From NCBI GenBank assembly GCA_028818225.1, contig JAPPOG010000004.1, positions 1-64,000 of the forward strand: a DNA stretch of 64,000 nucleotides, in the 5' to 3' direction. The notes below the pieces were generated by a model. That model saw only the letters and a program-made list of their open reading frames with translations. It ran no database searches and was not told the origin of the DNA. A program made the translations under genes and the position numbers. This document shows positions 1 to 64,000 of the stretch, piece by piece. The stretch comes from Gammaproteobacteria bacterium (lineage in GTDB: Bacteria > Pseudomonadota > Gammaproteobacteria > Pseudomonadales > Pseudohongiellaceae). Each line of letters begins with the position of its first letter. Position 1 is the stretch's first letter.

Positions 1-593
1 ACATTCTCCAAAATCATATGTTGAGCTTCTGCTTTTGGATGTATTCCGTCGTTTTGCATGAGTTCGGGTTGCTGAGGTATACCATCGATTAGAAATGGTA
101 CCAGGGGTAATGACTCTTCTTCTGCTATTTCACCGAAAGTGGCAAAAAATGGCTCAGTATAACGAGGGCCATAATTCGGAGGAATCTGGATTCCGGCCAG
201 CAGCACTTGGCCGCCGGACAATCGAATCAGTTCTACCATTTTTTTCAGGTTCGCCTTCATCAAATCCAGCGGTAATCCCCTTAATCCATCATTACCGCCC
301 AATTCCAGAATGACCAGGTTTGGCTGGTAGCTGTCCAGCATGGCTGGCAAGCGCTCCAGACCGCCGGTTGTGGTTTCTCCGCTGACGCTGCCATTAATTA
401 CCCGGTAAGGCCAGTTCTCATTTTGGATTCTGGTCTCCAGAAGTGTTACCCACCCTTCTTCTTCGCTTATACCATAGGCCGCGCTAAGGCTGTCTCCATA
501 TACTAAAAGTGTGTAGGGAGTCTGGGCTAGACCGCTGTCAGGCAGTGACAGGGCTGCAATTAGCACTAATAAGCCGAAAATTCGGGATTTCAT
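1..593 (-). CDS. tesA: GDSL/SGNH-family esterase (TesA-like), 3' end outside window
   Basis: Exported acyl-CoA thioesterase/lysophospholipase/arylesterase of the SGNH family. Reading the minus strand from ATG at 591-593 gives about 197 residues with a signal peptide (MKSRIFGLLVLIAALS..., cleavage near GLAQ). The block I nucleophile motif YGDSLSAAYG, block III GGNDGLRG and the block V Asp/His in NDGIHP are all visible, so the SGNH residues are present. The frame runs off the left edge; E. coli TesA is about 208 residues, so only the last few residues should be missing. It is divergent from the ABC transporter at 735, the usual tesA/ybbA/ybbP arrangement in gammaproteobacteria. The family is clear; the preferred substrate is unknown. 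Confidence 0.88.
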   Translation of the reverse strand, partial: MKSRIFGLLVLIAALSLPDSGLAQTPYTLLVYGDSLSAAYGISEEEGWVTLLETRIQNENWPYRVINGSVSGETTTGGLERLPAMLDSYQPNLVILELGGNDGLRGLPLDLMKANLKKMVELIRLSGGQVLLAGIQIPPNYGPRYTEPFFATFGEIAEEESLPLVPFLIDGIPQQPELMQNDGIHPKAEAQHMILEN

Positions 594-734
594 CGATTTA
601 CTTGGATTGAGAAATTCAGGATATGGTAAACCAGTTACTCGGGAATCACGTACTTTATAACACGGCGGAATCTCTGACTAACTTTACTGCAATTCGACTA
701 TAATGCGAGCTGTTTTTTGCTCGGAATTTGAGAA

Positions 735-1424
735 ATGATCGAAACAAGGAATCTAGTTAAAGCTGTTGATACCAGCGAAGGTATACTGACCATACTGAAA
801 GGTATCGGCATTAAGATCGAAGCGGGAGAAGCGGTTGCCATTGTAGGCGCTTCAGGCTCTGGTAAATCGACCTTACTTGGCCTGATGGCGGGATTAGACG
901 GCGCATCTTCTGGCGAAATTATTCTTGATGGGCATTCACTCTCAGAACTCAATGAAGAGCAACGGGCGATACTCCGTGGTCAGTTGGTAGGCTTTGTTTT
1001 TCAGTCATTCCAGCTCCTGCCCAGCTTGACTGCGCTAGAGAACGTCATGCTGCCTATCGAGTTGAAAGGCGATCAGCAGGCCCGAGAAAAAGCGACTAAC
1101 TTATTGGATCGTGTTGGTCTTGCAGAACGCTGGCACCACTATCCGAATCAGTTATCAGGTGGTGAGCAACAAAGGGTGGCAATTGCCCGGGCTTTTGCAA
1201 CGGAAGCAAGAGTGTTGTTCGCCGATGAACCAACGGGAAATCTGGATACGGTAACAGGCGCGAAAGTAGTGGATTTATTATTTGAACTAAATCGCGAATA
1301 CTCCACTACCCTGGTCCTGGTTACACATGATGAACGACTTGCTTCGCGTTGTGATCGAAAAATTCGCCTGGTTGCCGGTGAAGTTGTCGAGGACGAAAAA
1401 ATCGGAGATGCCCTAAGTGCCTGA
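735..1424 (+). CDS. ybbA: ABC transporter ATP-binding protein, YbbA/LolD type
   Basis: Cytoplasmic ATPase subunit of a MacB/LolCDE-like ABC system, 229 aa. Walker A GASGSGKST lies near residue 39, the Q-loop in VFQSFQLLPS, the signature LSGGEQQRVAIARA near 142, Walker B VLFADEPTGNLD near 165, and the H-loop in VTHDE. The length is normal for the family. The stop codon overlaps the start of the permease gene by 8 nt, so translation is probably coupled. With the divergent tesA-like gene this matches the ybbA-ybbP locus, whose transported substrate has not been settled. The name rests on synteny plus family and not on a demonstrated function. Confidence 0.92.
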   Translation: MIETRNLVKAVDTSEGILTILKGIGIKIEAGEAVAIVGASGSGKSTLLGLMAGLDGASSGEIILDGHSLSELNEEQRAILRGQLVGFVFQSFQLLPSLTALENVMLPIELKGDQQAREKATNLLDRVGLAERWHHYPNQLSGGEQQRVAIARAFATEARVLFADEPTGNLDTVTGAKVVDLLFELNREYSTTLVLVTHDERLASRCDRKIRLVAGEVVEDEKIGDALSA

Positions 1425-4101
1425 ATCCAGTGCCGCAACTCTCTCCGATAACAAACCTATTGGAAACCTTTTCTCCCTTGCGCTACGGCTGCTTTGGCGT
1501 GACTGGCAGGGTGGCGAACTACGCTTGTTGTTCATTGCTTTGGTTATGGCAGTGACTTCTGTTACCGGAATCGCTTTGTTCACCGATCGGCTGGAAAAAG
1601 CTTTGTTACTGGAATCAGCAAACATGCTGGCGGCGGATCGAATCGTTAGTGGTCGCGGAGATTTACCGCGGGAAGTGCTGGAAGAAGGCCAGGCCCGAGG
1701 ATTAAGAACCGCCGAAATATTGTCTTTTACCTCAATGGCCTTTTCTGACACGGGTAACATGCTGGTGGCAGCGAAAGCAGTTACCGACGCCTATCCTTTG
1801 CGGGGCGAAGTCATTATAGCCGACGAACCCTTTGTTCGTGGCAGGCCTGCACAAACCGGGCCACCCGCCGGTGAGGTCTGGCTCGAATCCCGTGCGCTTC
1901 CGGCCCTGGGAATCGAAGTTGGAGATTCGGTATTCGTTGGTGAGGCAGAACTCAGGGTCAGTCAGATCATAATCGCTGAACCGGATCGAACTGGCGGTAA
2001 TATGATGGATAGCGCGGGTCCGCGCTTGATGTTGCACATGGATGACGTGGAACAAACCAATGTAGTACAGCTGGGAAGCCGGGTTAGCTACCGCTACCTA
2101 TTTGCAGCGGATGAAGTTGCAGAGTTGGATTCATTTGAAGAATGGTTCCGCGCACGCGAAGAATGGCGCGGTCGTTACTACATGCGAGATATTCGTGAAG
2201 AGAGTGAAGAAGTCCGGGAAGCATTGGAAAGAGCAGAGAGTTTCCTCCTACTAGGCTCCTTGTTCGCAGTATTGCTGGCTGGAGTTGCGATTGCATTGAC
2301 CGCTAAACGTTACAGCGAACGCCATTATGATTATGTGGCTATCCTAAAAACATTTGGCTGCACATCGGCACAGATTTCGTTTATCTACCTGGCGATTCAA
2401 CTTGTACTTGCTGCCGTCGCAGTTTTAGTTGGATGGATTCTTGGCTGGCTGGTACATCGAATAATCCTGGCGTTTCTTGAATCGCTGTTATTGGTGTCAT
2501 TACCTGATCCTGGTTTGCAACCCTATGTAGTTGGATCGCTAACCGCATTTATTTGTCTGCTCGCGTTTGCTTTGCCACCCTTGCTGGCCCTGAGAGAGAC
2601 GCCGCCTTTAAGAGTGTTGCGTAAAGACATGAGCCAACAGAAGATAGGCGCTAATGTGCCTTATGTATTTGGTATCCTGGGTACTATCTTCCTGGTTTAC
2701 TGGTACAGTCAGGATCTCGAACTGACAGTGGTATTGGTAAGTTCGGTAGCGGCGATTGCGTTGTTTCTTTCTATTATTTCCTACTTGTTCTTACGTTCCA
2801 GTGGCTCCGCTGGCATGAAAGCCGGCAGCGCCTGGTTGCTCGCGATGACCGCTGCCCGGCGCCGTCGCAAGCAAAATGTACTCCAAGTTATGGTGTTCTC
2901 GGTGACAATCATGTCGCTGCTAATTCTTACTTTGCTACGCACTGATCTCATCGAAGAGTGGCAGGCACAATTGCCCGAGAATACGCCTAACCATTTCATG
3001 ATGAATATTACCCAGAATCAGATTGCGGGCATTGAATCATTCTTTGCGGAGAACGGTATTCAGGGTAACCAGTTTTATCCGCTCATAAGTGCCCGGGTCA
3101 CTCGTGTTAATGGCGATCTGCCGGTGCCCGGTGATCAAGCTGACGTTTCAATTGGTAGTGGCACTCTGACCGAGAACGCCCAGTTAGATGATGTGGAACT
3201 GGATGAAGAGGTTAGTGAGGCCCTCAGCGGTCCCCAAACAGATGCGCCTCCGGTAAATGCTGATGAAGCTACCAGCGGCGGTAGGCGGGTTCGAGGTCGA
3301 TTGAGTCGACGTCAGGTAACCTGGGCGGAACACTTGCCCAATGACAACCTGGTGACAGCGGGAAGCTGGTGGGGATCTGAATCAGAGCCCGGCTATGTTT
3401 CCATCGAGCAGGAATATGCCGATTGGTTGGATCTACAGATTGGTGACCGACTCGAGTTCGAAGTCAATCAGCAACTGGTTACTGCTGAAGTGTCGAGTTT
3501 TCGCAGCGTACGCTGGGACAACATGCAGCCAAATTTTTTCATTATTTTCTCGCCAGGCACCATCGACCATATAGGCGCAACCTTTCTTTCTACTGCCTTG
3601 ATGGAGCGCGAGCAAAAAATTCTGCTTAATGATCTGATTCGTATGTTCCCAACTATGGTGATTATCGAAATTGACGGTTTGATTGAGCAGGTTCAGACGA
3701 TAATTGCCCAGGTTACTTCGGCTATCGAGCTTATCTCTGTCCTGGTTTTATTATGTGGTGCCCTGGTTTTATTGGCTTGTGTGAATGCCAGTCTTGATGA
3801 GCGCTTTCATGAAAACGCCATACTGCGGACTCTGGGAGCAGGACGCAAACTCATCCTTACCAGCCTGTTGATTGAATTTGCCAGTATTGGTTTGGTTGCA
3901 GGCTTGATAGCAACTATTGGTGCGGAAGCCTCGGTGTATTACCTGCAGGAAGAAGTTTTCGAGCAGGAATTTTCCCTCCATTATTGGGTATGGATAGCGG
4001 GGCCATTATTGGGCATGTTAATTATTGCCGGACTCGGGGTGAACTCAACTCGTCGTGTTGTCAACATAAGTCCGCTGAATGTTTTGAGGCGAGTGGTTTA
4101 A
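1417..4101 (+). CDS. ybbP: FtsX-like ABC transporter permease, YbbP type
   Basis: Large inner-membrane permease (894 aa) that should pair with the ATPase just upstream. It starts at GTG 1417 inside the end of the ATPase gene. An N-terminal membrane segment is followed by an extracytoplasmic region, a cluster of hydrophobic segments around residues 275-450, a second large soluble region (about 530-740), and three C-terminal segments, the duplicated FtsX layout of YbbP. The soluble part contains an acidic, low-complexity stretch near residues 585-625 (DDVELDEEVSEALSG). The 3' end overlaps the convergent fructosamine kinase gene by 4 nt in a TTAA. The role is inferred: export or envelope handling of a lipophilic substrate. 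Confidence 0.9.
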   Translation: MPESSAATLSDNKPIGNLFSLALRLLWRDWQGGELRLLFIALVMAVTSVTGIALFTDRLEKALLLESANMLAADRIVSGRGDLPREVLEEGQARGLRTAEILSFTSMAFSDTGNMLVAAKAVTDAYPLRGEVIIADEPFVRGRPAQTGPPAGEVWLESRALPALGIEVGDSVFVGEAELRVSQIIIAEPDRTGGNMMDSAGPRLMLHMDDVEQTNVVQLGSRVSYRYLFAADEVAELDSFEEWFRAREEWRGRYYMRDIREESEEVREALERAESFLLLGSLFAVLLAGVAIALTAKRYSERHYDYVAILKTFGCTSAQISFIYLAIQLVLAAVAVLVGWILGWLVHRIILAFLESLLLVSLPDPGLQPYVVGSLTAFICLLAFALPPLLALRETPPLRVLRKDMSQQKIGANVPYVFGILGTIFLVYWYSQDLELTVVLVSSVAAIALFLSIISYLFLRSSGSAGMKAGSAWLLAMTAARRRRKQNVLQVMVFSVTIMSLLILTLLRTDLIEEWQAQLPENTPNHFMMNITQNQIAGIESFFAENGIQGNQFYPLISARVTRVNGDLPVPGDQADVSIGSGTLTENAQLDDVELDEEVSEALSGPQTDAPPVNADEATSGGRRVRGRLSRRQVTWAEHLPNDNLVTAGSWWGSESEPGYVSIEQEYADWLDLQIGDRLEFEVNQQLVTAEVSSFRSVRWDNMQPNFFIIFSPGTIDHIGATFLSTALMEREQKILLNDLIRMFPTMVIIEIDGLIEQVQTIIAQVTSAIELISVLVLLCGALVLLACVNASLDERFHENAILRTLGAGRKLILTSLLIEFASIGLVAGLIATIGAEASVYYLQEEVFEQEFSLHYWVWIAGPLLGMLIIAGLGVNSTRRVVNISPLNVLRRVV

Positions 4102-4946
4102 GCAAACCTCTTGCAAATGTTTCGGATTGGACTTAGATAACTCGAGCCGAATAAAAGCAAATGATTCAATAGATGATAAAGATTGTAGAGTGGAACTCTT
4201 TCCCTCCAGTCTTTTGCAATTTTTGAATTGCTTTCATAGCTTTCATAAAAGCCATTAGAGAATCCACCAAATAAATCTGTCATTGCCAATTCTGCTTCGG
4301 CCCAACCCCAATAGGTTGCTGGATCGATTAAAGCAGGTTCACCGTTTTCACAGCAGTGAATATTACCGCCCCATAAGTCTCCATGGATCAATACGGGGTC
4401 TTGTTCAGGAATCCAATGCGACAAATTTGCGGCAATTGTTTCCAGGGCAGTGAGGTCCTGTCTATCCATCAGGTTTTTATGAAAAGCAGAAGATGCGAGT
4501 TTCAATATTCGATAATTGGCAAAAAACTCAAAGCCATCATTACTTAAGGTATTTTCCTGTGGCGTTGAGCCGCAGTAATTATCAACATTGAATCCGAATT
4601 GATTTACCGGTTTTCTGTGTAGCTCTGCCAGGCCTTCGCCCAACGCTTCCCAATAGGTCTTTGTAGTTGATCCTAGTCCTAGATCCTCAATCAGCAAAAA
4701 GTCATTCTCAACATGTATGACTTGCGGAATCTTTATTGCCTTGCTTGCGGCTAATGCCTGTAAGCCAATCGCTTCTGCCCGGAACATGTGCTCCGGGGCA
4801 TTTGCATTTTCCTTTAAGAATATCGAATTTCCTCTATCGAGATGTAAACGAGCCGAATTGTTAATGCAACCGACTCCAACATTTTCCCGGCGCACGACAC
4901 TGCCAAAATTGTTTTCATTTAACCAGGCGTCAACTCGATTCATCGC
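4098..4946 (-). CDS. Fructosamine kinase family protein (YniA-like)
   Basis: Small-molecule kinase of the fructosamine/ketosamine-3-kinase family (choline-kinase-like fold), which phosphorylates sugar adducts on amines and so helps repair glycated protein. With ATG 4946 the protein is 282 aa, close to the family norm. The catalytic loop HGDLWGGN lies near residue 188 and the metal-binding Asp in LIDPATYWG near 208; FLLIEDLGLG is the hinge region. The open frame extends back to 5093 but that would run into the divergent MORN gene, so the shorter start is preferred. The end overlaps the ABC permease gene by 4 nt. Confidence 0.88.
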   Translation of the reverse strand, partial: AMNRVDAWLNENNFGSVVRRENVGVGCINNSARLHLDRGNSIFLKENANAPEHMFRAEAIGLQALAASKAIKIPQVIHVENDFLLIEDLGLGSTTKTYWEALGEGLAELHRKPVNQFGFNVDNYCGSTPQENTLSNDGFEFFANYRILKLASSAFHKNLMDRQDLTALETIAANLSHWIPEQDPVLIHGDLWGGNIHCCENGEPALIDPATYWGWAEAELAMTDLFGGFSNGFYESYESNSKIAKDWRERVPLYNLYHLLNHLLLFGSSYLSPIRNICKRFA

Positions 4947-5058
4947 TTCAGTGTACGCCTTTCGCCTGTCCTGTAAATGCCTGGGAATGGCAGTAGTTAT
5001 GTGGGCTTGGGAAAAGGTATAATTGTGCCCCCGAAAATTACAGGTATTGGGTGTATCC

Positions 5059-5691
5059 ATGAAAACCACCATGTTCTCTATGATTCGCGGCATTAGTATT
5101 GTCGCTGGAGCACTGGTATTGACCGTTGTTACGGCAATCGTTTCAGCTCAATCCCTTGATGAAGTGACAGAGGAAGAGTGTGTATACGGTGACTGCGAAT
5201 CGGGCCGCGGTACACTGCAACTAAAAACACCCTGGGGACCTGGTGAGTATGTCGGTAATTTCAAAGATGGTGAATTTCATGGCTATGGTCGCCTGGAGAT
5301 TCCTATCTCATTTCTTGACAGAGAAATATATGCCGGTAATTGGGTGCGCGGTATTCGCGAGGGTCGCGGTTCCCACTGGAACGGTAAAGGTAAACTTTAT
5401 ATTGGAGAATGGCGAAATAATATGCGCCATGGCCAGGGTTCTTACTTTTTTAACTTACCTGTATGGAAGGAAAACGAGCACACCGAGTTTTGGTTGAAGG
5501 AGAACTTTGAAAACTACACCGGTGGATTTATCGAGGATCATTATCAGGGTCAGGGTACTTATCGTTGGCCTGATGGCCAGAGATACGTTGGCGGATTTTT
5601 TGCGAGTGATAAGCATGGAGAAGGCACTTTTTATTACGCAACCGGTACAGCCAGACAACAATACTGGCAATATGGTGATTTGATCCGTTAA
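5059..5691 (+). CDS. Exported MORN-repeat protein
   Basis: 210-aa protein with an N-terminal signal peptide (start ATG 5059, hydrophobic core IVAGALVLTVVTAIVSAQ) followed by about five MORN-type units of the Y-G-x-[FW]-x-[DN]-G-x-x-x-G-x-G pattern: YVGNFKDGEFHGYG, YAGNWVRGIREGRG, YIGEWRNNMRHGQG, YTGGFIEDHYQGQG and YVGGFFASDKHGEG. A cysteine pair (ECVYGDC) lies just after the signal peptide. MORN repeats form curved beta-hairpin scaffolds, in some proteins linked to lipid or membrane contact. Nothing adjacent fixes its role. An upstream in-frame start at 5023 would put extra residues before the signal peptide and is less likely. Confidence 0.8.
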   Translation: MKTTMFSMIRGISIVAGALVLTVVTAIVSAQSLDEVTEEECVYGDCESGRGTLQLKTPWGPGEYVGNFKDGEFHGYGRLEIPISFLDREIYAGNWVRGIREGRGSHWNGKGKLYIGEWRNNMRHGQGSYFFNLPVWKENEHTEFWLKENFENYTGGFIEDHYQGQGTYRWPDGQRYVGGFFASDKHGEGTFYYATGTARQQYWQYGDLIR

Positions 5692-5832
5692 CAACTGCTG
5701 CACTCGTAACCGCTTTGTTAAAAAACGCTCCAAGCTGCTCACTTATTGTCATGTATGCTCCGCACTTTCGGCGTTTTGCCTCGCATTTACATTACTAGCG
5801 ACCATTTTCATAAGGCTGATAAATTGTAAGTT

Positions 5833-6468
5833 ATGGACCTGGAATCATTAAGAAGAGAGTATTTACGCGGTGGTTTGAGCCGTGAAGACCTTGCGGATGA
5901 TCCACACCACCAGTTTAGTGTGTGGATGCAGCAGGCGCTGGATTTAAAGATTCATGATCCCACAGCTATGACTATCGCCACGGTTTCTGGGGATGGGCAA
6001 CCCAGCCAGAGAATAGTGCTATTAAAGCATTTTGATGAAGATGGCTTTGTTTTTTATACCAATTATGGCAGCCGTAAATCCAAAGAGCTGGATGGCAATG
6101 CAAACATTAGTCTGCATTTTCCCTGGAACGCCATAGATCGTCAGGTAAAGATTTGTGGTGAGGCAAGCAAGATTAGCGCTGCCGAATCACTAAAGTATTT
6201 CATTACTCGACCTAAAGACAGCCAGATAGCTGCAGTAGCTTCCCAGCAAAGCGAGGTGTTGAGTTCACGTTCGTTCTTGTTGAATCAGTTCGAATCCCTG
6301 AAACAGAAATTCAAAGACGGTGAAGTTCCACTGCCGGATTATTGGGGTGGCTACCGTGTCGTTGCCCATGAAATCGAATTCTGGCAGGGAGGAGCCAGCA
6401 GACTCCATGATAGATTTAGATATCTGCGCGAAGGAGAAACGTGGTTGATCGACAGGTTGGCTCCCTAG
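5833..6468 (+). CDS. pdxH: Pyridoxamine/pyridoxine 5'-phosphate oxidase
   Basis: FMN-dependent oxidase that makes pyridoxal 5'-phosphate in the cytoplasm (vitamin B6 synthesis and salvage). The 211-aa length is typical. Recognisable PdxH signatures: LRREY near the N terminus, the FMN-binding strand [22 protein letters not shown], the [16 protein letters not shown] stretch, and the C-terminal hallmark [16 protein letters not shown]. It stands alone on this strand, and its TAG stop shares a CTAG with the convergent phosphofructokinase gene. Confidence 0.97.
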
Positions 6469-7724
6469 GCTTTCCACTTCTTTAGTTTCTTTTTCTCTAA
6501 GACTTTTTTCAGGCGCGCATACTGGGGTATGCCGTTCCTGTAAGCCGGGTAATCTTCTCCCTGTATCAATGGTGCGAAGTAATCCCTGGCCTTAGTGGTA
6601 ATGTGAAATCCATCTCTCGAGATGTAATCCCGCGGCATCTTTTTTTCCACATTGGCAACGTCAGCCAGCCTGGCTTCGCCGATTCGCCAGCTATAGCGCT
6701 TGCCCTTGCCCCGAATTATAGCTGGCATTACCGCATTCTTGCCTTTCAAGGCAAACTCAACAGCAGCCTTACCTACCGCGTAGGCCTGTTCGACGTCAGT
6801 TTGGGAAGCAATATGACGCGCAGCCCGTTGCAGGTAATCAGCTACGGCCCAGTGATATTTGTAGCCGAGTTCGTCCTTTATCATATTGGCGATGAATGGT
6901 GCAACACCTCCGAGCTGAACATGACCAAAGGCATCTTTGCCTCCAGACTCGGCAAGAAAACCACCATCCTTATTCTGTGCGCCTTCAGAAACGACTATGG
7001 CGCAATAGCCATATTTCTTCACACAGCTTTTAACCTTGCGTAAAAATTTTTCACGATTAAATGGAATTTCCGGGAAAAGAATTATGTGGGGCGCATCGCC
7101 TTCCTGCTCGGTGGCCAAGCCAGCAGCGCCGGCAATCCAGCCGGCATGTCTTCCCATGACTTCCATGACGAAAATCTTGGTGGAGCTTTCACACATGGAG
7201 GCAACATCTAATCCGGCTTCACGGATAGAAACAGCAACGTATTTGGCGACAGATCCAAAACCAGGACAGTTGTCGGTTATGGGTAAATCGTTATCTACTG
7301 TCTTTGGAACCCCTATGCAGGTAATGGGGAATCCCATATCCAGGCTAAGTTGTGAGACTTTGTTTGCAGTATCCTGGGAATCGCCACCACCGTTATAGAG
7401 AAAATAACGAATATTATGGGCACGAAATACATCCATAAGCCGTTCGTATTCTCGTTGATTTTCCTGGTAAGACTTCAATTTGTAACGACACGAGCCAAAG
7501 GCGCCTGCAGGTGTAGTGCGTAATGCGGCGATTGCTTTGCTACTTTCCTTATTCGTATCGATCAGGTCTTCATGCAAAGCGCCAACTATGCCATTAAGGC
7601 CGGCATATACCTTTGCTATTTTGTCACGATGTTGTCTGGCGGTTTCGATGACACCACAAGCGCTGGCGTTAATAACTGAGGTAACGCCACCGGATTGGGC
7701 ATAGAAAAGATTTGCCTTGCTCAT
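6465..7724 (-). CDS. pfp: 6-phosphofructokinase, PPi-dependent type
   Basis: 419-aa phosphofructokinase that interconverts fructose 6-phosphate and fructose 1,6-bisphosphate. [15 protein letters not shown] is the N-terminal phosphate-binding region. The sites that separate PPi-using from ATP-using enzymes read NGGGDSQDT (Asp where ATP enzymes have Gly) and PKTVDNDLP (Lys where ATP enzymes have Gly in PGTIDND), which points to pyrophosphate as phosphoryl donor. [10 protein letters not shown] is the substrate-binding MGR motif. PPi enzymes work reversibly, so it may serve glycolysis and gluconeogenesis. Its stop overlaps that of pdxH. Confidence 0.93.
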
Positions 7725-7839
7725 AATGCTGGAAATTCGCTGCTGCTGTGGGAAAGCGACATGTTACTAGTCCGCGCAGATGCTTGCCAGTAGGCACTTG
7801 TGATGCAACAATCGGTTCCCCATTTTTTGAGCAATATTT

Positions 7840-8421
7840 ATGCAACTAATTATCGGGATGTCAGGAGCCAGCGGAGCCATTTATGGGATTCGCTTACTGG
7901 AAATACTCAAGTCTGAACCTGATATCGAGACACATTTGGTTATGTCAGAGTCAGCCAAGATGACCATTGGTCTAGAAACTGACTGGATTGCCAAAGATGT
8001 TAAAGCCCTTGCTGATCATGTCCATGCCAATAAAGACATTGCAGCAAACATTGCCAGTGGGTCATTTCGCACCGCCGGCATGATTGTGGCGCCTTGCTCA
8101 ATAAAGACGCTTTCTGCAATTGCAAATTCTTATGCTGACTCGTTATTGGTTCGAGCCGCTGATGTAGTTCTAAAAGAACAGCGTCGATTGGTATTAGTGC
8201 CCCGAGAAACTCCTCTCCATACCGGCCATTGTGAGCTATTGATGAAGGCGAGCCAGATTGGAGCTGTCATTGCGCCGCCAATGCCTGCCCACTATATAAA
8301 GCCAAAGTCTGTGGATGATCTTGTGAACCATCATGTAGGCCGTGTGCTCGACCTGTTCGACATTGATGCTGGCCTGGTCAAGCGCTGGCAGGGCTCTCGC
8401 GTCGAAAATAAGACTTCTTAA
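7840..8421 (+). CDS. ubiX: Flavin prenyltransferase UbiX
   Basis: Makes prenylated FMN, the cofactor of the UbiD decarboxylase in ubiquinone synthesis. 193 aa. The N-terminal GMSGASGAIYGIRLLE is the FMN-binding loop; APCSIKTLSAIA and the late VPRETPLHTGHCELLMKAS motif are diagnostic of UbiX/Pad1. It sits with mpl (10940) as in many gammaproteobacterial genomes. No ubiD is in the window. Confidence 0.96.
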   Translation: MQLIIGMSGASGAIYGIRLLEILKSEPDIETHLVMSESAKMTIGLETDWIAKDVKALADHVHANKDIAANIASGSFRTAGMIVAPCSIKTLSAIANSYADSLLVRAADVVLKEQRRLVLVPRETPLHTGHCELLMKASQIGAVIAPPMPAHYIKPKSVDDLVNHHVGRVLDLFDIDAGLVKRWQGSRVENKTS

Positions 8422-8497
8422 AGTTTGGCCATTAACTTCTAGACATTGATCAGTCGCGTATTTATTCTGCTGCAGGGCCATTGTTGGAGATACCGGA

Positions 8498-9907
8498 ATG
8501 ATTATGACTAGGCGAATTGCATTTTTTGGGTTGAGTTTATTGCTTGTTTCTGCGGCAAATGCGCAGCTCAGCGAGCCGGATTGGGCTGCTATTGAAACTG
8601 AAACTCTTGAGCATTTCCGCACGTTGCTGCAATTCGATACCAGCGATCCCCCGGGCAGGGAGCTACCAGCCGCAGAGTATTTAAGAGACGTACTGGAAGC
8701 GGAGGGAATTCCGGTAGAAATGCTCTATAACAATCCCGAGCGGCCCAACGTATTAGCTCGCCTCCAAGGCAATGGGAGTAAAGAACCTTTGTTGATGATG
8801 GCCCATACCGATGTTGTGAATGTCGATCCGGAGAAATGGATCTTCCCACCCTTTAGTGCCACGGTTGATGGAGGCTATGTTTATGGACGGGGTGCAGTGG
8901 ATGATAAAGATAATCTCGCTGCGGCCCTAATGGTAATGCTGGAACTAAAACGACAAAACGTAGAATTGGATAGAGATGTTATATTTTTAGCGGAGTCTGG
9001 AGAGGAAGGTGCCGTAGAATTCGGAATCGACTTCATGGTCAATGAGCATTTCGACAAAATTGCCGCGGAATTTTGCCTGGCGGAAGGTGGTTCAGTCGCT
9101 CGCGTTAACCGGGAAGTACAATACGCCGGAGTCCAGACCGTAGAGAAGATTCCCTATCGGGTTGAGCTGGTGGCTACCGGCGTAGCTGGGCATGGATCAG
9201 TACCTTTGCAAACCAATTCTGTGGTGCGCCTGGCGAGAGCCGTTGCCAATATCGCGGAATGGCGCACTCCGATTCGCTTGAATGAAACAACTGCAGCCTA
9301 TTTCGAAAGGTTAGCTTCGATTTCTCCGTCAGACGCTGCGGAGCGCTATTTAAATGTGCTGGATCCGGGACGCGCCAGCGAATCCGATGAGTATTTTCTG
9401 GCCAATGAGCCACGCCATGCCTCGATGCTGAGAAGTTCCCTTTCGCCGAATATTTTTGATGCCGGATATCGTATCAATGTTATTCCATCGGAAGCCCGGG
9501 CCAGTGTCGATTTTCGTGCACTGCCAGATGAGAACATTCCTGATTTTCTCAACCAGATACGCAGTGTTGTCAACGATGATGCTGTTGAAGTTAGTCTGGG
9601 TAATCGAAATACCCGGCCACCTGGACAGGCCAGCTTAAACACTGAAGCGTTCGCAGCGATCGAGGCGGGTGTCAATAAACACTATGGCGTAATTACCCTG
9701 CCAACCATGAGTACGGGTGCTACAGATATGGCTTATCTTCGAAATCGGGGTATTCAGTGCTATGGCATTGGCCCAGCTATCGACCGCGAGGACGCTGCCC
9801 TGGGTTTCGGTGCCCATAGTGACCAGGAGCGCATTCTTATCAATGAATTGCATCGGTTTGTTCGCTTTAACTGGGATATTGTTATCGATATTGCAGCCAG
9901 TGAATGA
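8498..9907 (+). CDS. Exported M20 family metallopeptidase
   Basis: 469-aa dizinc peptidase/deacylase of the M20 family (ArgE/DapE/CPG2 type) with a signal peptide (MTRRIAFFGLSLLLVSAANAQ). Metal and catalytic residues are visible: MAHTDVV (His and Asp), YGRGAVDDKDN (bridging Asp), AESGEEGAVEFG (general-base Glu), and a late His in GAHSDQER. The dimerisation domain starts around residue 225 with ATGVAGHGSVP. Export suggests scavenging of peptides or N-acyl amino acids in the periplasm; the substrate is unknown. ATG 8498 or ATG 8504 could be the start. Confidence 0.92.
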   Translation: MIMTRRIAFFGLSLLLVSAANAQLSEPDWAAIETETLEHFRTLLQFDTSDPPGRELPAAEYLRDVLEAEGIPVEMLYNNPERPNVLARLQGNGSKEPLLMMAHTDVVNVDPEKWIFPPFSATVDGGYVYGRGAVDDKDNLAAALMVMLELKRQNVELDRDVIFLAESGEEGAVEFGIDFMVNEHFDKIAAEFCLAEGGSVARVNREVQYAGVQTVEKIPYRVELVATGVAGHGSVPLQTNSVVRLARAVANIAEWRTPIRLNETTAAYFERLASISPSDAAERYLNVLDPGRASESDEYFLANEPRHASMLRSSLSPNIFDAGYRINVIPSEARASVDFRALPDENIPDFLNQIRSVVNDDAVEVSLGNRNTRPPGQASLNTEAFAAIEAGVNKHYGVITLPTMSTGATDMAYLRNRGIQCYGIGPAIDREDAALGFGAHSDQERILINELHRFVRFNWDIVIDIAASE

Positions 9908-10072
9908 GAGCCTGATCCCGGGAATTTACTGAAATTGGAAGATTCCGGGTATTTATTTGCCAAGTGGTTGGCGGATTACTCTTTTCAGGCTTGACTGGGG
10001 GTTTAGTCAATGGTTCTCTTGGTCGATATTGATTAAAGCAACACACGACATGCCATTAACGAGGGAGTCCTG

Positions 10073-10312
10073 CTGAATAAAGGTACGAATTTCGCCAAGT
10101 ACTCGAAAAATCTCTGTTGGGGGGTTTCGTTTATTGGTTTATTGCTGTCCATTCTGACGTTTACCGGTGATACCGGCAACGCAGTAGTTGGCGGCTTTCT
10201 CTGGTTAGCTCTCGCATTTGCGTTTGCCATTTCGGCAATTTTCCTGTCCAAGAGAGAAGAGAAAGCAGAAGGCGCAGAAGTTGCATCGTCTACTGAAGCT
10301 GACGGTGAATAA
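10073..10312 (+). CDS. Small two-helix membrane protein, probable CTG start
   Basis: The frame is open from 10037 to the TAA ending at 10312 and encodes a coherent membrane protein of about 79 aa. It begins NKGTNFAKYSKNLCWG, has hydrophobic segments around VSFIGLLLSILTF and GGFLWLALAFAFAISAIF, then a charged tail SKREEKAEGAE. No ATG, GTG or TTG lies in frame ahead of the coding-like part; CTG at 10073 follows a GAGGGA ribosome site (10061-10066) with good spacing. A short out-of-frame ATG ORF (10050-10076) overlaps the start. Amphipathic composition and the clean two-helix pattern favour a real gene; homology is not known to me. Confidence 0.5.
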   Translation: MNKGTNFAKYSKNLCWGVSFIGLLLSILTFTGDTGNAVVGGFLWLALAFAFAISAIFLSKREEKAEGAEVASSTEADGE

Positions 10313-10333
10313 AGCGCGAACTTACCGCTATTG

Positions 10334-10849
10334 TCATTTAGTGATTTTTTCAACTGCATCTATCAGTATCTGCAGTTGTGTGCTTATTTCCTCGCTGATT
10401 TCTTGCGAATTCGCTCGGGCCAGCTTATTAAAATAATCCTGTGCCCGCGCGGCTGAAAATTCACTACTTTGTTTTGGAACTTCTGCAACGCTTTTTTCCA
10501 TATATTCTTGCTGAAATTTTTCTGCTGCCAGTTCATCCATTTTTATTCTTTCTCGTAGCACAGAAAACTCAGTATTCTCAATGTAGTGATGGCTCTCGCC
10601 TTTCATCCAGCTGCGAACATCTCGCAATGGTTGTACCACTTCTTTCCTCCATTGCCGGGAAAATTCCAATATTCGATCCCAGGAATCAGGGGATAGGGTT
10701 TCATCGAAGTGAGCCGCCCAACAACAGAAAAGCAAAAGATTCACATCAAATTGAAATTCGTTCTGCAAATGTAAACAGGCTGTGGACACATCATCCCTGT
10801 CATATAATTGATTGGAGAAATTCCAGAAACTGGTCGATTGCTTAGACAT
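10334..10849 (-). CDS. TIGR02444 family protein
   Basis: 171-aa cytoplasmic protein with the N-terminal pattern of the TIGR02444 family of gammaproteobacteria (FWNFSNQLYDRDDVSTACLH, then a NLLLFCCWAAH stretch). The family has no established function and is usually encoded singly near housekeeping genes. The C-terminal half is charged and helical (MDELAAEKFQQEYMEK). No membrane segment or signal is present. Here it lies divergently upstream of mpl, with a gap of about 90 nt. Confidence 0.8.
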   Translation of the reverse strand: MSKQSTSFWNFSNQLYDRDDVSTACLHLQNEFQFDVNLLLFCCWAAHFDETLSPDSWDRILEFSRQWRKEVVQPLRDVRSWMKGESHHYIENTEFSVLRERIKMDELAAEKFQQEYMEKSVAEVPKQSSEFSAARAQDYFNKLARANSQEISEEISTQLQILIDAVEKITK

Positions 10850-10939
10850 GGCGATAAAAGGCTCGAGTAAAATCCTATGCTATCGAAGATTCGTCACCAT
10901 AACATCTTCCCTAATTGTGCCGCGGAGAGGTAGGTAACA

Positions 10940-12385
10940 GTGCACATTCATATACTGGGAATTTGCGGAACCTTTATGGGAAGTCTGGCGGTCTTGGCGA
11001 AGCAGTTGGGATACCGCGTAAGTGGCAGCGATGCCAATGTATACCCACCCATGAGCACCCAGTTGCAGGAGCAAGGCATCGAACTTGCCGAAGGATTTCG
11101 GCCAGCACATCTCCAGCCTTCCCCGGATCTGGTAATCATTGGCAATGCCTTATCTCGTGGCAATCCTGCCGTCGAACACGTACTGAACGAAGGTCTGTCC
11201 TATATGTCTGGCCCCCAGTGGCTCGCTCAATTTGTCTTGCATGACAAATGGGTTCTGGGTGTGGCTGGAACCCATGGCAAGACTACTACCAGCGCCATGT
11301 TGGCCTGGATTTTGGAGTATGCGGGATTAAAACCCGGCTACTTGATCGGTGGAGTGACTAACAATTTCCCGCATTCCGCCAGTCTCGGTGATTCCGCTTT
11401 CTTCGTGGTGGAGGCTGACGAATATGACAGTGCCTTTTTTGATAAACGATCGAAGTTTATTCATTACGCTCCCAGAACTGTCATTCTCAATAATCTCGAA
11501 TTTGATCACGCTGATATTTTTGACGATCTGGAGGCCATAGAGAAACAGTTCCATCACCTGGTTCGAACCACACCTGGTAACGGCTTGATCGTATTCCCCC
11601 ATGGCGACTCTGCTCTCGAAGCTGTGCTGCGCATGGGCTGTTGGACCCAACGGCAGCAACTAGGCATCGCGGTCCCCGATGAGGTTTGTAAAAAGCTCGC
11701 TGCCAACGGTGGCGTTTTTTGGAATGCCTTATTGCAAAATGAACAGGGTACCCAATTCGACATTATTAAGTACGGCCAGGGATCCACCGGTGAAGTAATG
11801 AACAGGGCTACATTGCAGTGGAAACTTACTGGATTACACAATGTCAGGAATGCACTGGCCGCGGTTGCAGCTGCCCATCATGTCGGCGTCGATGTAGCGA
11901 CCGCAATTGATGGCTTAAAAGAATTCAAAGGTGTAAAGCGCCGCATGGAATTGAGGGGCAAAGTGGAAGGGATTAGCGTATACGATGACTTTGCCCACCA
12001 CCCCACAGCGATAGAATCCACTCTTAATGGCATAGCTAACCAGTTAAAGGCGGAAGGAAACTCGAATCGCTTGATTGCAGTCATTGAACCCAGATCCGCC
12101 ACCATGAAATCAGGCATCCATAAAGAAGCGCTGCATGAGGCAACGCGCGATGCGGATATGGTGTTATGGTATAAAGCGGAAGATTGTAAGATAGACTTTC
12201 AAAGTTTGCTGGCGGAAAGTAAAACTCCGGCATATGCTTTCGCCACAGTAAATGAAATCCTGACCTATCTTGAAGAGAACAGTTTGCCCGGTGATCATAT
12301 CGTCATCATGAGTAATGGTGGATTCGAGGGCATTCATGAAAAATTATTACAAAGATTACAACTTGGTCCTTCAACACTGAACTAG
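10940..12385 (+). CDS. mpl: UDP-N-acetylmuramate:L-Ala-gamma-D-Glu-meso-DAP ligase
   Basis: Peptidoglycan-recycling ligase that attaches recovered tripeptide to UDP-MurNAc. 481 aa, Mur-ligase fold: N-terminal Rossmann HIHILGICGTFMGSLA, ATP loop GVAGTHGKTTTSAMLAW near residue 106, the central VVEADEYDSAFFDKRSKF motif, and the C-terminal domain entered at VYDDFAHHPTAI. GICGTFMG together with the length distinguishes Mpl from MurC. It starts at GTG 10940. It belongs to the cell-wall salvage pathway and stands alone transcriptionally. Confidence 0.96.
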   Translation: MHIHILGICGTFMGSLAVLAKQLGYRVSGSDANVYPPMSTQLQEQGIELAEGFRPAHLQPSPDLVIIGNALSRGNPAVEHVLNEGLSYMSGPQWLAQFVLHDKWVLGVAGTHGKTTTSAMLAWILEYAGLKPGYLIGGVTNNFPHSASLGDSAFFVVEADEYDSAFFDKRSKFIHYAPRTVILNNLEFDHADIFDDLEAIEKQFHHLVRTTPGNGLIVFPHGDSALEAVLRMGCWTQRQQLGIAVPDEVCKKLAANGGVFWNALLQNEQGTQFDIIKYGQGSTGEVMNRATLQWKLTGLHNVRNALAAVAAAHHVGVDVATAIDGLKEFKGVKRRMELRGKVEGISVYDDFAHHPTAIESTLNGIANQLKAEGNSNRLIAVIEPRSATMKSGIHKEALHEATRDADMVLWYKAEDCKIDFQSLLAESKTPAYAFATVNEILTYLEENSLPGDHIVIMSNGGFEGIHEKLLQRLQLGPSTLN

Positions 12386-12451
12386 TTGCTTAACTTATTC
12401 GTATAACGCACGACACTCCTGCAGAATTAATTGCACAACATTGAAATCGTT

Positions 12452-13066
12452 ATGACTGACAAGCAAGAAATTTCACTCTTCCCGCTGCGTGTGGTGTTAT
12501 TTCCAGGTGGGCGACTGGATTTGCAAATATTCGAACAACGTTACCTCGATCTTGTCAGCAATTGCATGAAAAATGATACGGGCTTTGGCGTATGTTTGCT
12601 GAAATCTGGAGAGGAATTCATCCAGGGTGGATCTAAGCAGACCATTCATCGCACAGGTACCTATGGAAAAATTGTCGATTGGGATCAGCTGGAAAATGGT
12701 TTGCTCGGAATAACAGTAGAGGGCATGTCCAAATTTAGAATTGGCGATTGCTGGCAGGCTGATACTGGCCTGTTGCAGGCTGAGGTTGAGTTCAGCCAGA
12801 TCGATGGAGTAGGAATTGAATCAATCCCACTGGATGACCAGTTTTCCGGATTGTCCGATTTATTACAGAATCTTGAAAACCACCCCCTTGTGGAGCAAAA
12901 GAACCTTTCGATTGACTATGACAATTTATGGGATCTGGGGTGGAGATTGAGTGAGCTCATACCCATCGAAATCGAACAGCGACAGCACCTGCTGGAATTA
13001 GACGATCCCTGGGAGCGCATCGAAAGTATCGAACAGCTTGTCTCAGACCTCGCCAATAACTCCTAG
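12452..13066 (+). CDS. LON peptidase substrate-binding-domain protein
   Basis: 204-aa stand-alone LON N-terminal (PUA-like) domain protein: ISLFPLRVVLFPGGRLDLQIFEQRYL at the N terminus is the family signature, followed by GFGVCLLKSG and a GRIVDW-like segment (YGKIVDWDQLENGLLGI). It lacks AAA+ and protease domains, so it is not Lon itself. Such proteins are common in proteobacteria and of unclear role. ATG 12452 is preferred over an in-frame TTG at 12431 because MTDKQEISLFPL fits the family start. Confidence 0.87.
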   Translation: MTDKQEISLFPLRVVLFPGGRLDLQIFEQRYLDLVSNCMKNDTGFGVCLLKSGEEFIQGGSKQTIHRTGTYGKIVDWDQLENGLLGITVEGMSKFRIGDCWQADTGLLQAEVEFSQIDGVGIESIPLDDQFSGLSDLLQNLENHPLVEQKNLSIDYDNLWDLGWRLSELIPIEIEQRQHLLELDDPWERIESIEQLVSDLANNS

Positions 13067-13135
13067 TTTGAGATACCCATAACTCTCTCCATAGCGCATA
13101 ATATGCGGCCCTGATCGGATTAAGTCATATACTCG

Positions 13136-13354
13136 ATGCTGTCTCGATTGATAGATGTTTCAGGCTGGACTCCGGAGCAATGGCTTGCTGCCTGTATCCT
13201 TGCCTTTATTGTAGTAACCGTCGTTGTTGTATTACATCGCTCGCTAAAAATCTTCCAGATGGCGAATAAGAAGAGTTATCAGCCCAACCTGCGCCCTTTA
13301 AGGCGGGCTCGTTTAAAACTAACTCCGACTGAGTCAGAAAATGATGCTGATTAA
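13136..13354 (+). CDS. Small single-span membrane protein, unknown
   Basis: 72-aa protein with one strong transmembrane helix (residues about 17-34, WLAACILAFIVVTVVVVLH) and a basic C-terminal tail rich in Arg and Lys (RPLRRARLKL), so probably inner-membrane with the tail in the cytoplasm. I do not recognise a family. It ends 12 nt before the protease gene at 13367, so the two and the next gene (14184) probably form one transcript. Confidence 0.65.
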   Translation: MLSRLIDVSGWTPEQWLAACILAFIVVTVVVVLHRSLKIFQMANKKSYQPNLRPLRRARLKLTPTESENDAD

Positions 13355-13366
13355 TTAATTATCGTA

Positions 13367-14164
13367 ATGCAATCGAAAGGTCTAATCATATTCGCGGTAT
13401 TCCTGTCTGCCTTGAGCAGCCATGGCATTATTGTGCGCCATGATGTGGCACCGGGGCACTATGAGCTTCGCAGTAGCGATTTTCCCGCAGTATTTTATTT
13501 AGAGCGGCAGGGGATACGTCGCATTTGTGGCGCGACTCTTATCCATGAGCGCTGGGCAATTACTGCTGCGCATTGTGTTGATGAGACTACCCTGGGCGAT
13601 ACTATTGAAAGTGGCAGGCGCTTCGCTGTTGAAGTCGGCAATGCTATGCGAGAAATAGATGCAGTGTTAATGCATCCAGCTATAACCAATCAACAAAATC
13701 CGGAGATCGACCTGGCTCTGCTGCGTTTTCGCAATCCATCGCCTATACCCCGTCCGATCAATATATTTCGCGAATCCTATGAGCAGGGTGAGATAGCCAC
13801 TCTCGTGGGATGGGGTTACTTTGGCCTGGGCACTACTGGTCGGCAGTTTGATGATGGTACCAAACGGCGTGCACAAAACAGGTTTTCACAGGCTGACTCA
13901 AAGCTTCGTATTATTTTCGATGACCCTCGCATTCGCGGTAATGATTCCCTGCCACTGGAAGGAACATTGGGATTAGGAGATAGCGGCGGGCCAGCCTTGA
14001 TAGAAACAGAGGAGGGTTATCAACTGGCGGGCGTGGCCATCGGGGAAGTGAGTGGAGACCACTACGCGGAAGAGACCCAGGGTATATATGGATCTGTAGC
14101 AGTTTATGAGCGCATCTCTCTCCATATTAATTGGATACTGTCTGTTATAGGCAGCGAAAGCTAA
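13367..14164 (+). CDS. Exported trypsin-like serine protease (S1 family)
   Basis: 265-aa protein with a signal-like N terminus (GLIIFAVFLSALSSHG) and a chymotrypsin-fold domain. The triad is intact: His in AITAAHCVD (about residue 67), Asp in NPEIDLALLRF (about 117), Ser in LGDSGGPALIE (about 207). The Cys pair CGATL/AHC should form the conserved 42-58 disulfide. The S1 pocket residue lies in the GTLGLGDSGG segment and was not assigned. Likely periplasmic or secreted. It sits between a small membrane protein and an AsmA-like gene, with gaps of 12 and 19 nt. Confidence 0.92.
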   Translation: MQSKGLIIFAVFLSALSSHGIIVRHDVAPGHYELRSSDFPAVFYLERQGIRRICGATLIHERWAITAAHCVDETTLGDTIESGRRFAVEVGNAMREIDAVLMHPAITNQQNPEIDLALLRFRNPSPIPRPINIFRESYEQGEIATLVGWGYFGLGTTGRQFDDGTKRRAQNRFSQADSKLRIIFDDPRIRGNDSLPLEGTLGLGDSGGPALIETEEGYQLAGVAIGEVSGDHYAEETQGIYGSVAVYERISLHINWILSVIGSES

Positions 14165-14183
14165 AAAGAGGAAGAAACAGATT

Positions 14184-14939
14184 ATGATCAAGAAGGCCAT
14201 TATCTCCCTGGTAGTTTTATTACTGTTAATTGGTGGGGGATTATATTTTTACTTCGAGAGTATCGTGCAAACCGGAATCGAGGTAGTGGGTACGCAGGTA
14301 TTGGGCACAGAAGTTACGGTCGATGCGGTGTCAGTTTCTCCTTTAAGTGGGGCGGGTACGCTGCGAGGGCTTAGTATTGGCAATCCCGAAGGATTTAATT
14401 CCGATTACGCCTTTCAGTTAGCGGAAGTTTCTATCGCGCTTGATACCGCCTCTGTTTTCGAAGATGTTGTTGTCGTTGACAGCGTTACCATTATTCAGCC
14501 TCAGATTACCTATGAGACTCGTATTACCAGCGATAATATTCGAGCGCTTGTTAATAATGTAAGCGGTGGATCCTCGGCCAGTACCGATGCTTCTGAAAGT
14601 AGTGGAAGACAGATCATTATTCGTGAATTCCGCATGCTTGACCCCCAGCTTAATCTGGTGGCAGCGGTGGTAACTGCGCCAGTGTCTTTGCCTGACATCG
14701 AACTGAATGATATCGGCGCGGAGGATAATTCCACCACTGTAGCCGATGCGCTCCAGCTCATTCTCTCCACTCTCAGTACTTCGATACTGAGCGCAAATCT
14801 ACCCAATCTGGAGGATTTAAGGGAGGGTGTAGAGGAAGCCTTGCAGGAAGGTGCAGATGAGTTGGAATCGCGGCTGGAAGATACCGTAAATGATGCAGCT
14901 GAGGAAGTTGGCAATCGCTTGCGGAGTATCTTGAATTAA
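14184..14939 (+). CDS. AsmA-like membrane-anchored periplasmic protein
   Basis: 251-aa protein: N-terminal membrane anchor (AIISLVVLLLLIGGGLYFYF) followed by a beta-rich domain that resembles the N-terminal repeat of AsmA/DUF748 proteins (LGTEVTVDAVSVSPLSGAG, then LRGLSIGNPEGFN). The C-terminal quarter is acidic and helical (LEDLREGVEEALQEGADELE), probably coiled. AsmA relatives act in outer-membrane lipid handling, but this one is short and its role is not known. Its stop overlaps the convergent YdcF-like gene in a TTAA. Confidence 0.75.
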   Translation: MIKKAIISLVVLLLLIGGGLYFYFESIVQTGIEVVGTQVLGTEVTVDAVSVSPLSGAGTLRGLSIGNPEGFNSDYAFQLAEVSIALDTASVFEDVVVVDSVTIIQPQITYETRITSDNIRALVNNVSGGSSASTDASESSGRQIIIREFRMLDPQLNLVAAVVTAPVSLPDIELNDIGAEDNSTTVADALQLILSTLSTSILSANLPNLEDLREGVEEALQEGADELESRLEDTVNDAAEEVGNRLRSILN

Positions 14940-15787
14940 ATTGCCTCGGCAGTCTCGGTGGCAGCTGGAACAACGCCGCAGTAGTTATTTTGCCCAGGCA
15001 GGAATTGCGCTGTTCTTCCGGTAAATCGATAGGCGGCTAATCCGACCCATTCCCGGATTGCAGTGCCGAGTGTGCCCAGGTTTCCAGCAAAGTCGAATTC
15101 CACCCGATACAAATTGCCCTTGCGGGAATAATGATCAACCGGGTAGGGAATTACCGGCCAATCTAGCTGACAAAAAATTCCAATTGATCGCGGCATGTGA
15201 AACTCCGAAGTTATCAAGATCCAGCCTTCTTCGGGCGCTGGTGAAACCAGTTCTTTACTGTTCAGGGCATTTTCATAGGTATTGCGGGATTCTCTCTCGA
15301 AAACTATAGCCCTGTCTGACAACCCTAACTGAGCAAATAAATAGACTGCGTAATCTGCTGCTTTAAATTCCTGTTCGCTGACCGAGCCGGAGCCACCGGT
15401 AAACACTAGCTGTGCATTGGGATACAGGTTTGCCAGGTAGACAAAGTTAGTGAGCCTCTCTGCAGCAGCACCGAATTCAACCTGATTCCAGACTTCGGAA
15501 TGGTAAGGGCTGATGGCGCCACTTAAAACGATGATTCCATCAACTTCCCGGGGCAGCGCTGCGTTGGTATTGAATCTGTTTTCCAGTGGTGAAATCAGCC
15601 ATTCGCCAACCGGCAGAAACCCGATAATGATGAGTAAAAAGGCGCAGAAAGATAGCAGGCGTCGAGAGAGCTTTTGCCAGCCAAACAGCAGGCTCAGCCA
15701 GGCTGCTACACCCAGGATAACGATCAGGCTATCAGGGGAGATAATTGCCCAGATGATCTTTGATGCAAGAAAGAAAACTGTATCCAT
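14936..15787 (-). CDS. YdcF/ElyC family membrane protein (DUF218)
   Basis: 283-aa inner-membrane protein with two N-terminal helices (residues about 5-65) and a periplasmic DUF218 domain. Family landmarks: DGIIVLSGAI, LVFTGGSGS, the ESRNTYENALNS motif and ILITSEFHMPRS. ElyC-type members influence peptidoglycan and lipid-carrier homeostasis in E. coli; the exact reaction remains open. It is monocistronic and converges on the AsmA-like gene with a 4-nt overlap. Confidence 0.87.
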   Translation of the reverse strand: MDTVFFLASKIIWAIISPDSLIVILGVAAWLSLLFGWQKLSRRLLSFCAFLLIIIGFLPVGEWLISPLENRFNTNAALPREVDGIIVLSGAISPYHSEVWNQVEFGAAAERLTNFVYLANLYPNAQLVFTGGSGSVSEQEFKAADYAVYLFAQLGLSDRAIVFERESRNTYENALNSKELVSPAPEEGWILITSEFHMPRSIGIFCQLDWPVIPYPVDHYSRKGNLYRVEFDFAGNLGTLGTAIREWVGLAAYRFTGRTAQFLPGQNNYCGVVPAATETAEAI

Positions 15788-15930
15788 TAGTCGGTTTTCG
15801 CCTTATTAACCCATGGCCTTTAGTAGCAAATCGGCACTTCCGGAGATTTTTAGACCAATGCTTAGAATGTCCAATCGAATTTGCTAATATCCATCGAGAT
15901 TTGTCAGATCAACGGAATAGGAGAATACCC

Positions 15931-16413
15931 ATGACAATCCAGGTTGGAGATAAAGTCCCTGCAGCTAATTTCAAAGTCATGACTGCCGATGGGCCTAAAG
16001 ATATGAGTAGTGACGAGGTTTTTGGCGGCAAGAAAGTGGTTTTCTTTGCAGTCCCCGGGGCATTTACGCCTGGATGCTCGATGACGCACTTACCCGGATT
16101 TGTAGTAAATGCTAATGCAATCAAGGCCAAAGGCGCGGATACTATTGCCTGCATGGCAGTGAATGATGCCTTTGTAATGGGAGCCTGGGGCCAGGCTCAG
16201 AATGCCGAAGAAATTCTGATGCTGGCAGATGGCAATGGTGAATTTACCAGCGCACTTGGCCTCGAGTTGGATGCCAGTGGATTCGGAATGGGGAGTCGGG
16301 CCCAACGCTTTGGCATGATTGTCGATGATGGCACCGTTACCTATCTGGGAATCGAAGCACCGGGGGAGATCAAAGTCAGTGCTGCGGAAGCAATGATGGA
16401 AGCATTGGGTTAA
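15931..16413 (+). CDS. Peroxiredoxin, Prx5/AHP type (cysteine form)
   Basis: 160-aa cytoplasmic peroxidase. The peroxidatic Cys is residue 49 in VPGAFTPGCSMTHLPG, the Prx5/AhpC-like TxxC context; the Arg of the active site lies in MGSRAQRFGMIVDDG. It starts at ATG 15931, which gives the normal MTIQVGDKVP N terminus; the open frame upstream is not family-like. It probably reduces hydrogen and organic peroxides with glutathione or thioredoxin. Dienelactone hydrolase follows 51 nt later. Compare the selenocysteine-type peroxiredoxin at 40913. Confidence 0.94.
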   Translation: MTIQVGDKVPAANFKVMTADGPKDMSSDEVFGGKKVVFFAVPGAFTPGCSMTHLPGFVVNANAIKAKGADTIACMAVNDAFVMGAWGQAQNAEEILMLADGNGEFTSALGLELDASGFGMGSRAQRFGMIVDDGTVTYLGIEAPGEIKVSAAEAMMEALG

Positions 16414-16464
16414 AAGAAACAGGTGTCCCATTTATAAGGATAATAATAAGAAACAGGATAAAGA

Positions 16465-17175
16465 ATGATTACTCAACATCTTGATTACAGCGATGGCGAT
16501 ACAGCACTTCAGGCCTATGTAGCCTATGAAGAAACAGATACGCAGAAACCTCTGGTGCTGGTGGCGCATGACTGGAGTGGTCGCCGTGAATTTGCCTGTA
16601 ATGCCGCCGAGCGCATTGCCTCAATGGGATACATTGGTTTTGCCCTGGATATGTATGGTAAAGGCGTGTTCGGTGCTGATGGGGATACGGAACTGAATTC
16701 TTCATTGATGAACCCATTGGCATCTGATCGTGCGGTTCTGCGCCAGAGAATAAGGGCCGCACTTGTTGCCGGAAGAAATATTCCACAGGTTGATCCTACC
16801 AAAGTCGCTGCCATGGGCTACTGCTTCGGTGGCATGTGTGTGCTGGAATTAGCGAGATCAGGTGCTGATGTGCTCGGTGTTGTGAGTATTCATGGAATAT
16901 TTGCGCCTGGAGAAGTGGCAAACGAAGAAATCAAATCCAGGGTGCTATGTTTGCATGGCCATGACGACCCAATGGTCCCTCCAGAACAGGTGCTTGCTTT
17001 CGAAACCGAAATGAATGAGGCAGGGGTGGACTGGCAGGTTCACGCTTATGGTCAAACTATGCATGCATTTACCAATCCCGCTGCCAATAACCCTGATTTT
17101 GGCACTGTTTACAGCGAAATTGCTGAAAAGCGCACCTATCAATCGCTGGCAAATTTTCTGGAAGAGATTTTCTAG
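16465..17175 (+). CDS. Dienelactone hydrolase family protein
   Basis: 236-aa alpha/beta hydrolase. Nucleophile Cys in AMGYCFGGMCVLELA (G-x-C-x-G, near residue 119), Asp in CLHGHDDPMVPP and His in YGQTMHAFTNP complete the Cys-His-Asp triad of dienelactone hydrolases. The substrate is not predictable; many homologues are general carboxylesterases. It begins after an AGGATAAAG-like ribosome site and is probably co-transcribed with the peroxiredoxin upstream. Confidence 0.92.
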   Translation: MITQHLDYSDGDTALQAYVAYEETDTQKPLVLVAHDWSGRREFACNAAERIASMGYIGFALDMYGKGVFGADGDTELNSSLMNPLASDRAVLRQRIRAALVAGRNIPQVDPTKVAAMGYCFGGMCVLELARSGADVLGVVSIHGIFAPGEVANEEIKSRVLCLHGHDDPMVPPEQVLAFETEMNEAGVDWQVHAYGQTMHAFTNPAANNPDFGTVYSEIAEKRTYQSLANFLEEIF

Positions 17176-17211
17176 CTGTTCATTAAATCTACTAACTAAT
17201 CAAGAATAATA

Positions 17212-18921
17212 ATGACTGAAACGGCAAACTCTGAAACGGCAAACTCTGAAACGGCCAGCCCTGCTGCTGTGCCCACCCGTTCCAAGATTGGGCTCTGGCT
17301 CGGTCCTGCTGTTTTCCTGTTTATGCTCTTGTTTGTCGACCTCGACCCCAATAACCCGCTCGTTACCCGCATGGCTGCGATCATCGTGTTGATGGCTATT
17401 TGGTGGATTACTGAAGCGATTCCTTTGTCCGCCACAGCATTGTTACCAATTGTACTTTTCCCTTTGATGGGAATAATGCGGGGCAGAGAATTGCCAGCTG
17501 GTAATCGCATAGATCTCGAAACTGCGACATTTGCTGAAGGATTTTCGGCCAGCGATTTCGACATCATTTTCCCCAATGTGGCTAATCAGTACATGGACTG
17601 GATCATCCTGTTATTTATGGGCGGATTCATGGTGGCTGTTGCTGTGGAAAAATGGAATCTACACAAGCGCATTGCCTTACACACGCTGCGCATTATTGGT
17701 GGCCAGCCTCATCGGCTGGTTCTCGGTTTCATGGTGTCTACCGGATTCCTATCCATGTGGTTATCCAATACCGCAACGGCCTTAATGATGATGCCCATGG
17801 GTATGTCCCTGGTTTTACTCTACGAAGAGCTCAATCGAAAGGTAGTTGCTGAAGGTGGCGTGGCAGACAGCAGAGCCGAAAACTTTTCCCTGACTCTATT
17901 GCTCGGAATTGCCTATGGCGCTTCTATCGGTGGTTTTGCCACATTAATCGGTACGCCTCCAAACGGTGTGTTAATTACCCAAATGTCGCAACTGTTTCCT
18001 GATGCACCGGAAATTACTTTTTCTACCTGGATGTTGTTTGCCTTGCCAATGAGTTTTATCTACATGCTCATTGCCTGGGCATTGCTTACTCGAATCGTTT
18101 TCCCGCTTCCTTCAAGCACGCCTTTCAGTGGCAAAGAATTTATCCAGAGCGAGATCAGCAAATTGGGTCCCATGAGCACTGAAGAAAAAAGAGTAACAGG
18201 TGTATTTGTTACTTTTGCTTTGCTGTTAATGACACGCAAGGAGCGGTTGTTTGGAGAGGATATCGATATTTTTGGCTGGAGTTACTATCTGGACAATGTA
18301 TTGAGAGCAGCTGGCTCAGAACCCGTTGGCTACATGATTGATGACGGCAGTGTGTCCATTGCTGTGGCCTTAACTTTGTTCATGATTCCTGCCAGCAAAG
18401 AAATCGGCGGTCGCCTGATGGACTGGGAAGATGCGAAGCGTGTTCCCTGGGGAATACTTATACTGTTTGGCGGTGGTTTAGCTATTGCTAAGGGCTTCGG
18501 CACTTCAGGATTATCCGATTACGTTGCGGTCTTGTTGGGGGACTTGTTAGGCGATGCTGAACCGCTGGTAATTGTTATGAGTACGGTAGCCTTCATTACC
18601 GGGCTCACTGAGGTCGCTTCGAATACCGCAACCATTTCGTTATCACTGCCAATAATGGCGAGCCTGTCTCAGGCCATTGAAGCACACCCACTTCTCTTGC
18701 TGATTCCAACCACTTTGGCGGCATCTTGCGCATTTATGTTGCCGGTCTCTACACCACCGAATGCCATAGTCTATGGTTCCGGAAGAATTCCAATCATGAA
18801 GATGGTAATTGCCGGAATCTGGCTCGATATTCTTTCAGTATTTCTGTTAACCCTATTTGTTTATACCCTGGGCCACCTAACATTTGATGTGTTGGGAGGA
18901 TTTCCAGCCTGGGCTGGCTAG
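17212..18921 (+). CDS. DASS/SLC13 family anion symporter
   Basis: 569-aa inner-membrane transporter of the divalent anion:Na+ symporter family (dicarboxylates, sulfate or similar). Both SNT/TPPN sodium- and substrate-binding repeats are visible: LSNTATALMMMPMG with GTPPNGVL in the first half, and ASNTATISLSLPIM with VSTPPNAIVYGSG in the second. About 11-12 hydrophobic segments. The N terminus carries an unusual tandem ETANS repeat encoded by a 15-nt direct repeat. It follows the hydrolase gene by 36 nt. The transported anion cannot be told from sequence alone. Confidence 0.93.
   Translation: MTETANSETANSETASPAAVPTRSKIGLWLGPAVFLFMLLFVDLDPNNPLVTRMAAIIVLMAIWWITEAIPLSATALLPIVLFPLMGIMRGRELPAGNRIDLETATFAEGFSASDFDIIFPNVANQYMDWIILLFMGGFMVAVAVEKWNLHKRIALHTLRIIGGQPHRLVLGFMVSTGFLSMWLSNTATALMMMPMGMSLVLLYEELNRKVVAEGGVADSRAENFSLTLLLGIAYGASIGGFATLIGTPPNGVLITQMSQLFPDAPEITFSTWMLFALPMSFIYMLIAWALLTRIVFPLPSSTPFSGKEFIQSEISKLGPMSTEEKRVTGVFVTFALLLMTRKERLFGEDIDIFGWSYYLDNVLRAAGSEPVGYMIDDGSVSIAVALTLFMIPASKEIGGRLMDWEDAKRVPWGILILFGGGLAIAKGFGTSGLSDYVAVLLGDLLGDAEPLVIVMSTVAFITGLTEVASNTATISLSLPIMASLSQAIEAHPLLLLIPTTLAASCAFMLPVSTPPNAIVYGSGRIPIMKMVIAGIWLDILSVFLLTLFVYTLGHLTFDVLGGFPAWAG
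17218..17262 (+). repeat. 15-nt tandem repeat inside DASS transporter N terminus
   Basis: The unit GAAACGGCAAACTCT occurs at 17218-17232 and 17233-17247, followed by a third diverged copy at 17248-17262. It encodes ETANS-ETANS-ETASP. Length changes by slippage would stay in frame. Confidence 0.9.
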
Positions 18922-19090
18922 TTAATTGATTTATTAGAAATAAAGGATTGGGTCGCAAAATGCGATTCAGGGTGTTTTTGCTACAGCGGCTTTATGCTAA
19001 GAACTGGTATCAGGTCGAGACTTTGACCCAGAATAAAATGAAAATCTATAATTTTCATTGGGTTAGAAAATATAACACTTTTCAAGCAGT

Positions 19091-19780
19091 ATGAATGATC
19101 ATCACGTAGTTGACGAGAAAACTGTAGATCCATGCCCTGCTGGCGATGATAACTGCACGAATCACGCTGAAGTTCAGCGACTTCGTGAAGAAGTCAAGCA
19201 ACTGGCGGCGCTGGTTCGCACCGATGAATTAACCGGGCTCTTTAATTACCGCTACTTCGCTCAAGCCCTGAGTCTGGAAATGGAACGTACCCGTCGTTCC
19301 GGTCAGCCAACATGTTTGATCATGTGCGATCTGGATCATTTCAAATCTATAAATGATGTCCATGGTCATGAGGTGGGTAACCTTGTTCTCACTCACGTTT
19401 CCAGTTTGATTCGAAAAACAATCCGTCGCTTGGATATTCCCTGTCGTTATGGTGGAGAGGAATTCGCATTAATCCTTCCTGATACCACATTGAAACAGGG
19501 CGTCCGCTTTGCTAACCGTCTTCGACTCATAGTCGAAAACTCGCCAGTAAAAGCAAGTGACCTGATACTGGGAATTGAAGCAAGTTGCGGCGTCGATGTT
19601 TATGAAAGAGGCGACCAACTGACTGAGAAAGAGTTTGTGGACCAAGTGGATGGGTTTCTATATACGGCCAAACAGGAAGGTAGGAATCGCGTTTGCCATG
19701 CTCCTTATGAAAAGGGAGACGAAGTTAGCAGCGAAGAGAAAGAAGCACTGGTTAGTTCTATTAAGTCGGAGACCAATTAA
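19091..19780 (+). CDS. GGDEF diguanylate cyclase
   Basis: 229-aa cytoplasmic protein that should make cyclic di-GMP. A short N-terminal helix (VQRLREEVKQLAALVRTDE) leads into the GGDEF domain beginning DELTGLFNYRYF. The catalytic motif is RYGGEEFALILPD, and the product-inhibition site RxxD (RRLD) lies five residues before it, so feedback control is expected. No sensor, CHASE or receiver domain and no membrane span is present. It probably responds through partner binding or expression. Monocistronic; the stop overlaps the NUDIX gene stop in TTAA. Confidence 0.94.
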   Translation: MNDHHVVDEKTVDPCPAGDDNCTNHAEVQRLREEVKQLAALVRTDELTGLFNYRYFAQALSLEMERTRRSGQPTCLIMCDLDHFKSINDVHGHEVGNLVLTHVSSLIRKTIRRLDIPCRYGGEEFALILPDTTLKQGVRFANRLRLIVENSPVKASDLILGIEASCGVDVYERGDQLTEKEFVDQVDGFLYTAKQEGRNRVCHAPYEKGDEVSSEEKEALVSSIKSETN

Positions 19781-20475
19781 TTTTTAAATCGGGCTATTTC
19801 TCTGGCCAGATGATAAAGAATTGCTGCAGTTGCGCCCCAGATACGATAGTCCTCATAGTGTAATTCCAGAATCGTTCTATCTGCTCCCTTAAATTCCACC
19901 GTAGATTTCTGATAGGCATCCACATCGAGGATTAACTCCAACGGTGCATGGAAGATGTCAGCAACTTCTTCAGGTTGAGCTACAAAGTTGAGATCATTCT
20001 CGATAACGCCAACAATAGGGGAAACGATAAAGCCAGAAGGGAGAGCGAGAGTTCCCAAACGGCCGATAATTTCGACGTGCTCTGCCTTTAGACCAATTTC
20101 CTCTTCGCTTTCTCTCAGTGCAGTGGCAACCTCATCATCGTCGCGTTCTTCCTTGGTACCCCCGGGCAAGCTAATTTGACCGGCGTGGCTCTTCAGATTT
20201 TCTGATCTGACCGTGAGCACAAGACTGCTTTCGATGTGGGATTCATGGCGCGTAATAGGAAGTAACACCGCAGCAGATCTTAATTTGCTTTCATCTTTTA
20301 CTGCACGATATACGTCAGGTTGCGTAATGCGCTTTGGCGCTTTGCTTTCCTCAGAAACAAAGAAATCCATAAGAGAAATAAAAGGTGTTGCAGCCGAATT
20401 TTCTGTCAAAACTATTTCTCTCTGTTGCAATAAATCCGATATAAAAAAATGCCGACTTTCGTCGGCATTTTTCAT
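19777..20475 (-). CDS. NUDIX hydrolase, NudL-like CoA pyrophosphatase
   Basis: NUDIX enzyme with the UPF0035/NudL signature LTVRSENLKSHAGQISLPGG followed by the Nudix helix ATALRESEEEIGL; the family hydrolyses CoA and related pyrophosphates. The longest frame starts at ATG 20475 (232 aa), but that codon lies inside the transcription terminator of the upstream TonB receptor gene, and the family is usually about 190 residues. ATG 20370 (MDFFVSEESK, 197 aa) gives a NudL-like length and may be the true start. The end overlaps the GGDEF gene by 4 nt. Confidence 0.88.
   Translation of the reverse strand: MKNADESRHFFISDLLQQREIVLTENSAATPFISLMDFFVSEESKAPKRITQPDVYRAVKDESKLRSAAVLLPITRHESHIESSLVLTVRSENLKSHAGQISLPGGTKEERDDDEVATALRESEEEIGLKAEHVEIIGRLGTLALPSGFIVSPIVGVIENDLNFVAQPEEVADIFHAPLELILDVDAYQKSTVEFKGADRTILELHYEDYRIWGATAAILYHLAREIARFKN
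20445..20472 (-). terminator. Rho-independent terminator of TonB receptor gene
   Basis: Perfect 12-bp stem AAAAATGCCGAC / GTCGGCATTTTT with a 4-nt loop, 22 nt after the receptor stop codon, with a run of T on the minus strand. It is nearly symmetric. It overlaps the first codons of the longest NUDIX reading frame. Confidence 0.85.
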
Positions 20476-20493
20476 CTTTTCATGCGCTAGCTA

Positions 20494-22578
20494 CTAGCGG
20501 TATTTCCAGGTGAATCCTGCAAAAATTCGTGCGGGTTCGCCAGGGAAATAGCGGTCACCAGTAAAGGTTGTCCAGTCGGCACGTTCTGCATATTTCTCGT
20601 TAGTAAGATTCATAACATTCATGTACAGCAATAAATCATCACTTGCACTAAACTGCATGCGCAAATTAACCAGGTCGTGGCCACCATAATCAGCGGTGTT
20701 CTCTGGATTAGTGTAATACTCACCCATGTGCGCCCACTCGAGTTCTGCGATCCAGTCATCATTGGGTCGATAGGTGAGTCGCAGGTTGCCGAAAGTATCT
20801 GGCGCGGTGTCGATTTCGTTGCCATTAATGTTTATGCCACCGGAAATCAGATCGTTCTCGTAAGTGTGCTCAGCAAGATTCAAAAGGCCGCGTATGGAAA
20901 AACGATCAGAAAGACTATAACCGACGCCGATTTCAAGGCCACGATGCTCTGTTTCACTTCCATTTAGATTTGCGCGAGAGCTGTCGCGGAGAATTTCATT
21001 TTCCTTTTCCATGAAATACGCCGATGCAGAGTAGTCCCAGTTGTTGCCAGCGCCGCTAAATGCAATCTCATAACTGTCCAGCTGAACCGAGTCCAGGTCA
21101 GCAACAGTCTGTCGGCCCTGCAGTCGATAGAGTTCCGTGGCCTGAGGCGCACGCACACCGCGTTGCGCTCGCAGTTGCAATGTATTGTTTTCGTTAAGCC
21201 GATAGCTCAGTCCAATCTTGGGAGATATATCGTCAAAAGAATCATCTCGATCACCTGGACGAGCATAACGACAACCGCCAAATCCACAGGCAACACCCTG
21301 ATCATCGGTGCGTCCATCTATCATCTTGTTGTCATAATCGTATTTCATCTTTTCCGCGCGGGCGCCTATGGAAAGATCCCAATTATCCGATAAAGCCACA
21401 TCATAGCTGGCGAACAAAGCTATCTGACGAGCTTCCACTTCATAATCATAGTGGGCGCCATCAGGAATAGTGCGTCTTAGAAAGAGTGATCCCTGGGTAG
21501 GTAGAGGTTGGAATTCAAATAGATTGCCATCAGTACTCTCGATATCGAGACCGTATGAGAATGTGGAATCACCACCAAGGTCAGTATAAGCAGCCAGCTG
21601 AATACCCAGGCTTCTATGCTCGGTGTCCTCTATGGGTTGACCCGGCAGGAAGTGCTGCACGAAGTTCATGTTCACTTCACGAAAGTAAGGAGTCGCCGTG
21701 ACTAGCGTATTTCCGGACTCATAGGAGAAGCGGGTCCATACTCGACCGTTAACACTATCGCGGTAGGCTTCAGGGTTTGGATTGGAATCTCTCAGCGTTG
21801 AATCGCTGAATGCATTGGTTCCAACTACGAAGCCAGCAGTTTCCTGGTTCAGGTTAATGTAAGAAATCCCGCCATCCATTTGCACGCCGTTATCCATGGT
21901 GTACTCATAAACCCAGCTAAGTTTTTGTTGGTCTACACCGGAGTTGTCCCGGTAGCCTTCCTCATCGACTCCAGTGATATAAAGAGACTGCGCAAAATTT
22001 CCGTAATCTCTTCCATAAGCTGCTTTTATTCGGGAAGATCCGCGAGGACCACCTTCATAAGTAAATTCACCAATATCACCAGGGTTCGGAAGCACTACGT
22101 TTATCAATCCATGCAGTGCATTGGATCCCCAGAAGGCGCTGGCAGGTCCGCGATTAACTTCGAGGCTAGACGCTGCTTCGGAGTGAACATCAAACATCTC
22201 ATTAACATTGCAAAAGCCAGCAGAGCGAATTGGAATGCCATTTTCGGCCACGAGAAAGGCGCCACAGGCTCCAGCGCCGGTTAATACCGGCGAGCGAATA
22301 GCCATTAAACTTTCCTGGCCATTGTTTCGATGCCCGCTAACTCCGGGAACGCGGGCAAGTGCTTCCTGGTAGTGGGTATGGGCAATTAGATCGAGTTCAG
22401 CTTCTGTGATAACGGATACTGAGGCGTTTACGTCAGTCAGCCCTTCTGAACGACGATTCGTTGAAAATACTTCAATCTCTTCGATTGCTTGCTGACCACT
22501 TTGCGTCTGCCCAAATACAGGGATGGCAGCCATTGCGGTTGCAGTGGCAATACTGGATACAAGAATCTTGCGTATCAT
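20494..22578 (-). CDS. TonB-dependent outer-membrane receptor
   Basis: 694-aa outer-membrane transporter. Signal peptide (MIRKILVSSIATATAMAAIPVFGQ), a TonB-box-like EEIEVFSTNR, a plug domain around residues 45-165 with NRGPASAFWGSNALHGLINVVLP, then a 22-strand-type barrel ending in an aromatic C terminus (RIFAGFTWKYR). The plug contains two cysteines (GAGACGAFLV and SAGFCNVNE) that may form a loop disulfide. A GGAGAGAT ribosome site precedes the ATG. The substrate is not evident: no siderophore or cobalamin genes are adjacent. It probably takes up a metal complex or other large ligand. Confidence 0.93.
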   Translation of the reverse strand: MIRKILVSSIATATAMAAIPVFGQTQSGQQAIEEIEVFSTNRRSEGLTDVNASVSVITEAELDLIAHTHYQEALARVPGVSGHRNNGQESLMAIRSPVLTGAGACGAFLVAENGIPIRSAGFCNVNEMFDVHSEAASSLEVNRGPASAFWGSNALHGLINVVLPNPGDIGEFTYEGGPRGSSRIKAAYGRDYGNFAQSLYITGVDEEGYRDNSGVDQQKLSWVYEYTMDNGVQMDGGISYINLNQETAGFVVGTNAFSDSTLRDSNPNPEAYRDSVNGRVWTRFSYESGNTLVTATPYFREVNMNFVQHFLPGQPIEDTEHRSLGIQLAAYTDLGGDSTFSYGLDIESTDGNLFEFQPLPTQGSLFLRRTIPDGAHYDYEVEARQIALFASYDVALSDNWDLSIGARAEKMKYDYDNKMIDGRTDDQGVACGFGGCRYARPGDRDDSFDDISPKIGLSYRLNENNTLQLRAQRGVRAPQATELYRLQGRQTVADLDSVQLDSYEIAFSGAGNNWDYSASAYFMEKENEILRDSSRANLNGSETEHRGLEIGVGYSLSDRFSIRGLLNLAEHTYENDLISGGININGNEIDTAPDTFGNLRLTYRPNDDWIAELEWAHMGEYYTNPENTADYGGHDLVNLRMQFSASDDLLLYMNVMNLTNEKYAERADWTTFTGDRYFPGEPARIFAGFTWKYR

Positions 22579-22904
22579 ATATCTCTCCGTTTTATCCTTT
22601 TCTTTCTCTGCTAATCTTGTCTATTGCTTTTCGGCGATTTGCTTAACAAGTTAATTTCCAATCGATGAACAGCTGGATCGTGAGGCCAGATTTCTTCCTT
22701 TCACCGAGTATGGTTGCTGCTTTTTTTGAGGTGCGTCAAACAAAAGCTCGCAAATATACCATAGAAAATGTAACAAATCTCACGTCTTTGCACCGCTGCT
22801 CGAGACCACGTAAACTAGCCCTCCGCTTGCAGAAAGCCCTATTCTCGGGCGCTTCACGGACAAGCTTTGGGGTAGCACAGGCATAGAGTGAGGAACGGAG
22901 ACAG
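22579..22904. other. Divergent intergenic region, no gene seen
   Basis: 326 nt between the TonB receptor (leftward) and the nitronate monooxygenase gene (rightward). It must hold both promoters. Two short open frames (22665-22886 plus, and one overlapping the next gene on minus) show no coding-like composition or ribosome site. I saw no clear Fur-type box. Confidence 0.6.
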
Positions 22905-23882
22905 ATGCGTACCAGAATTACAGAAATGTTAGGAATTGAGCACCCGGTCGTGCAAGGAGGCATGCAATGGGTGGGGTTGGCTGAACTGGCCTCGGCAGTT
23001 TCTAATGCAGGCGGATTAGGAATTTTAACCGGGCTTACCCAGCCGACTCCTGATGATTTGCTCAAAGAAATTGAGCGATGTCGAGAAATGACGGACAAGC
23101 CATTTGGAGTCAATCTAACAATTTTACCTACAATCAAACCCGTTCCGTATGAAGAATATGCCCAGGCTATTGTGGATTCCGGTATAAAAATCGTTGAAAC
23201 AGCTGGACGAAACCCCGAACCTTTTTTGCCCTTGTTTAAAGGAGCAGGAATCACAGTTATTCATAAATGCACATCTATCAGACATTCGCTTAAAGCAGAA
23301 AAAATAGGATGTGACATGGTGAGCGTCGATGGCTTCGAATGTGCCGGTCATCCAGGAGAAGATGATGTAACGAATATGATCCTGTTACCTATAGCCGCAC
23401 GAAGATTAAAGATTCCTTTTCTTGCGTCGGGAGGACTTGGAGATGGGCGTGGTCTCGCCGCTGCGCTGGCAATGGGGGCAGACGGTATCAATATGGGAAC
23501 CCGATTTATGGTCACTAAAGAAGCACCCATTCACGAGAAAGTGAAACAAGCCATGGTGGAAGCTTCTGAACTAGACACCTCCTTAATTTATCGAACCCTC
23601 AGAAATACTGCTCGTGTATTCAAGAACAGCATTGCCGAACAAGTGATAGAAATTGAAAACCAGCCCGGGGATACGAAGTTTGAAGACATTCAGCCTCTGG
23701 TTGCAGGCGCTAAAGGCAAAGATTTATTCGATACCGGAGAGTTGGATAAGGGTATCTGGTCGGCAGGAATGGTTGTGGGATTAATAGACGATATTCCCAC
23801 AGTAGAAGAGCTAGTCACCCGCATTGTTACAGAAGCGGAAGAAATTATAAATGAAAGATTAGGCTATGCTGTTTCAGCGTAA
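22905..23882 (+). CDS. Nitronate monooxygenase / NPD family flavoprotein
   Basis: 325-aa FMN-dependent TIM-barrel enzyme. VVQGGMQWVGLAELASAVSNAGGLG at the N terminus is the family phosphate and FMN signature; ECAGHPGED carries the conserved His and GGLGDGRGLAAALAMGADGINMGTRF is the second FMN-phosphate motif. Members oxidise propionate-3-nitronate and similar nitronates, or act as FabK-like enoyl reductases; the two are hard to separate by eye. It leads a run with an SDR gene 20 nt downstream. Confidence 0.9.
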   Translation: MRTRITEMLGIEHPVVQGGMQWVGLAELASAVSNAGGLGILTGLTQPTPDDLLKEIERCREMTDKPFGVNLTILPTIKPVPYEEYAQAIVDSGIKIVETAGRNPEPFLPLFKGAGITVIHKCTSIRHSLKAEKIGCDMVSVDGFECAGHPGEDDVTNMILLPIAARRLKIPFLASGGLGDGRGLAAALAMGADGINMGTRFMVTKEAPIHEKVKQAMVEASELDTSLIYRTLRNTARVFKNSIAEQVIEIENQPGDTKFEDIQPLVAGAKGKDLFDTGELDKGIWSAGMVVGLIDDIPTVEELVTRIVTEAEEIINERLGYAVSA

Positions 23883-23902
23883 TCTGAACAAGGAATAAGT
23901 AG

Positions 23903-24709
23903 ATGGAAGTAAAAGATAAAGTTGTTGTTGTAACCGGTGCTGCCAGTGGCATTGGAAAAGCCTTATGTGAACGCTTTGCCAAGGAGGGAGCATCAGCAAT
24001 TGTAGTAACCGACATAAACAGTGAAGGTGTTAGCGCAACTGTCAGCGATATAAAAGAGCAGACGCAAACACTGGGTATCACCTGTGACATTGGCAAGGAA
24101 GATGAGGTCGAAGAACTGGTCGCCAAGACGCTGGATGCGTTTGGGCATATCGACTTGTTCTGTTCGAACGCAGGCATATTTACTGCCGGTAATGAAAACG
24201 TCGCCACTGAAAAATGGCAGGCGATTTGGGATATAAATCTTATGTCTCATGTGTTTGCTGCCAGAGCCGTGTTACCTGGTATGTTAGAGCGGGGCGAGGG
24301 CTATCTTTTGAATACTTCCTCGGCAGCGGGGCTGCTAAGCCAGGTTGGTTCGGCTCCCTATGCGGTGACCAAGCATGCCGCAATCGGTTTCGCCGAATGG
24401 TTATCCATTACCTATGGCAATAGAGGCATCAAAGTCTCTGTGCTTTGCCCCCAGGCGGTGCGCACTGCCATGACTGCAAACAGTGATGAAGGTGGTGTGG
24501 CTGGTTTGGATGGCATGCTTGAGCCAGAACAACTGGCAGACACAGTAATTGAAACCCTCGCTGAGGAGCGCTTTCTGGTATTACCTCATCCAGAGGTGCT
24601 AACCTACATGCGCCGTAAGACCGACGACTATGATCGCTGGTTGGGAGGAATGCGACGCTTACATGAGCGCTTCGAAGATGCCTACAAAAAGCGCGAAGAA
24701 TTAGAATAA
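23903..24709 (+). CDS. SDR family NAD(P)-dependent oxidoreductase
   Basis: 268-aa classical short-chain dehydrogenase. Cofactor motif VTGAASGIGKAL at residues about 10-21, Asp in CDIGKEDE, CSNAGIF (NNAG variant), catalytic Ser in LNTSSAAGLL and Tyr/Lys in YAVTKHAA. VTDINSEG after beta-2 suggests NAD preference. The substrate is unknown. It lies between the NMO gene and a hydrolase gene in what looks like one operon. Confidence 0.93.
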   Translation: MEVKDKVVVVTGAASGIGKALCERFAKEGASAIVVTDINSEGVSATVSDIKEQTQTLGITCDIGKEDEVEELVAKTLDAFGHIDLFCSNAGIFTAGNENVATEKWQAIWDINLMSHVFAARAVLPGMLERGEGYLLNTSSAAGLLSQVGSAPYAVTKHAAIGFAEWLSITYGNRGIKVSVLCPQAVRTAMTANSDEGGVAGLDGMLEPEQLADTVIETLAEERFLVLPHPEVLTYMRRKTDDYDRWLGGMRRLHERFEDAYKKREELE

Positions 24710-24733
24710 TTCTTGGATTTGAAGGGCCAGCCT

Positions 24734-25411
24734 ATGCACAAAATAAGAACACTACTACTTCTGGTATCGCTTTTATCATCCACAATGCTAGCAGCACAAG
24801 AACGCATTACTCTTGAAGACGGCTCGGTGCTTGCAGTGTTTATGGTGAGACCCGCAGAAACATCGTCTGAACCTGCCCCCTTGCTTATTTTAATGGGAGG
24901 AGGACCGGGTAATGCCTCGATCTCAAGGGATACCTCCATCTGGCTGGGCGGCGGCTTCGCAGAAAGAGGGTTCATGGTTGCCGTACCAGTTTCCCCAAAC
25001 AATCGCGCCTTTCGGGGTGATGAAAATAACGGCAAGGTAGAACAGCTTATCGTAGAGCTGCAGCAAAGAGACGATATCGCAAGCGGAAAAGTTTTATTAG
25101 CAGGAATTTCTAATGGCGGTATGTCCGCTTTAGAGATCGCGCGCCGAAACCCGGAGAATTATTTTGGCGTCGCGGCAGTACCGGCACTGGCAACTTCAGT
25201 TGTCGATAATCGACCATTAGCCGACTTTCCTGTTTATTTGCGTATCGGCGGAGCGGATCAGCTAGGCTGGGCGGATCGATTCGATGAGACCGTTGATGCT
25301 TTAACTGAAGCAGGCGTCGACCTGGATGCCGCAATTCTCGATAGTGCACCCCATATGTTTCGAATGAATTGGGAATCATTGGATGCCTGGTTGGATAAAG
25401 TCACGCAATAG
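24734..25411 (+). CDS. Exported alpha/beta hydrolase-like protein
   Basis: 225-aa protein with a signal peptide (MHKIRTLLLLVSLLSSTMLAAQ; start ATG 24734, preferred over TTG 24713 since the extra residues would precede the signal). Alpha/beta-hydrolase features: LILMGGGPGNAS, nucleophile GISNGGMSALEIA (Ser near residue 122), acid in RIGGADQLGWADRF and His in DSAPHMFRM. The short length resembles dienelactone-hydrolase-like or PHB-depolymerase-like esterases. Co-oriented with the NMO, SDR and DUF6265 genes. Confidence 0.82.
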   Translation: MHKIRTLLLLVSLLSSTMLAAQERITLEDGSVLAVFMVRPAETSSEPAPLLILMGGGPGNASISRDTSIWLGGGFAERGFMVAVPVSPNNRAFRGDENNGKVEQLIVELQQRDDIASGKVLLAGISNGGMSALEIARRNPENYFGVAAVPALATSVVDNRPLADFPVYLRIGGADQLGWADRFDETVDALTEAGVDLDAAILDSAPHMFRMNWESLDAWLDKVTQ

Positions 25412-25433
25412 AAGTAAACGAGCGGAGTAAGAA

Positions 25434-25922
25434 ATGAAGAAGTTAATCAATACCCTGGTAGCTTCATCTTTTGTCTTGATGGCCGCAAGTGTAATCGCTG
25501 GGCCTCCAGCAACCATCCAACAGTTAAGCTGGATGACAGGAAACTGGGCGGGCAACTTGGGTCCAAACCAGCTAGAGGAGAACTGGATTTCTACGGAAGG
25601 GCGTTCCCTGATGGCTGCGGTTCGTATGACTGGCGCCGATGCAACCAGCATGTTTGAAGTGATTACAATCGAAGAGGTTGACGGCTCACTGGTATTACAT
25701 ATCCAGCAATGGGATGCTGGTTTTCAGCCAAGAACAGAAGTAGCACAGAAACTGGAACTGGTTGAGATTACCGAGAACTCTGTGAAATTTGAAGACGTTT
25801 CAGGATTTGGTATGCCAACCTTGGGCTATAGCAATCCTGATGAAGACACGTTCGTTATTCATGTCGGTCAGGAAGGAGGCAATACATTCGATATCGAATT
25901 GAAGGCCCGCAGCATCTGGTAG
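25434..25922 (+). CDS. DUF6265 family exported protein
   Basis: 162-aa protein with a signal peptide (LVASSFVLMAASVIAG) and the DUF6265 pattern: QLSWMTGNWAG near the mature N terminus, ENWISTEGRSLMAAVRM, and a conserved middle FEVITIEEVDGSLVLHIQQW. The domain is predicted to be a lipocalin-like barrel and has no known function. It is the last gene of the NMO run and is followed by a terminator at 25941. Confidence 0.82.
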   Translation: MKKLINTLVASSFVLMAASVIAGPPATIQQLSWMTGNWAGNLGPNQLEENWISTEGRSLMAAVRMTGADATSMFEVITIEEVDGSLVLHIQQWDAGFQPRTEVAQKLELVEITENSVKFEDVSGFGMPTLGYSNPDEDTFVIHVGQEGGNTFDIELKARSIW

Positions 25923-25940
25923 TTTTTGACAAATAAATAG

Positions 25941-25966
25941 AAAAGGGATTCAAATGAATCCCTTTT
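25941..25966. terminator. Bidirectional terminator
   Basis: Perfect 11-bp stem AAAAGGGATTC / GAATCCCTTTT with an AAAT loop, A-rich on one side and T-rich on the other. It lies between the convergent DUF6265 and DUF1272 genes and can serve both. Confidence 0.88.
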
Positions 25967-25973
25967 ATATGCC

Positions 25974-26282
25974 TTATCTCTTTTCTGGTGGGATGTTTTT
26001 CATGATGTTAACGAAAGTCGCAATCTCATCCTTCGTTCTTCGTGTAAGAACACGTTTATCAGAAGCAGGTTGATGGCTTAGGCCAATTCCCTCGCGGTGA
26101 GCAATATCAGGCCTGATTGGTCGGGGAGCAAAACCACCGCCGCAGTTTGGGCATACGTTTTTTAGCTCTTTTTCGACACAGGATTCGCAGAATGTGCATT
26201 CGTAACTACAGATGCAGGCGTCGGTTGCGTTAGGCGGCAGATCCTTGTCGCACATTTCGCAGTTTGGCCGAAGTTCAAGCAT
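25974..26282 (-). CDS. DUF1272 zinc-ribbon-like protein
   Basis: 102-aa protein with the DUF1272 cysteine array: NCEMCDKDLPP, CICSYECTFCESC and NVCPNCGGGFAPRPIRP. Eight or more cysteines in CxxC pairs indicate two zinc sites. The conserved RPxRP ending of the domain is followed by about 40 residues rich in charge. The function of the family is unknown. It starts 6 nt after the VOC gene ends, so the two are probably co-transcribed. Confidence 0.88.
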   Translation of the reverse strand: MLELRPNCEMCDKDLPPNATDACICSYECTFCESCVEKELKNVCPNCGGGFAPRPIRPDIAHREGIGLSHQPASDKRVLTRRTKDEIATFVNIMKNIPPEKR

Positions 26283-26288
26283 GTCTCT

Positions 26289-26693
26289 TTAGGAGTTTTC
26301 CAGTAGTTCTACCCAATTTCCATCTGGATCTTCCAGAAAAGCAATTGCCACTCCCTCCCGAATTTCTCGAATAGGAACAACTATTTTTCCACCAGCCGCT
26401 TCAACTTTATTTATAGTTTCCGCAAGCGATGGTACATGAATAGTCCAGTAGCGGTAGCCGCTGGCGGCACGTATGCCACCAGGTGTTGCTTCTGCTTCCG
26501 GTGCAGGATCGAGTTGGATAACTTTGACTATGCTGTCACCCACTTTGAAGCGATTCATGGTGCCACCGCCGGGCATTGGAATGGTCGCCTCGAGCTCCAG
26601 GCCAAGCGCTTCACCATAAAATTTCAACATAGCATCAATGTCTTTGGCGATAATGCCTATGTCAATTGAGTTTTTTTGTACTTCCAGTCCCAT
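26289..26693 (-). CDS. VOC (glyoxalase/dioxygenase superfamily) protein
   Basis: 134-aa single vicinal-oxygen-chelate domain: IDIGIIAKDIDAMLKFYGEALGL at the N terminus and the terminal AIAFLEDPDGNWVELLE with the metal-ligand Glu. Metal ligands are not all obvious (His in YWTIHVPS, Glu in WVELLE). It could be a glyoxalase-like isomerase, a lyase or a resistance protein; the substrate is unknown. Upstream of the DUF1272 gene, same operon. Confidence 0.88.
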   Translation of the reverse strand: MGLEVQKNSIDIGIIAKDIDAMLKFYGEALGLELEATIPMPGGGTMNRFKVGDSIVKVIQLDPAPEAEATPGGIRAASGYRYWTIHVPSLAETINKVEAAGGKIVVPIREIREGVAIAFLEDPDGNWVELLENS

Positions 26694-26804
26694 AATAATT
26701 GCCTTTTGTTTCTAGTTTCGCTCACTCTACTTCAGTTTATCTATCCTCAACAAAATTAGGAGCGACGATAATTATTGAAGATCGAGGCGTCGAGTAAAAA
26801 TAAT

Positions 26805-26933
26805 GCGGAGTGAATATGATAGTACATGAGCATTAAGGTTTGCTCGAAAACGGAAAGATCCAGCAATTAGAACTCTCCGCTTAAAAACAAGCGGAGCATA
26901 CATGCCAGGATAAGGGCATTAAGATTTGCTCGA
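26805..26933. repeat. Two diverged 43-nt direct repeats with a hairpin between
   Basis: Copy 1 at 26805-26847 and copy 2 at 26891-26933 are the same length and match at about 30 of 43 positions, both starting GCGGAG and ending TTTGCTCGA. The spacing is 86 nt, exactly two unit lengths. Copy 2 opens inside a hairpin, CTCCGCTT (26875-26882) with AAGCGGAG (26889-26896). The region lies in the 268-nt gap between the ALDH and VOC genes, both leftward. It has no open reading frame of note. Confidence 0.65.
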
Positions 26934-26961
26934 CATCAAAGAGATACGGAAAACAGGCTGT

Positions 26962-28398
26962 TTATTCAGCAGCCACAGCGCCCATCATCGCTTTGGTTTC
27001 CAGAAACTCTTCGAATCCTTCCACACCCCATTCGCGACCATTACCTGATTGCTTGTAGCCACCGAATGGCGCAGAAAAGTCCGGGCCGGCGCCGTTTATA
27101 TGGACATTTCCTGTGCGTAGTTGTCGTGCTATCGATTGGGCATGCTCTGAGTCGCCGGATACGTAACCGGATAAACCATAGTCGGTATCATTGGCGATGC
27201 GCACAGCGTCAGCATCGTCGTCGTAGCCGAGAATTGAAAGTACCGGACCAAATATTTCTTCTCTTGCAATTGTCATATCGTTGGTGACATTGCCGAATAT
27301 CGTGGGTTGCACATAGTAACCCTTGTCCAGTCCCTCTGGACGACCAGGACCACCAGTGACTAATTCGGCTCCTTCTTCTATTCCTTTTTCAATTAATCCC
27401 TGAATTTTGTTGAACTGTAATTCGCTAACAACAGGGCCTAATCGTGTCGTTTCCGCCTGAGGATCACCAACGGTGGATTTGGCAGCTGCAGCCCTGGCGA
27501 CTTCGATGGCTTCTGCCATACGAGATTTTGGTACCAGCATGCGAGTGGGCGCGTTACAGGATTGACCGCTATTTCCAAAGCAGCCGGCCACTCCGCCCGC
27601 AACGGCTCTCGCAAAATCGGGCACATCATCGAGAATGATATTGGCAGACTTGCCACCCAGTTCCTGCGTTACCCGCTTAATACCATCTGCGGCAGCTTTG
27701 GCGACCTCGCGACCGGCACGGGTTGAGCCCGTGAAGGAAACCACGTCAATTTCAGGATGCGAAGATATAGCGGCTCCTACGGTTGGGCCATCGCCGTTTA
27801 CCAGATTAAATACACCAGCCGGTAATCCGGACTCGGCAATTATCTCAGCGAGTATATAAGCACTAACCGGGGCGATCTCACTTGGCTTTAACACGATGGT
27901 GCAACCAGCGGCGAGGGCAGGAGCCACTTTGCACGCAATCTGATTGAGTGGCCAGTTCCAGGGCGTGATGAAACCACATACGCCGGCTGGCTCTTTAACA
28001 ATTTTCGTAGTGCCGCGGACTTCTTCGAACTCATAGTTGTCCAAAATTCCAAGAATACTCATGAAATGACCGAGGCCGCTGCCCAGCTGCGCTGTTTTCG
28101 ACAATCCCATGGGTGCACCCATTTCGTTGGATATCGCTGTAGCCATTTCATCACCACGGGCTTTTAAGCCGGCAACAATATTGCTGATTACAGCCTTTCT
28201 ATCCTCGATAGAAGATTGTGACCAGTCGGCAAATGCGGCTCTAGCTGCCTGGGCAGCGGCATCGACGTCTTCGGCTGTGCCCAGGCTAATAGTGGCGAAT
28301 GCCTCTTCAGTGGCGGGGTTAATTACATCGAGAGTTGCTCTACCCTCAGGTTCAATCCATTCGCCATTGATAAAAAATTTGTTATAGGCCGTGGTCAT
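26962..28398 (-). CDS. NAD(P)-dependent aldehyde dehydrogenase
   Basis: 478-aa class-3-type ALDH superfamily enzyme. GFITPWNWPLNQIACKVAPAL is the cofactor region, SFTGSTRAGREVAKAA the Rossmann glycine motif, TQELGGKSANIIL holds the general-base Glu and GNSGQSCNAPTRML the catalytic Cys. EEIFGPVLSIL and NDTDYGLSGYV are further conserved blocks. ATG 28398 follows AGGAG at good spacing; an in-frame TTG six bases upstream is less likely. It oxidises an aldehyde of unknown type. Confidence 0.93.
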   Translation of the reverse strand: MTTAYNKFFINGEWIEPEGRATLDVINPATEEAFATISLGTAEDVDAAAQAARAAFADWSQSSIEDRKAVISNIVAGLKARGDEMATAISNEMGAPMGLSKTAQLGSGLGHFMSILGILDNYEFEEVRGTTKIVKEPAGVCGFITPWNWPLNQIACKVAPALAAGCTIVLKPSEIAPVSAYILAEIIAESGLPAGVFNLVNGDGPTVGAAISSHPEIDVVSFTGSTRAGREVAKAAADGIKRVTQELGGKSANIILDDVPDFARAVAGGVAGCFGNSGQSCNAPTRMLVPKSRMAEAIEVARAAAAKSTVGDPQAETTRLGPVVSELQFNKIQGLIEKGIEEGAELVTGGPGRPEGLDKGYYVQPTIFGNVTNDMTIAREEIFGPVLSILGYDDDADAVRIANDTDYGLSGYVSGDSEHAQSIARQLRTGNVHINGAGPDFSAPFGGYKQSGNGREWGVEGFEEFLETKAMMGAVAAE

Positions 28399-28572
28399 TT
28401 TCAAACTCCTGTTGCTATGGGCTACGATTGGCTTGTTATTCTTTGCTCTTGAGTCAGCCAGGGTCGGCTAGTATACCTGAGAATTAAAAGTATAAAGAAG
28501 AATGAGCCGATAAATAATTCAACATGACAAAAGCCATTTAAATTATTCGATTCACCATCGGGGAAGTTAAAT

Positions 28573-29337
28573 TTGATTACTATGATTAGTCGCGCAATAG
28601 GATCGAGACTCGCATCATTTCTATCGAAAGCGCAGCCTGGTTATCAGCGTCTCGATATGATTGGCATCGAGGACGTAGCCAAAGTGTTGAAAACCGGCGA
28701 TATTGTTCTGGTTGAAGGCAATACTCGCATTAGTATCGCTATCAAATATCTCACGCAATCTTCCTGGTCCCATGCATGTTTATATATTGGGGAAGAAGAG
28801 GACAGTGCTGAAAAAGAAACATTGCTGGAAGCGGATCTTCGCGCAGGTGTAAGAGTTGTTAGCCTCAAGCATTTTGAAGAATTTAATTTGCGTATCTGTC
28901 GGCCAGTCAATTTGATTGATGAGGATAGAAAAAAACTTTTGGCTTTCGCGAAGGCGAAAATAGGCCAGAAGTATGATCTGAAAAATGTGTTCGACCTGGT
29001 GCGCTATATAATTCAAAAGCCGCCAGTCCCTAATCGTTATCGTCGGGCCATGATTGCATTGGGAAGCGGCGAACCGACCAAGGCTATTTGTTCTGCGCTT
29101 ATCGCCGAGTCGTTTCAATCTATCGGCTACCCCATATTGCCGCGCAGAGAAGGAGGTCAGGGAATAGATGGCGAGGTGCCTCAATTTTATCGGCGTCACT
29201 TTACCCACTTTACACCGCGGGATTTTGACCTGTCTCCTTACTTCGAAGTAATAAAACCAACGCTGGAGAAAGGCTTCGACTATCGTGACTTGCGCTGGAA
29301 GGATATTTCAGGGGATTGCAAGGAAGAAATCAGATAA
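28573..29337 (+). CDS. YiiX/YebB-like NlpC/P60 family cysteine hydrolase
   Basis: 254-aa protein of the permuted NlpC/P60 (YiiX/YebB) group. TGDIVLVEGNTRISIAIKYL is the entry strand, SSWSHACLYIGEE carries the catalytic His, and KAICSALIAESFQSIGYPI the catalytic Cys. The YDLKNVFDLVRY segment is also family-like. Permuted members are thought to act on lipids, amides or peptidoglycan; the substrate here is unknown. No signal peptide is apparent. Divergent from the ALDH gene and overlapping the S41-like gene end by 8 nt. Confidence 0.83.
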   Translation: MITMISRAIGSRLASFLSKAQPGYQRLDMIGIEDVAKVLKTGDIVLVEGNTRISIAIKYLTQSSWSHACLYIGEEEDSAEKETLLEADLRAGVRVVSLKHFEEFNLRICRPVNLIDEDRKKLLAFAKAKIGQKYDLKNVFDLVRYIIQKPPVPNRYRRAMIALGSGEPTKAICSALIAESFQSIGYPILPRREGGQGIDGEVPQFYRRHFTHFTPRDFDLSPYFEVIKPTLEKGFDYRDLRWKDISGDCKEEIR

Positions 29338-30379
29338 TACCCAGTAAGGCATTAACCGCAGCATCATATTGAGGGTCGCCACGAGTTGTGGACTCGTAGG
29401 GAAAAGGCACTTCAATTTCAGGTTCAATGCCAATCCCTTCGAAAACATTGTCATCAATCAGAATGTTATTTGCTGGTGAATATTGGATATCTTCAATCGA
29501 GCTACCATTTTGAATCTCGAAAGTACCAATCTGACCTGCACTGGTACCGCCAAGGCTTACTACTCGTTCCAGCTTATCCAGCTGATAAGCAAATAATTCA
29601 GGTCCGCCCCGGGTATCTTCGTTGAGAAGGAGAGCGATCGGCTTTCGGTAATTGGCAAAATCCAGTGTCGGTGAAAGCAGGGCGAAATTAAACTCGCTTG
29701 AGGCTGGCTCGCTTACTGAAAAATATTCTTGTTTGTAATTGAAAACTAAATCCAGATGTTGGGAATCCAGAAAGCCAAAGCTATTGCGCAAGTCGAAAAT
29801 AATGCCATCGCAATGATCGAGGCTACGAATTAATTCCTGGTAGTTAATCATATCGTTGGTGGTGCGACTCAATGCCCAGAATCTAACGTAACCGATAATC
29901 TTGTTACCTGCAGAGAATTCCAGAACAGAATTCGCCGTCGCGCTGCGATAGCTATCAAATAAATTTTCAAAAACAGGGCGCAGACTCACTTCCGTTGTGC
30001 TATTCCCCCGTTGTACACTGAGCCTATGTTCCGAAGTTGCCGGGACAAAAGAACCAGCGGCATCTCGTTCAAGATTAAAGGAATCAATGGGATGGAAGGC
30101 TTGCCCATCAGCAGAAAGGATTACATCCCCCCGTTCGATTCCGGCTGCATGGGCAGGATAGCCTTCCAGCACCGCTGTTACTAAGAATTGCATGTTCTGA
30201 AAGCGGCCCTGAATACCAATATGATTAAGCTCGATGCGCTGTTGTGAATCGGCGACATGAAAGGCCTGAAGCAAGTAATAATCCAGAGAGTCAGGAGAAA
30301 TGGAGTTTGATTCCAGTGATTGGCTGAAACTCATGCTGCAAATGCAACTCACAGTTAGCAGAAAGAAAAGGGTTTTCAT
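29330..30379 (-). CDS. PDZ plus S41 peptidase-like protein, nucleophile lost
   Basis: 349-aa exported protein: signal peptide (KTLFFLLTVSCICSMSFSQ), a PDZ domain around residues 50-125 (GYPAHAAGIERGDVILSADG), then a tail-specific-protease (S41) core with GIIFDLRNSFGF. At the active site active relatives read NExTRSGxE or NEGSASASE; here it reads NEDTRGGPELFAYQL, so the catalytic Ser is Gly, and the downstream site reads GGTSAGQIGT with no Lys. It is probably a non-catalytic binding protein. It lies 2 nt from the GST gene, same strand. Confidence 0.8.
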   Translation of the reverse strand: MKTLFFLLTVSCICSMSFSQSLESNSISPDSLDYYLLQAFHVADSQQRIELNHIGIQGRFQNMQFLVTAVLEGYPAHAAGIERGDVILSADGQAFHPIDSFNLERDAAGSFVPATSEHRLSVQRGNSTTEVSLRPVFENLFDSYRSATANSVLEFSAGNKIIGYVRFWALSRTTNDMINYQELIRSLDHCDGIIFDLRNSFGFLDSQHLDLVFNYKQEYFSVSEPASSEFNFALLSPTLDFANYRKPIALLLNEDTRGGPELFAYQLDKLERVVSLGGTSAGQIGTFEIQNGSSIEDIQYSPANNILIDDNVFEGIGIEPEIEVPFPYESTTRGDPQYDAAVNALLGII

Positions 30380-30381
30380 AT

Positions 30382-31005
30382 TTAGCTGATGAGTTCCATG
30401 GCTCGTTTTGCCGCTGGACGATCATAATGGCGATTACGCAGATCCTGGTACTGTTGCGGCACATCAAACTCAAATCGAATGGCCCAGTTGAATGTTTGTG
30501 CTAACAAGATATCTACCATGCTGAAATGATTGGCCACCGCAAACTCATTGTCCGGCAAAAGATGATCAAGAGTTCGAACAGCTTTAGCGAATTCGAATTT
30601 TGCAGTTTCAAACATCTGCGGAATTCGCTGCGCTTCCGGCAAGGCGAACATGTGTTTGCCTTTGCTCCACAAAGGCTGTTCCAGTTCGGCTAAAACAAAG
30701 GATACCAGTTCGTCATGTTTTGCCAGTGTTTGAATGTCAGCATCAGGGATCAATCGGGAATCCGGTGCTTTTCTTGCAATGTAGTGAAGTATGGCAACAC
30801 TTTCTGTCAGGTTGAGGTCACCATCGATCAGGGTTGGTACTTTGCCCTGAACATTTACGGCTAAATAGTTTGGGTGCTGTGCGCTGTCTGGATCAGTTTC
30901 TTCTGTGCGCAGCTTGACCGGGACATATTCATACTCGAGGCCAGTCTCCTCCAGTGCCCACAGGCATCTGAATGATCTGGATTGTTGCATTCCATAGAGC
31001 TTCAT
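30382..31005 (-). CDS. Glutathione S-transferase family protein
   Basis: 207-aa cytosolic GST. N-terminal thioredoxin-like domain: MKLYGMQQSRSFRCLWALEE with Ser/Arg in the QSRSFR position typical of bacterial GSTs, then the cis-Pro GKVPTLIDGDLNLTESVAIL with the glutathione-binding Glu-Ser. The helical C-terminal domain includes FSMVDILLAQTFNWA. ATG 31005 follows AAAGAGAT and is the canonical start; the open frame to 31047 adds a non-family stretch. Upstream of the S41-like gene; substrate unknown. Confidence 0.9.
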   Translation of the reverse strand: MKLYGMQQSRSFRCLWALEETGLEYEYVPVKLRTEETDPDSAQHPNYLAVNVQGKVPTLIDGDLNLTESVAILHYIARKAPDSRLIPDADIQTLAKHDELVSFVLAELEQPLWSKGKHMFALPEAQRIPQMFETAKFEFAKAVRTLDHLLPDNEFAVANHFSMVDILLAQTFNWAIRFEFDVPQQYQDLRNRHYDRPAAKRAMELIS

Positions 31006-31094
31006 TATCTCTTTCCAAACAAAAACGGTGTAACTGAAAACAGTCACACCATTTTAAATGTTTTTTCTAAAAATCGCTTATACGATCTAAGGTG

Positions 31095-31202
31095 TAATGA
31101 GCGAAGTCAGATCGCAGCGAAAATCGATTCGATAGCGGATTTTACACGCTAGTAAATGAGCATTTCGAATCGATTTTCAACAAAGAGCTGGCAAGCTCAT
31201 TA
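31095..31202. repeat. Nested inverted-repeat element downstream of DUF1554-like gene
   Basis: An outer perfect 8-bp inverted repeat, TAATGAGC (31095-31102) with GCTCATTA (31195-31202), encloses a perfect 14-bp one, GAAAATCGATTCGA (31119-31132) with TCGAATCGATTTTC (31165-31178). Inside these are TAGCG/CGCTA (31133-31137 and 31147-31151), and a further GAGCT/AGCTC stem lies at 31185-31198. The element starts 7 nt after the stop codon of the leftward DUF1554-like gene. It lacks a T-run and resembles a repetitive extragenic or structured-RNA element more than a simple terminator. Confidence 0.7.
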
Positions 31203-31208
31203 ACCGAA

Positions 31209-31862
31209 CTAGTCTATAGCGAAGCAGTAGAAGTACCCGTTACCTGCCGTGCGTATAAGGTCTTCCTGGCTACATCCTGCTGAACCGTGCGCACTATTCC
31301 AGGAAGTAGGATTCTGGCCACCACCGACACGGTCAAAATGACCTACATGCGCTGAGCCTTCATCATTGCTGGTCCAGTTATTACAGGTATGGTTTGAGCC
31401 ATCATCAACTGTACGACCATCTAATGTTGAGCCAGTCAGAATGTCATGCTGGTTTGGTGAATCACCGACACCATTTACCTCATCACCATTTTCAGTAAGT
31501 GATGCTTGCTTGTTCAGGTTGTTGTTTGGTCCATGTAATACATTCAAATTTGAAGCAACTTCAACACCGTTTGCGTTATACCATGGACCAAAACCAATGC
31601 GGTCACGAGCATTGATGGCCGGTGAGTTGCTAGTGGCATGAGCGCTCAGATAGGCACGCCAGGTTTTGCCGCTAGAGCCGGCAGCACTGGCAAGAGCAGC
31701 GCAATGGGCGTCCGCACCAGCCAAACCACCTAGATTAGCTCCATCACCTGAACCTTCACTAGTGATAAAAAAGCTCATTTCATTGTCTTGAGAATTTACC
31801 GTAGTAAAAGTAGCTGCAGCAGTTAGCAGAGCAGCTGAGGTAAATAGTAAAGATTTCTTCAT
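31209..31862 (-). CDS. Secreted DUF1554/lectin-like protein
   Basis: 217-aa exported protein with a clean signal peptide (KKSLLFTSAALLTAAATFTTVNSQ). The mature part matches the PF07588 (DUF1554) pattern: MSFFITSEGSGDGANLGGLAGADAHCAALA, GKTWRAYLSA, then Asn/Gly/Asp/Ser-rich loops and cysteines in NHTCNNWTSND, SAGCSQEDL and GYFYCFAID. The fold is thought to be C-type-lectin or endostatin-like. The low Lys/Arg content and many Asn and Gly suit an extracellular protein. Probably surface or secreted binding protein; ligand unknown. Confidence 0.78.
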   Translation of the reverse strand: MKKSLLFTSAALLTAAATFTTVNSQDNEMSFFITSEGSGDGANLGGLAGADAHCAALASAAGSSGKTWRAYLSAHATSNSPAINARDRIGFGPWYNANGVEVASNLNVLHGPNNNLNKQASLTENGDEVNGVGDSPNQHDILTGSTLDGRTVDDGSNHTCNNWTSNDEGSAHVGHFDRVGGGQNPTSWNSAHGSAGCSQEDLIRTAGNGYFYCFAID

Positions 31863-31946
31863 CGATATACTCCTCGATTATTATTTAACTTCTCATTCTT
31901 GGTTTTTGTGCTTTCTATTTGTTTACAATTTTTCTACAAATTCTTG

Positions 31947-33932
31947 CTAATCAGGCAATGCCATTGCAGTCAGTGAACTACCTGTCTGCAATATTACATG
32001 CTGTTTTCCTTCATGCACCCATGAACTCATGCCGTAACGAGTGGTTGCAGGAACTTCCACTCGAGCAAGTTCTTCGCCGGTTTGCTTATCCAGCGCAAAC
32101 AGATGAGGCGTGCCATCGCTGGTCACGTTTGTATACATAAGCATGTTGCCGGTTACGACCATTTGTCCGACTGCGCCAGATCCCGTATTGCCAATATCCA
32201 CACCTTCCAGCGCAGGAAGATTGCGAATACGATCCGGTGTATAGCCGGCGGGGATCATCCAGAGATGATCGCCGGTGTTTAAATCGATTGCGGTAATTCT
32301 GCTGTAAGGCGGCTTCCATAATGGAATGCCTGCGGGATGTCGGGGTGATGGACCACCGCTAGCCGCTGCAAATCGAGAAAGGGTCACTCCAGTTGGTTCA
32401 TCATAATAGGTGTCAGCTTCCTCACCGGGAACCAGGCGCCGAGCGCCGCAGCTATAACGAGACATGACATACATCACGCCAGATTCTGGATCTGCGACCG
32501 GTGGATGGGTGATGTTTACCGCTCCGCTTGGGCACATCAAGGCAGACTGCTTGCCAGAAGGATCGTTTGCGCGCATTGGGGGATTAAACAAAGGTCCCAT
32601 CTGAAACTCCGCCACCGCCTGCAGCGCCTGCTGTCTCAATTCTGGTGTGAAATCCACCAACAATTCTTCGCTGGATCCGACGTATTCAAAGGCAGCCGGC
32701 TTGCTTGGGATCGGTTGGGTGGGAGACAACTGTTCACCTGGAACTGTGGAAGCTGGCTGCGGGACCTCTTCGATTGGCCAGATTGGCTCACCGGTTTCCC
32801 GGTTAAAGACATAAACATAACCTTGCTTGGTCGCCTGAGCGACGATCGGGCCGGCGTCTGTGTCTAACAGGATTGGTGCGGTCGGTGTATCGAAATTCCA
32901 AATGTCATGATGAACCATCTGGAAATGCCAGGCCCGCTCACCAGTTCTGGCGTCCAGTGTTATCAGACTGGTACCGTAAAGATTATCACCGGGGTGATGG
33001 CCACCGTAATAATCGATGGTTACGCCGTTAGTTGGAATATAAACCAGTCCCAAATCCTGATCGGCTGAGATTGGTGCCCAGGATGAAATGTCTCCAGTGT
33101 ATTGCCAGGCATCGTTTTCCCAGGTTTCATGTCCATATTCACCAGGCTGTGGTATGACATTAAACTTCCACAGAAACTCTCCGCTGCGGGCATCGTAACC
33201 AAGTATGTCTCCCGGGACATTTTCGATGCGGGATTGGTTGTAGCCTTGCTCAGCTGAATTACCGACAACAACCACATCGTTAACAACGATTGGCGGAGAA
33301 GAAGAGGTAATATAGCCTCGCTCCAGGGGAATGCCTTCATAGGGATCGTAGGGATGACCAAGATCTTTCAGCAAATCGACCACGCCAGTTGATGGGAACC
33401 CTGCAATAGGCACTGCTTCTCCGAATCCTTCGAGTGGCTGACCTGTTTCTGCATCCAGGGCAGTGAGAAAGAAGCCTGGTGAAATGACATAGATGACATC
33501 TCTGCCATCAATATTGGCGTAACCAACTCCTTTACCGTAGTCGGCACGCATGGAGTATTCCCATCGCCCTGTATCCGGTTCGCGATAGGACCAGATCGTT
33601 GCGCCACTGTCAGGATCGATTGCCACTACATGGCGGCGTGCTCCAGCAACTGTGAATAACTTGCCATTGATGTAACTCGGGGTAGAGCGGCCACTTTGTG
33701 CTTCGAAACTGGCACCGTCCCAAACCCAGGCGACCTCCAGATCAGCAAAATTGTCAGCGGTAATCTGGGTAGCACTGGTGGAGCGGGTATGGGCGAAATC
33801 GTTGCCCAATGTGGTCCATTCAATCGACTCTTGGGCGAATGAGCCTGCACTTAGCACCAGGGATAAACTCAGGGCAGTGAGTCCCTGAAAGACGGAATGG
33901 TTGGAACAAAAGGACTGCCTGTTTTTTATCAT
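31947..33932 (-). CDS. PQQ-type beta-propeller dehydrogenase, exported
   Basis: 661-aa periplasmic quinoprotein-like enzyme with a signal peptide (LTALSLSLVLSAGSFAQ). Repeated propeller blades are seen: SGATIWSYREPDTGRWEYS, SGEFLWKFNVIPQPGEYGHETW, TGERAWHFQMVHHDIWNFDTP (the DIWD/N-type PQQ motif), TGEPIWPIEEVPQP and TGDHLWMIPAG. No cytochrome c CxxCH motif is present, so electrons must leave through a separate carrier. Resembles membrane-free glucose- or alcohol-type PQQ dehydrogenases. PQQ synthesis genes are not in the window. ATG 33932 puts the signal peptide at the N terminus. Confidence 0.88.
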   Translation of the reverse strand: MIKNRQSFCSNHSVFQGLTALSLSLVLSAGSFAQESIEWTTLGNDFAHTRSTSATQITADNFADLEVAWVWDGASFEAQSGRSTPSYINGKLFTVAGARRHVVAIDPDSGATIWSYREPDTGRWEYSMRADYGKGVGYANIDGRDVIYVISPGFFLTALDAETGQPLEGFGEAVPIAGFPSTGVVDLLKDLGHPYDPYEGIPLERGYITSSSPPIVVNDVVVVGNSAEQGYNQSRIENVPGDILGYDARSGEFLWKFNVIPQPGEYGHETWENDAWQYTGDISSWAPISADQDLGLVYIPTNGVTIDYYGGHHPGDNLYGTSLITLDARTGERAWHFQMVHHDIWNFDTPTAPILLDTDAGPIVAQATKQGYVYVFNRETGEPIWPIEEVPQPASTVPGEQLSPTQPIPSKPAAFEYVGSSEELLVDFTPELRQQALQAVAEFQMGPLFNPPMRANDPSGKQSALMCPSGAVNITHPPVADPESGVMYVMSRYSCGARRLVPGEEADTYYDEPTGVTLSRFAAASGGPSPRHPAGIPLWKPPYSRITAIDLNTGDHLWMIPAGYTPDRIRNLPALEGVDIGNTGSGAVGQMVVTGNMLMYTNVTSDGTPHLFALDKQTGEELARVEVPATTRYGMSSWVHEGKQHVILQTGSSLTAMALPD

Positions 33933-34012
33933 TATTAGGTACCTCGTGAAGGTTCGGCACACGCTTCGGGTAGGGTGTTAAGTTCCTGAATACTGGCTTC
34001 GAGATTAACGCA

Positions 34013-34050
34013 GCTTGTGCGCTTTGTCATGCAGACAATCGCGCACAAGC
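34013..34050. other. Long inverted repeat upstream of PQQ dehydrogenase gene
   Basis: GCTTGTGCGC (34013-34022) pairs perfectly with GCGCACAAGC (34041-34050); inside it TTGTC (34024-34028) pairs with GACAA (34034-34038) around a 5-nt loop. Together these give a 15-bp imperfect hairpin or dyad about 80 nt before the PQQ dehydrogenase start. No T-run follows on either strand, so an operator or leader structure is as likely as a terminator. Confidence 0.6.
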
Positions 34051-34142
34051 CGCGAAATTAGCCGTTTCTGTCGAGGACTAAGCAATCCAACTAATAAGAT
34101 TAGCAGATATTGTGTGTGACACTGCAACTACAGTGGGAAGAT

Positions 34143-34436
34143 TTAGTGATCCTGTATCTTCATATCGAATGCTTTGATTTCCCGTCCCAGGCTGGCCCAG
34201 TATTCCTCAAGGTTATCCTGCATGGCTTCGAAAGTGTCATCACTGGCTTCCAGCAATTCTTCGAACTTTTCCCGGGTCTTTTCTCGCATGGAATGCAGTC
34301 TTTGCATGTGTTCATGATCAGCAGAAACCAGTTCCTCGGAAATTGCTTCCACCTGTTCTTTCAGTTTGTCAATGTCATCTTCCAGTTCTTCCAGTTTCTG
34401 TCTCACTTTTGCCTCATATTTCTTACGCTGACTCAT
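34143..34436 (-). CDS. Small coiled-coil protein, unknown
   Basis: 97-aa protein that is helical and highly charged throughout, with heptad spacing in RQKLEELEDDIDKLKEQVEAI and a second stretch MREKTREKFEELLEASDD; no cysteines, membrane span or signal. A strong GGAGGT site lies just before ATG 34436. It may dimerise. I do not recognise a family with a known role. Divergent from cysteine synthase. Confidence 0.75.
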   Translation of the reverse strand: MSQRKKYEAKVRQKLEELEDDIDKLKEQVEAISEELVSADHEHMQRLHSMREKTREKFEELLEASDDTFEAMQDNLEEYWASLGREIKAFDMKIQDH

Positions 34437-34607
34437 AGCTGACCTCCGCGATAAAAATCTTCATTTCACTAGTTCAGTTTACGAGCAGGGCAAAAACCAA
34501 CAATTGATCATGGTCAACACTGGTAACAAAAATAGAGGTTTCGGTTTTTATAGCGATTGCCTATGATCTGGCAACCGGTTTGAGCAAATGGTCGAGAAGG
34601 AAACCCC

Positions 34608-35561
34608 ATGATTTACAACAATATCCTCGAAACTATTGGCAATACGCCCGTAGTTAAGCTGCAGCGGGTGGCTCCAGAAAATCAAAAAATTTACGCTAAA
34701 CTGGAAGCGTTTAACCCTCTGGCTTCGGTAAAAGATCGACTGGCGATTGCCATCATTGAAGATGCCGAAAAAAGTGGCGCGTTGAAGCCTGGTCAGACAG
34801 TTGTTGAAGCCACTTCGGGCAACACCGGAATTGCATTGGCTATGGTATGTGCTGCCAAAGGCTATCCCTTTGTGGCAACCATGGTGGAAACCTTTTCCAT
34901 TGAAAGGCGCAAGATCATGAAAGCTCTTGGTGCCAAAGTTATTCTTACCCCGGCTGCGGAGAAAGGTTCCGGCATGGTTCGCCGCGCCGAAGAACTGGCT
35001 AAAGAACATGGATGGTTTCTTGCCAGTCAGTTTGAGAACCCGGCCAATCCAGCCTATCACAGAAATACAACGGGTCCCGAAATCCTGAGGGATTTTGCTG
35101 GTAACGATTTCGATTACTTTGTCACCGGTTGGGGAACCGGCGGCACCATGACTGGCGCCAGTCAGATGATTAAGCTGGCTCGCCCTGAAGTCAAAATTAT
35201 CGCTACTGAACCAGCGGCGGCAGCCCTGCTTTCCGGCAATGAGTGGCAGCCACACAAAATTCAAGGGTGGACCCCTGACTTTATCCCGGGCGTGCTTGAC
35301 AAGAGTGTGGTAGACGAATTGGTGGCTGTTACGGATGAAGAAGCCATTGATACCGCCAAGTGCCTTGCGGCAGAAGAGGGAATCTTTTGCGGAATCTCGG
35401 CTGGAGGAACCATGGCCGCAGCGCTAAAAGTGGCTGCTAATGCGCCCGCGAATAGTACCTTTGTGGTAATGCTCCCGGATACCGGGGAGCGCTATTTGTC
35501 TTCACCTTTGTTTGCTGACATCTCAGAGGAATCTGATGATGAATGGTTGGCTTCACTTTAG
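34608..35561 (+). CDS. cysK: Cysteine synthase (O-acetylserine sulfhydrylase)
   Basis: 317-aa PLP enzyme that makes cysteine from O-acetylserine and sulfide. ILETIGNTPVVKLQRV is the N-terminal signature; PLASVKDRLA holds the PLP Lys (residue 45), EATSGNTGIALA the substrate loop, GWGTGGTMTGAS the phosphate loop, and LPDTGERYLS the C-terminal block. METFSIERRK and the HKIQG segment resemble CysK more than CysM. 9 nt upstream of a cyclase-family gene. Symbol given on similarity; CysM is possible. Confidence 0.9.
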   Translation: MIYNNILETIGNTPVVKLQRVAPENQKIYAKLEAFNPLASVKDRLAIAIIEDAEKSGALKPGQTVVEATSGNTGIALAMVCAAKGYPFVATMVETFSIERRKIMKALGAKVILTPAAEKGSGMVRRAEELAKEHGWFLASQFENPANPAYHRNTTGPEILRDFAGNDFDYFVTGWGTGGTMTGASQMIKLARPEVKIIATEPAAAALLSGNEWQPHKIQGWTPDFIPGVLDKSVVDELVAVTDEEAIDTAKCLAAEEGIFCGISAGGTMAAALKVAANAPANSTFVVMLPDTGERYLSSPLFADISEESDDEWLASL

Positions 35562-35570
35562 GAGAACGTA

Positions 35571-36554
35571 ATGATTAAAAAAACTATAAATGTCCTAATA
35601 GCTGTTCTATTGGTATCCACAACATTTTTGTTTCAGACAAATGCACAGGAACAATTAAGCCAGCAAGAAGTCAATGGCTGGTTTGAAACACTTTCCAATT
35701 GGGGGAGATGGGGAACTGATGATCAATTAGGTACTGTAAATCACATAACCGAAGAAACGCGAGTAGCCGCTGCCCAATTGGTAGAAACCGGAGTCTCCGT
35801 TTCTATGGCTCATCCAATCCTGACCGATGAGGCTGCAGATAACTTTAATCCCTATGACCATCGAATGACTTCCATTGGCAGCAGCCCGGGCCCATGGTCA
35901 GGAGACTTTATTGGCGTTTCTTACCATGGCTATGCCCACTCTCACCTTGATGCTCTTTGTCACCGATTTCAATTTGGCACCATGTACAACGGTTATCCTG
36001 AAGATGAAGTTACCGAGGAAGGGTGTAATCAGCTTTCTATAGCAGGATTCGGAAACGGTATTTTTGGGCGTGGAATTGTTATGGATTTTCCACGCCTGCG
36101 CGGTGTGGACTGGTTGGAAAATGGAACCGCTATCACGCCTGAGTGGCTGGACGAATGGGAAGAAGAACACGGTATTACCGTTGGTCCTGGCGATATCGTA
36201 CTGATTCGAACTGGGCGCTGGCCACGAAGAGCAGCAGTAGGTCCATGGAATCTGGCGCAGGACTCGGCGGGCTTGCATGCCAGCAGTGTAGCCTGGCTAA
36301 AAGAACGAGATGTTGCAATGGTTGGCAGTGATAGTGCGCTGGATGTGAAACCCTCTGGTGTGACTGATTTCGATTCTCCGGTTCATGCTCTGGTTCTGGT
36401 TGCTTTGGGAATGCCAATATTCGATAACCTGGATCTCGAAGCGGTGGCGGAAGAAGCTATTCGTCATGACAGGCCGGCGTTTCTGTTTACCACAGCGCCT
36501 TTGCGTGTTGAGGGTGGTACCGGTTCGCCCTTGAATCCTATCGCTACTTTTTAA
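35571..36554 (+). CDS. Exported cyclase-family (kynurenine formamidase-like) hydrolase
   Basis: 327-aa metal-dependent hydrolase of the cyclase superfamily with a signal peptide (NVLIAVLLVSTTFLFQTNAQ). Signature metal-binding region HGYAHSHLDALCH (HxxxxD-type), the block RGIVMDFPRLRGVDWLENG, ITVGPGDIVLIRTGRW, and a late SDSALD with VHALVLVALGMPI. The family hydrolyses amides or cyclic compounds such as formylkynurenine; the exported form is often of unknown substrate. Co-directional with cysteine synthase and the isomerase gene. Confidence 0.88.
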   Translation: MIKKTINVLIAVLLVSTTFLFQTNAQEQLSQQEVNGWFETLSNWGRWGTDDQLGTVNHITEETRVAAAQLVETGVSVSMAHPILTDEAADNFNPYDHRMTSIGSSPGPWSGDFIGVSYHGYAHSHLDALCHRFQFGTMYNGYPEDEVTEEGCNQLSIAGFGNGIFGRGIVMDFPRLRGVDWLENGTAITPEWLDEWEEEHGITVGPGDIVLIRTGRWPRRAAVGPWNLAQDSAGLHASSVAWLKERDVAMVGSDSALDVKPSGVTDFDSPVHALVLVALGMPIFDNLDLEAVAEEAIRHDRPAFLFTTAPLRVEGGTGSPLNPIATF

Positions 36555-36573
36555 GAGTTAATGACCAAGCTAA

Positions 36574-37212
36574 ATGGCTGAGCTTATTGACGTCTATTAT
36601 TCTTTCCGCAGCCCTTATTCTTACCTCGCAACCCCTGGCATGTTGCGACTGGAACAGGACTTCGATGTCGAAGTGGCTCTGCGTCCGGTTTTACCCCTGG
36701 CGGTGAGACGGCCTGACTTTTTCAGCCCGGAAAATCTAAAACGAGCAAAATACATTCGCATGGATTGGCTGCGCCGTGCCGAATTTCTTGGTATGGCTGG
36801 AGTCTGGCCCAATCCCGATCCTATCGTGCAGGACATGGAGACTTACGAAATTGCCGAGGAACAGCCTTATATTTACGAGCTAACCAAATTAGGTGTAGAA
36901 GCGGAGCGACAGGGCAAGGGTATCGAGTTCGCCAAAGCAGTTTCCCATCTTATATTTGGCGGAACTAAAGGATGGAATGAAGGCTCGCATCTGGCAGATA
37001 CCATTGGAGAACTTGGACTAAACCTGGAGCAGATGCGCGCCGCGATCAGTGACGGCGATCACTTAAATGAAGTAGAACAGAATCAGGATGCCTTGGAGGC
37101 GTCCGGTCATTGGGGAGTTCCCAGTTTTGTATATAAGGACGAAGTCTTCTTCGGCCAGGATCGTATCGACACGCTACGCTGGCGACTGGCGCAAAACGGA
37201 TTGGAAAAATAA
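36574..37212 (+). CDS. DsbA-fold 2-hydroxychromene-2-carboxylate isomerase-like protein
   Basis: 212-aa cytoplasmic thioredoxin-fold protein of the HCCA isomerase/GST-kappa family: YYSFRSPYSYLA has Ser in the place of the DsbA active cysteine, and GHWGVPSFVYKDEVFFGQDRID carries the cis-Pro and the terminal motif. The family uses glutathione to isomerise aromatic-ring fragments; other members act on unknown thiol adducts. No aromatic degradation genes are adjacent. Last gene of the cysK run. Confidence 0.88.
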   Translation: MAELIDVYYSFRSPYSYLATPGMLRLEQDFDVEVALRPVLPLAVRRPDFFSPENLKRAKYIRMDWLRRAEFLGMAGVWPNPDPIVQDMETYEIAEEQPYIYELTKLGVEAERQGKGIEFAKAVSHLIFGGTKGWNEGSHLADTIGELGLNLEQMRAAISDGDHLNEVEQNQDALEASGHWGVPSFVYKDEVFFGQDRIDTLRWRLAQNGLEK

Positions 37213-37223
37213 CAGTCAAAAAA

Positions 37224-37262
37224 TTGCCGACTGAGCCAGATAAATCTGGCTACAGCCGGCAA
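37224..37262 (-). terminator. Terminator of second TonB receptor gene
   Basis: Hairpin of about 16 pairs: TTGCCG-CTG-AGCCAGA paired with TCTGGCT-CAG-CGGCAA around a TAAA loop, with one mismatch and one bulge. On the minus strand it is followed by TTTTTTG. It lies 22 nt after the receptor stop. Confidence 0.82.
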
Positions 37263-37283
37263 GCTGCTTGAGTTAAAAAATTC

Positions 37284-39452
37284 CTAGAACTGGTACTGCA
37301 CTCGACCGAAGAAGTTGCGACCGTAACCGAACATGCGACTTCCCCGGGGCACATTACTATTCAACACTCGATTGAATCCTGTTAGATGATCAATGTAGTT
37401 TTCATCAAGCAGGTTTTCTGCGCCCGCACTGATCGTCCAGCTGCTATCCACCAGCCAGGTTAGAAACACATTAGTCAGAGCATAACCGTCGGTACTAAAA
37501 AAGGAGTTATTACCATTCATTGGATCGTCGGTATTGGTAGCAGAGATGTCTTTTTGATCCGCTACCCAAACCTGTTCGAGCTTGGCCTGAAAGGCGCTCG
37601 TCTCGTAGAACAATGCAAGTCTCAGGTTGTTAGGCATGATGCGATAGAGATCATCATTAATATCATCTCGCTCACCATCGACGGATGAATAGATACCTTC
37701 AAGTCTGTACCTGTCATTTATACGAGCACCGAAGGTGACATCCAGGCCTTCAAACTCCGCATCGGTATTGGAAAAAATTAGCGGCGTGGGGTCGCCATTC
37801 GCGTTGCGTGATACACCTACGACTGCCATATTGGTAGCCGGTGTGCCCTGAATGTAATCGTCTACACTGCGTCGATAAATACGGGGTGAGAAATAGAGCG
37901 CATCGTAATCCCAGTCCAAACCTATTTCCCATTGTCGGCTTGTTTCAGGAACCAGCATTGGATTGCCTACGTAGTTGTTGCCGTCGCCAAGCCCGGCATT
38001 AGCTTCCAGTGGAATCCACAAAAATCGTTCCTGATACAGTGGTGAACGCATCCGCTGGGCGAAGCCCAACTCGAGAACCAGGTTGTTGGTCGCTTGATAA
38101 CGCGTCTTCACTACCCAGTCTTCGTTGTCATCGCTGTGGCTGCGATCGGAATTGTTAAATCCCTGACGCAACATCCATACGGCATGAGGGGGTGTGCCCA
38201 TTGGCCACATCATTGGATTCATATCCACCAATCGGGCAGGGAAGGCATCGACAGTGCCCGCATCCATGTCAACGTCTTCCAGGCGAACACCGGCCTCCAA
38301 ATACCAGCGATCATCCAGGGTTGCTGACCATTGTCCAAAATAGGCAAGACTTTCTACGTCAACGTCGTTGAAGTTATTGACGAAGAATGGACCAAAATCT
38401 GGATCGGTAACCGTAGCATCATGAGTCGCATCCTTTCCTTCTGCACCGAGAACAAATGTTCCTCCGGCTAAGGGAAAGTCGATGGCAACATTGAAACCAG
38501 ATTCATCGCTTTCCGTGTCGACAAAGCGTTTGTCGTCGCCCACAAATGGAGGAAGCATCAGGCTGGAGAAATCCGGCGTTGGTCGCAGCAAGAAGTTGCT
38601 CATGCCGTGGTCAATTTCAGAGCCGTACAGCCGAACCTCGAAGCCGACATTATTAAAACTGGTACTGTAGCTGACATTCCAGATATCGGTTTCAAACCAA
38701 TCGATGTCCATCGGTAAACTGGGTGTGCCAGTGTCGTCGGTTGCGAGACGGTAGAAGTTCACATCGAATTCGTGATTGTCATTGCGGAAGCCATAACCAA
38801 GTCCATAAACGTCACGGGAATACTCCGTAGCATCTACAGTGCCTTCTGCAGATTCGTAATCGTCACCTTCATCGAAACTGCCAACACCGTAAATCCGATG
38901 GTTACGATTTGAGGCACCGAATACACCAGAGAAGGAAGCGCCGCTATCGACACTACCGAATGCCGCTTCAGTGTCACCGCTAAAGGCCCAGCCATTGCCG
39001 CCGTTATATGCAGGTCGTTTCCAGAGCGCAGTTGCTGCGCCACCGATACCGCCGCCGGTTGTGATCGAGGCAATTCCTTGCTCCACCACAATCTCATCCA
39101 TTAAGCCGGCAGGAATATGATGCAGAGGGGGAGCCATCCAGTTAGGACCTCCACCATGAATCAGCATGCCATCCACTCGCACATTAATGCGTGGACCAAA
39201 CATGCCGCGATATTGAATCTGCCCTGTTAAAGGGCCGTTATTGCTAACTGCACCACCGGGAACCTGGTTAATTAGTTTGGCAGCATCCACCGCACTTCCG
39301 GTGCGGTTTGCAGTAAATTCTTTCTGGATAAACTCCTGTCGCCCAATAACGGTAATTTCTTCAATGGAATCATCCTGGGCGAAGAGTGGACCGCTGGTAC
39401 TTAGAGGAATCAGGATGAAAGGTATGGCATGTGAAAACAAATTCTTATTCAC
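37284..39452 (-). CDS. TonB-dependent receptor, copper-receptor-like
   Basis: 722-aa outer-membrane transporter: signal peptide, EEITVIGRQEF TonB-box region, plug with VVEQGIASITTGGGIGGAA, and a barrel ending in GRNFFGRVQYQF. The plug segment RVDGMLIHGGGPNWMAPPLHHI and the external-loop stretch MNPMMWPMGTPPHAVWMLRQ are unusually rich in Met and His, as in OprC/NosA-type copper receptors. Metal is therefore the best guess, but not shown. It is followed by its own terminator and is divergent from a TPR protein gene with a 286-nt gap. Confidence 0.88.
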   Translation of the reverse strand: MNKNLFSHAIPFILIPLSTSGPLFAQDDSIEEITVIGRQEFIQKEFTANRTGSAVDAAKLINQVPGGAVSNNGPLTGQIQYRGMFGPRINVRVDGMLIHGGGPNWMAPPLHHIPAGLMDEIVVEQGIASITTGGGIGGAATALWKRPAYNGGNGWAFSGDTEAAFGSVDSGASFSGVFGASNRNHRIYGVGSFDEGDDYESAEGTVDATEYSRDVYGLGYGFRNDNHEFDVNFYRLATDDTGTPSLPMDIDWFETDIWNVSYSTSFNNVGFEVRLYGSEIDHGMSNFLLRPTPDFSSLMLPPFVGDDKRFVDTESDESGFNVAIDFPLAGGTFVLGAEGKDATHDATVTDPDFGPFFVNNFNDVDVESLAYFGQWSATLDDRWYLEAGVRLEDVDMDAGTVDAFPARLVDMNPMMWPMGTPPHAVWMLRQGFNNSDRSHSDDNEDWVVKTRYQATNNLVLELGFAQRMRSPLYQERFLWIPLEANAGLGDGNNYVGNPMLVPETSRQWEIGLDWDYDALYFSPRIYRRSVDDYIQGTPATNMAVVGVSRNANGDPTPLIFSNTDAEFEGLDVTFGARINDRYRLEGIYSSVDGERDDINDDLYRIMPNNLRLALFYETSAFQAKLEQVWVADQKDISATNTDDPMNGNNSFFSTDGYALTNVFLTWLVDSSWTISAGAENLLDENYIDHLTGFNRVLNSNVPRGSRMFGYGRNFFGRVQYQF

Positions 39453-39513
39453 GAAAAGCTCCTGGAGAGATCATTCAAACAACTGAAAAAAATTATAAAG
39501 TTGCGCACTTTTT

Positions 39514-39558
39514 GAGCCTATGTGGCATATTGTCACTGCGGCGATACGCCACAGGCTC
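39514..39558. promoter_or_regulatory. Long dyad in the TonB-receptor/TPR divergent region
   Basis: GAGCC (39514-39518) and TGTGGCATAT (39521-39530) pair with ATACGCCACA (39544-39553) and GGCTC (39554-39558): 14 of 15 pairs, with a TA bulge and a 13-nt loop. It lies 62 nt upstream of the receptor start. There is no T-run, so an operator or 5' leader structure is more likely than a terminator. Confidence 0.5.
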
Positions 39559-39738
39559 GCGAGAGTATTTATTATCTTTATTTCAATAACTTATGCTTGT
39601 TTGAAACTTTTTGTGGCAGCCATTTCCGGAGCAATAGAATGATTAAGTTTTGATTCAGGTCAATTTCAATATAAAGGTCAAAACTTGTTACGATTTAGCA
39701 TCGTGAAGGCGATATTAGCAGGGTCGGTTTAAACATCT

Positions 39739-40764
39739 ATGGGATCCAATTTTTACAGGCGATTAATCCTTGTTTTGTTCACATTTCAGTGTGGAACAAT
39801 CACTGCTTATCTATACGCCCAGGAACCAGAGCCTGATGGGCAAAGCACCGAAGAGCTTGAAGCCAGGGCGCTGGAGATATCCCAGGAAATTTCTGCTCGT
39901 CAGGCGGCAATCGAAAATATCCAGAGCGACCTTGGTATCTTCGACCCATCATTAATCGAAGCCTACGGTGACATGGCTCGCTTTTATACCGAACTGGAAG
40001 ATTACAATAATGCCATTCGGCTCTACACTGATGCCTTGCAAATAGCGCGGATAAATACCGGGCTTTACAGTCACGAACAAATTCCGATTCTCGATTCCCT
40101 GATTGAAAACAACGGCCGTGCCAGTGAATGGGAAGAAGTCGATAACCTGCAGGAACTTTATTACCTGATTAACTCGCGCCTGTATGAGCTTGCCGATTTG
40201 GAATATTTGCAGGCAGCAGAAATCTACGGAGCCTGGAAACTGCGGGTCGTCCGTGAAAATCTTTTGGGCCAGACAGGGTTTGGCTTAATGAGCACTGCCG
40301 AAGAGCTCAGCAGTTTTTACGATCGCACTATTGCCCGTCTTGAACTTTTGCCGAATGTTCGAAGAGAAAATTTATTAAACGTTATCTATGGGAAGTCGCA
40401 AACTGATCTAGCCCTCGCTCGTTCGGTAGCTGCTACACCCTATACCGCATTTCAGGGCAGTGAGAGTCAGTACATTAACCAAATTCGATGCCGTAATGTG
40501 CGCAATGCGGCTGGGCAAACCGTCCGGCAGTGTTATTCTGTGCCGGTAGAGAATCCTCGCTATCGACTATCCCAGAGAGAAGCGAAACAATTTGCCCTTC
40601 AGCGCCATACCCGGGAAATTTCCCGCTCCATTGCCAGGCTCGAAGGTATTAAGAACACCAGTACCGAGTTGAGCGCTGGAGAGAAGCAGCAAATCGACGT
40701 GCAGATCGCCGAACTGGTGACCGAATCAGAACAGCTGGTGCGCTCCAGTAGAGGCCTGTTCTAA
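39739..40764 (+). CDS. Exported TPR-like protein, unknown
   Basis: 341-aa protein with an N-terminal hydrophobic signal (RLILVLFTFQCGTITAYLYAQ) and helical repeats: YGDMARFYTELEDYNNAIRLYTDALQIAR is a clear tetratricopeptide unit near residue 75. The rest is helical. Two cysteines lie in QIRCRNVRNAAGQTVRQCYSVP. No catalytic motif is visible. Probably a periplasmic scaffold. It lies between the second TonB receptor and the peroxiredoxin gene, with no conserved neighbour I can name. Confidence 0.75.
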   Translation: MGSNFYRRLILVLFTFQCGTITAYLYAQEPEPDGQSTEELEARALEISQEISARQAAIENIQSDLGIFDPSLIEAYGDMARFYTELEDYNNAIRLYTDALQIARINTGLYSHEQIPILDSLIENNGRASEWEEVDNLQELYYLINSRLYELADLEYLQAAEIYGAWKLRVVRENLLGQTGFGLMSTAEELSSFYDRTIARLELLPNVRRENLLNVIYGKSQTDLALARSVAATPYTAFQGSESQYINQIRCRNVRNAAGQTVRQCYSVPVENPRYRLSQREAKQFALQRHTREISRSIARLEGIKNTSTELSAGEKQQIDVQIAELVTESEQLVRSSRGLF

Positions 40765-40912
40765 AGAGTAAAGCGCGTTAAGACTCAAAAACTAACCGAA
40801 ATAAGCGGTTTTCAGCCAATTTTGCTGGAAATTTAGGCTCACAAAAGGTACAAAAGAATCCGCTGAAACGGGCGATTCTCGCTTCAGCCTCTAACTATAA
40901 CTGGAGGAGATT

Positions 40913-41455
40913 ATGTCTCAATTTGCCAATCGGCTTGCTCGAGTCCTGCTGTCCGCTTTAGTGGCAGTACTGGCGCTTGGGAGTCAGTTTGCGGCAGCTC
41001 TGGAAGTCGGTGATAAAGCACCGGATTTTTCGCTGCAAGCTTCAGATGGCGAAACCTACACGCTTTCCCAGTTCGCTGGTGATAAGCCTGTGGTGATTGC
41101 TTTCTTTCCCAAAGCCTTTACCGGTGGCTGAACTATGCAATGTAAAGCGCTGCGTGACAGTGCCAGAGAAATTCAGAGTTTCGACGTTGCATACTTTATG
41201 GCCAGCGTAGATACGCTGGAAGACAACACAGCTTTTGCGGCTGAGCATGAAGCTAATTTTCCAATCCTAGCGGATCCAAACAAGGAAATGACTGGTGAGT
41301 ACGATGTTTTGATGGAAGTCGGCTTCGCCAATCGCTGGACGTTCTATATTGATACGGACGGCACTATCCTTAAGATCGACAAGGAAACCAACCCGGCAAC
41401 GGCGGGACGAGACCTGGTAGCCAATATGGAGGAACTGGGTTTCAACAAGATCTAG
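40913..41455 (+). CDS. Exported peroxiredoxin with in-frame TGA, candidate selenoprotein
   Basis: Thiol peroxidase-type protein of 180 aa, read through one TGA (41129-41131). Signal peptide [20 protein letters not shown]... ends near [23 protein letters not shown] opens the Prx domain and [13 protein letters not shown] precedes the TGA. Family members have Cys there (FTPGC-type), so TGA codes for residue 73, Sec in place of the peroxidatic Cys, followed by [10 protein letters not shown] with a resolving-type Cys at 77. Both halves are in the same frame with no other lesion. A GGAGGAG ribosome site precedes ATG 40913; a SECIS-like hairpin and a terminator follow. A pseudogene is the alternative. 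A second start at ATG 41135 would miss the active site. Confidence 0.82.
41129..41193 (+). promoter_or_regulatory. Candidate bacterial SECIS element
   Basis: Core hairpin GCGCTG (41147-41152) with CAGTGC (41158-41163), six pairs including one G-U, closes the pentaloop CGTGA. The loop GU (41154-41155) lies 23-24 nt after the TGA, the spacing reported for SelB-binding bacterial SECIS hairpins such as that of E. coli fdhF. An outer pairing TATGCAA (41134-41140) with TTGCATA (41187-41193) encloses it. The structure was found by eye and its stability was not computed. Confidence 0.62.
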
Positions 41456-41479
41456 TCAGCTAGATTAACAAGTTCCATC

Positions 41480-41515
41480 AAAACCCGATCATCGAATGAT
41501 GGTCGGGTTTTGTTT
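41480..41515 (+). terminator. Rho-independent terminator after candidate selenoprotein
   Basis: 14-pair stem AAAACCCGATCATC / GATGGTCGGGTTTT with a GAAT loop and one G-U pair, followed by GTTTT. It lies 24 nt after the stop of the peroxiredoxin gene, so the gene ends its own transcript. Confidence 0.9.
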
Positions 41516-41714
41516 TGGGTCCGAAAAAATGAAACTTCGCTGAGAATTTTTGTTCTAAGATAGTAGTACTTTCGTAAGCTGGGGACGTCCAAGTAAATAG
41601 AGCGAAACTGTAGTGCATGGTGTCCTCATGCTGATGGTTTATAAACTCAGTTGTGACGCTATAAGCCCTATGCCAGAATACTCGTCTGCTTCAGCTAGGG
41701 GGTGAGCAGCAATA

Positions 41715-42638
41715 ATGTCTAAATCAGGTCTTTTTGTAATCGCGGCGGTAGCGATTCTAACCTTGCTGTCGCTGGTATATTTTGCAATTACCTTCGAAGC
41801 GCCTGAAGGTACGACCACTGTTGTCATCGAGCCCCCGGCGCCCGCATTACAAGCTGTCGAACCCGCCGAAAGTCCAACTCGGAGCGCACAACAAAATTCA
41901 CCCTTGCCACAAATCCGCATCCAGCCACAGGCTGAGCCACCAGCTGTTGCGGTAACAGATGTAGAGGAAGTCGAAGTTGCGCGGCCTCCGGAAGAAATAG
42001 AAGTGGTTGAGGAAGAGCCCGCAGTAGTTCAAGAAGAAAGTGCTACAGATGTGATACAACTGCCAACGCTTAATAGCTCAGATTCCTTTGTCCTGGACGG
42101 TTTGCGCGCGATGCAAAATGGTGCTGCATTGGTGGAGTTGCTAGCGCGCGACCAGATCGTTAGAAAATTTGTTGTATTTGTGGAAAACATAAGTCGCGGC
42201 GAATTTCCTCAAACCGGACTACCATACCGCGCTCTTGGCCAGGATATGCCCGTGCGGAATATCGATGAGAATTTGTTTGTCATGGATGAATCTGCTCATG
42301 CCAGGTTCGATCATGCAGTACAAACATTTGTATCCATGGATACTGAAGTAGCTATGGCTTTTTATCGAACCCTGTCGCCATTGTTCCAGCAAGCCTATGC
42401 AGAGATTGGCTTCAGAAATGTAAGTTTCGACGACACCTTGCGCGCTGCTATCAATAATGTGTTGCGTACTACCAACATGGAAGGCCCTTATCAATTAGTG
42501 CGCCCATCTATCATGTACCTTTACGCGGATGCCTCCATTGAAAACTTGCAAGAAGTTCATAAGCAACTAATTCGTATCGGTCCTGATAATACGATTTTGC
42601 TGAAAGCGAAGCTGCGTGAATTTGTCGCTCTCCTATAA
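41715..42638 (+). CDS. DUF3014 family membrane-anchored protein
   Basis: 307-aa protein with a single N-terminal membrane helix (GLFVIAAVAILTLLSLVYFAI), a Pro/Glu/Val-rich linker (residues about 30-115, PPAPALQAVEPAE and EEIEVVEEEP) and a C-terminal DUF3014 domain starting near LPTLNSSDSFVLDGL and including RKFVVFVENISRGEFP. Most of it should be periplasmic. Function of the family unknown. 22 nt upstream of the sulfurtransferase gene. Confidence 0.82.
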   Translation: MSKSGLFVIAAVAILTLLSLVYFAITFEAPEGTTTVVIEPPAPALQAVEPAESPTRSAQQNSPLPQIRIQPQAEPPAVAVTDVEEVEVARPPEEIEVVEEEPAVVQEESATDVIQLPTLNSSDSFVLDGLRAMQNGAALVELLARDQIVRKFVVFVENISRGEFPQTGLPYRALGQDMPVRNIDENLFVMDESAHARFDHAVQTFVSMDTEVAMAFYRTLSPLFQQAYAEIGFRNVSFDDTLRAAINNVLRTTNMEGPYQLVRPSIMYLYADASIENLQEVHKQLIRIGPDNTILLKAKLREFVALL

Positions 42639-42660
42639 AAGCAATATATAGAACAATTGC

Positions 42661-43509
42661 ATGTTGAAAATTAATTCACCGCTGGTTGCAACAGATTGGC
42701 TTGCCGAGCACTTGGCTGATGAAGCTCTCATCGTTCTCGATGCCTCTGTACCTCCAGTTGTCCCCGGATACACATCAATTAACAACGAAGAGCATTTTCA
42801 AGCGATACCTGGCGCAAGACGCTTCGATTACGACGGGGTTGTTTGTAAGCCCAATAGCTCGTTGCCTCACATGATGCCCGCCGCAGGGCTATTTGAGGAA
42901 GAGGTTCGAAAGCTCGGGGTTAATAATGAAAGTGTCATCGTCGTTTATGACGATGTCGGTCTGTATGCCAGCCCCCGTGCCTGGTGGATGTTTCGAGCTA
43001 TGGGGCATGAACAGGTTGCTGTGCTAAATGGTGGCTTACCGAAGTGGATAGATGAGCGGCGCGATGTTGTTGCTAGCTACGCCGAAGTTGAAAAAGGCAA
43101 TTTTAATGCGCGCGAGGATGACTCTCTATTCTGTGATTTCGAAGTGGTATTGAAAAGTCTGTACGAACCTGATTGCGAAATTTTGGATGCGCGCTCTGCC
43201 GCAAGATTCCGGGGTGAGGCACCAGAACCACGACCGGGGGTCCGGGGCGGTCACATGCCGAATGCGAAAAGCTTGCCTTTTCCTGAAGTTTTAAACGATG
43301 GTCAATTGAAATCTGCAGAAGAATTGATAGATATTTTTGCCGGACTGGCAGAGAAAGAGCAAAAAGTCATCACCAGTTGCGGCTCGGGAATTACTGCCTG
43401 TATTCTGACCCTGGCAGCAAACGTTGCTGGTTATGAGAAGCTTTCGGTTTATGATGGCAGTTGGGCGGAATGGGGAGCTCCATCCCACTTACCGGTGGTC
43501 ACTGATTAA
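42661..43509 (+). CDS. sseA: Sulfurtransferase, rhodanese/3-mercaptopyruvate type
   Basis: 282-aa tandem-rhodanese enzyme that moves sulfane sulfur to thiol or cyanide acceptors in the cytoplasm. The N-terminal inactive rhodanese domain contains LIVLDASVPP and VIVVYDDVGLYASPRAWWM; the C-terminal domain has ILDARSAARFRGE and the active-site loop TSCGSGITACILTLA, which matches 3-mercaptopyruvate sulfurtransferases (CGSGVTA). Adjacent to the DUF3014 gene. No selenium- or cysteine-specific gene is directly coupled. Length is normal. Confidence 0.92.
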   Translation: MLKINSPLVATDWLAEHLADEALIVLDASVPPVVPGYTSINNEEHFQAIPGARRFDYDGVVCKPNSSLPHMMPAAGLFEEEVRKLGVNNESVIVVYDDVGLYASPRAWWMFRAMGHEQVAVLNGGLPKWIDERRDVVASYAEVEKGNFNAREDDSLFCDFEVVLKSLYEPDCEILDARSAARFRGEAPEPRPGVRGGHMPNAKSLPFPEVLNDGQLKSAEELIDIFAGLAEKEQKVITSCGSGITACILTLAANVAGYEKLSVYDGSWAEWGAPSHLPVVTD

Positions 43510-43613
43510 GTTTAGGAAAAAGAGTTTAAGAAGAACTCTTGCAGGACCGGCTCACGAGCACTAAAGCTAAAAACTATTCGAAACTTCCTATAGTCACCGA
43601 TTAATCACAAAAA

Positions 43614-43639
43614 TGCCGTAGCTCTTTCGGGCTACGGCA
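43614..43639 (-). terminator. Terminator of cupin gene
   Basis: Perfect 9-bp stem TGCCGTAGC / GCTACGGCA with an 8-nt loop. On the minus strand it is followed by a TTTTTG run. It lies about 90 nt beyond the cupin stop. It may also limit readthrough from the sulfurtransferase side. Confidence 0.75.
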
Positions 43640-43730
43640 CCTCTTATCAATTATCGGCTTATTAAAATAACTCTACTTATGTTCTTTAATAGAGAAATGG
43701 CCAAACAAAGACGACTTCAGTGTTCTACAA

Positions 43731-44195
43731 TTATTGTTCAGGTTGCGGGATTTGGGTCGTAATCACCGGCCCCATTCCCATAATCTGAACAATCACTTCT
43801 TCATCCTTCGCCATGTCATAGTGGTGGCCTTCCGGAGGCTGATAAATAAATGTGCCTTCGGCTACAGCCATCATATCGTCTGGATTATAGATATCGGATT
43901 TTGGCCCCCAGGAGGTGTACCAGGTGCCTTTGATCACGGTGATGTAGCGGGCAGTGCTGTGATAATGTGGCCGACTCCCTGCGCCCGGGGGGAAGGTAAT
44001 TCGAATGACATAAAGACCAGGCTTGGAAGGATCCCCGTAAATTGTTTCGCTGCGGGCGCCACCTTGAAACAGGTCTTCAGGCTGAGCGATTATGAATCCC
44101 AGGTCGTCAGGCTGGACGCTTTGCGCCAGCGTAGTTTGGAGCGAAAAGATCGCAACAGAACATAATGCAAACAAGCAGATTTTTATTAATTTCAT
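43731..44195 (-). CDS. Exported cupin-domain protein
   Basis: 154-aa exported protein, signal peptide LIKICLFALCSVAIFSLQTTLAQ (ATG 44195), then a small cupin: RITFPPGAGSRPHYHSTARYITVIKGTWYT carries the His pair of motif 1 and YQPPEGHHYDMAKDEE motif 2. Likely a periplasmic metal-binding beta-barrel; role unknown. Start at 44195 is preferred to the longer frame (44219) since the signal then sits at the N terminus. Preceded leftward by a broken SDR gene. Confidence 0.85.
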   Translation of the reverse strand: MKLIKICLFALCSVAIFSLQTTLAQSVQPDDLGFIIAQPEDLFQGGARSETIYGDPSKPGLYVIRITFPPGAGSRPHYHSTARYITVIKGTWYTSWGPKSDIYNPDDMMAVAEGTFIYQPPEGHHYDMAKDEEVIVQIMGMGPVITTQIPQPEQ

Positions 44196-44262
44196 TATTA
44201 TTACTCCATCTAGAGTCACTGTTTAAACAGAGATTATCTAAATTCCGGCAGGAGTTATAGGC

Positions 44263-44532
44263 TTATCGACCACCAGTAAGGTCGATTATTGTCCCGGTTG
44301 CGCAAGAAGAAGCGTCCGCCGCCAGCCAGTAGATGCCTGCTGCCACGTCGGCTTTTACGCTGATATATGGGGCGCCCCGGGCTTGTACCTTTTGCTTGCG
44401 ATTGTTAGCAGCTTCTCGGTTGCTGCGATAATTAATACAGATTGAGTAAGCATTTTTAGCAAATAGTCTTGCTCTGGCAGCACCAATTCCCTGACTGCTC
44501 CCCGTTATAACTACGATTGGATTGCTGCTCAT
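44263..44532 (-). pseudogene. Remnant of an SDR oxidoreductase with a large internal deletion
   Basis: The 89-aa frame begins as a classical SDR (VVITGSSQGIGAARARLFAKN, cofactor motif) and reads normally through YISVKADVA, then jumps straight to the C-terminal end (AGIYWLAADASSCATGTIIDLTGGR). About 160 residues, including NNAG and the YxxxK catalytic motif, are missing, and the frame is kept. It cannot be an active SDR; it is a deletion remnant. Confidence 0.85.
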
Positions 44533-44634
44533 GATTCGAACCGTTTCTCGATAGCTACTAAATTCTGAAAGTTGAACTTACTGGCTGCCGCAAAGCTATT
44601 CAAGGCTTTCAGCCCGGGGCCTCTATAGGCTAGC

Positions 44635-45966
44635 ATGGGTTTTTCACTGCTTTATGTACTAACCGGCTTGAGTAATTTAACCAGTCAGTTTGATGAAAGT
44701 GCCCGCACCGCGGTACCCGATGAGGAGGCGGTGTCCGGCTGGTCGGTTGGGGTAGTGCTGTTCAGTATCTGCCTGACTCTTCCCACGCTTTACACCGGCG
44801 CAATAACTTCCCAGAACCTGGGATTTGTTGGAACAGCGCTGGCCATTGGTGTGGCCAGTGTAGTGCTTGCCCTGATGTCAATTCCTGCGGCAATAGTCGG
44901 GGCCCAGACCCGGCTGAGCAGCTACCTGATTTATCAGTTTGTGTTTGGGAAAAAAGGCTCGAATTTTGTAAATGCCTTACTGGGCTTAACGCTGCTTGGT
45001 TGGTTTGCCGTTACTGCTGGATTCTTTGGAGAAACATTACATATTGCTTGCCGAGAATTTTTCGGAGCGTCACCGCCAACCTGGCTACTGACTCTCATAT
45101 CCAGCGCCCTGATTATCATAACAACAATTTTTGGCTTTAAGGCGATCGATCGGTTGGCGCTGTTTGCTGTGCCTCTGCTAATTCTTTTTCTAATCTATGT
45201 CAGCTCTCTTTCCCTCAGTGAGGCAACTTTTTCTTCTATTCTCGAAATTGAAGGAACTGACCCTGGATATTTCACCACAGCGGTATCAACAATCATTGGA
45301 AGTCTAATCGTTGGTGTAGTGCTGATGCCCGATCTTTCTCGATATACCCGCACTGTTAAAGACTGTATTGCCGCGTCGGTATTTGGTAATGGAATTGGCA
45401 ACAGCTTTTCCATGATGATCGGCGTAATCCCGGCCATGGTAACCGGCTTTCTGGATCCCATGGCATACATGATTGCTTTGGGCTTGGTGGCTAGTGCTTT
45501 TATCATTCTTGTCTTCGCCACCTGGACAACCAATAGCGTTAATCTCTACAGCACGACTCTGGCGATTGCAGTGATCAACACCAGAACACCGGAATGGAAG
45601 TTAGCTATAAGTGTTGGGATTTTCGGAACTGTTCTGGCAATGATTGGCATTACTGACTACTTTATTGAGTTCCTGGAATGGCTCGGTGTAATCGTGCCTC
45701 CGGTTGCAGGTGTTTATCTCACGGATTATTTTTATCTTAAGCAAAAGAACTACTCGCTGTCCCTGCAGGAAAATTTGCCCGACTATGATCGGGCTGCACT
45801 GGTGGCCTGGGTTGTTGCTACCATAATTGCTGTCGTTGCTTTCGTTTCGGAAATTTCCGTTACCACCATTCCAAGTCTTGATGCCCTACTAATAACGATC
45901 CCGATTTACCTAATCTGCCGAAAAATCTGGCCCACGCTGCTTACCAGGGAAGAGAAGTCGGACTAA
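44635..45966 (+). CDS. NCS1-family cytosine/purine/hydantoin permease
   Basis: 443-aa inner-membrane permease of the NCS1 family (CodB/PucI/Mhp1 type) with about 12 helices. Family features: an N-terminal ESARTAVPDEEAVSGW segment, LPTLYTGAITSQNLG, GFKAIDRLALFAVPLL, MPDLSRYTRTVKD and ATWTTNSVNLYSTTLA. It runs into the hydantoinase-A gene with a 1-nt stop/start overlap, so the substrate is probably a hydantoin, cyclic imide or nucleobase-like compound. The exact start is uncertain; ATG 44635 is used. Confidence 0.88.
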   Translation: MGFSLLYVLTGLSNLTSQFDESARTAVPDEEAVSGWSVGVVLFSICLTLPTLYTGAITSQNLGFVGTALAIGVASVVLALMSIPAAIVGAQTRLSSYLIYQFVFGKKGSNFVNALLGLTLLGWFAVTAGFFGETLHIACREFFGASPPTWLLTLISSALIIITTIFGFKAIDRLALFAVPLLILFLIYVSSLSLSEATFSSILEIEGTDPGYFTTAVSTIIGSLIVGVVLMPDLSRYTRTVKDCIAASVFGNGIGNSFSMMIGVIPAMVTGFLDPMAYMIALGLVASAFIILVFATWTTNSVNLYSTTLAIAVINTRTPEWKLAISVGIFGTVLAMIGITDYFIEFLEWLGVIVPPVAGVYLTDYFYLKQKNYSLSLQENLPDYDRAALVAWVVATIIAVVAFVSEISVTTIPSLDALLITIPIYLICRKIWPTLLTREEKSD

Positions 45967-47510
45967 TGCGCATAGGGATTGATGTTGGTGGAACTCACAC
46001 CGATGCCGTATTAATGGATGGCTTGTCGATTATTAGTTCCCATAAGGCCTTAACCACCCCTGATGTTCGCCAGGGCATTATTGAAGCGCTCGACACTGTT
46101 ATGTCTGAAGCTCAAGCTGCACCGAATTCAATTAGCGCGGTGATGATTGGTACAACTCATTTCACCAATGCTGTAATAGAGCGACGTGAGCTTTCTGAAA
46201 CTGCGATTATTCGAGCCTGTCTGCCTACCGGTTCCGGTCTACCGCCAATGTGTGACTGGCCGGGAGATATAGCCGCAGCGCTCGGCAATCATGGCTATAT
46301 GATAAGAGGCGGTCATTTATTTAATGGCAAACCCATTGCGGAGCTGGATGAAGTTGAAATTGAGAAAGTCATTGATGACATTGCTGCCAATAACATCAAA
46401 GACATCGCTATCGCAGCCGCCTTTTCACCTGCGAACGCGGCGCATGAAAACCAGATAGCTGAAAAAGTTCGGCAAAAACTACCCCACGCTAATGTTTCTC
46501 TCAGTCATGAGATTGGCCGACTTGGCATCCTGGAACGGGAAAACGCAGCACTGTTAAACGCCTCTCTGGGTGATCTGGCCCAGCGGGTTGTTTCCAATAT
46601 GCGTGCAGCACTTACAGAGCGGCGGATTAACTGCCCGTTCTATGTCAGCCAAAACGACGGGACCTTGATGTCTGCCGATTACATTGCCCGTTACCCGGCA
46701 CTCACATTTTCCAGCGGACCCACAAACAGTTTGCGCGGAGCTGCGATATTGTCAGGCATAGATAACGCCATTGTTGTGGATATTGGGGGCACTAGCTCCG
46801 ATGTAGGTGTGTTAGCGGATGGGTTTCCCCGGGAAAGTAACAGCCATATTGCCGTGGGTGGTGTGCGTACCAATTTTCGTATGCCTGACATACTACCCAT
46901 AGGACTCGGCGGTGGAAGTCTCGTACAAAAAGATGGTGAATCTATAGGCCCCAGATCTGTGGGCCATCGCCTTGTTACCGAGGGGTTGGTATTCGGTGGT
47001 ACTACAATCACTGCGACTGACATTGCCGTTGCCAATGGTTCCTGTGAACTGGGCGATAAGAGCCTGGTATCACATTTAGATGCAGAGTTGGTGGCATTAG
47101 CTACTAAAACTATCCATGCCATGATTGATGATGCCATTGACAAGATGCGTCCCAGTGAAGATCCCGTGCCGATTATTTTGGTTGGTGGTGGAGCGATTCT
47201 TATTTCAAGACAACTGGAAACTGCTTCCGAAATTATTCATCCGCAACATGCTGATGTTGCAAACGCAATTGGAGCTTCCATTGCGCAAGTGGGCGGTGAA
47301 GTAGAACATATCGTGAGCTATTCGAGGATTCCTCGAGATGAAGCCATGGTGTCAGCGACAAAAGAAGCAGAAGAGAAAGCCATAGCTGCTGGCGCTGATG
47401 AAACGAGTTTGCGGGTTCTGGATGTAGAGGAAACTACCATGAGCTATATGGATGATGATGCGGCGCGTATTCGGGTAAAAGTTGTGGGAGATTTAAAGCA
47501 AGCCAAATGA
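45966..47510 (+). CDS. Hydantoinase/oxoprolinase family protein (HyuA-like)
   Basis: 514-aa protein of the N-methylhydantoinase A/5-oxoprolinase family (ATP-dependent ring-opening of a lactam or hydantoin in relatives). RIGIDVGGTHTDAVLMDG is the sugar-kinase-like phosphate loop, VMIGTTHFTNAVIER the next conserved element, VVDIGGTSSDVGVLADGFP the second phosphate loop and ILPIGLGGGSLV follows. It starts at ATG 45966 on the last base of the permease stop and ends with an ATGA overlap to the DUF917 gene. No HyuB subunit is present. Confidence 0.9.
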   Translation: MRIGIDVGGTHTDAVLMDGLSIISSHKALTTPDVRQGIIEALDTVMSEAQAAPNSISAVMIGTTHFTNAVIERRELSETAIIRACLPTGSGLPPMCDWPGDIAAALGNHGYMIRGGHLFNGKPIAELDEVEIEKVIDDIAANNIKDIAIAAAFSPANAAHENQIAEKVRQKLPHANVSLSHEIGRLGILERENAALLNASLGDLAQRVVSNMRAALTERRINCPFYVSQNDGTLMSADYIARYPALTFSSGPTNSLRGAAILSGIDNAIVVDIGGTSSDVGVLADGFPRESNSHIAVGGVRTNFRMPDILPIGLGGGSLVQKDGESIGPRSVGHRLVTEGLVFGGTTITATDIAVANGSCELGDKSLVSHLDAELVALATKTIHAMIDDAIDKMRPSEDPVPIILVGGGAILISRQLETASEIIHPQHADVANAIGASIAQVGGEVEHIVSYSRIPRDEAMVSATKEAEEKAIAAGADETSLRVLDVEETTMSYMDDDAARIRVKVVGDLKQAK

Positions 47511-48598
47511 AGAAAATCGGGGCGGAACATATCAAAGATCTTTGTGCCGGAGCGGCTTTTCTTGCTACTGGCGGTGGGGGCGATCCCTACGTTTCGCAAT
47601 TGCAGGCGGAGCGCCTATTGGAAAAATTTGGGCCAGCTTCTCTTTTGGCTCCTGCCGATGTGCCCGATGATTTCTTTGTTGTCAGTGTGGGTATGGTAGG
47701 CGCGCCTACCGTTACCCTCGAGCAACTCCCAACGGAAGACGAAGCAATCAGTGCTTTGGAAAAATACGAAGAAATTACCGGCAAGAAGGTGGATGCTGTT
47801 ATTCCATTCGAAGTGGGCGGCGGTAATAGCACAATTCCTTTATTTGTTGCAGCGATGAAAGGTATACCCTGTATCGATGGTGATGGCATGGGAAGAGCAT
47901 TACCTGAAGCGCAGATGATGACTTTCCCGATCTATGGCGCTCATCCGACGCCAGCGGTGGTCATGGATTCTTTTGGCAATCATGTATTACTGGAATGTGA
48001 CGATGCCCATTCATTCGAGGTAGAAATCCGTGCCAGGGCGGTGGAGATGGGAGGCATGGTCAGTTCAGCCGAACATGGTATGCCTGGTGATCTGGTAAGG
48101 CTTAGCACCATACCGGGCACCATCAGTTTCGCGACGGCACTCGGCAAGCTGTTACGCAATCATGGTGGCCAGATTGATGTCGTTCAACCACAGTTGTTCA
48201 AACTGTTTAAAGAGAGTGATTATGGCGTTATAAAGCATTTGTTTACCGGCAAAGTGCTGGATAGCCAGCGCAAGATCATCGGAGGTTATGACGTGGGCAC
48301 GGCAACATTGCAGAGCTTCGAAGATCCCAATGAAAAAATGTCACTGTTTATCAAGAACGAATACCTGGTTGCCAAGGTCGGTGACAAAGTAGTCGCCAGT
48401 GTGCCTGATCTAATTTGCATCGTGGAACAGGAAACCTCTCGCTCATTAAATGCTGAGCGTATGTGCTATGGGCAACGGGTTAGTGTCTTTGGTATAGGAT
48501 GCACTCATCACTATCGCACACCCGAAGCATTAAAGGTGACTGAGCCCCGCGCCTTTGGTTTCGATCTGGATTATGTGCCCCTGGAAGAGATTGATTAG
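47507..48598 (+). CDS. DUF917 family protein
   Basis: 363-aa DUF917 protein, a family regularly paired with HyuA-type hydantoinases. FLATGGGGDPYVSQL is the N-terminal signature, followed by VIPFEVGGGNSTIPLFVAA, IDGDGMGRALPE and the late MCYGQRVSVFGIGCTHHYRTPEA. ATGA overlap with the hydantoinase gene indicates coupled translation, and the two proteins probably form one enzyme. Its own end overlaps the convergent SRPBCC gene by 4 nt (TTAG). Confidence 0.9.
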   Translation: MKKIGAEHIKDLCAGAAFLATGGGGDPYVSQLQAERLLEKFGPASLLAPADVPDDFFVVSVGMVGAPTVTLEQLPTEDEAISALEKYEEITGKKVDAVIPFEVGGGNSTIPLFVAAMKGIPCIDGDGMGRALPEAQMMTFPIYGAHPTPAVVMDSFGNHVLLECDDAHSFEVEIRARAVEMGGMVSSAEHGMPGDLVRLSTIPGTISFATALGKLLRNHGGQIDVVQPQLFKLFKESDYGVIKHLFTGKVLDSQRKIIGGYDVGTATLQSFEDPNEKMSLFIKNEYLVAKVGDKVVASVPDLICIVEQETSRSLNAERMCYGQRVSVFGIGCTHHYRTPEALKVTEPRAFGFDLDYVPLEEID

Positions 48599-49050
48599 AC
48601 AGCGTGGTCTGCAACCACATTTATTGAAACTCTGTGTTCGATAAAAGCCTTTGCGGCGATGATGACCTGGTTAAATCCACCAGTTGAATCTATAGCCCGC
48701 GCTACAATGTTGTCCGGGTCGCCGGCGAATCCCGACTCTTCAATCGATAATACAGTGCTGCCATTTGTCTCGGTGCAAGTCCAGCTAACTTGTGTGTAAT
48801 AGCCGTCTGGTCCCTGCCACTCGATGACCAACTTATCAGGAAAGTCCAATTCCTTGACGAGTACGTCGAAAGAAAAAGCGTCCTCTCCGCTACCAAGTTG
48901 GAAGGCGACAGTCTTGCCTACCTCCATGCCGTTATCGCTTCTTGTAAACCAGAACTGACTCATCTTGTCTGCCTCCGTGAATGCAGATAAAACCGTGTCA
49001 GCAGAAGCATGAATCCGAATTGATGCATTTGCCGTGTGATTGTCAGCCAT
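48595..49050 (-). CDS. SRPBCC (AHSA1-like) domain protein
   Basis: 151-aa single START-fold (SRPBCC/AHSA1) domain: ASIRIHASADTVLSAFTEADKMSQFWF at the N terminus, VEWQGP-type IEWQGPDGYYTQVSWTC in the middle, and the terminal helix FNQVIIAAKAFIEHRVSIN. Such proteins bind small hydrophobic ligands, but the ligand here is unknown. Alone on this strand and convergent with the DUF917 gene. Confidence 0.83.
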   Translation of the reverse strand: MADNHTANASIRIHASADTVLSAFTEADKMSQFWFTRSDNGMEVGKTVAFQLGSGEDAFSFDVLVKELDFPDKLVIEWQGPDGYYTQVSWTCTETNGSTVLSIEESGFAGDPDNIVARAIDSTGGFNQVIIAAKAFIEHRVSINVVADHAV

Positions 49051-49220
49051 AATTTCTGTACTCGTCTGATTTATTCTTGCAGATCCTAGCTCTGCGCCTT
49101 GCCACTGTCGACATATGCTGCATAATTCTTTGCGTAATTATCTTTTTGTTAATCTTCAGCCGACGTATAGTCGCTGGTACTATAACTAGCCTCTGAATTC
49201 GAAAACAACGAGAACAATTC

Positions 49221-50645
49221 ATGTATCCGAAGCTATCTTTACTCATTGTTGCATTCATGGTGACAGATGTTGTTTCTGCTCAGGAGCTGGTCGCAGACAG
49301 GCTCACAGTAGCCCGTGCTGCCGACGGGATGTACATTAGCTGGCGCGAACATATTATTGATGACCCCCAATCTGCTGGCTTTGCCTTGAGTGGTAGCGAT
49401 GGTCTGGTCATGGCTGATCTGGATAGGGATGGGTTCGACGATATTGTTTCGGTTCATGAATCCGATGCTGAATACGATTCTGCCCGGCCGGATCCTGATT
49501 TTGTGCCGCCGCCGGCTGGTCATGTGCGAGTCGCGTTTGGTGCGGCGGATCCTGATGAGTGGGTAAATATCACCATCGCCGAAGGCGCCGATTCACCTGC
49601 TCCTGAAGATGCAGTTATCGCTGACATGAACGGCGACGGCTATCCTGATGTGCTCGCCGCCGCTGAGCTGTCTCACCTGATCTACTTACAGAATCCAGGT
49701 GCAAACGCCCGCAGTGAAGAGTGGCCGCGGTTGATATTGCCTCAAACGGAAGGGCGTGGATCTTACATTCGCGTGTTTGCCGGGGATCTGAATGGCGATG
49801 GTATCCCTGAAATTGCGGCGCCAAACAAAGGTGCGCAAAGACCAGGTCCGGCTGATTACGCGCGATCGACTCCAGTGGAATTACATGTGCTTAATGGCGA
49901 CCCCCTGGATGGAGATAGTTGGGAGCGAATAGAGTTAGGCCGGTACAGTATTCCTCAACTATCAGAAACAGTGGATCTTGATGGCGATGGTGATCTGGAT
50001 ATTGTTGTGGGTACCAGAGGAGAAGGGCGCTTGGCCTTTTTTGAAAACCTCGGTGACGGTAACCTGGATTTTGTCGAACATGCTATCGGTATCAATGGCG
50101 CGCGCATGGCGGGATTTAACCTGGAGTACGTCGATCTCAGTGGCGACGGGCGCCTGGATATTGTTGGCAGTGTTGGCACTGGATTAGTCTGGATTGAACA
50201 ACCGGAAAATATCGATGACGCATGGAATGCTTTCCGCATTGGAAACTTTGCGCCAGATAGTATGACCGGGATGGAGGTCGCCGATATCGATGGAGATGGT
50301 GATATGGACTTAATCGGTGGTAGTTATAGCCGCGGTCCGCGCACCGGAGATGGCGACGTGGATATCCATGACGCCCTGGGAAGAATAGGTTGGTTCGAAA
50401 ACCCTGGCGATGCAAAAGAAGCCTGGACACGCCATGACATATCCAGACGCAAGCGTGGTATGTACGACAAGTTTATTGCGCGTGATATGGATAATGATGG
50501 CGATATCGACTTTGTCGGAACCCGCGGTAACAGTTATCCCTATGATGGGGTTTACTGGATCGAGCAAGTAAGGACAGTTCAACCAGTCGCTTCGTTTATA
50601 CAAGCGCGACTTGTCGACAGTGATGAGATGCCGCTACCGAATTAG
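49221..50645 (+). CDS. Exported FG-GAP/VCBS repeat protein
   Basis: 474-aa exported protein, signal peptide KLSLLIVAFMVTDVVSAQ, then a beta-propeller of FG-GAP/VCBS repeats with Ca-binding DxDxDG-type loops: DLDRDGFDDI, DMNGDGYPDV, DLNGDGIPEI, DLDGDGDLDI, DLSGDGRLDI, DIDGDGDMDL and DMDNDGDIDF (seven copies at about 50-80 residue spacing). Probably secreted or cell-surface and Ca-stabilised; its ligand is unknown. Standalone. Confidence 0.88.
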   Translation: MYPKLSLLIVAFMVTDVVSAQELVADRLTVARAADGMYISWREHIIDDPQSAGFALSGSDGLVMADLDRDGFDDIVSVHESDAEYDSARPDPDFVPPPAGHVRVAFGAADPDEWVNITIAEGADSPAPEDAVIADMNGDGYPDVLAAAELSHLIYLQNPGANARSEEWPRLILPQTEGRGSYIRVFAGDLNGDGIPEIAAPNKGAQRPGPADYARSTPVELHVLNGDPLDGDSWERIELGRYSIPQLSETVDLDGDGDLDIVVGTRGEGRLAFFENLGDGNLDFVEHAIGINGARMAGFNLEYVDLSGDGRLDIVGSVGTGLVWIEQPENIDDAWNAFRIGNFAPDSMTGMEVADIDGDGDMDLIGGSYSRGPRTGDGDVDIHDALGRIGWFENPGDAKEAWTRHDISRRKRGMYDKFIARDMDNDGDIDFVGTRGNSYPYDGVYWIEQVRTVQPVASFIQARLVDSDEMPLPN

Positions 50646-50737
50646 CAACTCCGTTGTCGTGCTGTCAAAATCTTTAAAAAGAATAGTGTTTTTAATTTTT
50701 AGTAGCACAACATTATCAAGCATACTGATTAGATCGT

Positions 50738-51397
50738 ATGATTCTTAATAGGAAGTTGGATATAAAAGTGCCGAGTAAAAGAAAAATTCTCTTCTTTGTT
50801 CCCACAATTCTCTATTTGCTATTTTTTCTCTGGTATACAAATCTTTCCGGGCCACTAACCCAGGAAGAAATCGATACTGTGCTCGATCGACTGCAATCCC
50901 AGCAGGCTTCTCCTGCTGAAATTGCGCGTATGCGCCAGTTCATGGAGGAAGACACCGGCAGGCAATTTATCATGGTGAATCTGATCGACATGAATCCCAA
51001 CCCGCCCGAACTGCCTGCCACCGGGCCCGGTGCCAGCAGCGGACAGTTAATGGGGTACTACATGGAATACATGTATCCAGCGCTGCTGCGAAGAGCTTCA
51101 CATCCAGTATTTGCAGGCTTGGCCATCGCGCCAGCGATGGACATTGTAGGTATCGAAGGGGCAGAAAATTGGGATCGCGGGGCGCTGATGCGTTACCGCA
51201 GTCGCCGCGATTTATTGGAGATTGCGGGCAATCCAGTTTTTAATGATCGTCACGACTATAAAGTCGGGGCACTTACAAAAACTATCGCCTATCCAGTGGA
51301 AGTCAATCTCTACTTTTCGGATCCACGTTTCTTGTTGCTGTTAATACTCCTGGTACTCACATTAACGACAGATGCTCTGGTATACCGCCGCTCTTAA
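50738..51397 (+). CDS. Hypothetical membrane protein with two end helices
   Basis: 219-aa protein: an N-terminal helix (ILFFVPTILYLLFFLWYT), a soluble middle (residues about 40-195) and a C-terminal helix (FLLLLILLVLTLTTDALVY). The middle contains FIMVNLIDMNPNPPELP and a YYMEYMYPALLRRASHPVF stretch with a dimeric alpha/beta-barrel (DUF1330-like) flavour, but I cannot name a family. The stop overlaps the convergent gene at 51394 in TTAA. Confidence 0.7.
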   Translation: MILNRKLDIKVPSKRKILFFVPTILYLLFFLWYTNLSGPLTQEEIDTVLDRLQSQQASPAEIARMRQFMEEDTGRQFIMVNLIDMNPNPPELPATGPGASSGQLMGYYMEYMYPALLRRASHPVFAGLAIAPAMDIVGIEGAENWDRGALMRYRSRRDLLEIAGNPVFNDRHDYKVGALTKTIAYPVEVNLYFSDPRFLLLLILLVLTLTTDALVYRRS

Positions 51398-52383
51398 TTT
51401 TCAGCGGCGAGACGCTCCTGTACTCGAGCACCGCGGAGTGAGCCTTCCCAGGAGTAGTTACCTTCGTGGCAGGCATACTCGTACAGCACTCTGCCTGCCT
51501 CCATTCGCGTGAATGGAATCTCTGCAGTAAAGGGCTGTGTATACAAGGCGGGATCGGTCACGGTGTAGCGATACAGAATTTCGCCGGCAGGGGTTAGTGA
51601 CAATCTTTCTTCCACTTCGAAGGATTCGCTAGAAAGAATCGGTGGATAGGAATGTTCGTCGCGAAACTTATTGGTATGAATCACCAGGGTGTCATCTTCC
51701 CAGTGGGCGATGGAGTCTCCCATCCATTTTGGATATGTGAATTCAGGATGGCTGCCATTGATGCGAATGATACGGGCGTCATAGGGGTATTCGCCGAGAA
51801 TCATCAGGTAATCTTCGGTTTGCACGATCTGAGCATAGGGTGAGAGCCCTCGCTGAAACATCATCGACAGCTGCGGTCCCGCGATCAAGCACCTTTCTGC
51901 TGCCCAGCCAAATTCTGGCCCATCCAGATAGCGACCCGATGCCACCAGCATGGTAAAGAAATCATCTCGTTCAGATTCTTCCTTTAATGGAATTCTTCCA
52001 TCAGGTGGATCGATAACGAGCGAGGTGCGGTACTCCCCATTCACCCGTGCGATGCCAATGGGAAACTCATCGAAGTCATCATCTGCCTGGTTGGTTATAC
52101 GGGAACCTACCTCTGGAGGAGCGCGATCAGGATCGAGTGGGGAAACCCGTTCTTCCATTGCTTGTTGTTCCAGTTCCACTAGCTGCAGGGCTTCCTCTGC
52201 GCTGTAGGTTTGCTTGTTGCCCAGATGAACAGGGCGTTGCAGTGGAGTTTGATGCAGATTATTCCAGTAACCCTGGAAATCCGGGAAGCCGTGTTCTGTG
52301 CGGCGAATATCCTGACCAGAAACCACCGAAGTGACTGTCAGTAAATAAGCCAATAGCAAAATTGCAGGCATGGAAAAACGCAT
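51394..52383 (-). CDS. Exported hypothetical protein
   Basis: About 329 aa with start ATG 52383 (MRFSMPAILLLAYLLTVTSVVSGQ signal). The mature part begins RRTEHGFPDFQGYWNN, a segment common to a group of exported proteins from marine gammaproteobacteria that I cannot assign a function to. Another visible block is MGDSIAHWEDDTLVIHTNKF. No catalytic motif found. The frame upstream of 52383 would delay the signal peptide. Confidence 0.7.
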   Translation of the reverse strand: MRFSMPAILLLAYLLTVTSVVSGQDIRRTEHGFPDFQGYWNNLHQTPLQRPVHLGNKQTYSAEEALQLVELEQQAMEERVSPLDPDRAPPEVGSRITNQADDDFDEFPIGIARVNGEYRTSLVIDPPDGRIPLKEESERDDFFTMLVASGRYLDGPEFGWAAERCLIAGPQLSMMFQRGLSPYAQIVQTEDYLMILGEYPYDARIIRINGSHPEFTYPKWMGDSIAHWEDDTLVIHTNKFRDEHSYPPILSSESFEVEERLSLTPAGEILYRYTVTDPALYTQPFTAEIPFTRMEAGRVLYEYACHEGNYSWEGSLRGARVQERLAAEN

Positions 52384-52500
52384 AGTTAACTTGCTGTACG
52401 AATGCTTTTCACTGAGCAGGCTAATTCCCATAATTCGTCGATCAGTTGCTTGCCAGCTCATTTTGTTAAGCCTGTTAGTAACTGGCCATCCAGTTTCGTT

Positions 52501-52920
52501 CTACATCCAGCCCAGTTCTGTCATAGCCCACGGAGCATTCCAGATCTTGGTCATATGGGAGACTTTACCTTCATCGTTTACTTGAATGACGTAGACATAA
52601 TGGGAATGGGTTTCCTGATTAGTGGGTGGCACTGGACCGCCCTCGCCGGTGTGCTTGCCATGGTAGGTGGCAAAAAATAACGCCGTGTTGCTTGATTCAT
52701 CAAAACTTGACGCATGCAGTTCGTAAGAGCCTTCCGGTGAAGTCACCGTGCCGAAGCCATGCATCCAGTCACAGTAACCCTGCAGAGTGCTAATCTCTGC
52801 TATAGGTTCGCTTTGAGCGGTAAATGTGGCCCCATCCTGTACATATGCCTTACAGCCTTCCCACCCCAGCGGTGCTTCGCATGCCTCAAAAAATTTAGTT
52901 GCTACTTCAAATGCACTCAT
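52501..52920 (-). CDS. SnoaL-like / NTF2-like protein
   Basis: 139-aa small protein with the cone-shaped NTF2-like fold pattern: an N-terminal helix (SAFEVATKFFEACEA), ALFFATYHGKHTGEGG in the middle and the terminal VYVIQVNDEGKVSHMTKIWN. The fold hosts isomerases, cyclases and ligand-binding proteins; no catalytic pair could be assigned. Lies leftward downstream of a lipoprotein gene. Confidence 0.8.
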   Translation of the reverse strand: MSAFEVATKFFEACEAPLGWEGCKAYVQDGATFTAQSEPIAEISTLQGYCDWMHGFGTVTSPEGSYELHASSFDESSNTALFFATYHGKHTGEGGPVPPTNQETHSHYVYVIQVNDEGKVSHMTKIWNAPWAMTELGWM

Positions 52921-52976
52921 GCTTATTCCTCTTCATTCGGTTGATTATTAGAGCTTATTGTTAAGTTACTGAATTC

Positions 52977-53537
52977 TTATTGTGCAGAGAAGTCGTCGCT
53001 TGCTGCAAACTCAGCATAACCTGATGCCATGGCACGAGCGCAATCTCCGGGCGTGGGTCCTCCATTAAAAAACCCTTCACAAGGAGTCGCGATCAATTCG
53101 GCCCGATTTTCTCTTACCCAGTCGCGGGCGATGAAGTAGATGTCGGGATCGTCCGAGCTGGTCTCTATGGCGGCAATTTCACTGTTATTAAAAGTAATCG
53201 TAAAAGTATCCGTAACTTTGAAATCGATTCCCAAAGCCAATATGGGGTCGTCTTCCACAGTGATTGAGCACTCTACAGTATCAGCGGCGGTAAAAACACA
53301 TGGCCTGCGATCCAATACCTTGTAGTTGCCGCCTTCGGCCCAGCCCTGGTAATAAATGATGACAGGAAAAGATTCAGGGGCATTAGCCAGAAATGGTTCC
53401 AATTGGTATTGGTCGAAAGCATAGAAGGCATCAATAAATGCTTCGGAGGTGGCAAGCCTTGTATCGCTGCAAGCGTTTAATAAAAGAAGTAGCGCTACAG
53501 CTCCTGATATACCCCAATTCATTATCTTTTTTCCCAT
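52977..53537 (-). CDS. Putative lipoprotein, unknown
   Basis: 186-aa protein with a type II signal: hydrophobic core AVALLLLLNAC, lipobox LNAC, so it should be lipidated and lie in the periplasm. The rest shows paired cysteines (RRPCVFTAADTVECSIT and ATPCEGFFNGGPTPGDC) and a beta-rich middle. Similar in plan to SnoaL-fold lipoproteins but not assigned. Upstream of the NTF2-like gene. Confidence 0.7.
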   Translation of the reverse strand: MGKKIMNWGISGAVALLLLLNACSDTRLATSEAFIDAFYAFDQYQLEPFLANAPESFPVIIYYQGWAEGGNYKVLDRRPCVFTAADTVECSITVEDDPILALGIDFKVTDTFTITFNNSEIAAIETSSDDPDIYFIARDWVRENRAELIATPCEGFFNGGPTPGDCARAMASGYAEFAASDDFSAQ

Positions 53538-53928
53538 TGCAGTTTATCTAATCAGAGAAAAATCACGCATATAGAGTAAATTAGCTTGCGCTTTTTCACT
53601 TTAACGCTGCTTATTGACTTGCTCAAAATACTCTCCATTTTCTTGATTGCTGCATTTAAGTAATCGGAACAATACGTTTCTTGCTCTTTCAAGGCATGTC
53701 GATCAGCGTTGCAGAAGATCTCTAATTCCTGTCCTTTTACGTGCTGCACTAATGCAGTTTCTTAACTCAGTATACGCAAATATTCGTGGAGCTATGTAAT
53801 AACTGATCTATGGTAACCAGATTTTTGCCCCACTGGTCAAGAAACAAGGATTTTTTCTTTCACAAAAGCTTTGATATAGTCACGAGCTTGCACCGGTTTT
53901 ACGTTCCGGTTGGCAACGAGGACATTAC
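53538..53928. other. 391-nt intergenic stretch with one doubtful small frame
   Basis: Contains a 65-aa minus-strand frame (53552-53749, GTG start, basic and helical tail) with no clear ribosome site and no recognisable homology. I do not call it a gene. The right end should hold the trhO promoter. Confidence 0.5.
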
Positions 53929-54939
53929 ATGAATACTAATTCTGCCAACGTGGTGGTTGCCGCGCTGTATCGTTTCGCAAAGTTTCCCGACTTCGAATCT
54001 TTTCGTGAGCCATTACAGGGTCTGATGCTGGAACAGGGTGTCCGTGGCACTTTGTTGCTGGCTGCGGAAGGCATAAATGGCACAATCGCCGGCTCCAGAA
54101 AAGGCGTCGATAGTGTTTTGGACTGGTTACGACGGGACGAGCGCTTTACGCAACTGGAAGCCAAAGAATCTTATGTGGAGGAGATTCCTTTCTATCGCAC
54201 CAAGGTGAAACTTAAGAAAGAAATTGTCACCATGGGCGTGGAGGACATCGACCCCAATGATATTGTCGGGACCTATGTTGACCCAAAAGACTGGAATGAA
54301 TTGATTAGTGATCCTGATGTATTGCTGCTCGATACCCGTAACAAATATGAAGTTGAAATAGGCACTTTTGAAAACGCGGTCAATCCGGAAACCGATTCTT
54401 TTCGTGAATTTCCTGACTATGTAAAGGAAAACCTGGATTCAAACAAACAAAAAAAGATTGCCATGTTTTGTACTGGTGGAATTCGCTGTGAAAAGTCCAC
54501 AGCCTATTTAAAGCAGCAGGGGTTCGCTGAGGTTTATCACTTGAAAGGTGGTATCTTGAAATACCTGGAAGATGTGCCTGAAGACCAGACTCTGTGGAAA
54601 GGCGAATGTTTTGTCTTCGATAATCGGGTTACGGTGAACCATCAGCTCGAACGGGGCGACTATGATCAATGTCATGCCTGTCGTATGCCTATAACTGAAA
54701 AAGACAAACAGAGTGACCACTACCAGATAGGGGTGAGCTGCCACCACTGCTATAACAAACATAGCAAAGATCAGGTAAAACGTTACGCAGAGAGAGAAAG
54801 GCAGATTCAGTTGGCCAGGCAGCGAGGGGAAGAACATCTGGGTCAGCCAATGGGTGAGACTATCGAAAAGAGACGACGGGAGAAGCTGCGCTTTAAAGAA
54901 GAGCAGCGCAAACTGGAAAAAGCGAAATTAGAGAGGTAG
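53929..54939 (+). CDS. trhO: tRNA uridine(34) hydroxylase, rhodanese-type
   Basis: 336-aa enzyme of the YceA/TrhO family that hydroxylates U34 of some tRNAs (5-hydroxyuridine synthesis). An N-terminal acylphosphatase-like domain ([11 protein letters not shown]) precedes a rhodanese domain with [17 protein letters not shown] and the active loop [17 protein letters not shown] (catalytic Cys near residue 182). The C-terminal Cys-rich part (CHACRMP and SCHHCYNKH) and charged tail are usual. Cytoplasmic. Followed 3 nt later by the methyltransferase gene. Confidence 0.95.
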
Positions 54940-54942
54940 CCG

Positions 54943-55611
54943 TTGAATAATATCACTCTGCAGATAATTGCACGTATTGCGGCGCTTCCAGTCATAGTCT
55001 GGCTGATCTTGTTATTACCTGCAGGTACCTTCGATTTCTGGGAAGTCTATGTCTACTTCGGGTTGCTATTGGTCATGATGGTGTTAGCCCTGGTCTATTT
55101 TGTTAAGCATGATCCTGGGGTTTTAAAAAGAAGACTGGAGACAAGAGAAAAAGAATCCACACAAAAAGTTGTAATCACGTTAATGGGGCTGGCTATTATT
55201 GCTGTCTATTTGTTATCCGGATTTGATCGACGCTTCGAGTGGTCCGCTACGCCGCTGTGGATTCAGGTCATAGGGTTTCTGCTGGTGGTGGGTGGCTATC
55301 TGTTTGCAACTCTGGTTATGAAGCAGAATAGTTTCGCCGCCCGCACCGTAAGAGTCGAAGAATCGCAGCAGTTAGTTGATACCGGGCTCTATGGTGTTGT
55401 TCGCCATCCTATGTATACCGGCGTTGTTGCCATGTATGCCGGTACTCCCATCGCGCTGGGTTCCTGGTATGGACTGGCGCCGCTGCTGATTTTCATTATT
55501 TGCCTGCAAGTGCGCATGCAGAACGAAGAGCAGGTTTTGACAAACGAACTGGAAGGCTATAGCGACTACAAGCAGCGCGTGCACTGGCGCCTGATTCCGG
55601 GTATCTGGTAA
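54943..55611 (+). CDS. Isoprenylcysteine methyltransferase-like membrane protein
   Basis: 222-aa inner-membrane protein of the ICMT/PEMT-like family with about five helices. The conserved SAM-binding C-terminal part is DTGLYGVVRHPMYTGV followed by YAGTPIALGSWYGLAP and MQNEEQVLTNELEGYSDYKQRV. Members methylate phospholipids, prenylcysteine or other small targets; the substrate here is unknown. Start is TTG 54943, six nt after GAGAGG; no better ATG lies nearby. Confidence 0.85.
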   Translation: MNNITLQIIARIAALPVIVWLILLLPAGTFDFWEVYVYFGLLLVMMVLALVYFVKHDPGVLKRRLETREKESTQKVVITLMGLAIIAVYLLSGFDRRFEWSATPLWIQVIGFLLVVGGYLFATLVMKQNSFAARTVRVEESQQLVDTGLYGVVRHPMYTGVVAMYAGTPIALGSWYGLAPLLIFIICLQVRMQNEEQVLTNELEGYSDYKQRVHWRLIPGIW

Positions 55612-55729
55612 GCAGCTGGCGTAGCCAGTCACTGACTTCTGAGCTATAGTCGAGTGGAAGCATAGTTCGAATTGTTCAACGCTTTTACTGCCGCGTCGTT
55701 CACTCGCTAATATCTTTACAGGGATTTGT

Positions 55730-56125
55730 ATGACCCTCGAGAAACCACCCCTCAGTCCTTTTGGTGCCCATGTCGGCGTTACTATCGATGACTATGCCGA
55801 AGGCAAATGCACCTGTTCAGTTGAAATACAAGATCATCATCTTAACAATGGTGGCCGGGTTCATGGTGGTGTCCTGAGTTCATTGGCGGATACTGCCGCA
55901 GGCGCAGCCGTCAGATCGGTGCGGCCGAAAGAGTCTTTCGCGGCGACTACAGACTTATCTATCTCCTTTATTCGTCCGCCGACTGGCAATACGCTTATTG
56001 CCAAGGCAGAAGTGTTTCACGGGGGTAAACAATTGTATCGGGTTGAGATTGCCATATTTAGCAATAAGAAGCTCGTCGCTAAATGTAGCACCACCTTTAT
56101 GATTGTTGAAGCGCTCAGAGAGTGA
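55730..56125 (+). CDS. PaaI-type hotdog thioesterase
   Basis: 131-aa acyl-CoA thioesterase-like protein. NNGGRVHGGVLSSLADTAAGAA is the hotdog active-site helix with the catalytic Asp in LADT and the HGG motif; TTDLSISFIRPPTGNTLIAKAE is the second conserved strand. The family removes dead-end CoA thioesters. Possibly co-transcribed with the next gene (15-nt gap). Confidence 0.92.
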   Translation: MTLEKPPLSPFGAHVGVTIDDYAEGKCTCSVEIQDHHLNNGGRVHGGVLSSLADTAAGAAVRSVRPKESFAATTDLSISFIRPPTGNTLIAKAEVFHGGKQLYRVEIAIFSNKKLVAKCSTTFMIVEALRE

Positions 56126-56140
56126 CAGGAAAATAGAATA

Positions 56141-56683
56141 ATGACGCTCGAACAACTGGCAAATATCGGAGAGCTGATTGGCGGCCTGGCCGTGGTTGCC
56201 TCGCTAATCTATCTGGCGATTCAGATTCGCCAGAATACCAAGATAGTTAAAGGAGCGACGCTTTCCAGCAATATACAAAATTGGACTAATGTAATTTCGA
56301 GCGTAACCCATCCCGAAATGGCTGCTGCTCATCTTGTCGGTTCCATGGGGCGAGCTGCTATAAGCAGTGAACAGTTCACTCAATTCTTTTATCACTGTCG
56401 AATCTTTTTCGTGGCTTTCGAAGACCAGTACTACCAGTTTCGCCACGGTACCCTGGATGAAGCAATCTACCGCGGTTATGAACGATCGATTCAGGCTCAG
56501 GCATTAGTTTCCCCCGGCTACCTTATGTACTGGGAAATTTCGAGACAGGAATTTTCTCCTGAATTCGCGAATCGAATAGATGCATTGATTAAGGATAATC
56601 CCAATAAGGATCCCTCGTATCTTCTAAGCAAGTGGCGTGAATTGAGCGCTGGCAATTACCCGGATAGCAGTTCGGATAATTAG
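56141..56683 (+). CDS. Hypothetical protein with one membrane span
   Basis: 180-aa protein. The N terminus LANIGELIGGLAVVASLIYLAIQIRQNTK has a short hydrophobic stretch followed by a polar helix, a pattern I have seen in many marine bacterial hypothetical proteins. Conserved-looking segments include FFVAFEDQYYQFRHGTLDE. Mostly helical. No function assigned. Confidence 0.72.
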   Translation: MTLEQLANIGELIGGLAVVASLIYLAIQIRQNTKIVKGATLSSNIQNWTNVISSVTHPEMAAAHLVGSMGRAAISSEQFTQFFYHCRIFFVAFEDQYYQFRHGTLDEAIYRGYERSIQAQALVSPGYLMYWEISRQEFSPEFANRIDALIKDNPNKDPSYLLSKWRELSAGNYPDSSSDN

Positions 56684-56738
56684 GCTTCTATGCTAGTCTC
56701 TTCCTCTATGATCTAACTCCTGCACATTTGGGGGCACC

Positions 56739-58118
56739 ATGAAGAATGAGAACAACACCAAATCCCAACTTAACCGCCGAGACTTTCTGAAGAAGTCTGC
56801 CATAGCGTCTTCGATACTGATCGTGCCGCGTCATGTACTCGGCGGATCAGCCCACGTTGCTCCCAGTGACAAGGTAAATATTGCCGGTGTAGGGGCTGGA
56901 GGAAGAGGCCGGGCAAACATTCGCGCCTGTGCTCATGAAAACATCTATGCGCTCTGTGATATCGATGACAATGAAGTGGCGCAAACCCTCGGCGAAGACT
57001 GGGCCACTTCTTTTTCCGGGCGTGCCAAGACCTATCGCGACTACCGCGAGATGCTGGAAAATGAGCCGGAACTCGATGCGTTGATAATTAGCACACCGGA
57101 TCACATGCATACGCCCATAGCCGCTGCGGCGATGGATCTGGGCAAGCACCTCTATATCGAAAAGCCTCTCTGCCATACCGTTGCCGAGGCGCGCTTTCTG
57201 GCCAGGCGGGCCCGTGAAACCAATATTGTTTCCCAGATGGGCAACCAGGGCCATGCCGAAGAAGGCGGGCGCCTGATTAATGAATGGGTAGCTGATGGCG
57301 CATTGGGAACAGTGCAGGAAGTGCACTGTTGGACCAATCGTCCGGTCTGGCCTCAGGGTATTAATCGACCGGAGGGCTCAGATCCTATTCCCTCTACCAT
57401 AGATTGGGATTTATGGCTGGGGGCTGCTCCTCTCAGGCCTTATCTGGCTGATCGCTATCACCGCTTTAACTGGCGGGGCTGGATGGATTTTGGTACCGGT
57501 GTGGTAGGGGACATGGGTGCTCATATTATTGATCATCCCTACTGGGCCCTGGATCTGGATCTCCCTACTCGAATATCCGCCAGTTCCAGCCGTTTTGGGC
57601 GGGATTTTGAGACTTTTCCCTTAGCCTCCAAGATTCACTTCGAATTTCCAGCCAAAGGAAATCGCCCAATGGTGAAATTGACCTGGTACGACGGCGGTCT
57701 GTTACCGGAGAGACCGGAACTTCTCGAGCAGGGCCGAATGCTGGGAGATCGCGATGGCGGCGTGCTGATAGTTGGGGATAAAAATACCCTGATGCATGGC
57801 GTTTATGGGCGTGAACCACGTCTCATTCCAGAGGCAAAACATTTGGAATATCAACAACCTGCGCCGACAATGACCCGGTCGCCTGGCATTCACCAGGAAT
57901 GGATCGACGCCATCAAGGACCGCAGCAAGATGACGACCTCGCATTTTGATTATTCGGGGCGACTTTCAGAGACTATGCTGTTGGGTAATATCGCCACCGT
58001 GCGAGCCAGCGAGAACAAGGTCCTGGAGTACGATGGAGCGAATATGCGCTTCACCAATGATGACGGAGCCAATGCTCATCTGGACAAGAATTATCGAGCA
58101 GGTTTTGGATTAGGCTAA
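56739..58118 (+). CDS. Tat-exported Gfo/Idh/MocA oxidoreductase
   Basis: 459-aa NAD(P)-type sugar oxidoreductase with a Tat signal (NRRDFLKKSAIASSILIVP; twin Arg followed by FLKK). Rossmann part: VNIAGVGAGGRGRANIRA; then EPELDALIISTPDHMHTPIA and IEKPLCHTVAEARFLARRA, the EKP motif of the family; the C-terminal domain includes MGAHIIDHPYWALDL. It acts outside the cytoplasm on an unknown sugar. Precedes the CxxCH/DUF1501 cluster with a 156-nt gap to its first CDS; linkage not shown. Confidence 0.93.
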   Translation: MKNENNTKSQLNRRDFLKKSAIASSILIVPRHVLGGSAHVAPSDKVNIAGVGAGGRGRANIRACAHENIYALCDIDDNEVAQTLGEDWATSFSGRAKTYRDYREMLENEPELDALIISTPDHMHTPIAAAAMDLGKHLYIEKPLCHTVAEARFLARRARETNIVSQMGNQGHAEEGGRLINEWVADGALGTVQEVHCWTNRPVWPQGINRPEGSDPIPSTIDWDLWLGAAPLRPYLADRYHRFNWRGWMDFGTGVVGDMGAHIIDHPYWALDLDLPTRISASSSRFGRDFETFPLASKIHFEFPAKGNRPMVKLTWYDGGLLPERPELLEQGRMLGDRDGGVLIVGDKNTLMHGVYGREPRLIPEAKHLEYQQPAPTMTRSPGIHQEWIDAIKDRSKMTTSHFDYSGRLSETMLLGNIATVRASENKVLEYDGANMRFTNDDGANAHLDKNYRAGFGLG

Positions 58119-58274
58119 TCACAGCACTAATTCCTCGATGTAAACCAATTGCCAAGCTTAAGCGTTATACCAGCGAGTTCGTTTCTTTAGCTGCGTCTTT
58201 CTGAACCGTTAAGTGCAACAAAGATGTGGGAGCACTTGTCTACAAATTATTGTATTTATCGAAGGGATACATCG

Positions 58275-59117
58275 ATGAAATTGGTTCTAAAAACAACTCT
58301 CCTGGTGAGCCTGCTTACTGCTGCTTCACTGTCCTTTGCGCAACTACCCGAGTTATCGACGCCGACAACTTTGACCGGTACGGAAACAACTGCGCAGTTT
58401 TTTGGCGGTGCCACTGCAGATAACGGTGCAACTTATGCAACCAGCTTTGCCTTCGATGCGCCGATAGATATCGATCTTGAAGTGCGGGTTGAGTCGGGTC
58501 ATGTGAACACCGTTGGCAATATCTATGTGCTGATCTCCTGGGAAGGTAATTTTTTCATTCTGGATGAGAACGGGGCGCCACAACTGTGGGATCAGTCAAT
58601 TGAAAACTTTTTACCGCGGTTTCCGGACAAAACTCTGCAATCAACAGAGGCGATTAACATTGTAGACGACGTGGCTTTTGGTCCTGCCGGAGTTTCTGAC
58701 ACTACCATGGATTTCTTCGTGGCTTACAACACCACGGCAGTTGCGAATGAATTTTTCTTTAATGGCGTGCCTCTGTCAGTTTCGATAGAGGCAGAAGAAG
58801 AACCGCCCCAACAAGCCCAGAGTTTGCAAATTTTTACAGACAGCATTCACTCGCCAATCATTCAGAGCAATTGTATTAGTTGTCACGTAAGTGGAGGAGT
58901 TGCAGGTGGAACTTCACTAGTTTATCAACCTGCCTCGGCACAGGGTGCCCTGGAGTCAAATTACAATTTACTGGTGAACTACATTAATGGCGGCGGTGAT
59001 GCCACTTTAATCTCCAAATCCCAGGGTATTGCTCATGGTGGCGGCGTACGTTTGCAGCCAGGCAGTGATGAATTGCAGGATTTACAGGAATTTGTGAACG
59101 CCGTACTGAATGAATAG
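58275..59117 (+). CDS. Exported monoheme c-type cytochrome-like protein
   Basis: 280-aa protein with a signal peptide (VLKTTLLVSLLTAASLSFAQ; ATG 58275 preferred over GTG/TTG positions further left). An N-terminal beta-type domain of about 150 residues begins LPELSTPTTLTG and includes QFFGGATAD; a C-terminal cytochrome-like part has one CISCH heme site (residues 200-204) and the end SQGIAHGGGVRLQPGSDELQ. The whole protein is homologous to the first 300 residues of the next gene, with the same order of features. Possibly a periplasmic electron carrier for that gene. Confidence 0.84.
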   Translation: MKLVLKTTLLVSLLTAASLSFAQLPELSTPTTLTGTETTAQFFGGATADNGATYATSFAFDAPIDIDLEVRVESGHVNTVGNIYVLISWEGNFFILDENGAPQLWDQSIENFLPRFPDKTLQSTEAINIVDDVAFGPAGVSDTTMDFFVAYNTTAVANEFFFNGVPLSVSIEAEEEPPQQAQSLQIFTDSIHSPIIQSNCISCHVSGGVAGGTSLVYQPASAQGALESNYNLLVNYINGGGDATLISKSQGIAHGGGVRLQPGSDELQDLQEFVNAVLNE

Positions 59118-59143
59118 TTAAAACACAGTAAAGGGACTTAATA

Positions 59144-61933
59144 ATGGATCATATAACAGGATGTTACCGATCATTGAGGCAGGGATGCCGCATGATCACA
59201 CTCGTTTTACTCTTACTCACTACACCGTCAGTTTTTGGGCAACTGCCTGAACTGGCTCTCCCTTCGACCCTATCCGGTAATGCAACCTCAGCCAGATTTT
59301 TCGGCGGTGCTACTGTCGACGGTGGCAATACTTTTAGCAGCAGTTTTGCAGCCCATCAGTCATTTGAAATTCTCGCCGAAATCCAGGTGGAGCCAGAACA
59401 TGTTGGCTTGCAGGGAAATCTCTATGTGGCGTTTAGCCTGAATGACAAGATTTACCTGCAGAATGAGAGCGGTGAATTTCAGGCTTGGGATGTGCAACTC
59501 GATTCCATGGTAGCAGCAATCCCCAATAAATCACTGGCAGCCAATGAATCCATTGCTGTTTCTGACATGAGTGAATTGCTTGCAACCGAGGTCAATGGCG
59601 CCAGTCTATTCCTGTTCCTGGCCTATGATACCGGCAATCCGGCAGATGAGCTGTATTATGGCGCTACGCCAATTGCAGTCAACGTGGCTTCGGCGCAGGC
59701 TATGCCGCAAAGTGAAACGCTTTATCTGGGCAATATTTCCGAACCGATAATCCAGACGCGCTGTATTCTTTGTCATAACCCGGACGGAGTCGCGCAAGGC
59801 AGTGCATTGGTGTACGCGGACAGTTCAATGCCTGCTTATCAAGCAATCAACTACAACATCCTGATGGATTATATTGCCAGTGCGCCTAATGGCAGCGAAT
59901 TAATCTTGTCCAAGCCCCAAGGTTTGTCATCCCATGGAGGGGGTGTGCAGTTAATCCCGGGTAGCCAGGCGTTGGAAGACTGGGCAGCGTTTGTTGATGC
60001 AGCCGTTACAGAAACCTTTAGTGGAGGCGGAACCGGGGGAAGCGCTAGCAATATCTTCGCGGCGGTCATTAAGACTGACAATGAAGAGACCTTGAGAAAA
60101 GCGGCATTACTGTTTGCCGGCCGCTTGCCTGCAGCAACGGAACTTGCCGCTGTAAACAGTGCCAGCGAAGATGAACTGCGCCAGGCGATTCGCGAGCTCA
60201 TGGTTGGCGAAGGTTTTTCAAAGTACCTGATAGAAAGTGCAAACGACAGTCTGCTGACGGAAGCCTTTGCACCTAATCTTTTTAATATAGTCGATCGTTT
60301 CTACTATCCCAATGCAGAACAATATTTCATGAGCGAGGGTAATCGCTTGGAGCGCTCACTGGTAAGTGCAGCATTGGCACTAGAGCCGATGATGCTCATT
60401 GATCATGTAGTAACTAATGAACGACCTTACACAGAAGTTCTTACCGCCGATTATATTATGCTGAATCCGTATTCGGCGATTGTCTATGGGGGCGATGTAA
60501 GCTTTGATGATCCTACAGATTTTAATGAATGGCGGGAAGGGGAAATTAATGAATACTATCGTTGCTCTTTGTGCAGTCGGCAGAACCCCAATGCGAGTTA
60601 TGACCTGGTAACGGATTATCCTCATGCGGGCATATTAAACTCGCCTACGTTTCTTTCCAGATTCCCTTCCACGGAAACAAATCGTAATCGAGCCCGTGCG
60701 CGCTGGGCTTACTATTTCTTCCTTGGCGTAGACATAGAAGGACTATCGGAACGAACCACCGACCCTGATGCGCTCGCGGATGAAAATAATCCAACCCTGA
60801 ACAATCCGAATTGTGTTGTGTGTCACGACATCATGGATCCGGTTGCAGGGGCCTTTCAATACTATGGTGATGATGGATTCTATAAAGATAAGCCTGGCGG
60901 CGTGCATTCTTTGCCGCGTTCCTACACTAACGATCCAACGAGCGGCTACCAGCCCGGAGATACCTGGTTTGCAGACATGCTGCCGCCAGGATTCGGGGAA
61001 CTGATCGCACCTACCCAGGACAATACCATGCAGTGGCTGGCGCAAGAGTTCGTTAAAGATAGTCGCTTCGGTTATGGCACGGTTAAGTTCTGGTATCGCA
61101 GTGTGATGGGTAGAGATCCCTATCCCGAACCGGAAAATCCGGAAGATGCAGCCTATAACGCAAAGCTCGCCGCCTATAACGCCGAGCAGGATTTAATGCA
61201 GACTGTGGCGGCAGATTTTGTGAGTGGAGCCGCAGGTAATGGTGAACACAACCTCAAAGATCTGCTGGTTGATCTGGTATTAAGCGATCAATTCCGTGCC
61301 AATGAACTCACAGAGGAAACTGAATTTCAGGCGGTGGAATTGCAGGATATTGGTACCGGAAAGCTGCTTACGCCTGAACAATTAAATCGAAAACTGACTG
61401 ACGTAACCGGATTTAGCTGGGAATACGGCAGGGCAAATGCATTAGAGCTTGTCTACAACCTGGTTTATGGCGGCATTGACTCCCTGGGAATAACTGAGCG
61501 AGCAACGGAGCTCACTACGCTAATGAGTTCCGTAGTAACTGCAATGGCGAATGAAACATCCTGCTCTATTACCAATAATGATTTTTCCTTGCCTGCATCA
61601 CAACGCAAGCTTTTCCCAAGCGTGGAACTCACTACATTGCCAACTGCAAATCCAGCCGCAATTATCAGCAATATTCAGTACTTGCACAGGCAAATGCTGG
61701 GTGAGGATTTATCAAGTACTAATGCTGAGATTCAGGCTACATATAATTTGTTTGTCGATGTTTGGGAGGCACGACAAGAATCAGGGAAAGGAGCTGCAGT
61801 TAGCAATGTTGACGAAATTTGTATTCTGGAGAACGTTGCAGATCCTATTACTACAGATTCAAATCAGACGCTCCGTAGCTGGGCAGTAGTGGTCAACTAC
61901 CTGATGCGAGATTACAAGTTTATCTACGAATAG
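59144..61933 (+). CDS. Large exported multi-CxxCH protein (DUF1592/DUF1588-like)
   Basis: 929-aa exported protein. Signal region MITLVLLLLTTPSVFGQ, then the same N-terminal domain as the upstream gene (LPELALPSTLSG, ARFFGGATVD), heme motif CILCH at residue 207 and GLSSHGGGVQLIPGS. From about 320 on it resembles the Planctomycete-type DUF1592/1588 cytochrome region, with a CVVCH heme site at 557 and a CSLCS non-heme pair at 474. A GGACTTAATA-type spacing to ATG 59144 is plausible, with AAAGGGA as ribosome site. It precedes the DUF1501 gene by 26 nt. Role unknown. Confidence 0.82.
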   Translation: MDHITGCYRSLRQGCRMITLVLLLLTTPSVFGQLPELALPSTLSGNATSARFFGGATVDGGNTFSSSFAAHQSFEILAEIQVEPEHVGLQGNLYVAFSLNDKIYLQNESGEFQAWDVQLDSMVAAIPNKSLAANESIAVSDMSELLATEVNGASLFLFLAYDTGNPADELYYGATPIAVNVASAQAMPQSETLYLGNISEPIIQTRCILCHNPDGVAQGSALVYADSSMPAYQAINYNILMDYIASAPNGSELILSKPQGLSSHGGGVQLIPGSQALEDWAAFVDAAVTETFSGGGTGGSASNIFAAVIKTDNEETLRKAALLFAGRLPAATELAAVNSASEDELRQAIRELMVGEGFSKYLIESANDSLLTEAFAPNLFNIVDRFYYPNAEQYFMSEGNRLERSLVSAALALEPMMLIDHVVTNERPYTEVLTADYIMLNPYSAIVYGGDVSFDDPTDFNEWREGEINEYYRCSLCSRQNPNASYDLVTDYPHAGILNSPTFLSRFPSTETNRNRARARWAYYFFLGVDIEGLSERTTDPDALADENNPTLNNPNCVVCHDIMDPVAGAFQYYGDDGFYKDKPGGVHSLPRSYTNDPTSGYQPGDTWFADMLPPGFGELIAPTQDNTMQWLAQEFVKDSRFGYGTVKFWYRSVMGRDPYPEPENPEDAAYNAKLAAYNAEQDLMQTVAADFVSGAAGNGEHNLKDLLVDLVLSDQFRANELTEETEFQAVELQDIGTGKLLTPEQLNRKLTDVTGFSWEYGRANALELVYNLVYGGIDSLGITERATELTTLMSSVVTAMANETSCSITNNDFSLPASQRKLFPSVELTTLPTANPAAIISNIQYLHRQMLGEDLSSTNAEIQATYNLFVDVWEARQESGKGAAVSNVDEICILENVADPITTDSNQTLRSWAVVVNYLMRDYKFIYE

Positions 61934-61959
61934 GGAAACATCTAGAAAAGGATATCAGT

Positions 61960-63234
61960 ATGAAGCGACGCGAATTTACAAAAATGTTAGCAACGGCGGG
62001 ACTCGGTGCCACGGTACCTTTCACTTTTCATTCTGCATCCGCAGCAGAACCCTATACCGGGCCATTTTACATATCCCTGGCGGCAATCGGCGGTTGGGAT
62101 GTCACGAGTTTCTGTGATCCCAAAACCAATCAGGCAGGTCAACGGACAATTAACACCTGGGCAGATACTGCAGAAATTCAGCAAGCAGGTAATATAAGCT
62201 ATGCGCCGGTCGCTGATAATGAGGCATTCTTCGAGCGCTTTTACCGGGACATGCTGGTAATTAATGGTATCGATACGCAAACAAACTCTCATGATGATGG
62301 TCGGCGCCATACCTGGAGTGGCCGTATAGGTTTCGGTTATCCCAGTTTCGGCGCCATCGCCTCCAGTGCCATCGCACCGGATCTGCCTTTATCCCTGGTT
62401 CATGCTAATGGCTACAGTGAAACCGCTGGTATTGCTCGATTCAGTCGTCTACAGAATCCAGACTTAATCAGTAACCTTGTTAACGATGCCAGTGTCCAGG
62501 TAGGTAACGAAAGCTATAACCTTTTCACTTCAAACGAGATCAGTTTGATCGAGCAATATCAAACGGAACGATTGGATCGTCTGATGGCAAGCAATTCCCT
62601 GATACCACGCCAAGAGAAAGGCATGAACAATCTTTATCTTGCCAACAGCACCAGAGACGACTTGGACGCCTTTGCAGTTTTGTTACCGGACAATTTTGAA
62701 ACCGACAATGATTATCGCGCGGCTGAGCTTGCTTTGCTGGCTTATCAGTCCGGATTGTGTGTCGCAGCCCAGCTTGGCTTTAATGGCTTTGATACGCATC
62801 AGACCCATGACGAGGATCATTTTGGACCGCTGGCTAAACTTACTGGCCTGGTTGGCTTTATTTTCGACAAGGCAGAACAAGGCGGCTTTGCTGACAGGAT
62901 CGTGCTGACTATGGGCTCCGATTTTGGCAGAACACCTTATTACAATGCTGGTGGTGGTAAAGATCACTGGCCAATCGGCAGTGCAATTTTTATCCAGCAG
63001 GGCGCCCCATGGGGCAACCGAGTAGTTGGTGCAACGGATGAAGGGCATAATGCCTTCAATATCAATCCCACTAGCCTTATGGTTGATGGTTCATCCAGCG
63101 GTGTACGTCTTGAGCCTAAGCATTTGCAACAGGCGATGCGACAGCTCGGTGGAGTTGATCAATCCAGTATTGCGCAATTATTTCCATTGAACGCTGAAGA
63201 TGTAGATTTCTTTAATCCATCACTGCAAACCTAA
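61960..63234 (+). CDS. Tat-exported DUF1501 protein
   Basis: 424-aa protein with a Tat-type signal (KRREFTKMLATAGLGATVPF) and the DUF1501 fold (sulfatase-like, related to alkaline-phosphatase superfamily). Conserved blocks: YISLAAIGGWDVTSFCDP, GIDTQTNSHDDGRRHTWSG, GFNGFDTHQTHDEDH, TMGSDFGRTPYYNAGGGKDHWP with metal-ligand Asp/His positions. It pairs with the CxxCH protein upstream, as DUF1501 genes commonly pair with cytochrome-domain genes in Planctomycetes and some proteobacteria. Function unknown; organised-degradation role is inference only. Confidence 0.9.
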   Translation: MKRREFTKMLATAGLGATVPFTFHSASAAEPYTGPFYISLAAIGGWDVTSFCDPKTNQAGQRTINTWADTAEIQQAGNISYAPVADNEAFFERFYRDMLVINGIDTQTNSHDDGRRHTWSGRIGFGYPSFGAIASSAIAPDLPLSLVHANGYSETAGIARFSRLQNPDLISNLVNDASVQVGNESYNLFTSNEISLIEQYQTERLDRLMASNSLIPRQEKGMNNLYLANSTRDDLDAFAVLLPDNFETDNDYRAAELALLAYQSGLCVAAQLGFNGFDTHQTHDEDHFGPLAKLTGLVGFIFDKAEQGGFADRIVLTMGSDFGRTPYYNAGGGKDHWPIGSAIFIQQGAPWGNRVVGATDEGHNAFNINPTSLMVDGSSSGVRLEPKHLQQAMRQLGGVDQSSIAQLFPLNAEDVDFFNPSLQT

Positions 63235-63425
63235 GGATAAGGCTTAGTAAATTTCTTTCATCAAGTTTGTGGTAATTTTAAAGGGGCCATGCGGCACCCT
63301 GGTATGAGCAGTGTGCATATGAAATAAAATGACAAGTGCTGTCACCACGAGACATTTACCGCAGATGACATTTAGGGCTACAGGCTTTTAAATACAGCCT
63401 GCAAATTTTGTTAGGCAAAGTAGTA

Positions 63426-63812
63426 ATGCCAAAAATCGAATCGTTTATCGATCGTTCAATTGGTTTAACTGTAATTACGATCTACGGCGAAGTCTTTCCT
63501 CTCGATTTAATCAAAGTTATTGATCATTACCTTAAAGGCGACAGAACTAATCTGGTTTTGTTCGACTTTTCTGATGCGCTGTTACGCGCTACGGAACCTG
63601 AATATCCACGTAAGATTCTTGCTGAAGGCGAGTGTTATTCACGCAGGGGTGATCACAAGGCTTTCGTTTTTCCAATGCCAGTGAAAAAAAATCTAAAGCC
63701 TTTCTTGGGAGAGTATTGTCAGACAGAAGCACACGAGTCGAACCTCGACATATTCAATAACCTGATTGATGCAAATAAATGGCTAATAGACGCCAAGGAA
63801 GCCCATCGCTAA
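63426..63812 (+). CDS. Hypothetical STAS-like protein
   Basis: About 128 aa from ATG 63426 (an in-frame TTG 18 nt upstream is less likely). The N-terminal half has a pattern of an STAS/SpoIIAA-like domain (SIGLTVITIYGEVFPLDLIKVIDHYL, then NLVLFDFSDALLRA), but the match is weak and no phosphorylatable Ser is obvious. Cytoplasmic by composition. Its TAA shares a CTAA with the stop of the convergent small gene. Confidence 0.6.
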   Translation: MPKIESFIDRSIGLTVITIYGEVFPLDLIKVIDHYLKGDRTNLVLFDFSDALLRATEPEYPRKILAEGECYSRRGDHKAFVFPMPVKKNLKPFLGEYCQTEAHESNLDIFNNLIDANKWLIDAKEAHR

Positions 63813-63937
63813 CGAGCTGCTCGGCCTACGTAACCCTGAAAGGTGCGCTCAATAAAGTCATCAACTCCCGGCACGAATAGCACTGCAAGCACAGTGACTA
63901 CCAAAGCGATCGCTAGCCCCCAATAAAAGTATTTCAT
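63809..63937 (-). CDS. 42-aa small membrane protein
   Basis: Minus-strand frame of 42 codons: MKYFYWGLAIALVVTVLAVL starts directly in a hydrophobic helix (residues 5-22), then FVPGVDDFIERTFQGYVGR, a charged tail. A purine-rich AGAGAGAG site precedes the ATG. Stop TAG overlaps the convergent gene in CTAA. Single-span inner-membrane protein of unknown role; too short for most gene finders. Confidence 0.55.
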   Translation of the reverse strand: MKYFYWGLAIALVVTVLAVLFVPGVDDFIERTFQGYVGRAAR

Positions 63938-63951
63938 AAGACTCTCTCTGT

Positions 63952-64000
63952 CTAACGTCTCGGTGCCGCTTCGAATAACCAGACATCGCCGTTTTCTATA
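63952..64000 (-). CDS. 3' end of a minus-strand gene running off the window (tentative)
   Basis: A frame entering from the right edge reads ENGDVWLFEAAPRR and stops at TAG 63952-63954, 14 nt before the small membrane protein start. Too little is visible to assign a family. The pair could be one operon. Confidence 0.3.
   Translation of the reverse strand, partial: IENGDVWLFEAAPRR

Follow-up and report, generated by a model that had tools for sequence, protein, structure and literature searches.

The window, by which we mean the whole 64,000-nucleotide stretch of DNA analysed here, carries on its plus strand at 40913-41455 a gene of 180 residues that very probably encodes an exported, periplasmic selenocysteine (Sec) peroxiredoxin of the BCP/PrxQ/AhpE type, whose in-frame UGA would be decoded through a SECIS element and for which we propose a mechanism below. 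The frame runs from an ATG at 40913 to a TAG at 41453-41455 and contains exactly one TGA, at codon 73 (41129-41131), which the frame and the alignments lead us to read as Sec in the peroxidatic position of the motif PxxxTxxU. A Shine-Dalgarno-like GGAGGAG (40903-40909) precedes the gene and an intrinsic terminator-like hairpin of 15 bp, followed by a T run, lies 3' of it (41479-41512), both on the plus strand. An earlier sequence-only reading had described a single TGA at the peroxidatic cysteine of an otherwise intact peroxiredoxin, with a strong ribosome site upstream and a terminator behind; its coordinates and frame are exact and both flanking signals are there. The Pfam domain AhpC-TSA spans the TGA (residues 32-153, E 2.4e-32). 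When all TGA-readthrough frames of the window with at least 35 codons before and at least 45 codons after the TGA were counted (n = 40), 40913-41455 was the one frame in which no open reading frame (ORF) of at least 130 amino acids covered more than 40% of the length, and this count, together with the retention of the TGA in relatives, excludes a chance origin of the split frame. The gene is almost certainly intact, with the stop signal re-read as a selenium-containing amino acid. Because the TGA lies inside the frame, standard gene callers would split the gene in two.

The TGA is conserved in relatives. An orthologue is present in 17 of the 19 genus genomes (the window's own included), each with TGA at codon 73, and none was found in the genus genomes G008 (65% complete) and G017 (92% complete). 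Further, among named gammaproteobacterial loci, taken as the best 80 of at least 572 confirmed stretches, 79 have TGA as codon 73, one (L118) has TGC and none of the 80 has TAA or TAG; this set and the genus set overlap in their genomes and are not independent. An even draw from the class gave a match at 1e-30 in 5 of 369 genomes, with the TGA in the own genome, G360 and G342 and none in G050 and G198. The gene is present in many marine gammaproteobacterial assemblies. Cys relatives (L034, L035, L121 and L122) have a Cys codon at the site, and the own copy shows no decay of the kind that would mark a broken cysteine gene: pairwise comparison with the window gives a median dN/dS of 0.076 before the TGA (47 of 77 pairs usable) and of 0.068 after it (23 of 75 usable). 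The Sec-for-Cys substitution suggested by the sequence-only reading is thus supported by the selenocysteine genes described below, the conserved TGA, the Cys of the relatives and purifying selection.

A rebuilt tree of 81 rows (76 Sec and 5 Cys, with the long-branched PrxQ row L036 left out) requires two Sec/Cys changes, and the long branches of L123 and L035 make Sec gains and losses indistinguishable on it. Row L118 (PAFU01000022.1) is a Cys form that lacks the CGUG loop and the frozen SECIS codons described below, and its genome retains selB, so it is possible that this lineage switched from Sec to Cys without losing the Sec trait. One genome, G002, has two copies of the Sec peroxiredoxin (contigs C60 and C72; L074 and L105), one of them cut by a contig end. 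The structure alignment comprises the window protein and 28 of the best 80 named loci. The frame of L111 contains a second stop; this row and L107 were left out.

The machinery for Sec insertion is encoded in the genome that contains the window (3.47 Mb in 89 contigs, 97.5% complete). We found selB (398 bits against a cut-off of 242) and selA (581 bits) on contig C17, and selD (281 bits) and a tRNA-Sec gene (selC; anticodon TCA, 62 bits) on contig C28. Absence of these genes had been named beforehand as the result that would speak against a selenoprotein, and with every one of them present that objection falls away. The selD sequence lies within an 815-residue frame (C28:67000-71500, minus strand, L125). 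Its N-terminal part, unscanned, has the look of an NADH dehydrogenase, so that the whole resembles an Ndh-SelD fusion; such a fusion is described for marine bacteria in the accessible text of PMC2398784. A survey of selB against codon 73 covered 25 entries, of which G410 duplicates G012 and G404 duplicates G360, leaving 23 distinct genomes. It found selB above the cut-off in 14 of the 16 genomes with TGA, in 2 of the 5 with Cys and in 1 of the 2 that lack the gene. The TGA genomes without selB above the cut-off are G400 and G406, for both of which completeness was not given. We therefore rejected the idea that selB strictly accompanies the TGA form, since it is found in 14 of the 16 TGA genomes but in 2 of the 5 Cys genomes as well.

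Downstream of the UGA, a hairpin of 6 bp with a CGUGA loop (41147-41163, plus strand; loop 41153-41157) is a putative bacterial SECIS, for which fold, covariation, frozen codons and the occurrence of CGUG in other UGA genes all argue. The bacterial SECIS model, in the part of PMC13188914 accessible to us, allows a loop of 3-9 nt, a stem of 4-16 bp, a spacing of 16-37 nt and a minimum free energy of -7.5 kcal/mol or lower, and also asks for a G in the first two loop positions. The window hairpin lies inside all of these limits, with a 5-nt loop, a 6-bp stem, a position 21 nt past the UGA and an energy of -7.9 kcal/mol, and has a G followed by U at loop position 2. Its energy in the window sequence alone is not significant (z -0.26, with 73 of 200 shuffles equally good), so it is conservation, covariation and the shared loop that make the case for a SECIS. 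An Rfam scan of the window gave no match, which is uninformative as Rfam was not confirmed to hold a general bacterial SECIS family.

The codons that overlap the hairpin are nearly frozen. Codons 79-83 show zero synonymous differences across the 17 genus rows, where 7-codon windows have a median of 0.51, and codons 80-82 read CTG-CGT-GAC in 79 of 79 TGA loci from the best 80, where the mean relative synonymous entropy is 0.05 for codons 79-83 against 0.81 for 38 other conserved codons. The SECIS alignment comprises 44 distinct N-free rows of these 79 loci plus the window and L123 (L074 and L107 contain N, and 33 rows duplicate a listed row). Over 45 distinct rows, 96.7% of the hairpin cells are paired, with the outermost pair broken in 7, and seven cells covary on both sides, a number matched by none of 500 shuffles. 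These two-sided changes fall on 2 of the 6 pairs, which 13 of 500 shuffles reach, and in the distant row L123 the closing pair is swapped from G-C to C-G. Control hairpins slid along the alignment pair between 3 and 57% of their cells; the +3 slide comes close in covariation score (0.120 against 0.138 for the hairpin), yet only 56.7% of its cells pair. Together, these comparisons provide strong evidence that the hairpin after the UGA functions as a bacterial SECIS.

The same loop recurs in other UGA genes of the genome. A second selenoprotein candidate (C89:27400-29600, minus strand; L124:206-1426) combines an AhpC/TSA domain bearing ADWUPYC with a C-terminal DsbD_N-like domain, and its N-terminus, hydrophobic by eye, suggests that it is probably exported; the accessible text of PMC9402790 reports a fusion of a Prx-like UxxC protein to pfam11412. 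Counted from the UGA, CGUG starts at nt 24 in this gene and in a third candidate, compared with nt 25 in the window gene. The third candidate (C88:3-614, minus strand; L128) is a DsbA-family protein with DYUPWCY, which we take to be FrnE-like, and has one TGA in 11 of 11 matching genomes (19 searched, the own included). For the C89 type, we examined 15 stretches (the own and 14 relatives) and found CGUG at nt 24 in 12 of 12 with a UGA-x2-Cys site. This site was not seen in L145, and L140 (G017) and L143 (G013) hold a different gene of UGA-Gly-Cys type, again with CGUG at nt 24, in which an AhpC/TSA-like reading, KAPDFELMGRDG, stands just before UGA-Gly-Cys; it resembles the UGC-containing Prx-like family named in the accessible text of PMC2398784. 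Of 11 loci of the C88 type, 10 have CGUG at nt 24, the exception being L164, and only 3 of the 10 stretches that were folded attain -7.5 kcal/mol; a few rows of the C89 type and of the C88 type have some other structure as their lowest-energy fold. By comparison, the window contains 2157 TGA triplets, and 8 of these, with the peroxiredoxin gene counted in, are followed by CGUG at 24 or 25. As the C89 protein is a distant homolog of the window protein, its loop may be shared by descent, and the C88 gene belongs to a different family. The near-equal spacing of CGUG across these UGA genes supports decoding by one SelB.

These data bear on three readings in which the UGA would not encode Sec. The TGA lies a single step from the TGC or TGT of the Cys relatives, as it would after a nonsense mutation or sequencing error in an ordinary Cys peroxiredoxin, and yet the identical codon recurs in 79 of the best 80 loci, which come from many assemblies, and in 17 of the 19 genus genomes, never replaced by TAA or TAG in those 80, while purifying selection continues past the TGA and the SECIS codons are frozen. 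We consider this explanation refuted by the conservation of the TGA, with next to no probability left to it. It is also very improbable that the locus yields two products, a short exported peptide ending at the UGA and a second protein restarted at codon 75, for which the window does offer an ATG (41135). Just 62 of the best 80 rows have ATG at that codon, others having, for instance, GCC, AGG or CAG, which speaks against a restart; moreover, two products would part a single Pfam domain and leave the SECIS and the Sec machinery unexplained. Finally, the frame would be just as open if this genome had reassigned UGA, for instance to Trp, or read through it in general. Against this, all but one of the window's 40 readthrough frames are largely covered by another ORF, a Sec system is present in the genome and the aligned residue in relatives is Cys rather than Trp, and we regard a general readthrough as extremely improbable.

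The protein is almost certainly a selenocysteine peroxiredoxin, with peroxiredoxin motifs and a predicted peroxiredoxin fold. The peroxiredoxin motif PxxxTxxU is complete (P66, T70 and U73) and is accompanied by R141. Residue 73 aligns with a Cys of Mycobacterium tuberculosis AhpE that is presumably its peroxidatic Cys, and the invariant Arg141 (41333-41335, plus strand), the expected catalytic arginine, aligns with a conserved AhpE Arg. The AlphaFold model has a pLDDT of 89.6 with a predicted helix at the N-terminus, and the best solved neighbors found for it by Foldseek are Sulfolobus Bcp1, M. tuberculosis BcpB and AhpE. A cysteine four residues after the Sec, Cys77 (41141-41143, plus strand; U-x3-C), is present in 79 of 79 readable rows of the best 80 named loci (one has TGN) and also in the aligned Cys relatives, and this conservation makes Cys77 the likely resolving residue. 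PrxQ proteins are defined by a CX4C resolving cysteine, at +5, as found in the PrxQ-like row L036; the window protein, with its Cys at +4, falls outside this definition. It also reaches no NCBIfam model at its cut-off, scoring 82.7 bits against 140 for NF006960 (the E. coli-type BCP equivalog) and 45 bits against 270 for NF040737, which from its name we take to be the PrxU family, and for this reason we infer that it has probably been annotated as a truncated protein or missed. The protein does show the features that mark the marine 'Prx' selenoproteins, namely a PF00578 domain and T70-G-G-U73; the motif PxxxTxxC/U is named in the accessible text of PMC13188914.

The protein is probably exported to the periplasm, judging from hydropathy and a cleavage motif. 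Residues 1-29 (40913-40999, plus strand) form a predicted Sec-type signal peptide with an AAA cleavage site before LEVGDKAP, as indicated by hydropathy, motif and alignment. N-termini of relatives likewise have positive residues, a hydrophobic stretch and mostly an A-x-A ahead of the mature core. A simple hydropathy rule accepts 81 of the 83 sequences, though it is a loose one that 18 of 45 window ORFs of at least 200 amino acids also pass; its two failures are a start-picking error (L088) and a row just under the limit (L095). In 69 of the 83, an A-x-A or A-x-G falls in the nine residues that precede the core. Neither a Cys lipobox nor a twin arginine was seen in the window protein. The signal peptide proposed from the sequence alone is thereby borne out to the extent that a signal-peptide-like N-terminus is kept in relatives. 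The sequence-only reading had further set an exported enzyme beside a cysteine Prx5 at 15931 in the window, with the idea that Cys and Sec enzymes may share out the compartments between them, and a Cys Prx5/Redoxin is indeed encoded there.

A different interpretation of the same data is that this selenoprotein of peroxiredoxin fold is anchored in the membrane, or acts mainly as a thiol-disulfide or other reductase, rather than as an exported peroxidase. The N-terminus is a predicted helix whose signal cleavage is likewise a prediction, U-x3-C is unlike the CX4C of the PrxQ row L036 and the scores stay below the NCBIfam peroxidase cut-offs, all of which would fit such a protein. On the other hand, a cleavage-type A-x-A/G motif stands in 69 of 83 relatives, and PxxxTxxU and Arg141 of peroxidatic peroxiredoxins are retained, so we hold this interpretation to be unlikely.

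For the exported Sec peroxiredoxin we propose the following mechanism. During translation, SelB would bind the SECIS hairpin with its CGUGA loop, 21 nt beyond UGA codon 73, and bring Sec-tRNA-Sec to this codon, and Sec would thereby occupy the peroxidatic position. The protein would exit via the general secretory route with its signal peptide cleaved after about Ala29. In the periplasm, the selenolate would attack hydrogen or organic peroxides and be converted to a selenenic acid, Cys77 would condense with the selenenic acid to a selenenylsulfide, and this in turn would be reduced by a thioredoxin-fold partner fed by DsbD/ScsB. The gene's neighbors, a protein with weak TPR matches, a DUF3014 protein and a rhodanese, have relatives around the gene in 59, 58 and 55 of the best 80 named loci, respectively, and include no obvious redox partner except possibly the rhodanese. 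Also in the window, an 89-residue ORF on the minus strand (44263-44532) starts and ends like a short-chain dehydrogenase by eye and is probably a decayed remnant of one. Electrons might come from a DsbD-like protein encoded elsewhere in the genome, on contig C13, which has two DsbD_N stretches, a DsbD_TM and a thioredoxin domain. More speculatively, members of the OM182/Pseudohongiella group might share a periplasmic selenium-based peroxide defence in which electrons pass from the DsbD/ScsB-like C13 protein through the probably exported C89 UPYC/DsbD_N-like selenoprotein candidate to the Sec peroxiredoxin, with the UGA genes examined here decoded by one SelB that reads the CGUG apical motif; we offer this larger scheme as a tentative idea that is more apt to fail than to hold.

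Several known systems resemble parts of this proposal. The window protein shares its fold with BCP/PrxQ and AhpE proteins (Sulfolobus Bcp1, 3drn; M. tuberculosis BcpB, 5epf; AhpE, 1xxu; Foldseek E about 1e-15 to 1e-16), along with the PxxxTxxC pattern and the catalytic Arg, but differs from them in having Sec for Cys, a candidate resolving Cys at +4 rather than the +5 of the PrxQ row L036, and probable export. PrxU of Eubacterium acidaminophilum is, by the title of Sohling 2001, reportedly also a peroxiredoxin with Sec, and the window protein scores 45 bits against the 270 required by NF040737. Cho and others in 2012 are said to have described a Cys-based peroxiredoxin in the cell envelope of Caulobacter that is reduced by ScsB, a DsbD-like protein; it is likewise an extracytoplasmic peroxiredoxin, a likeness that we draw from descriptions rather than from compared sequences.

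Closest in kind are the marine Sec 'Prx' proteins (pfam00578/COG1225), which in the accessible text of PMC1088965 and PMC2398784 share with the window protein the AhpC/TSA domain, a TxxU Sec, a bacterial SECIS and a marine origin. The earlier claim that such selenoproteins are known from bacteria and marine metagenomes agrees with those sources, which give 43 Prx selenoproteins with TXXU from the Sargasso Sea (PMC1088965) and 253 with the motif TxxU from the Global Ocean Sampling (GOS; PMC2398784); Prx TxxU also appears in the accessible parts of PMC13188914 and PMC9312934. By these descriptions, and not by compared sequences, the marine accounts in PMC1088965 and PMC2398784 are without export or a signal peptide, a host clade or U-x3-C. 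Within the accessible text, the term 'signal peptide' is absent from all four papers and 'periplasm' from PMC1088965, PMC2398784 and PMC13188914, occurring twice in PMC9312934 in other contexts. Some of the Sargasso and GOS sequences may belong to the same subfamily as the window protein. Since Prx TxxU selenoproteins are on record, a Sec peroxiredoxin is a known kind of protein, to which we add probable export, U-x3-C and a host clade that is probably near the OM182/Pseudohongiella group. A literature search beyond whose reach most subscription journals lay found no paper that joins Sec peroxiredoxin export, or selenoproteins and DsbD, in the periplasm, and none that joins OM182 with selenocysteine or Pseudohongiella with selenoprotein.

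The occurrence of CGUG in several families of UGA genes provides a testable rule of SelB recognition for the remaining selenoproteome of this clade. Selenols are easily oxidized, and this peroxiredoxin is probably made to work with one in the oxidizing cell envelope, which raises the questions of how its Sec would be kept reduced there and what it would gain over Cys.
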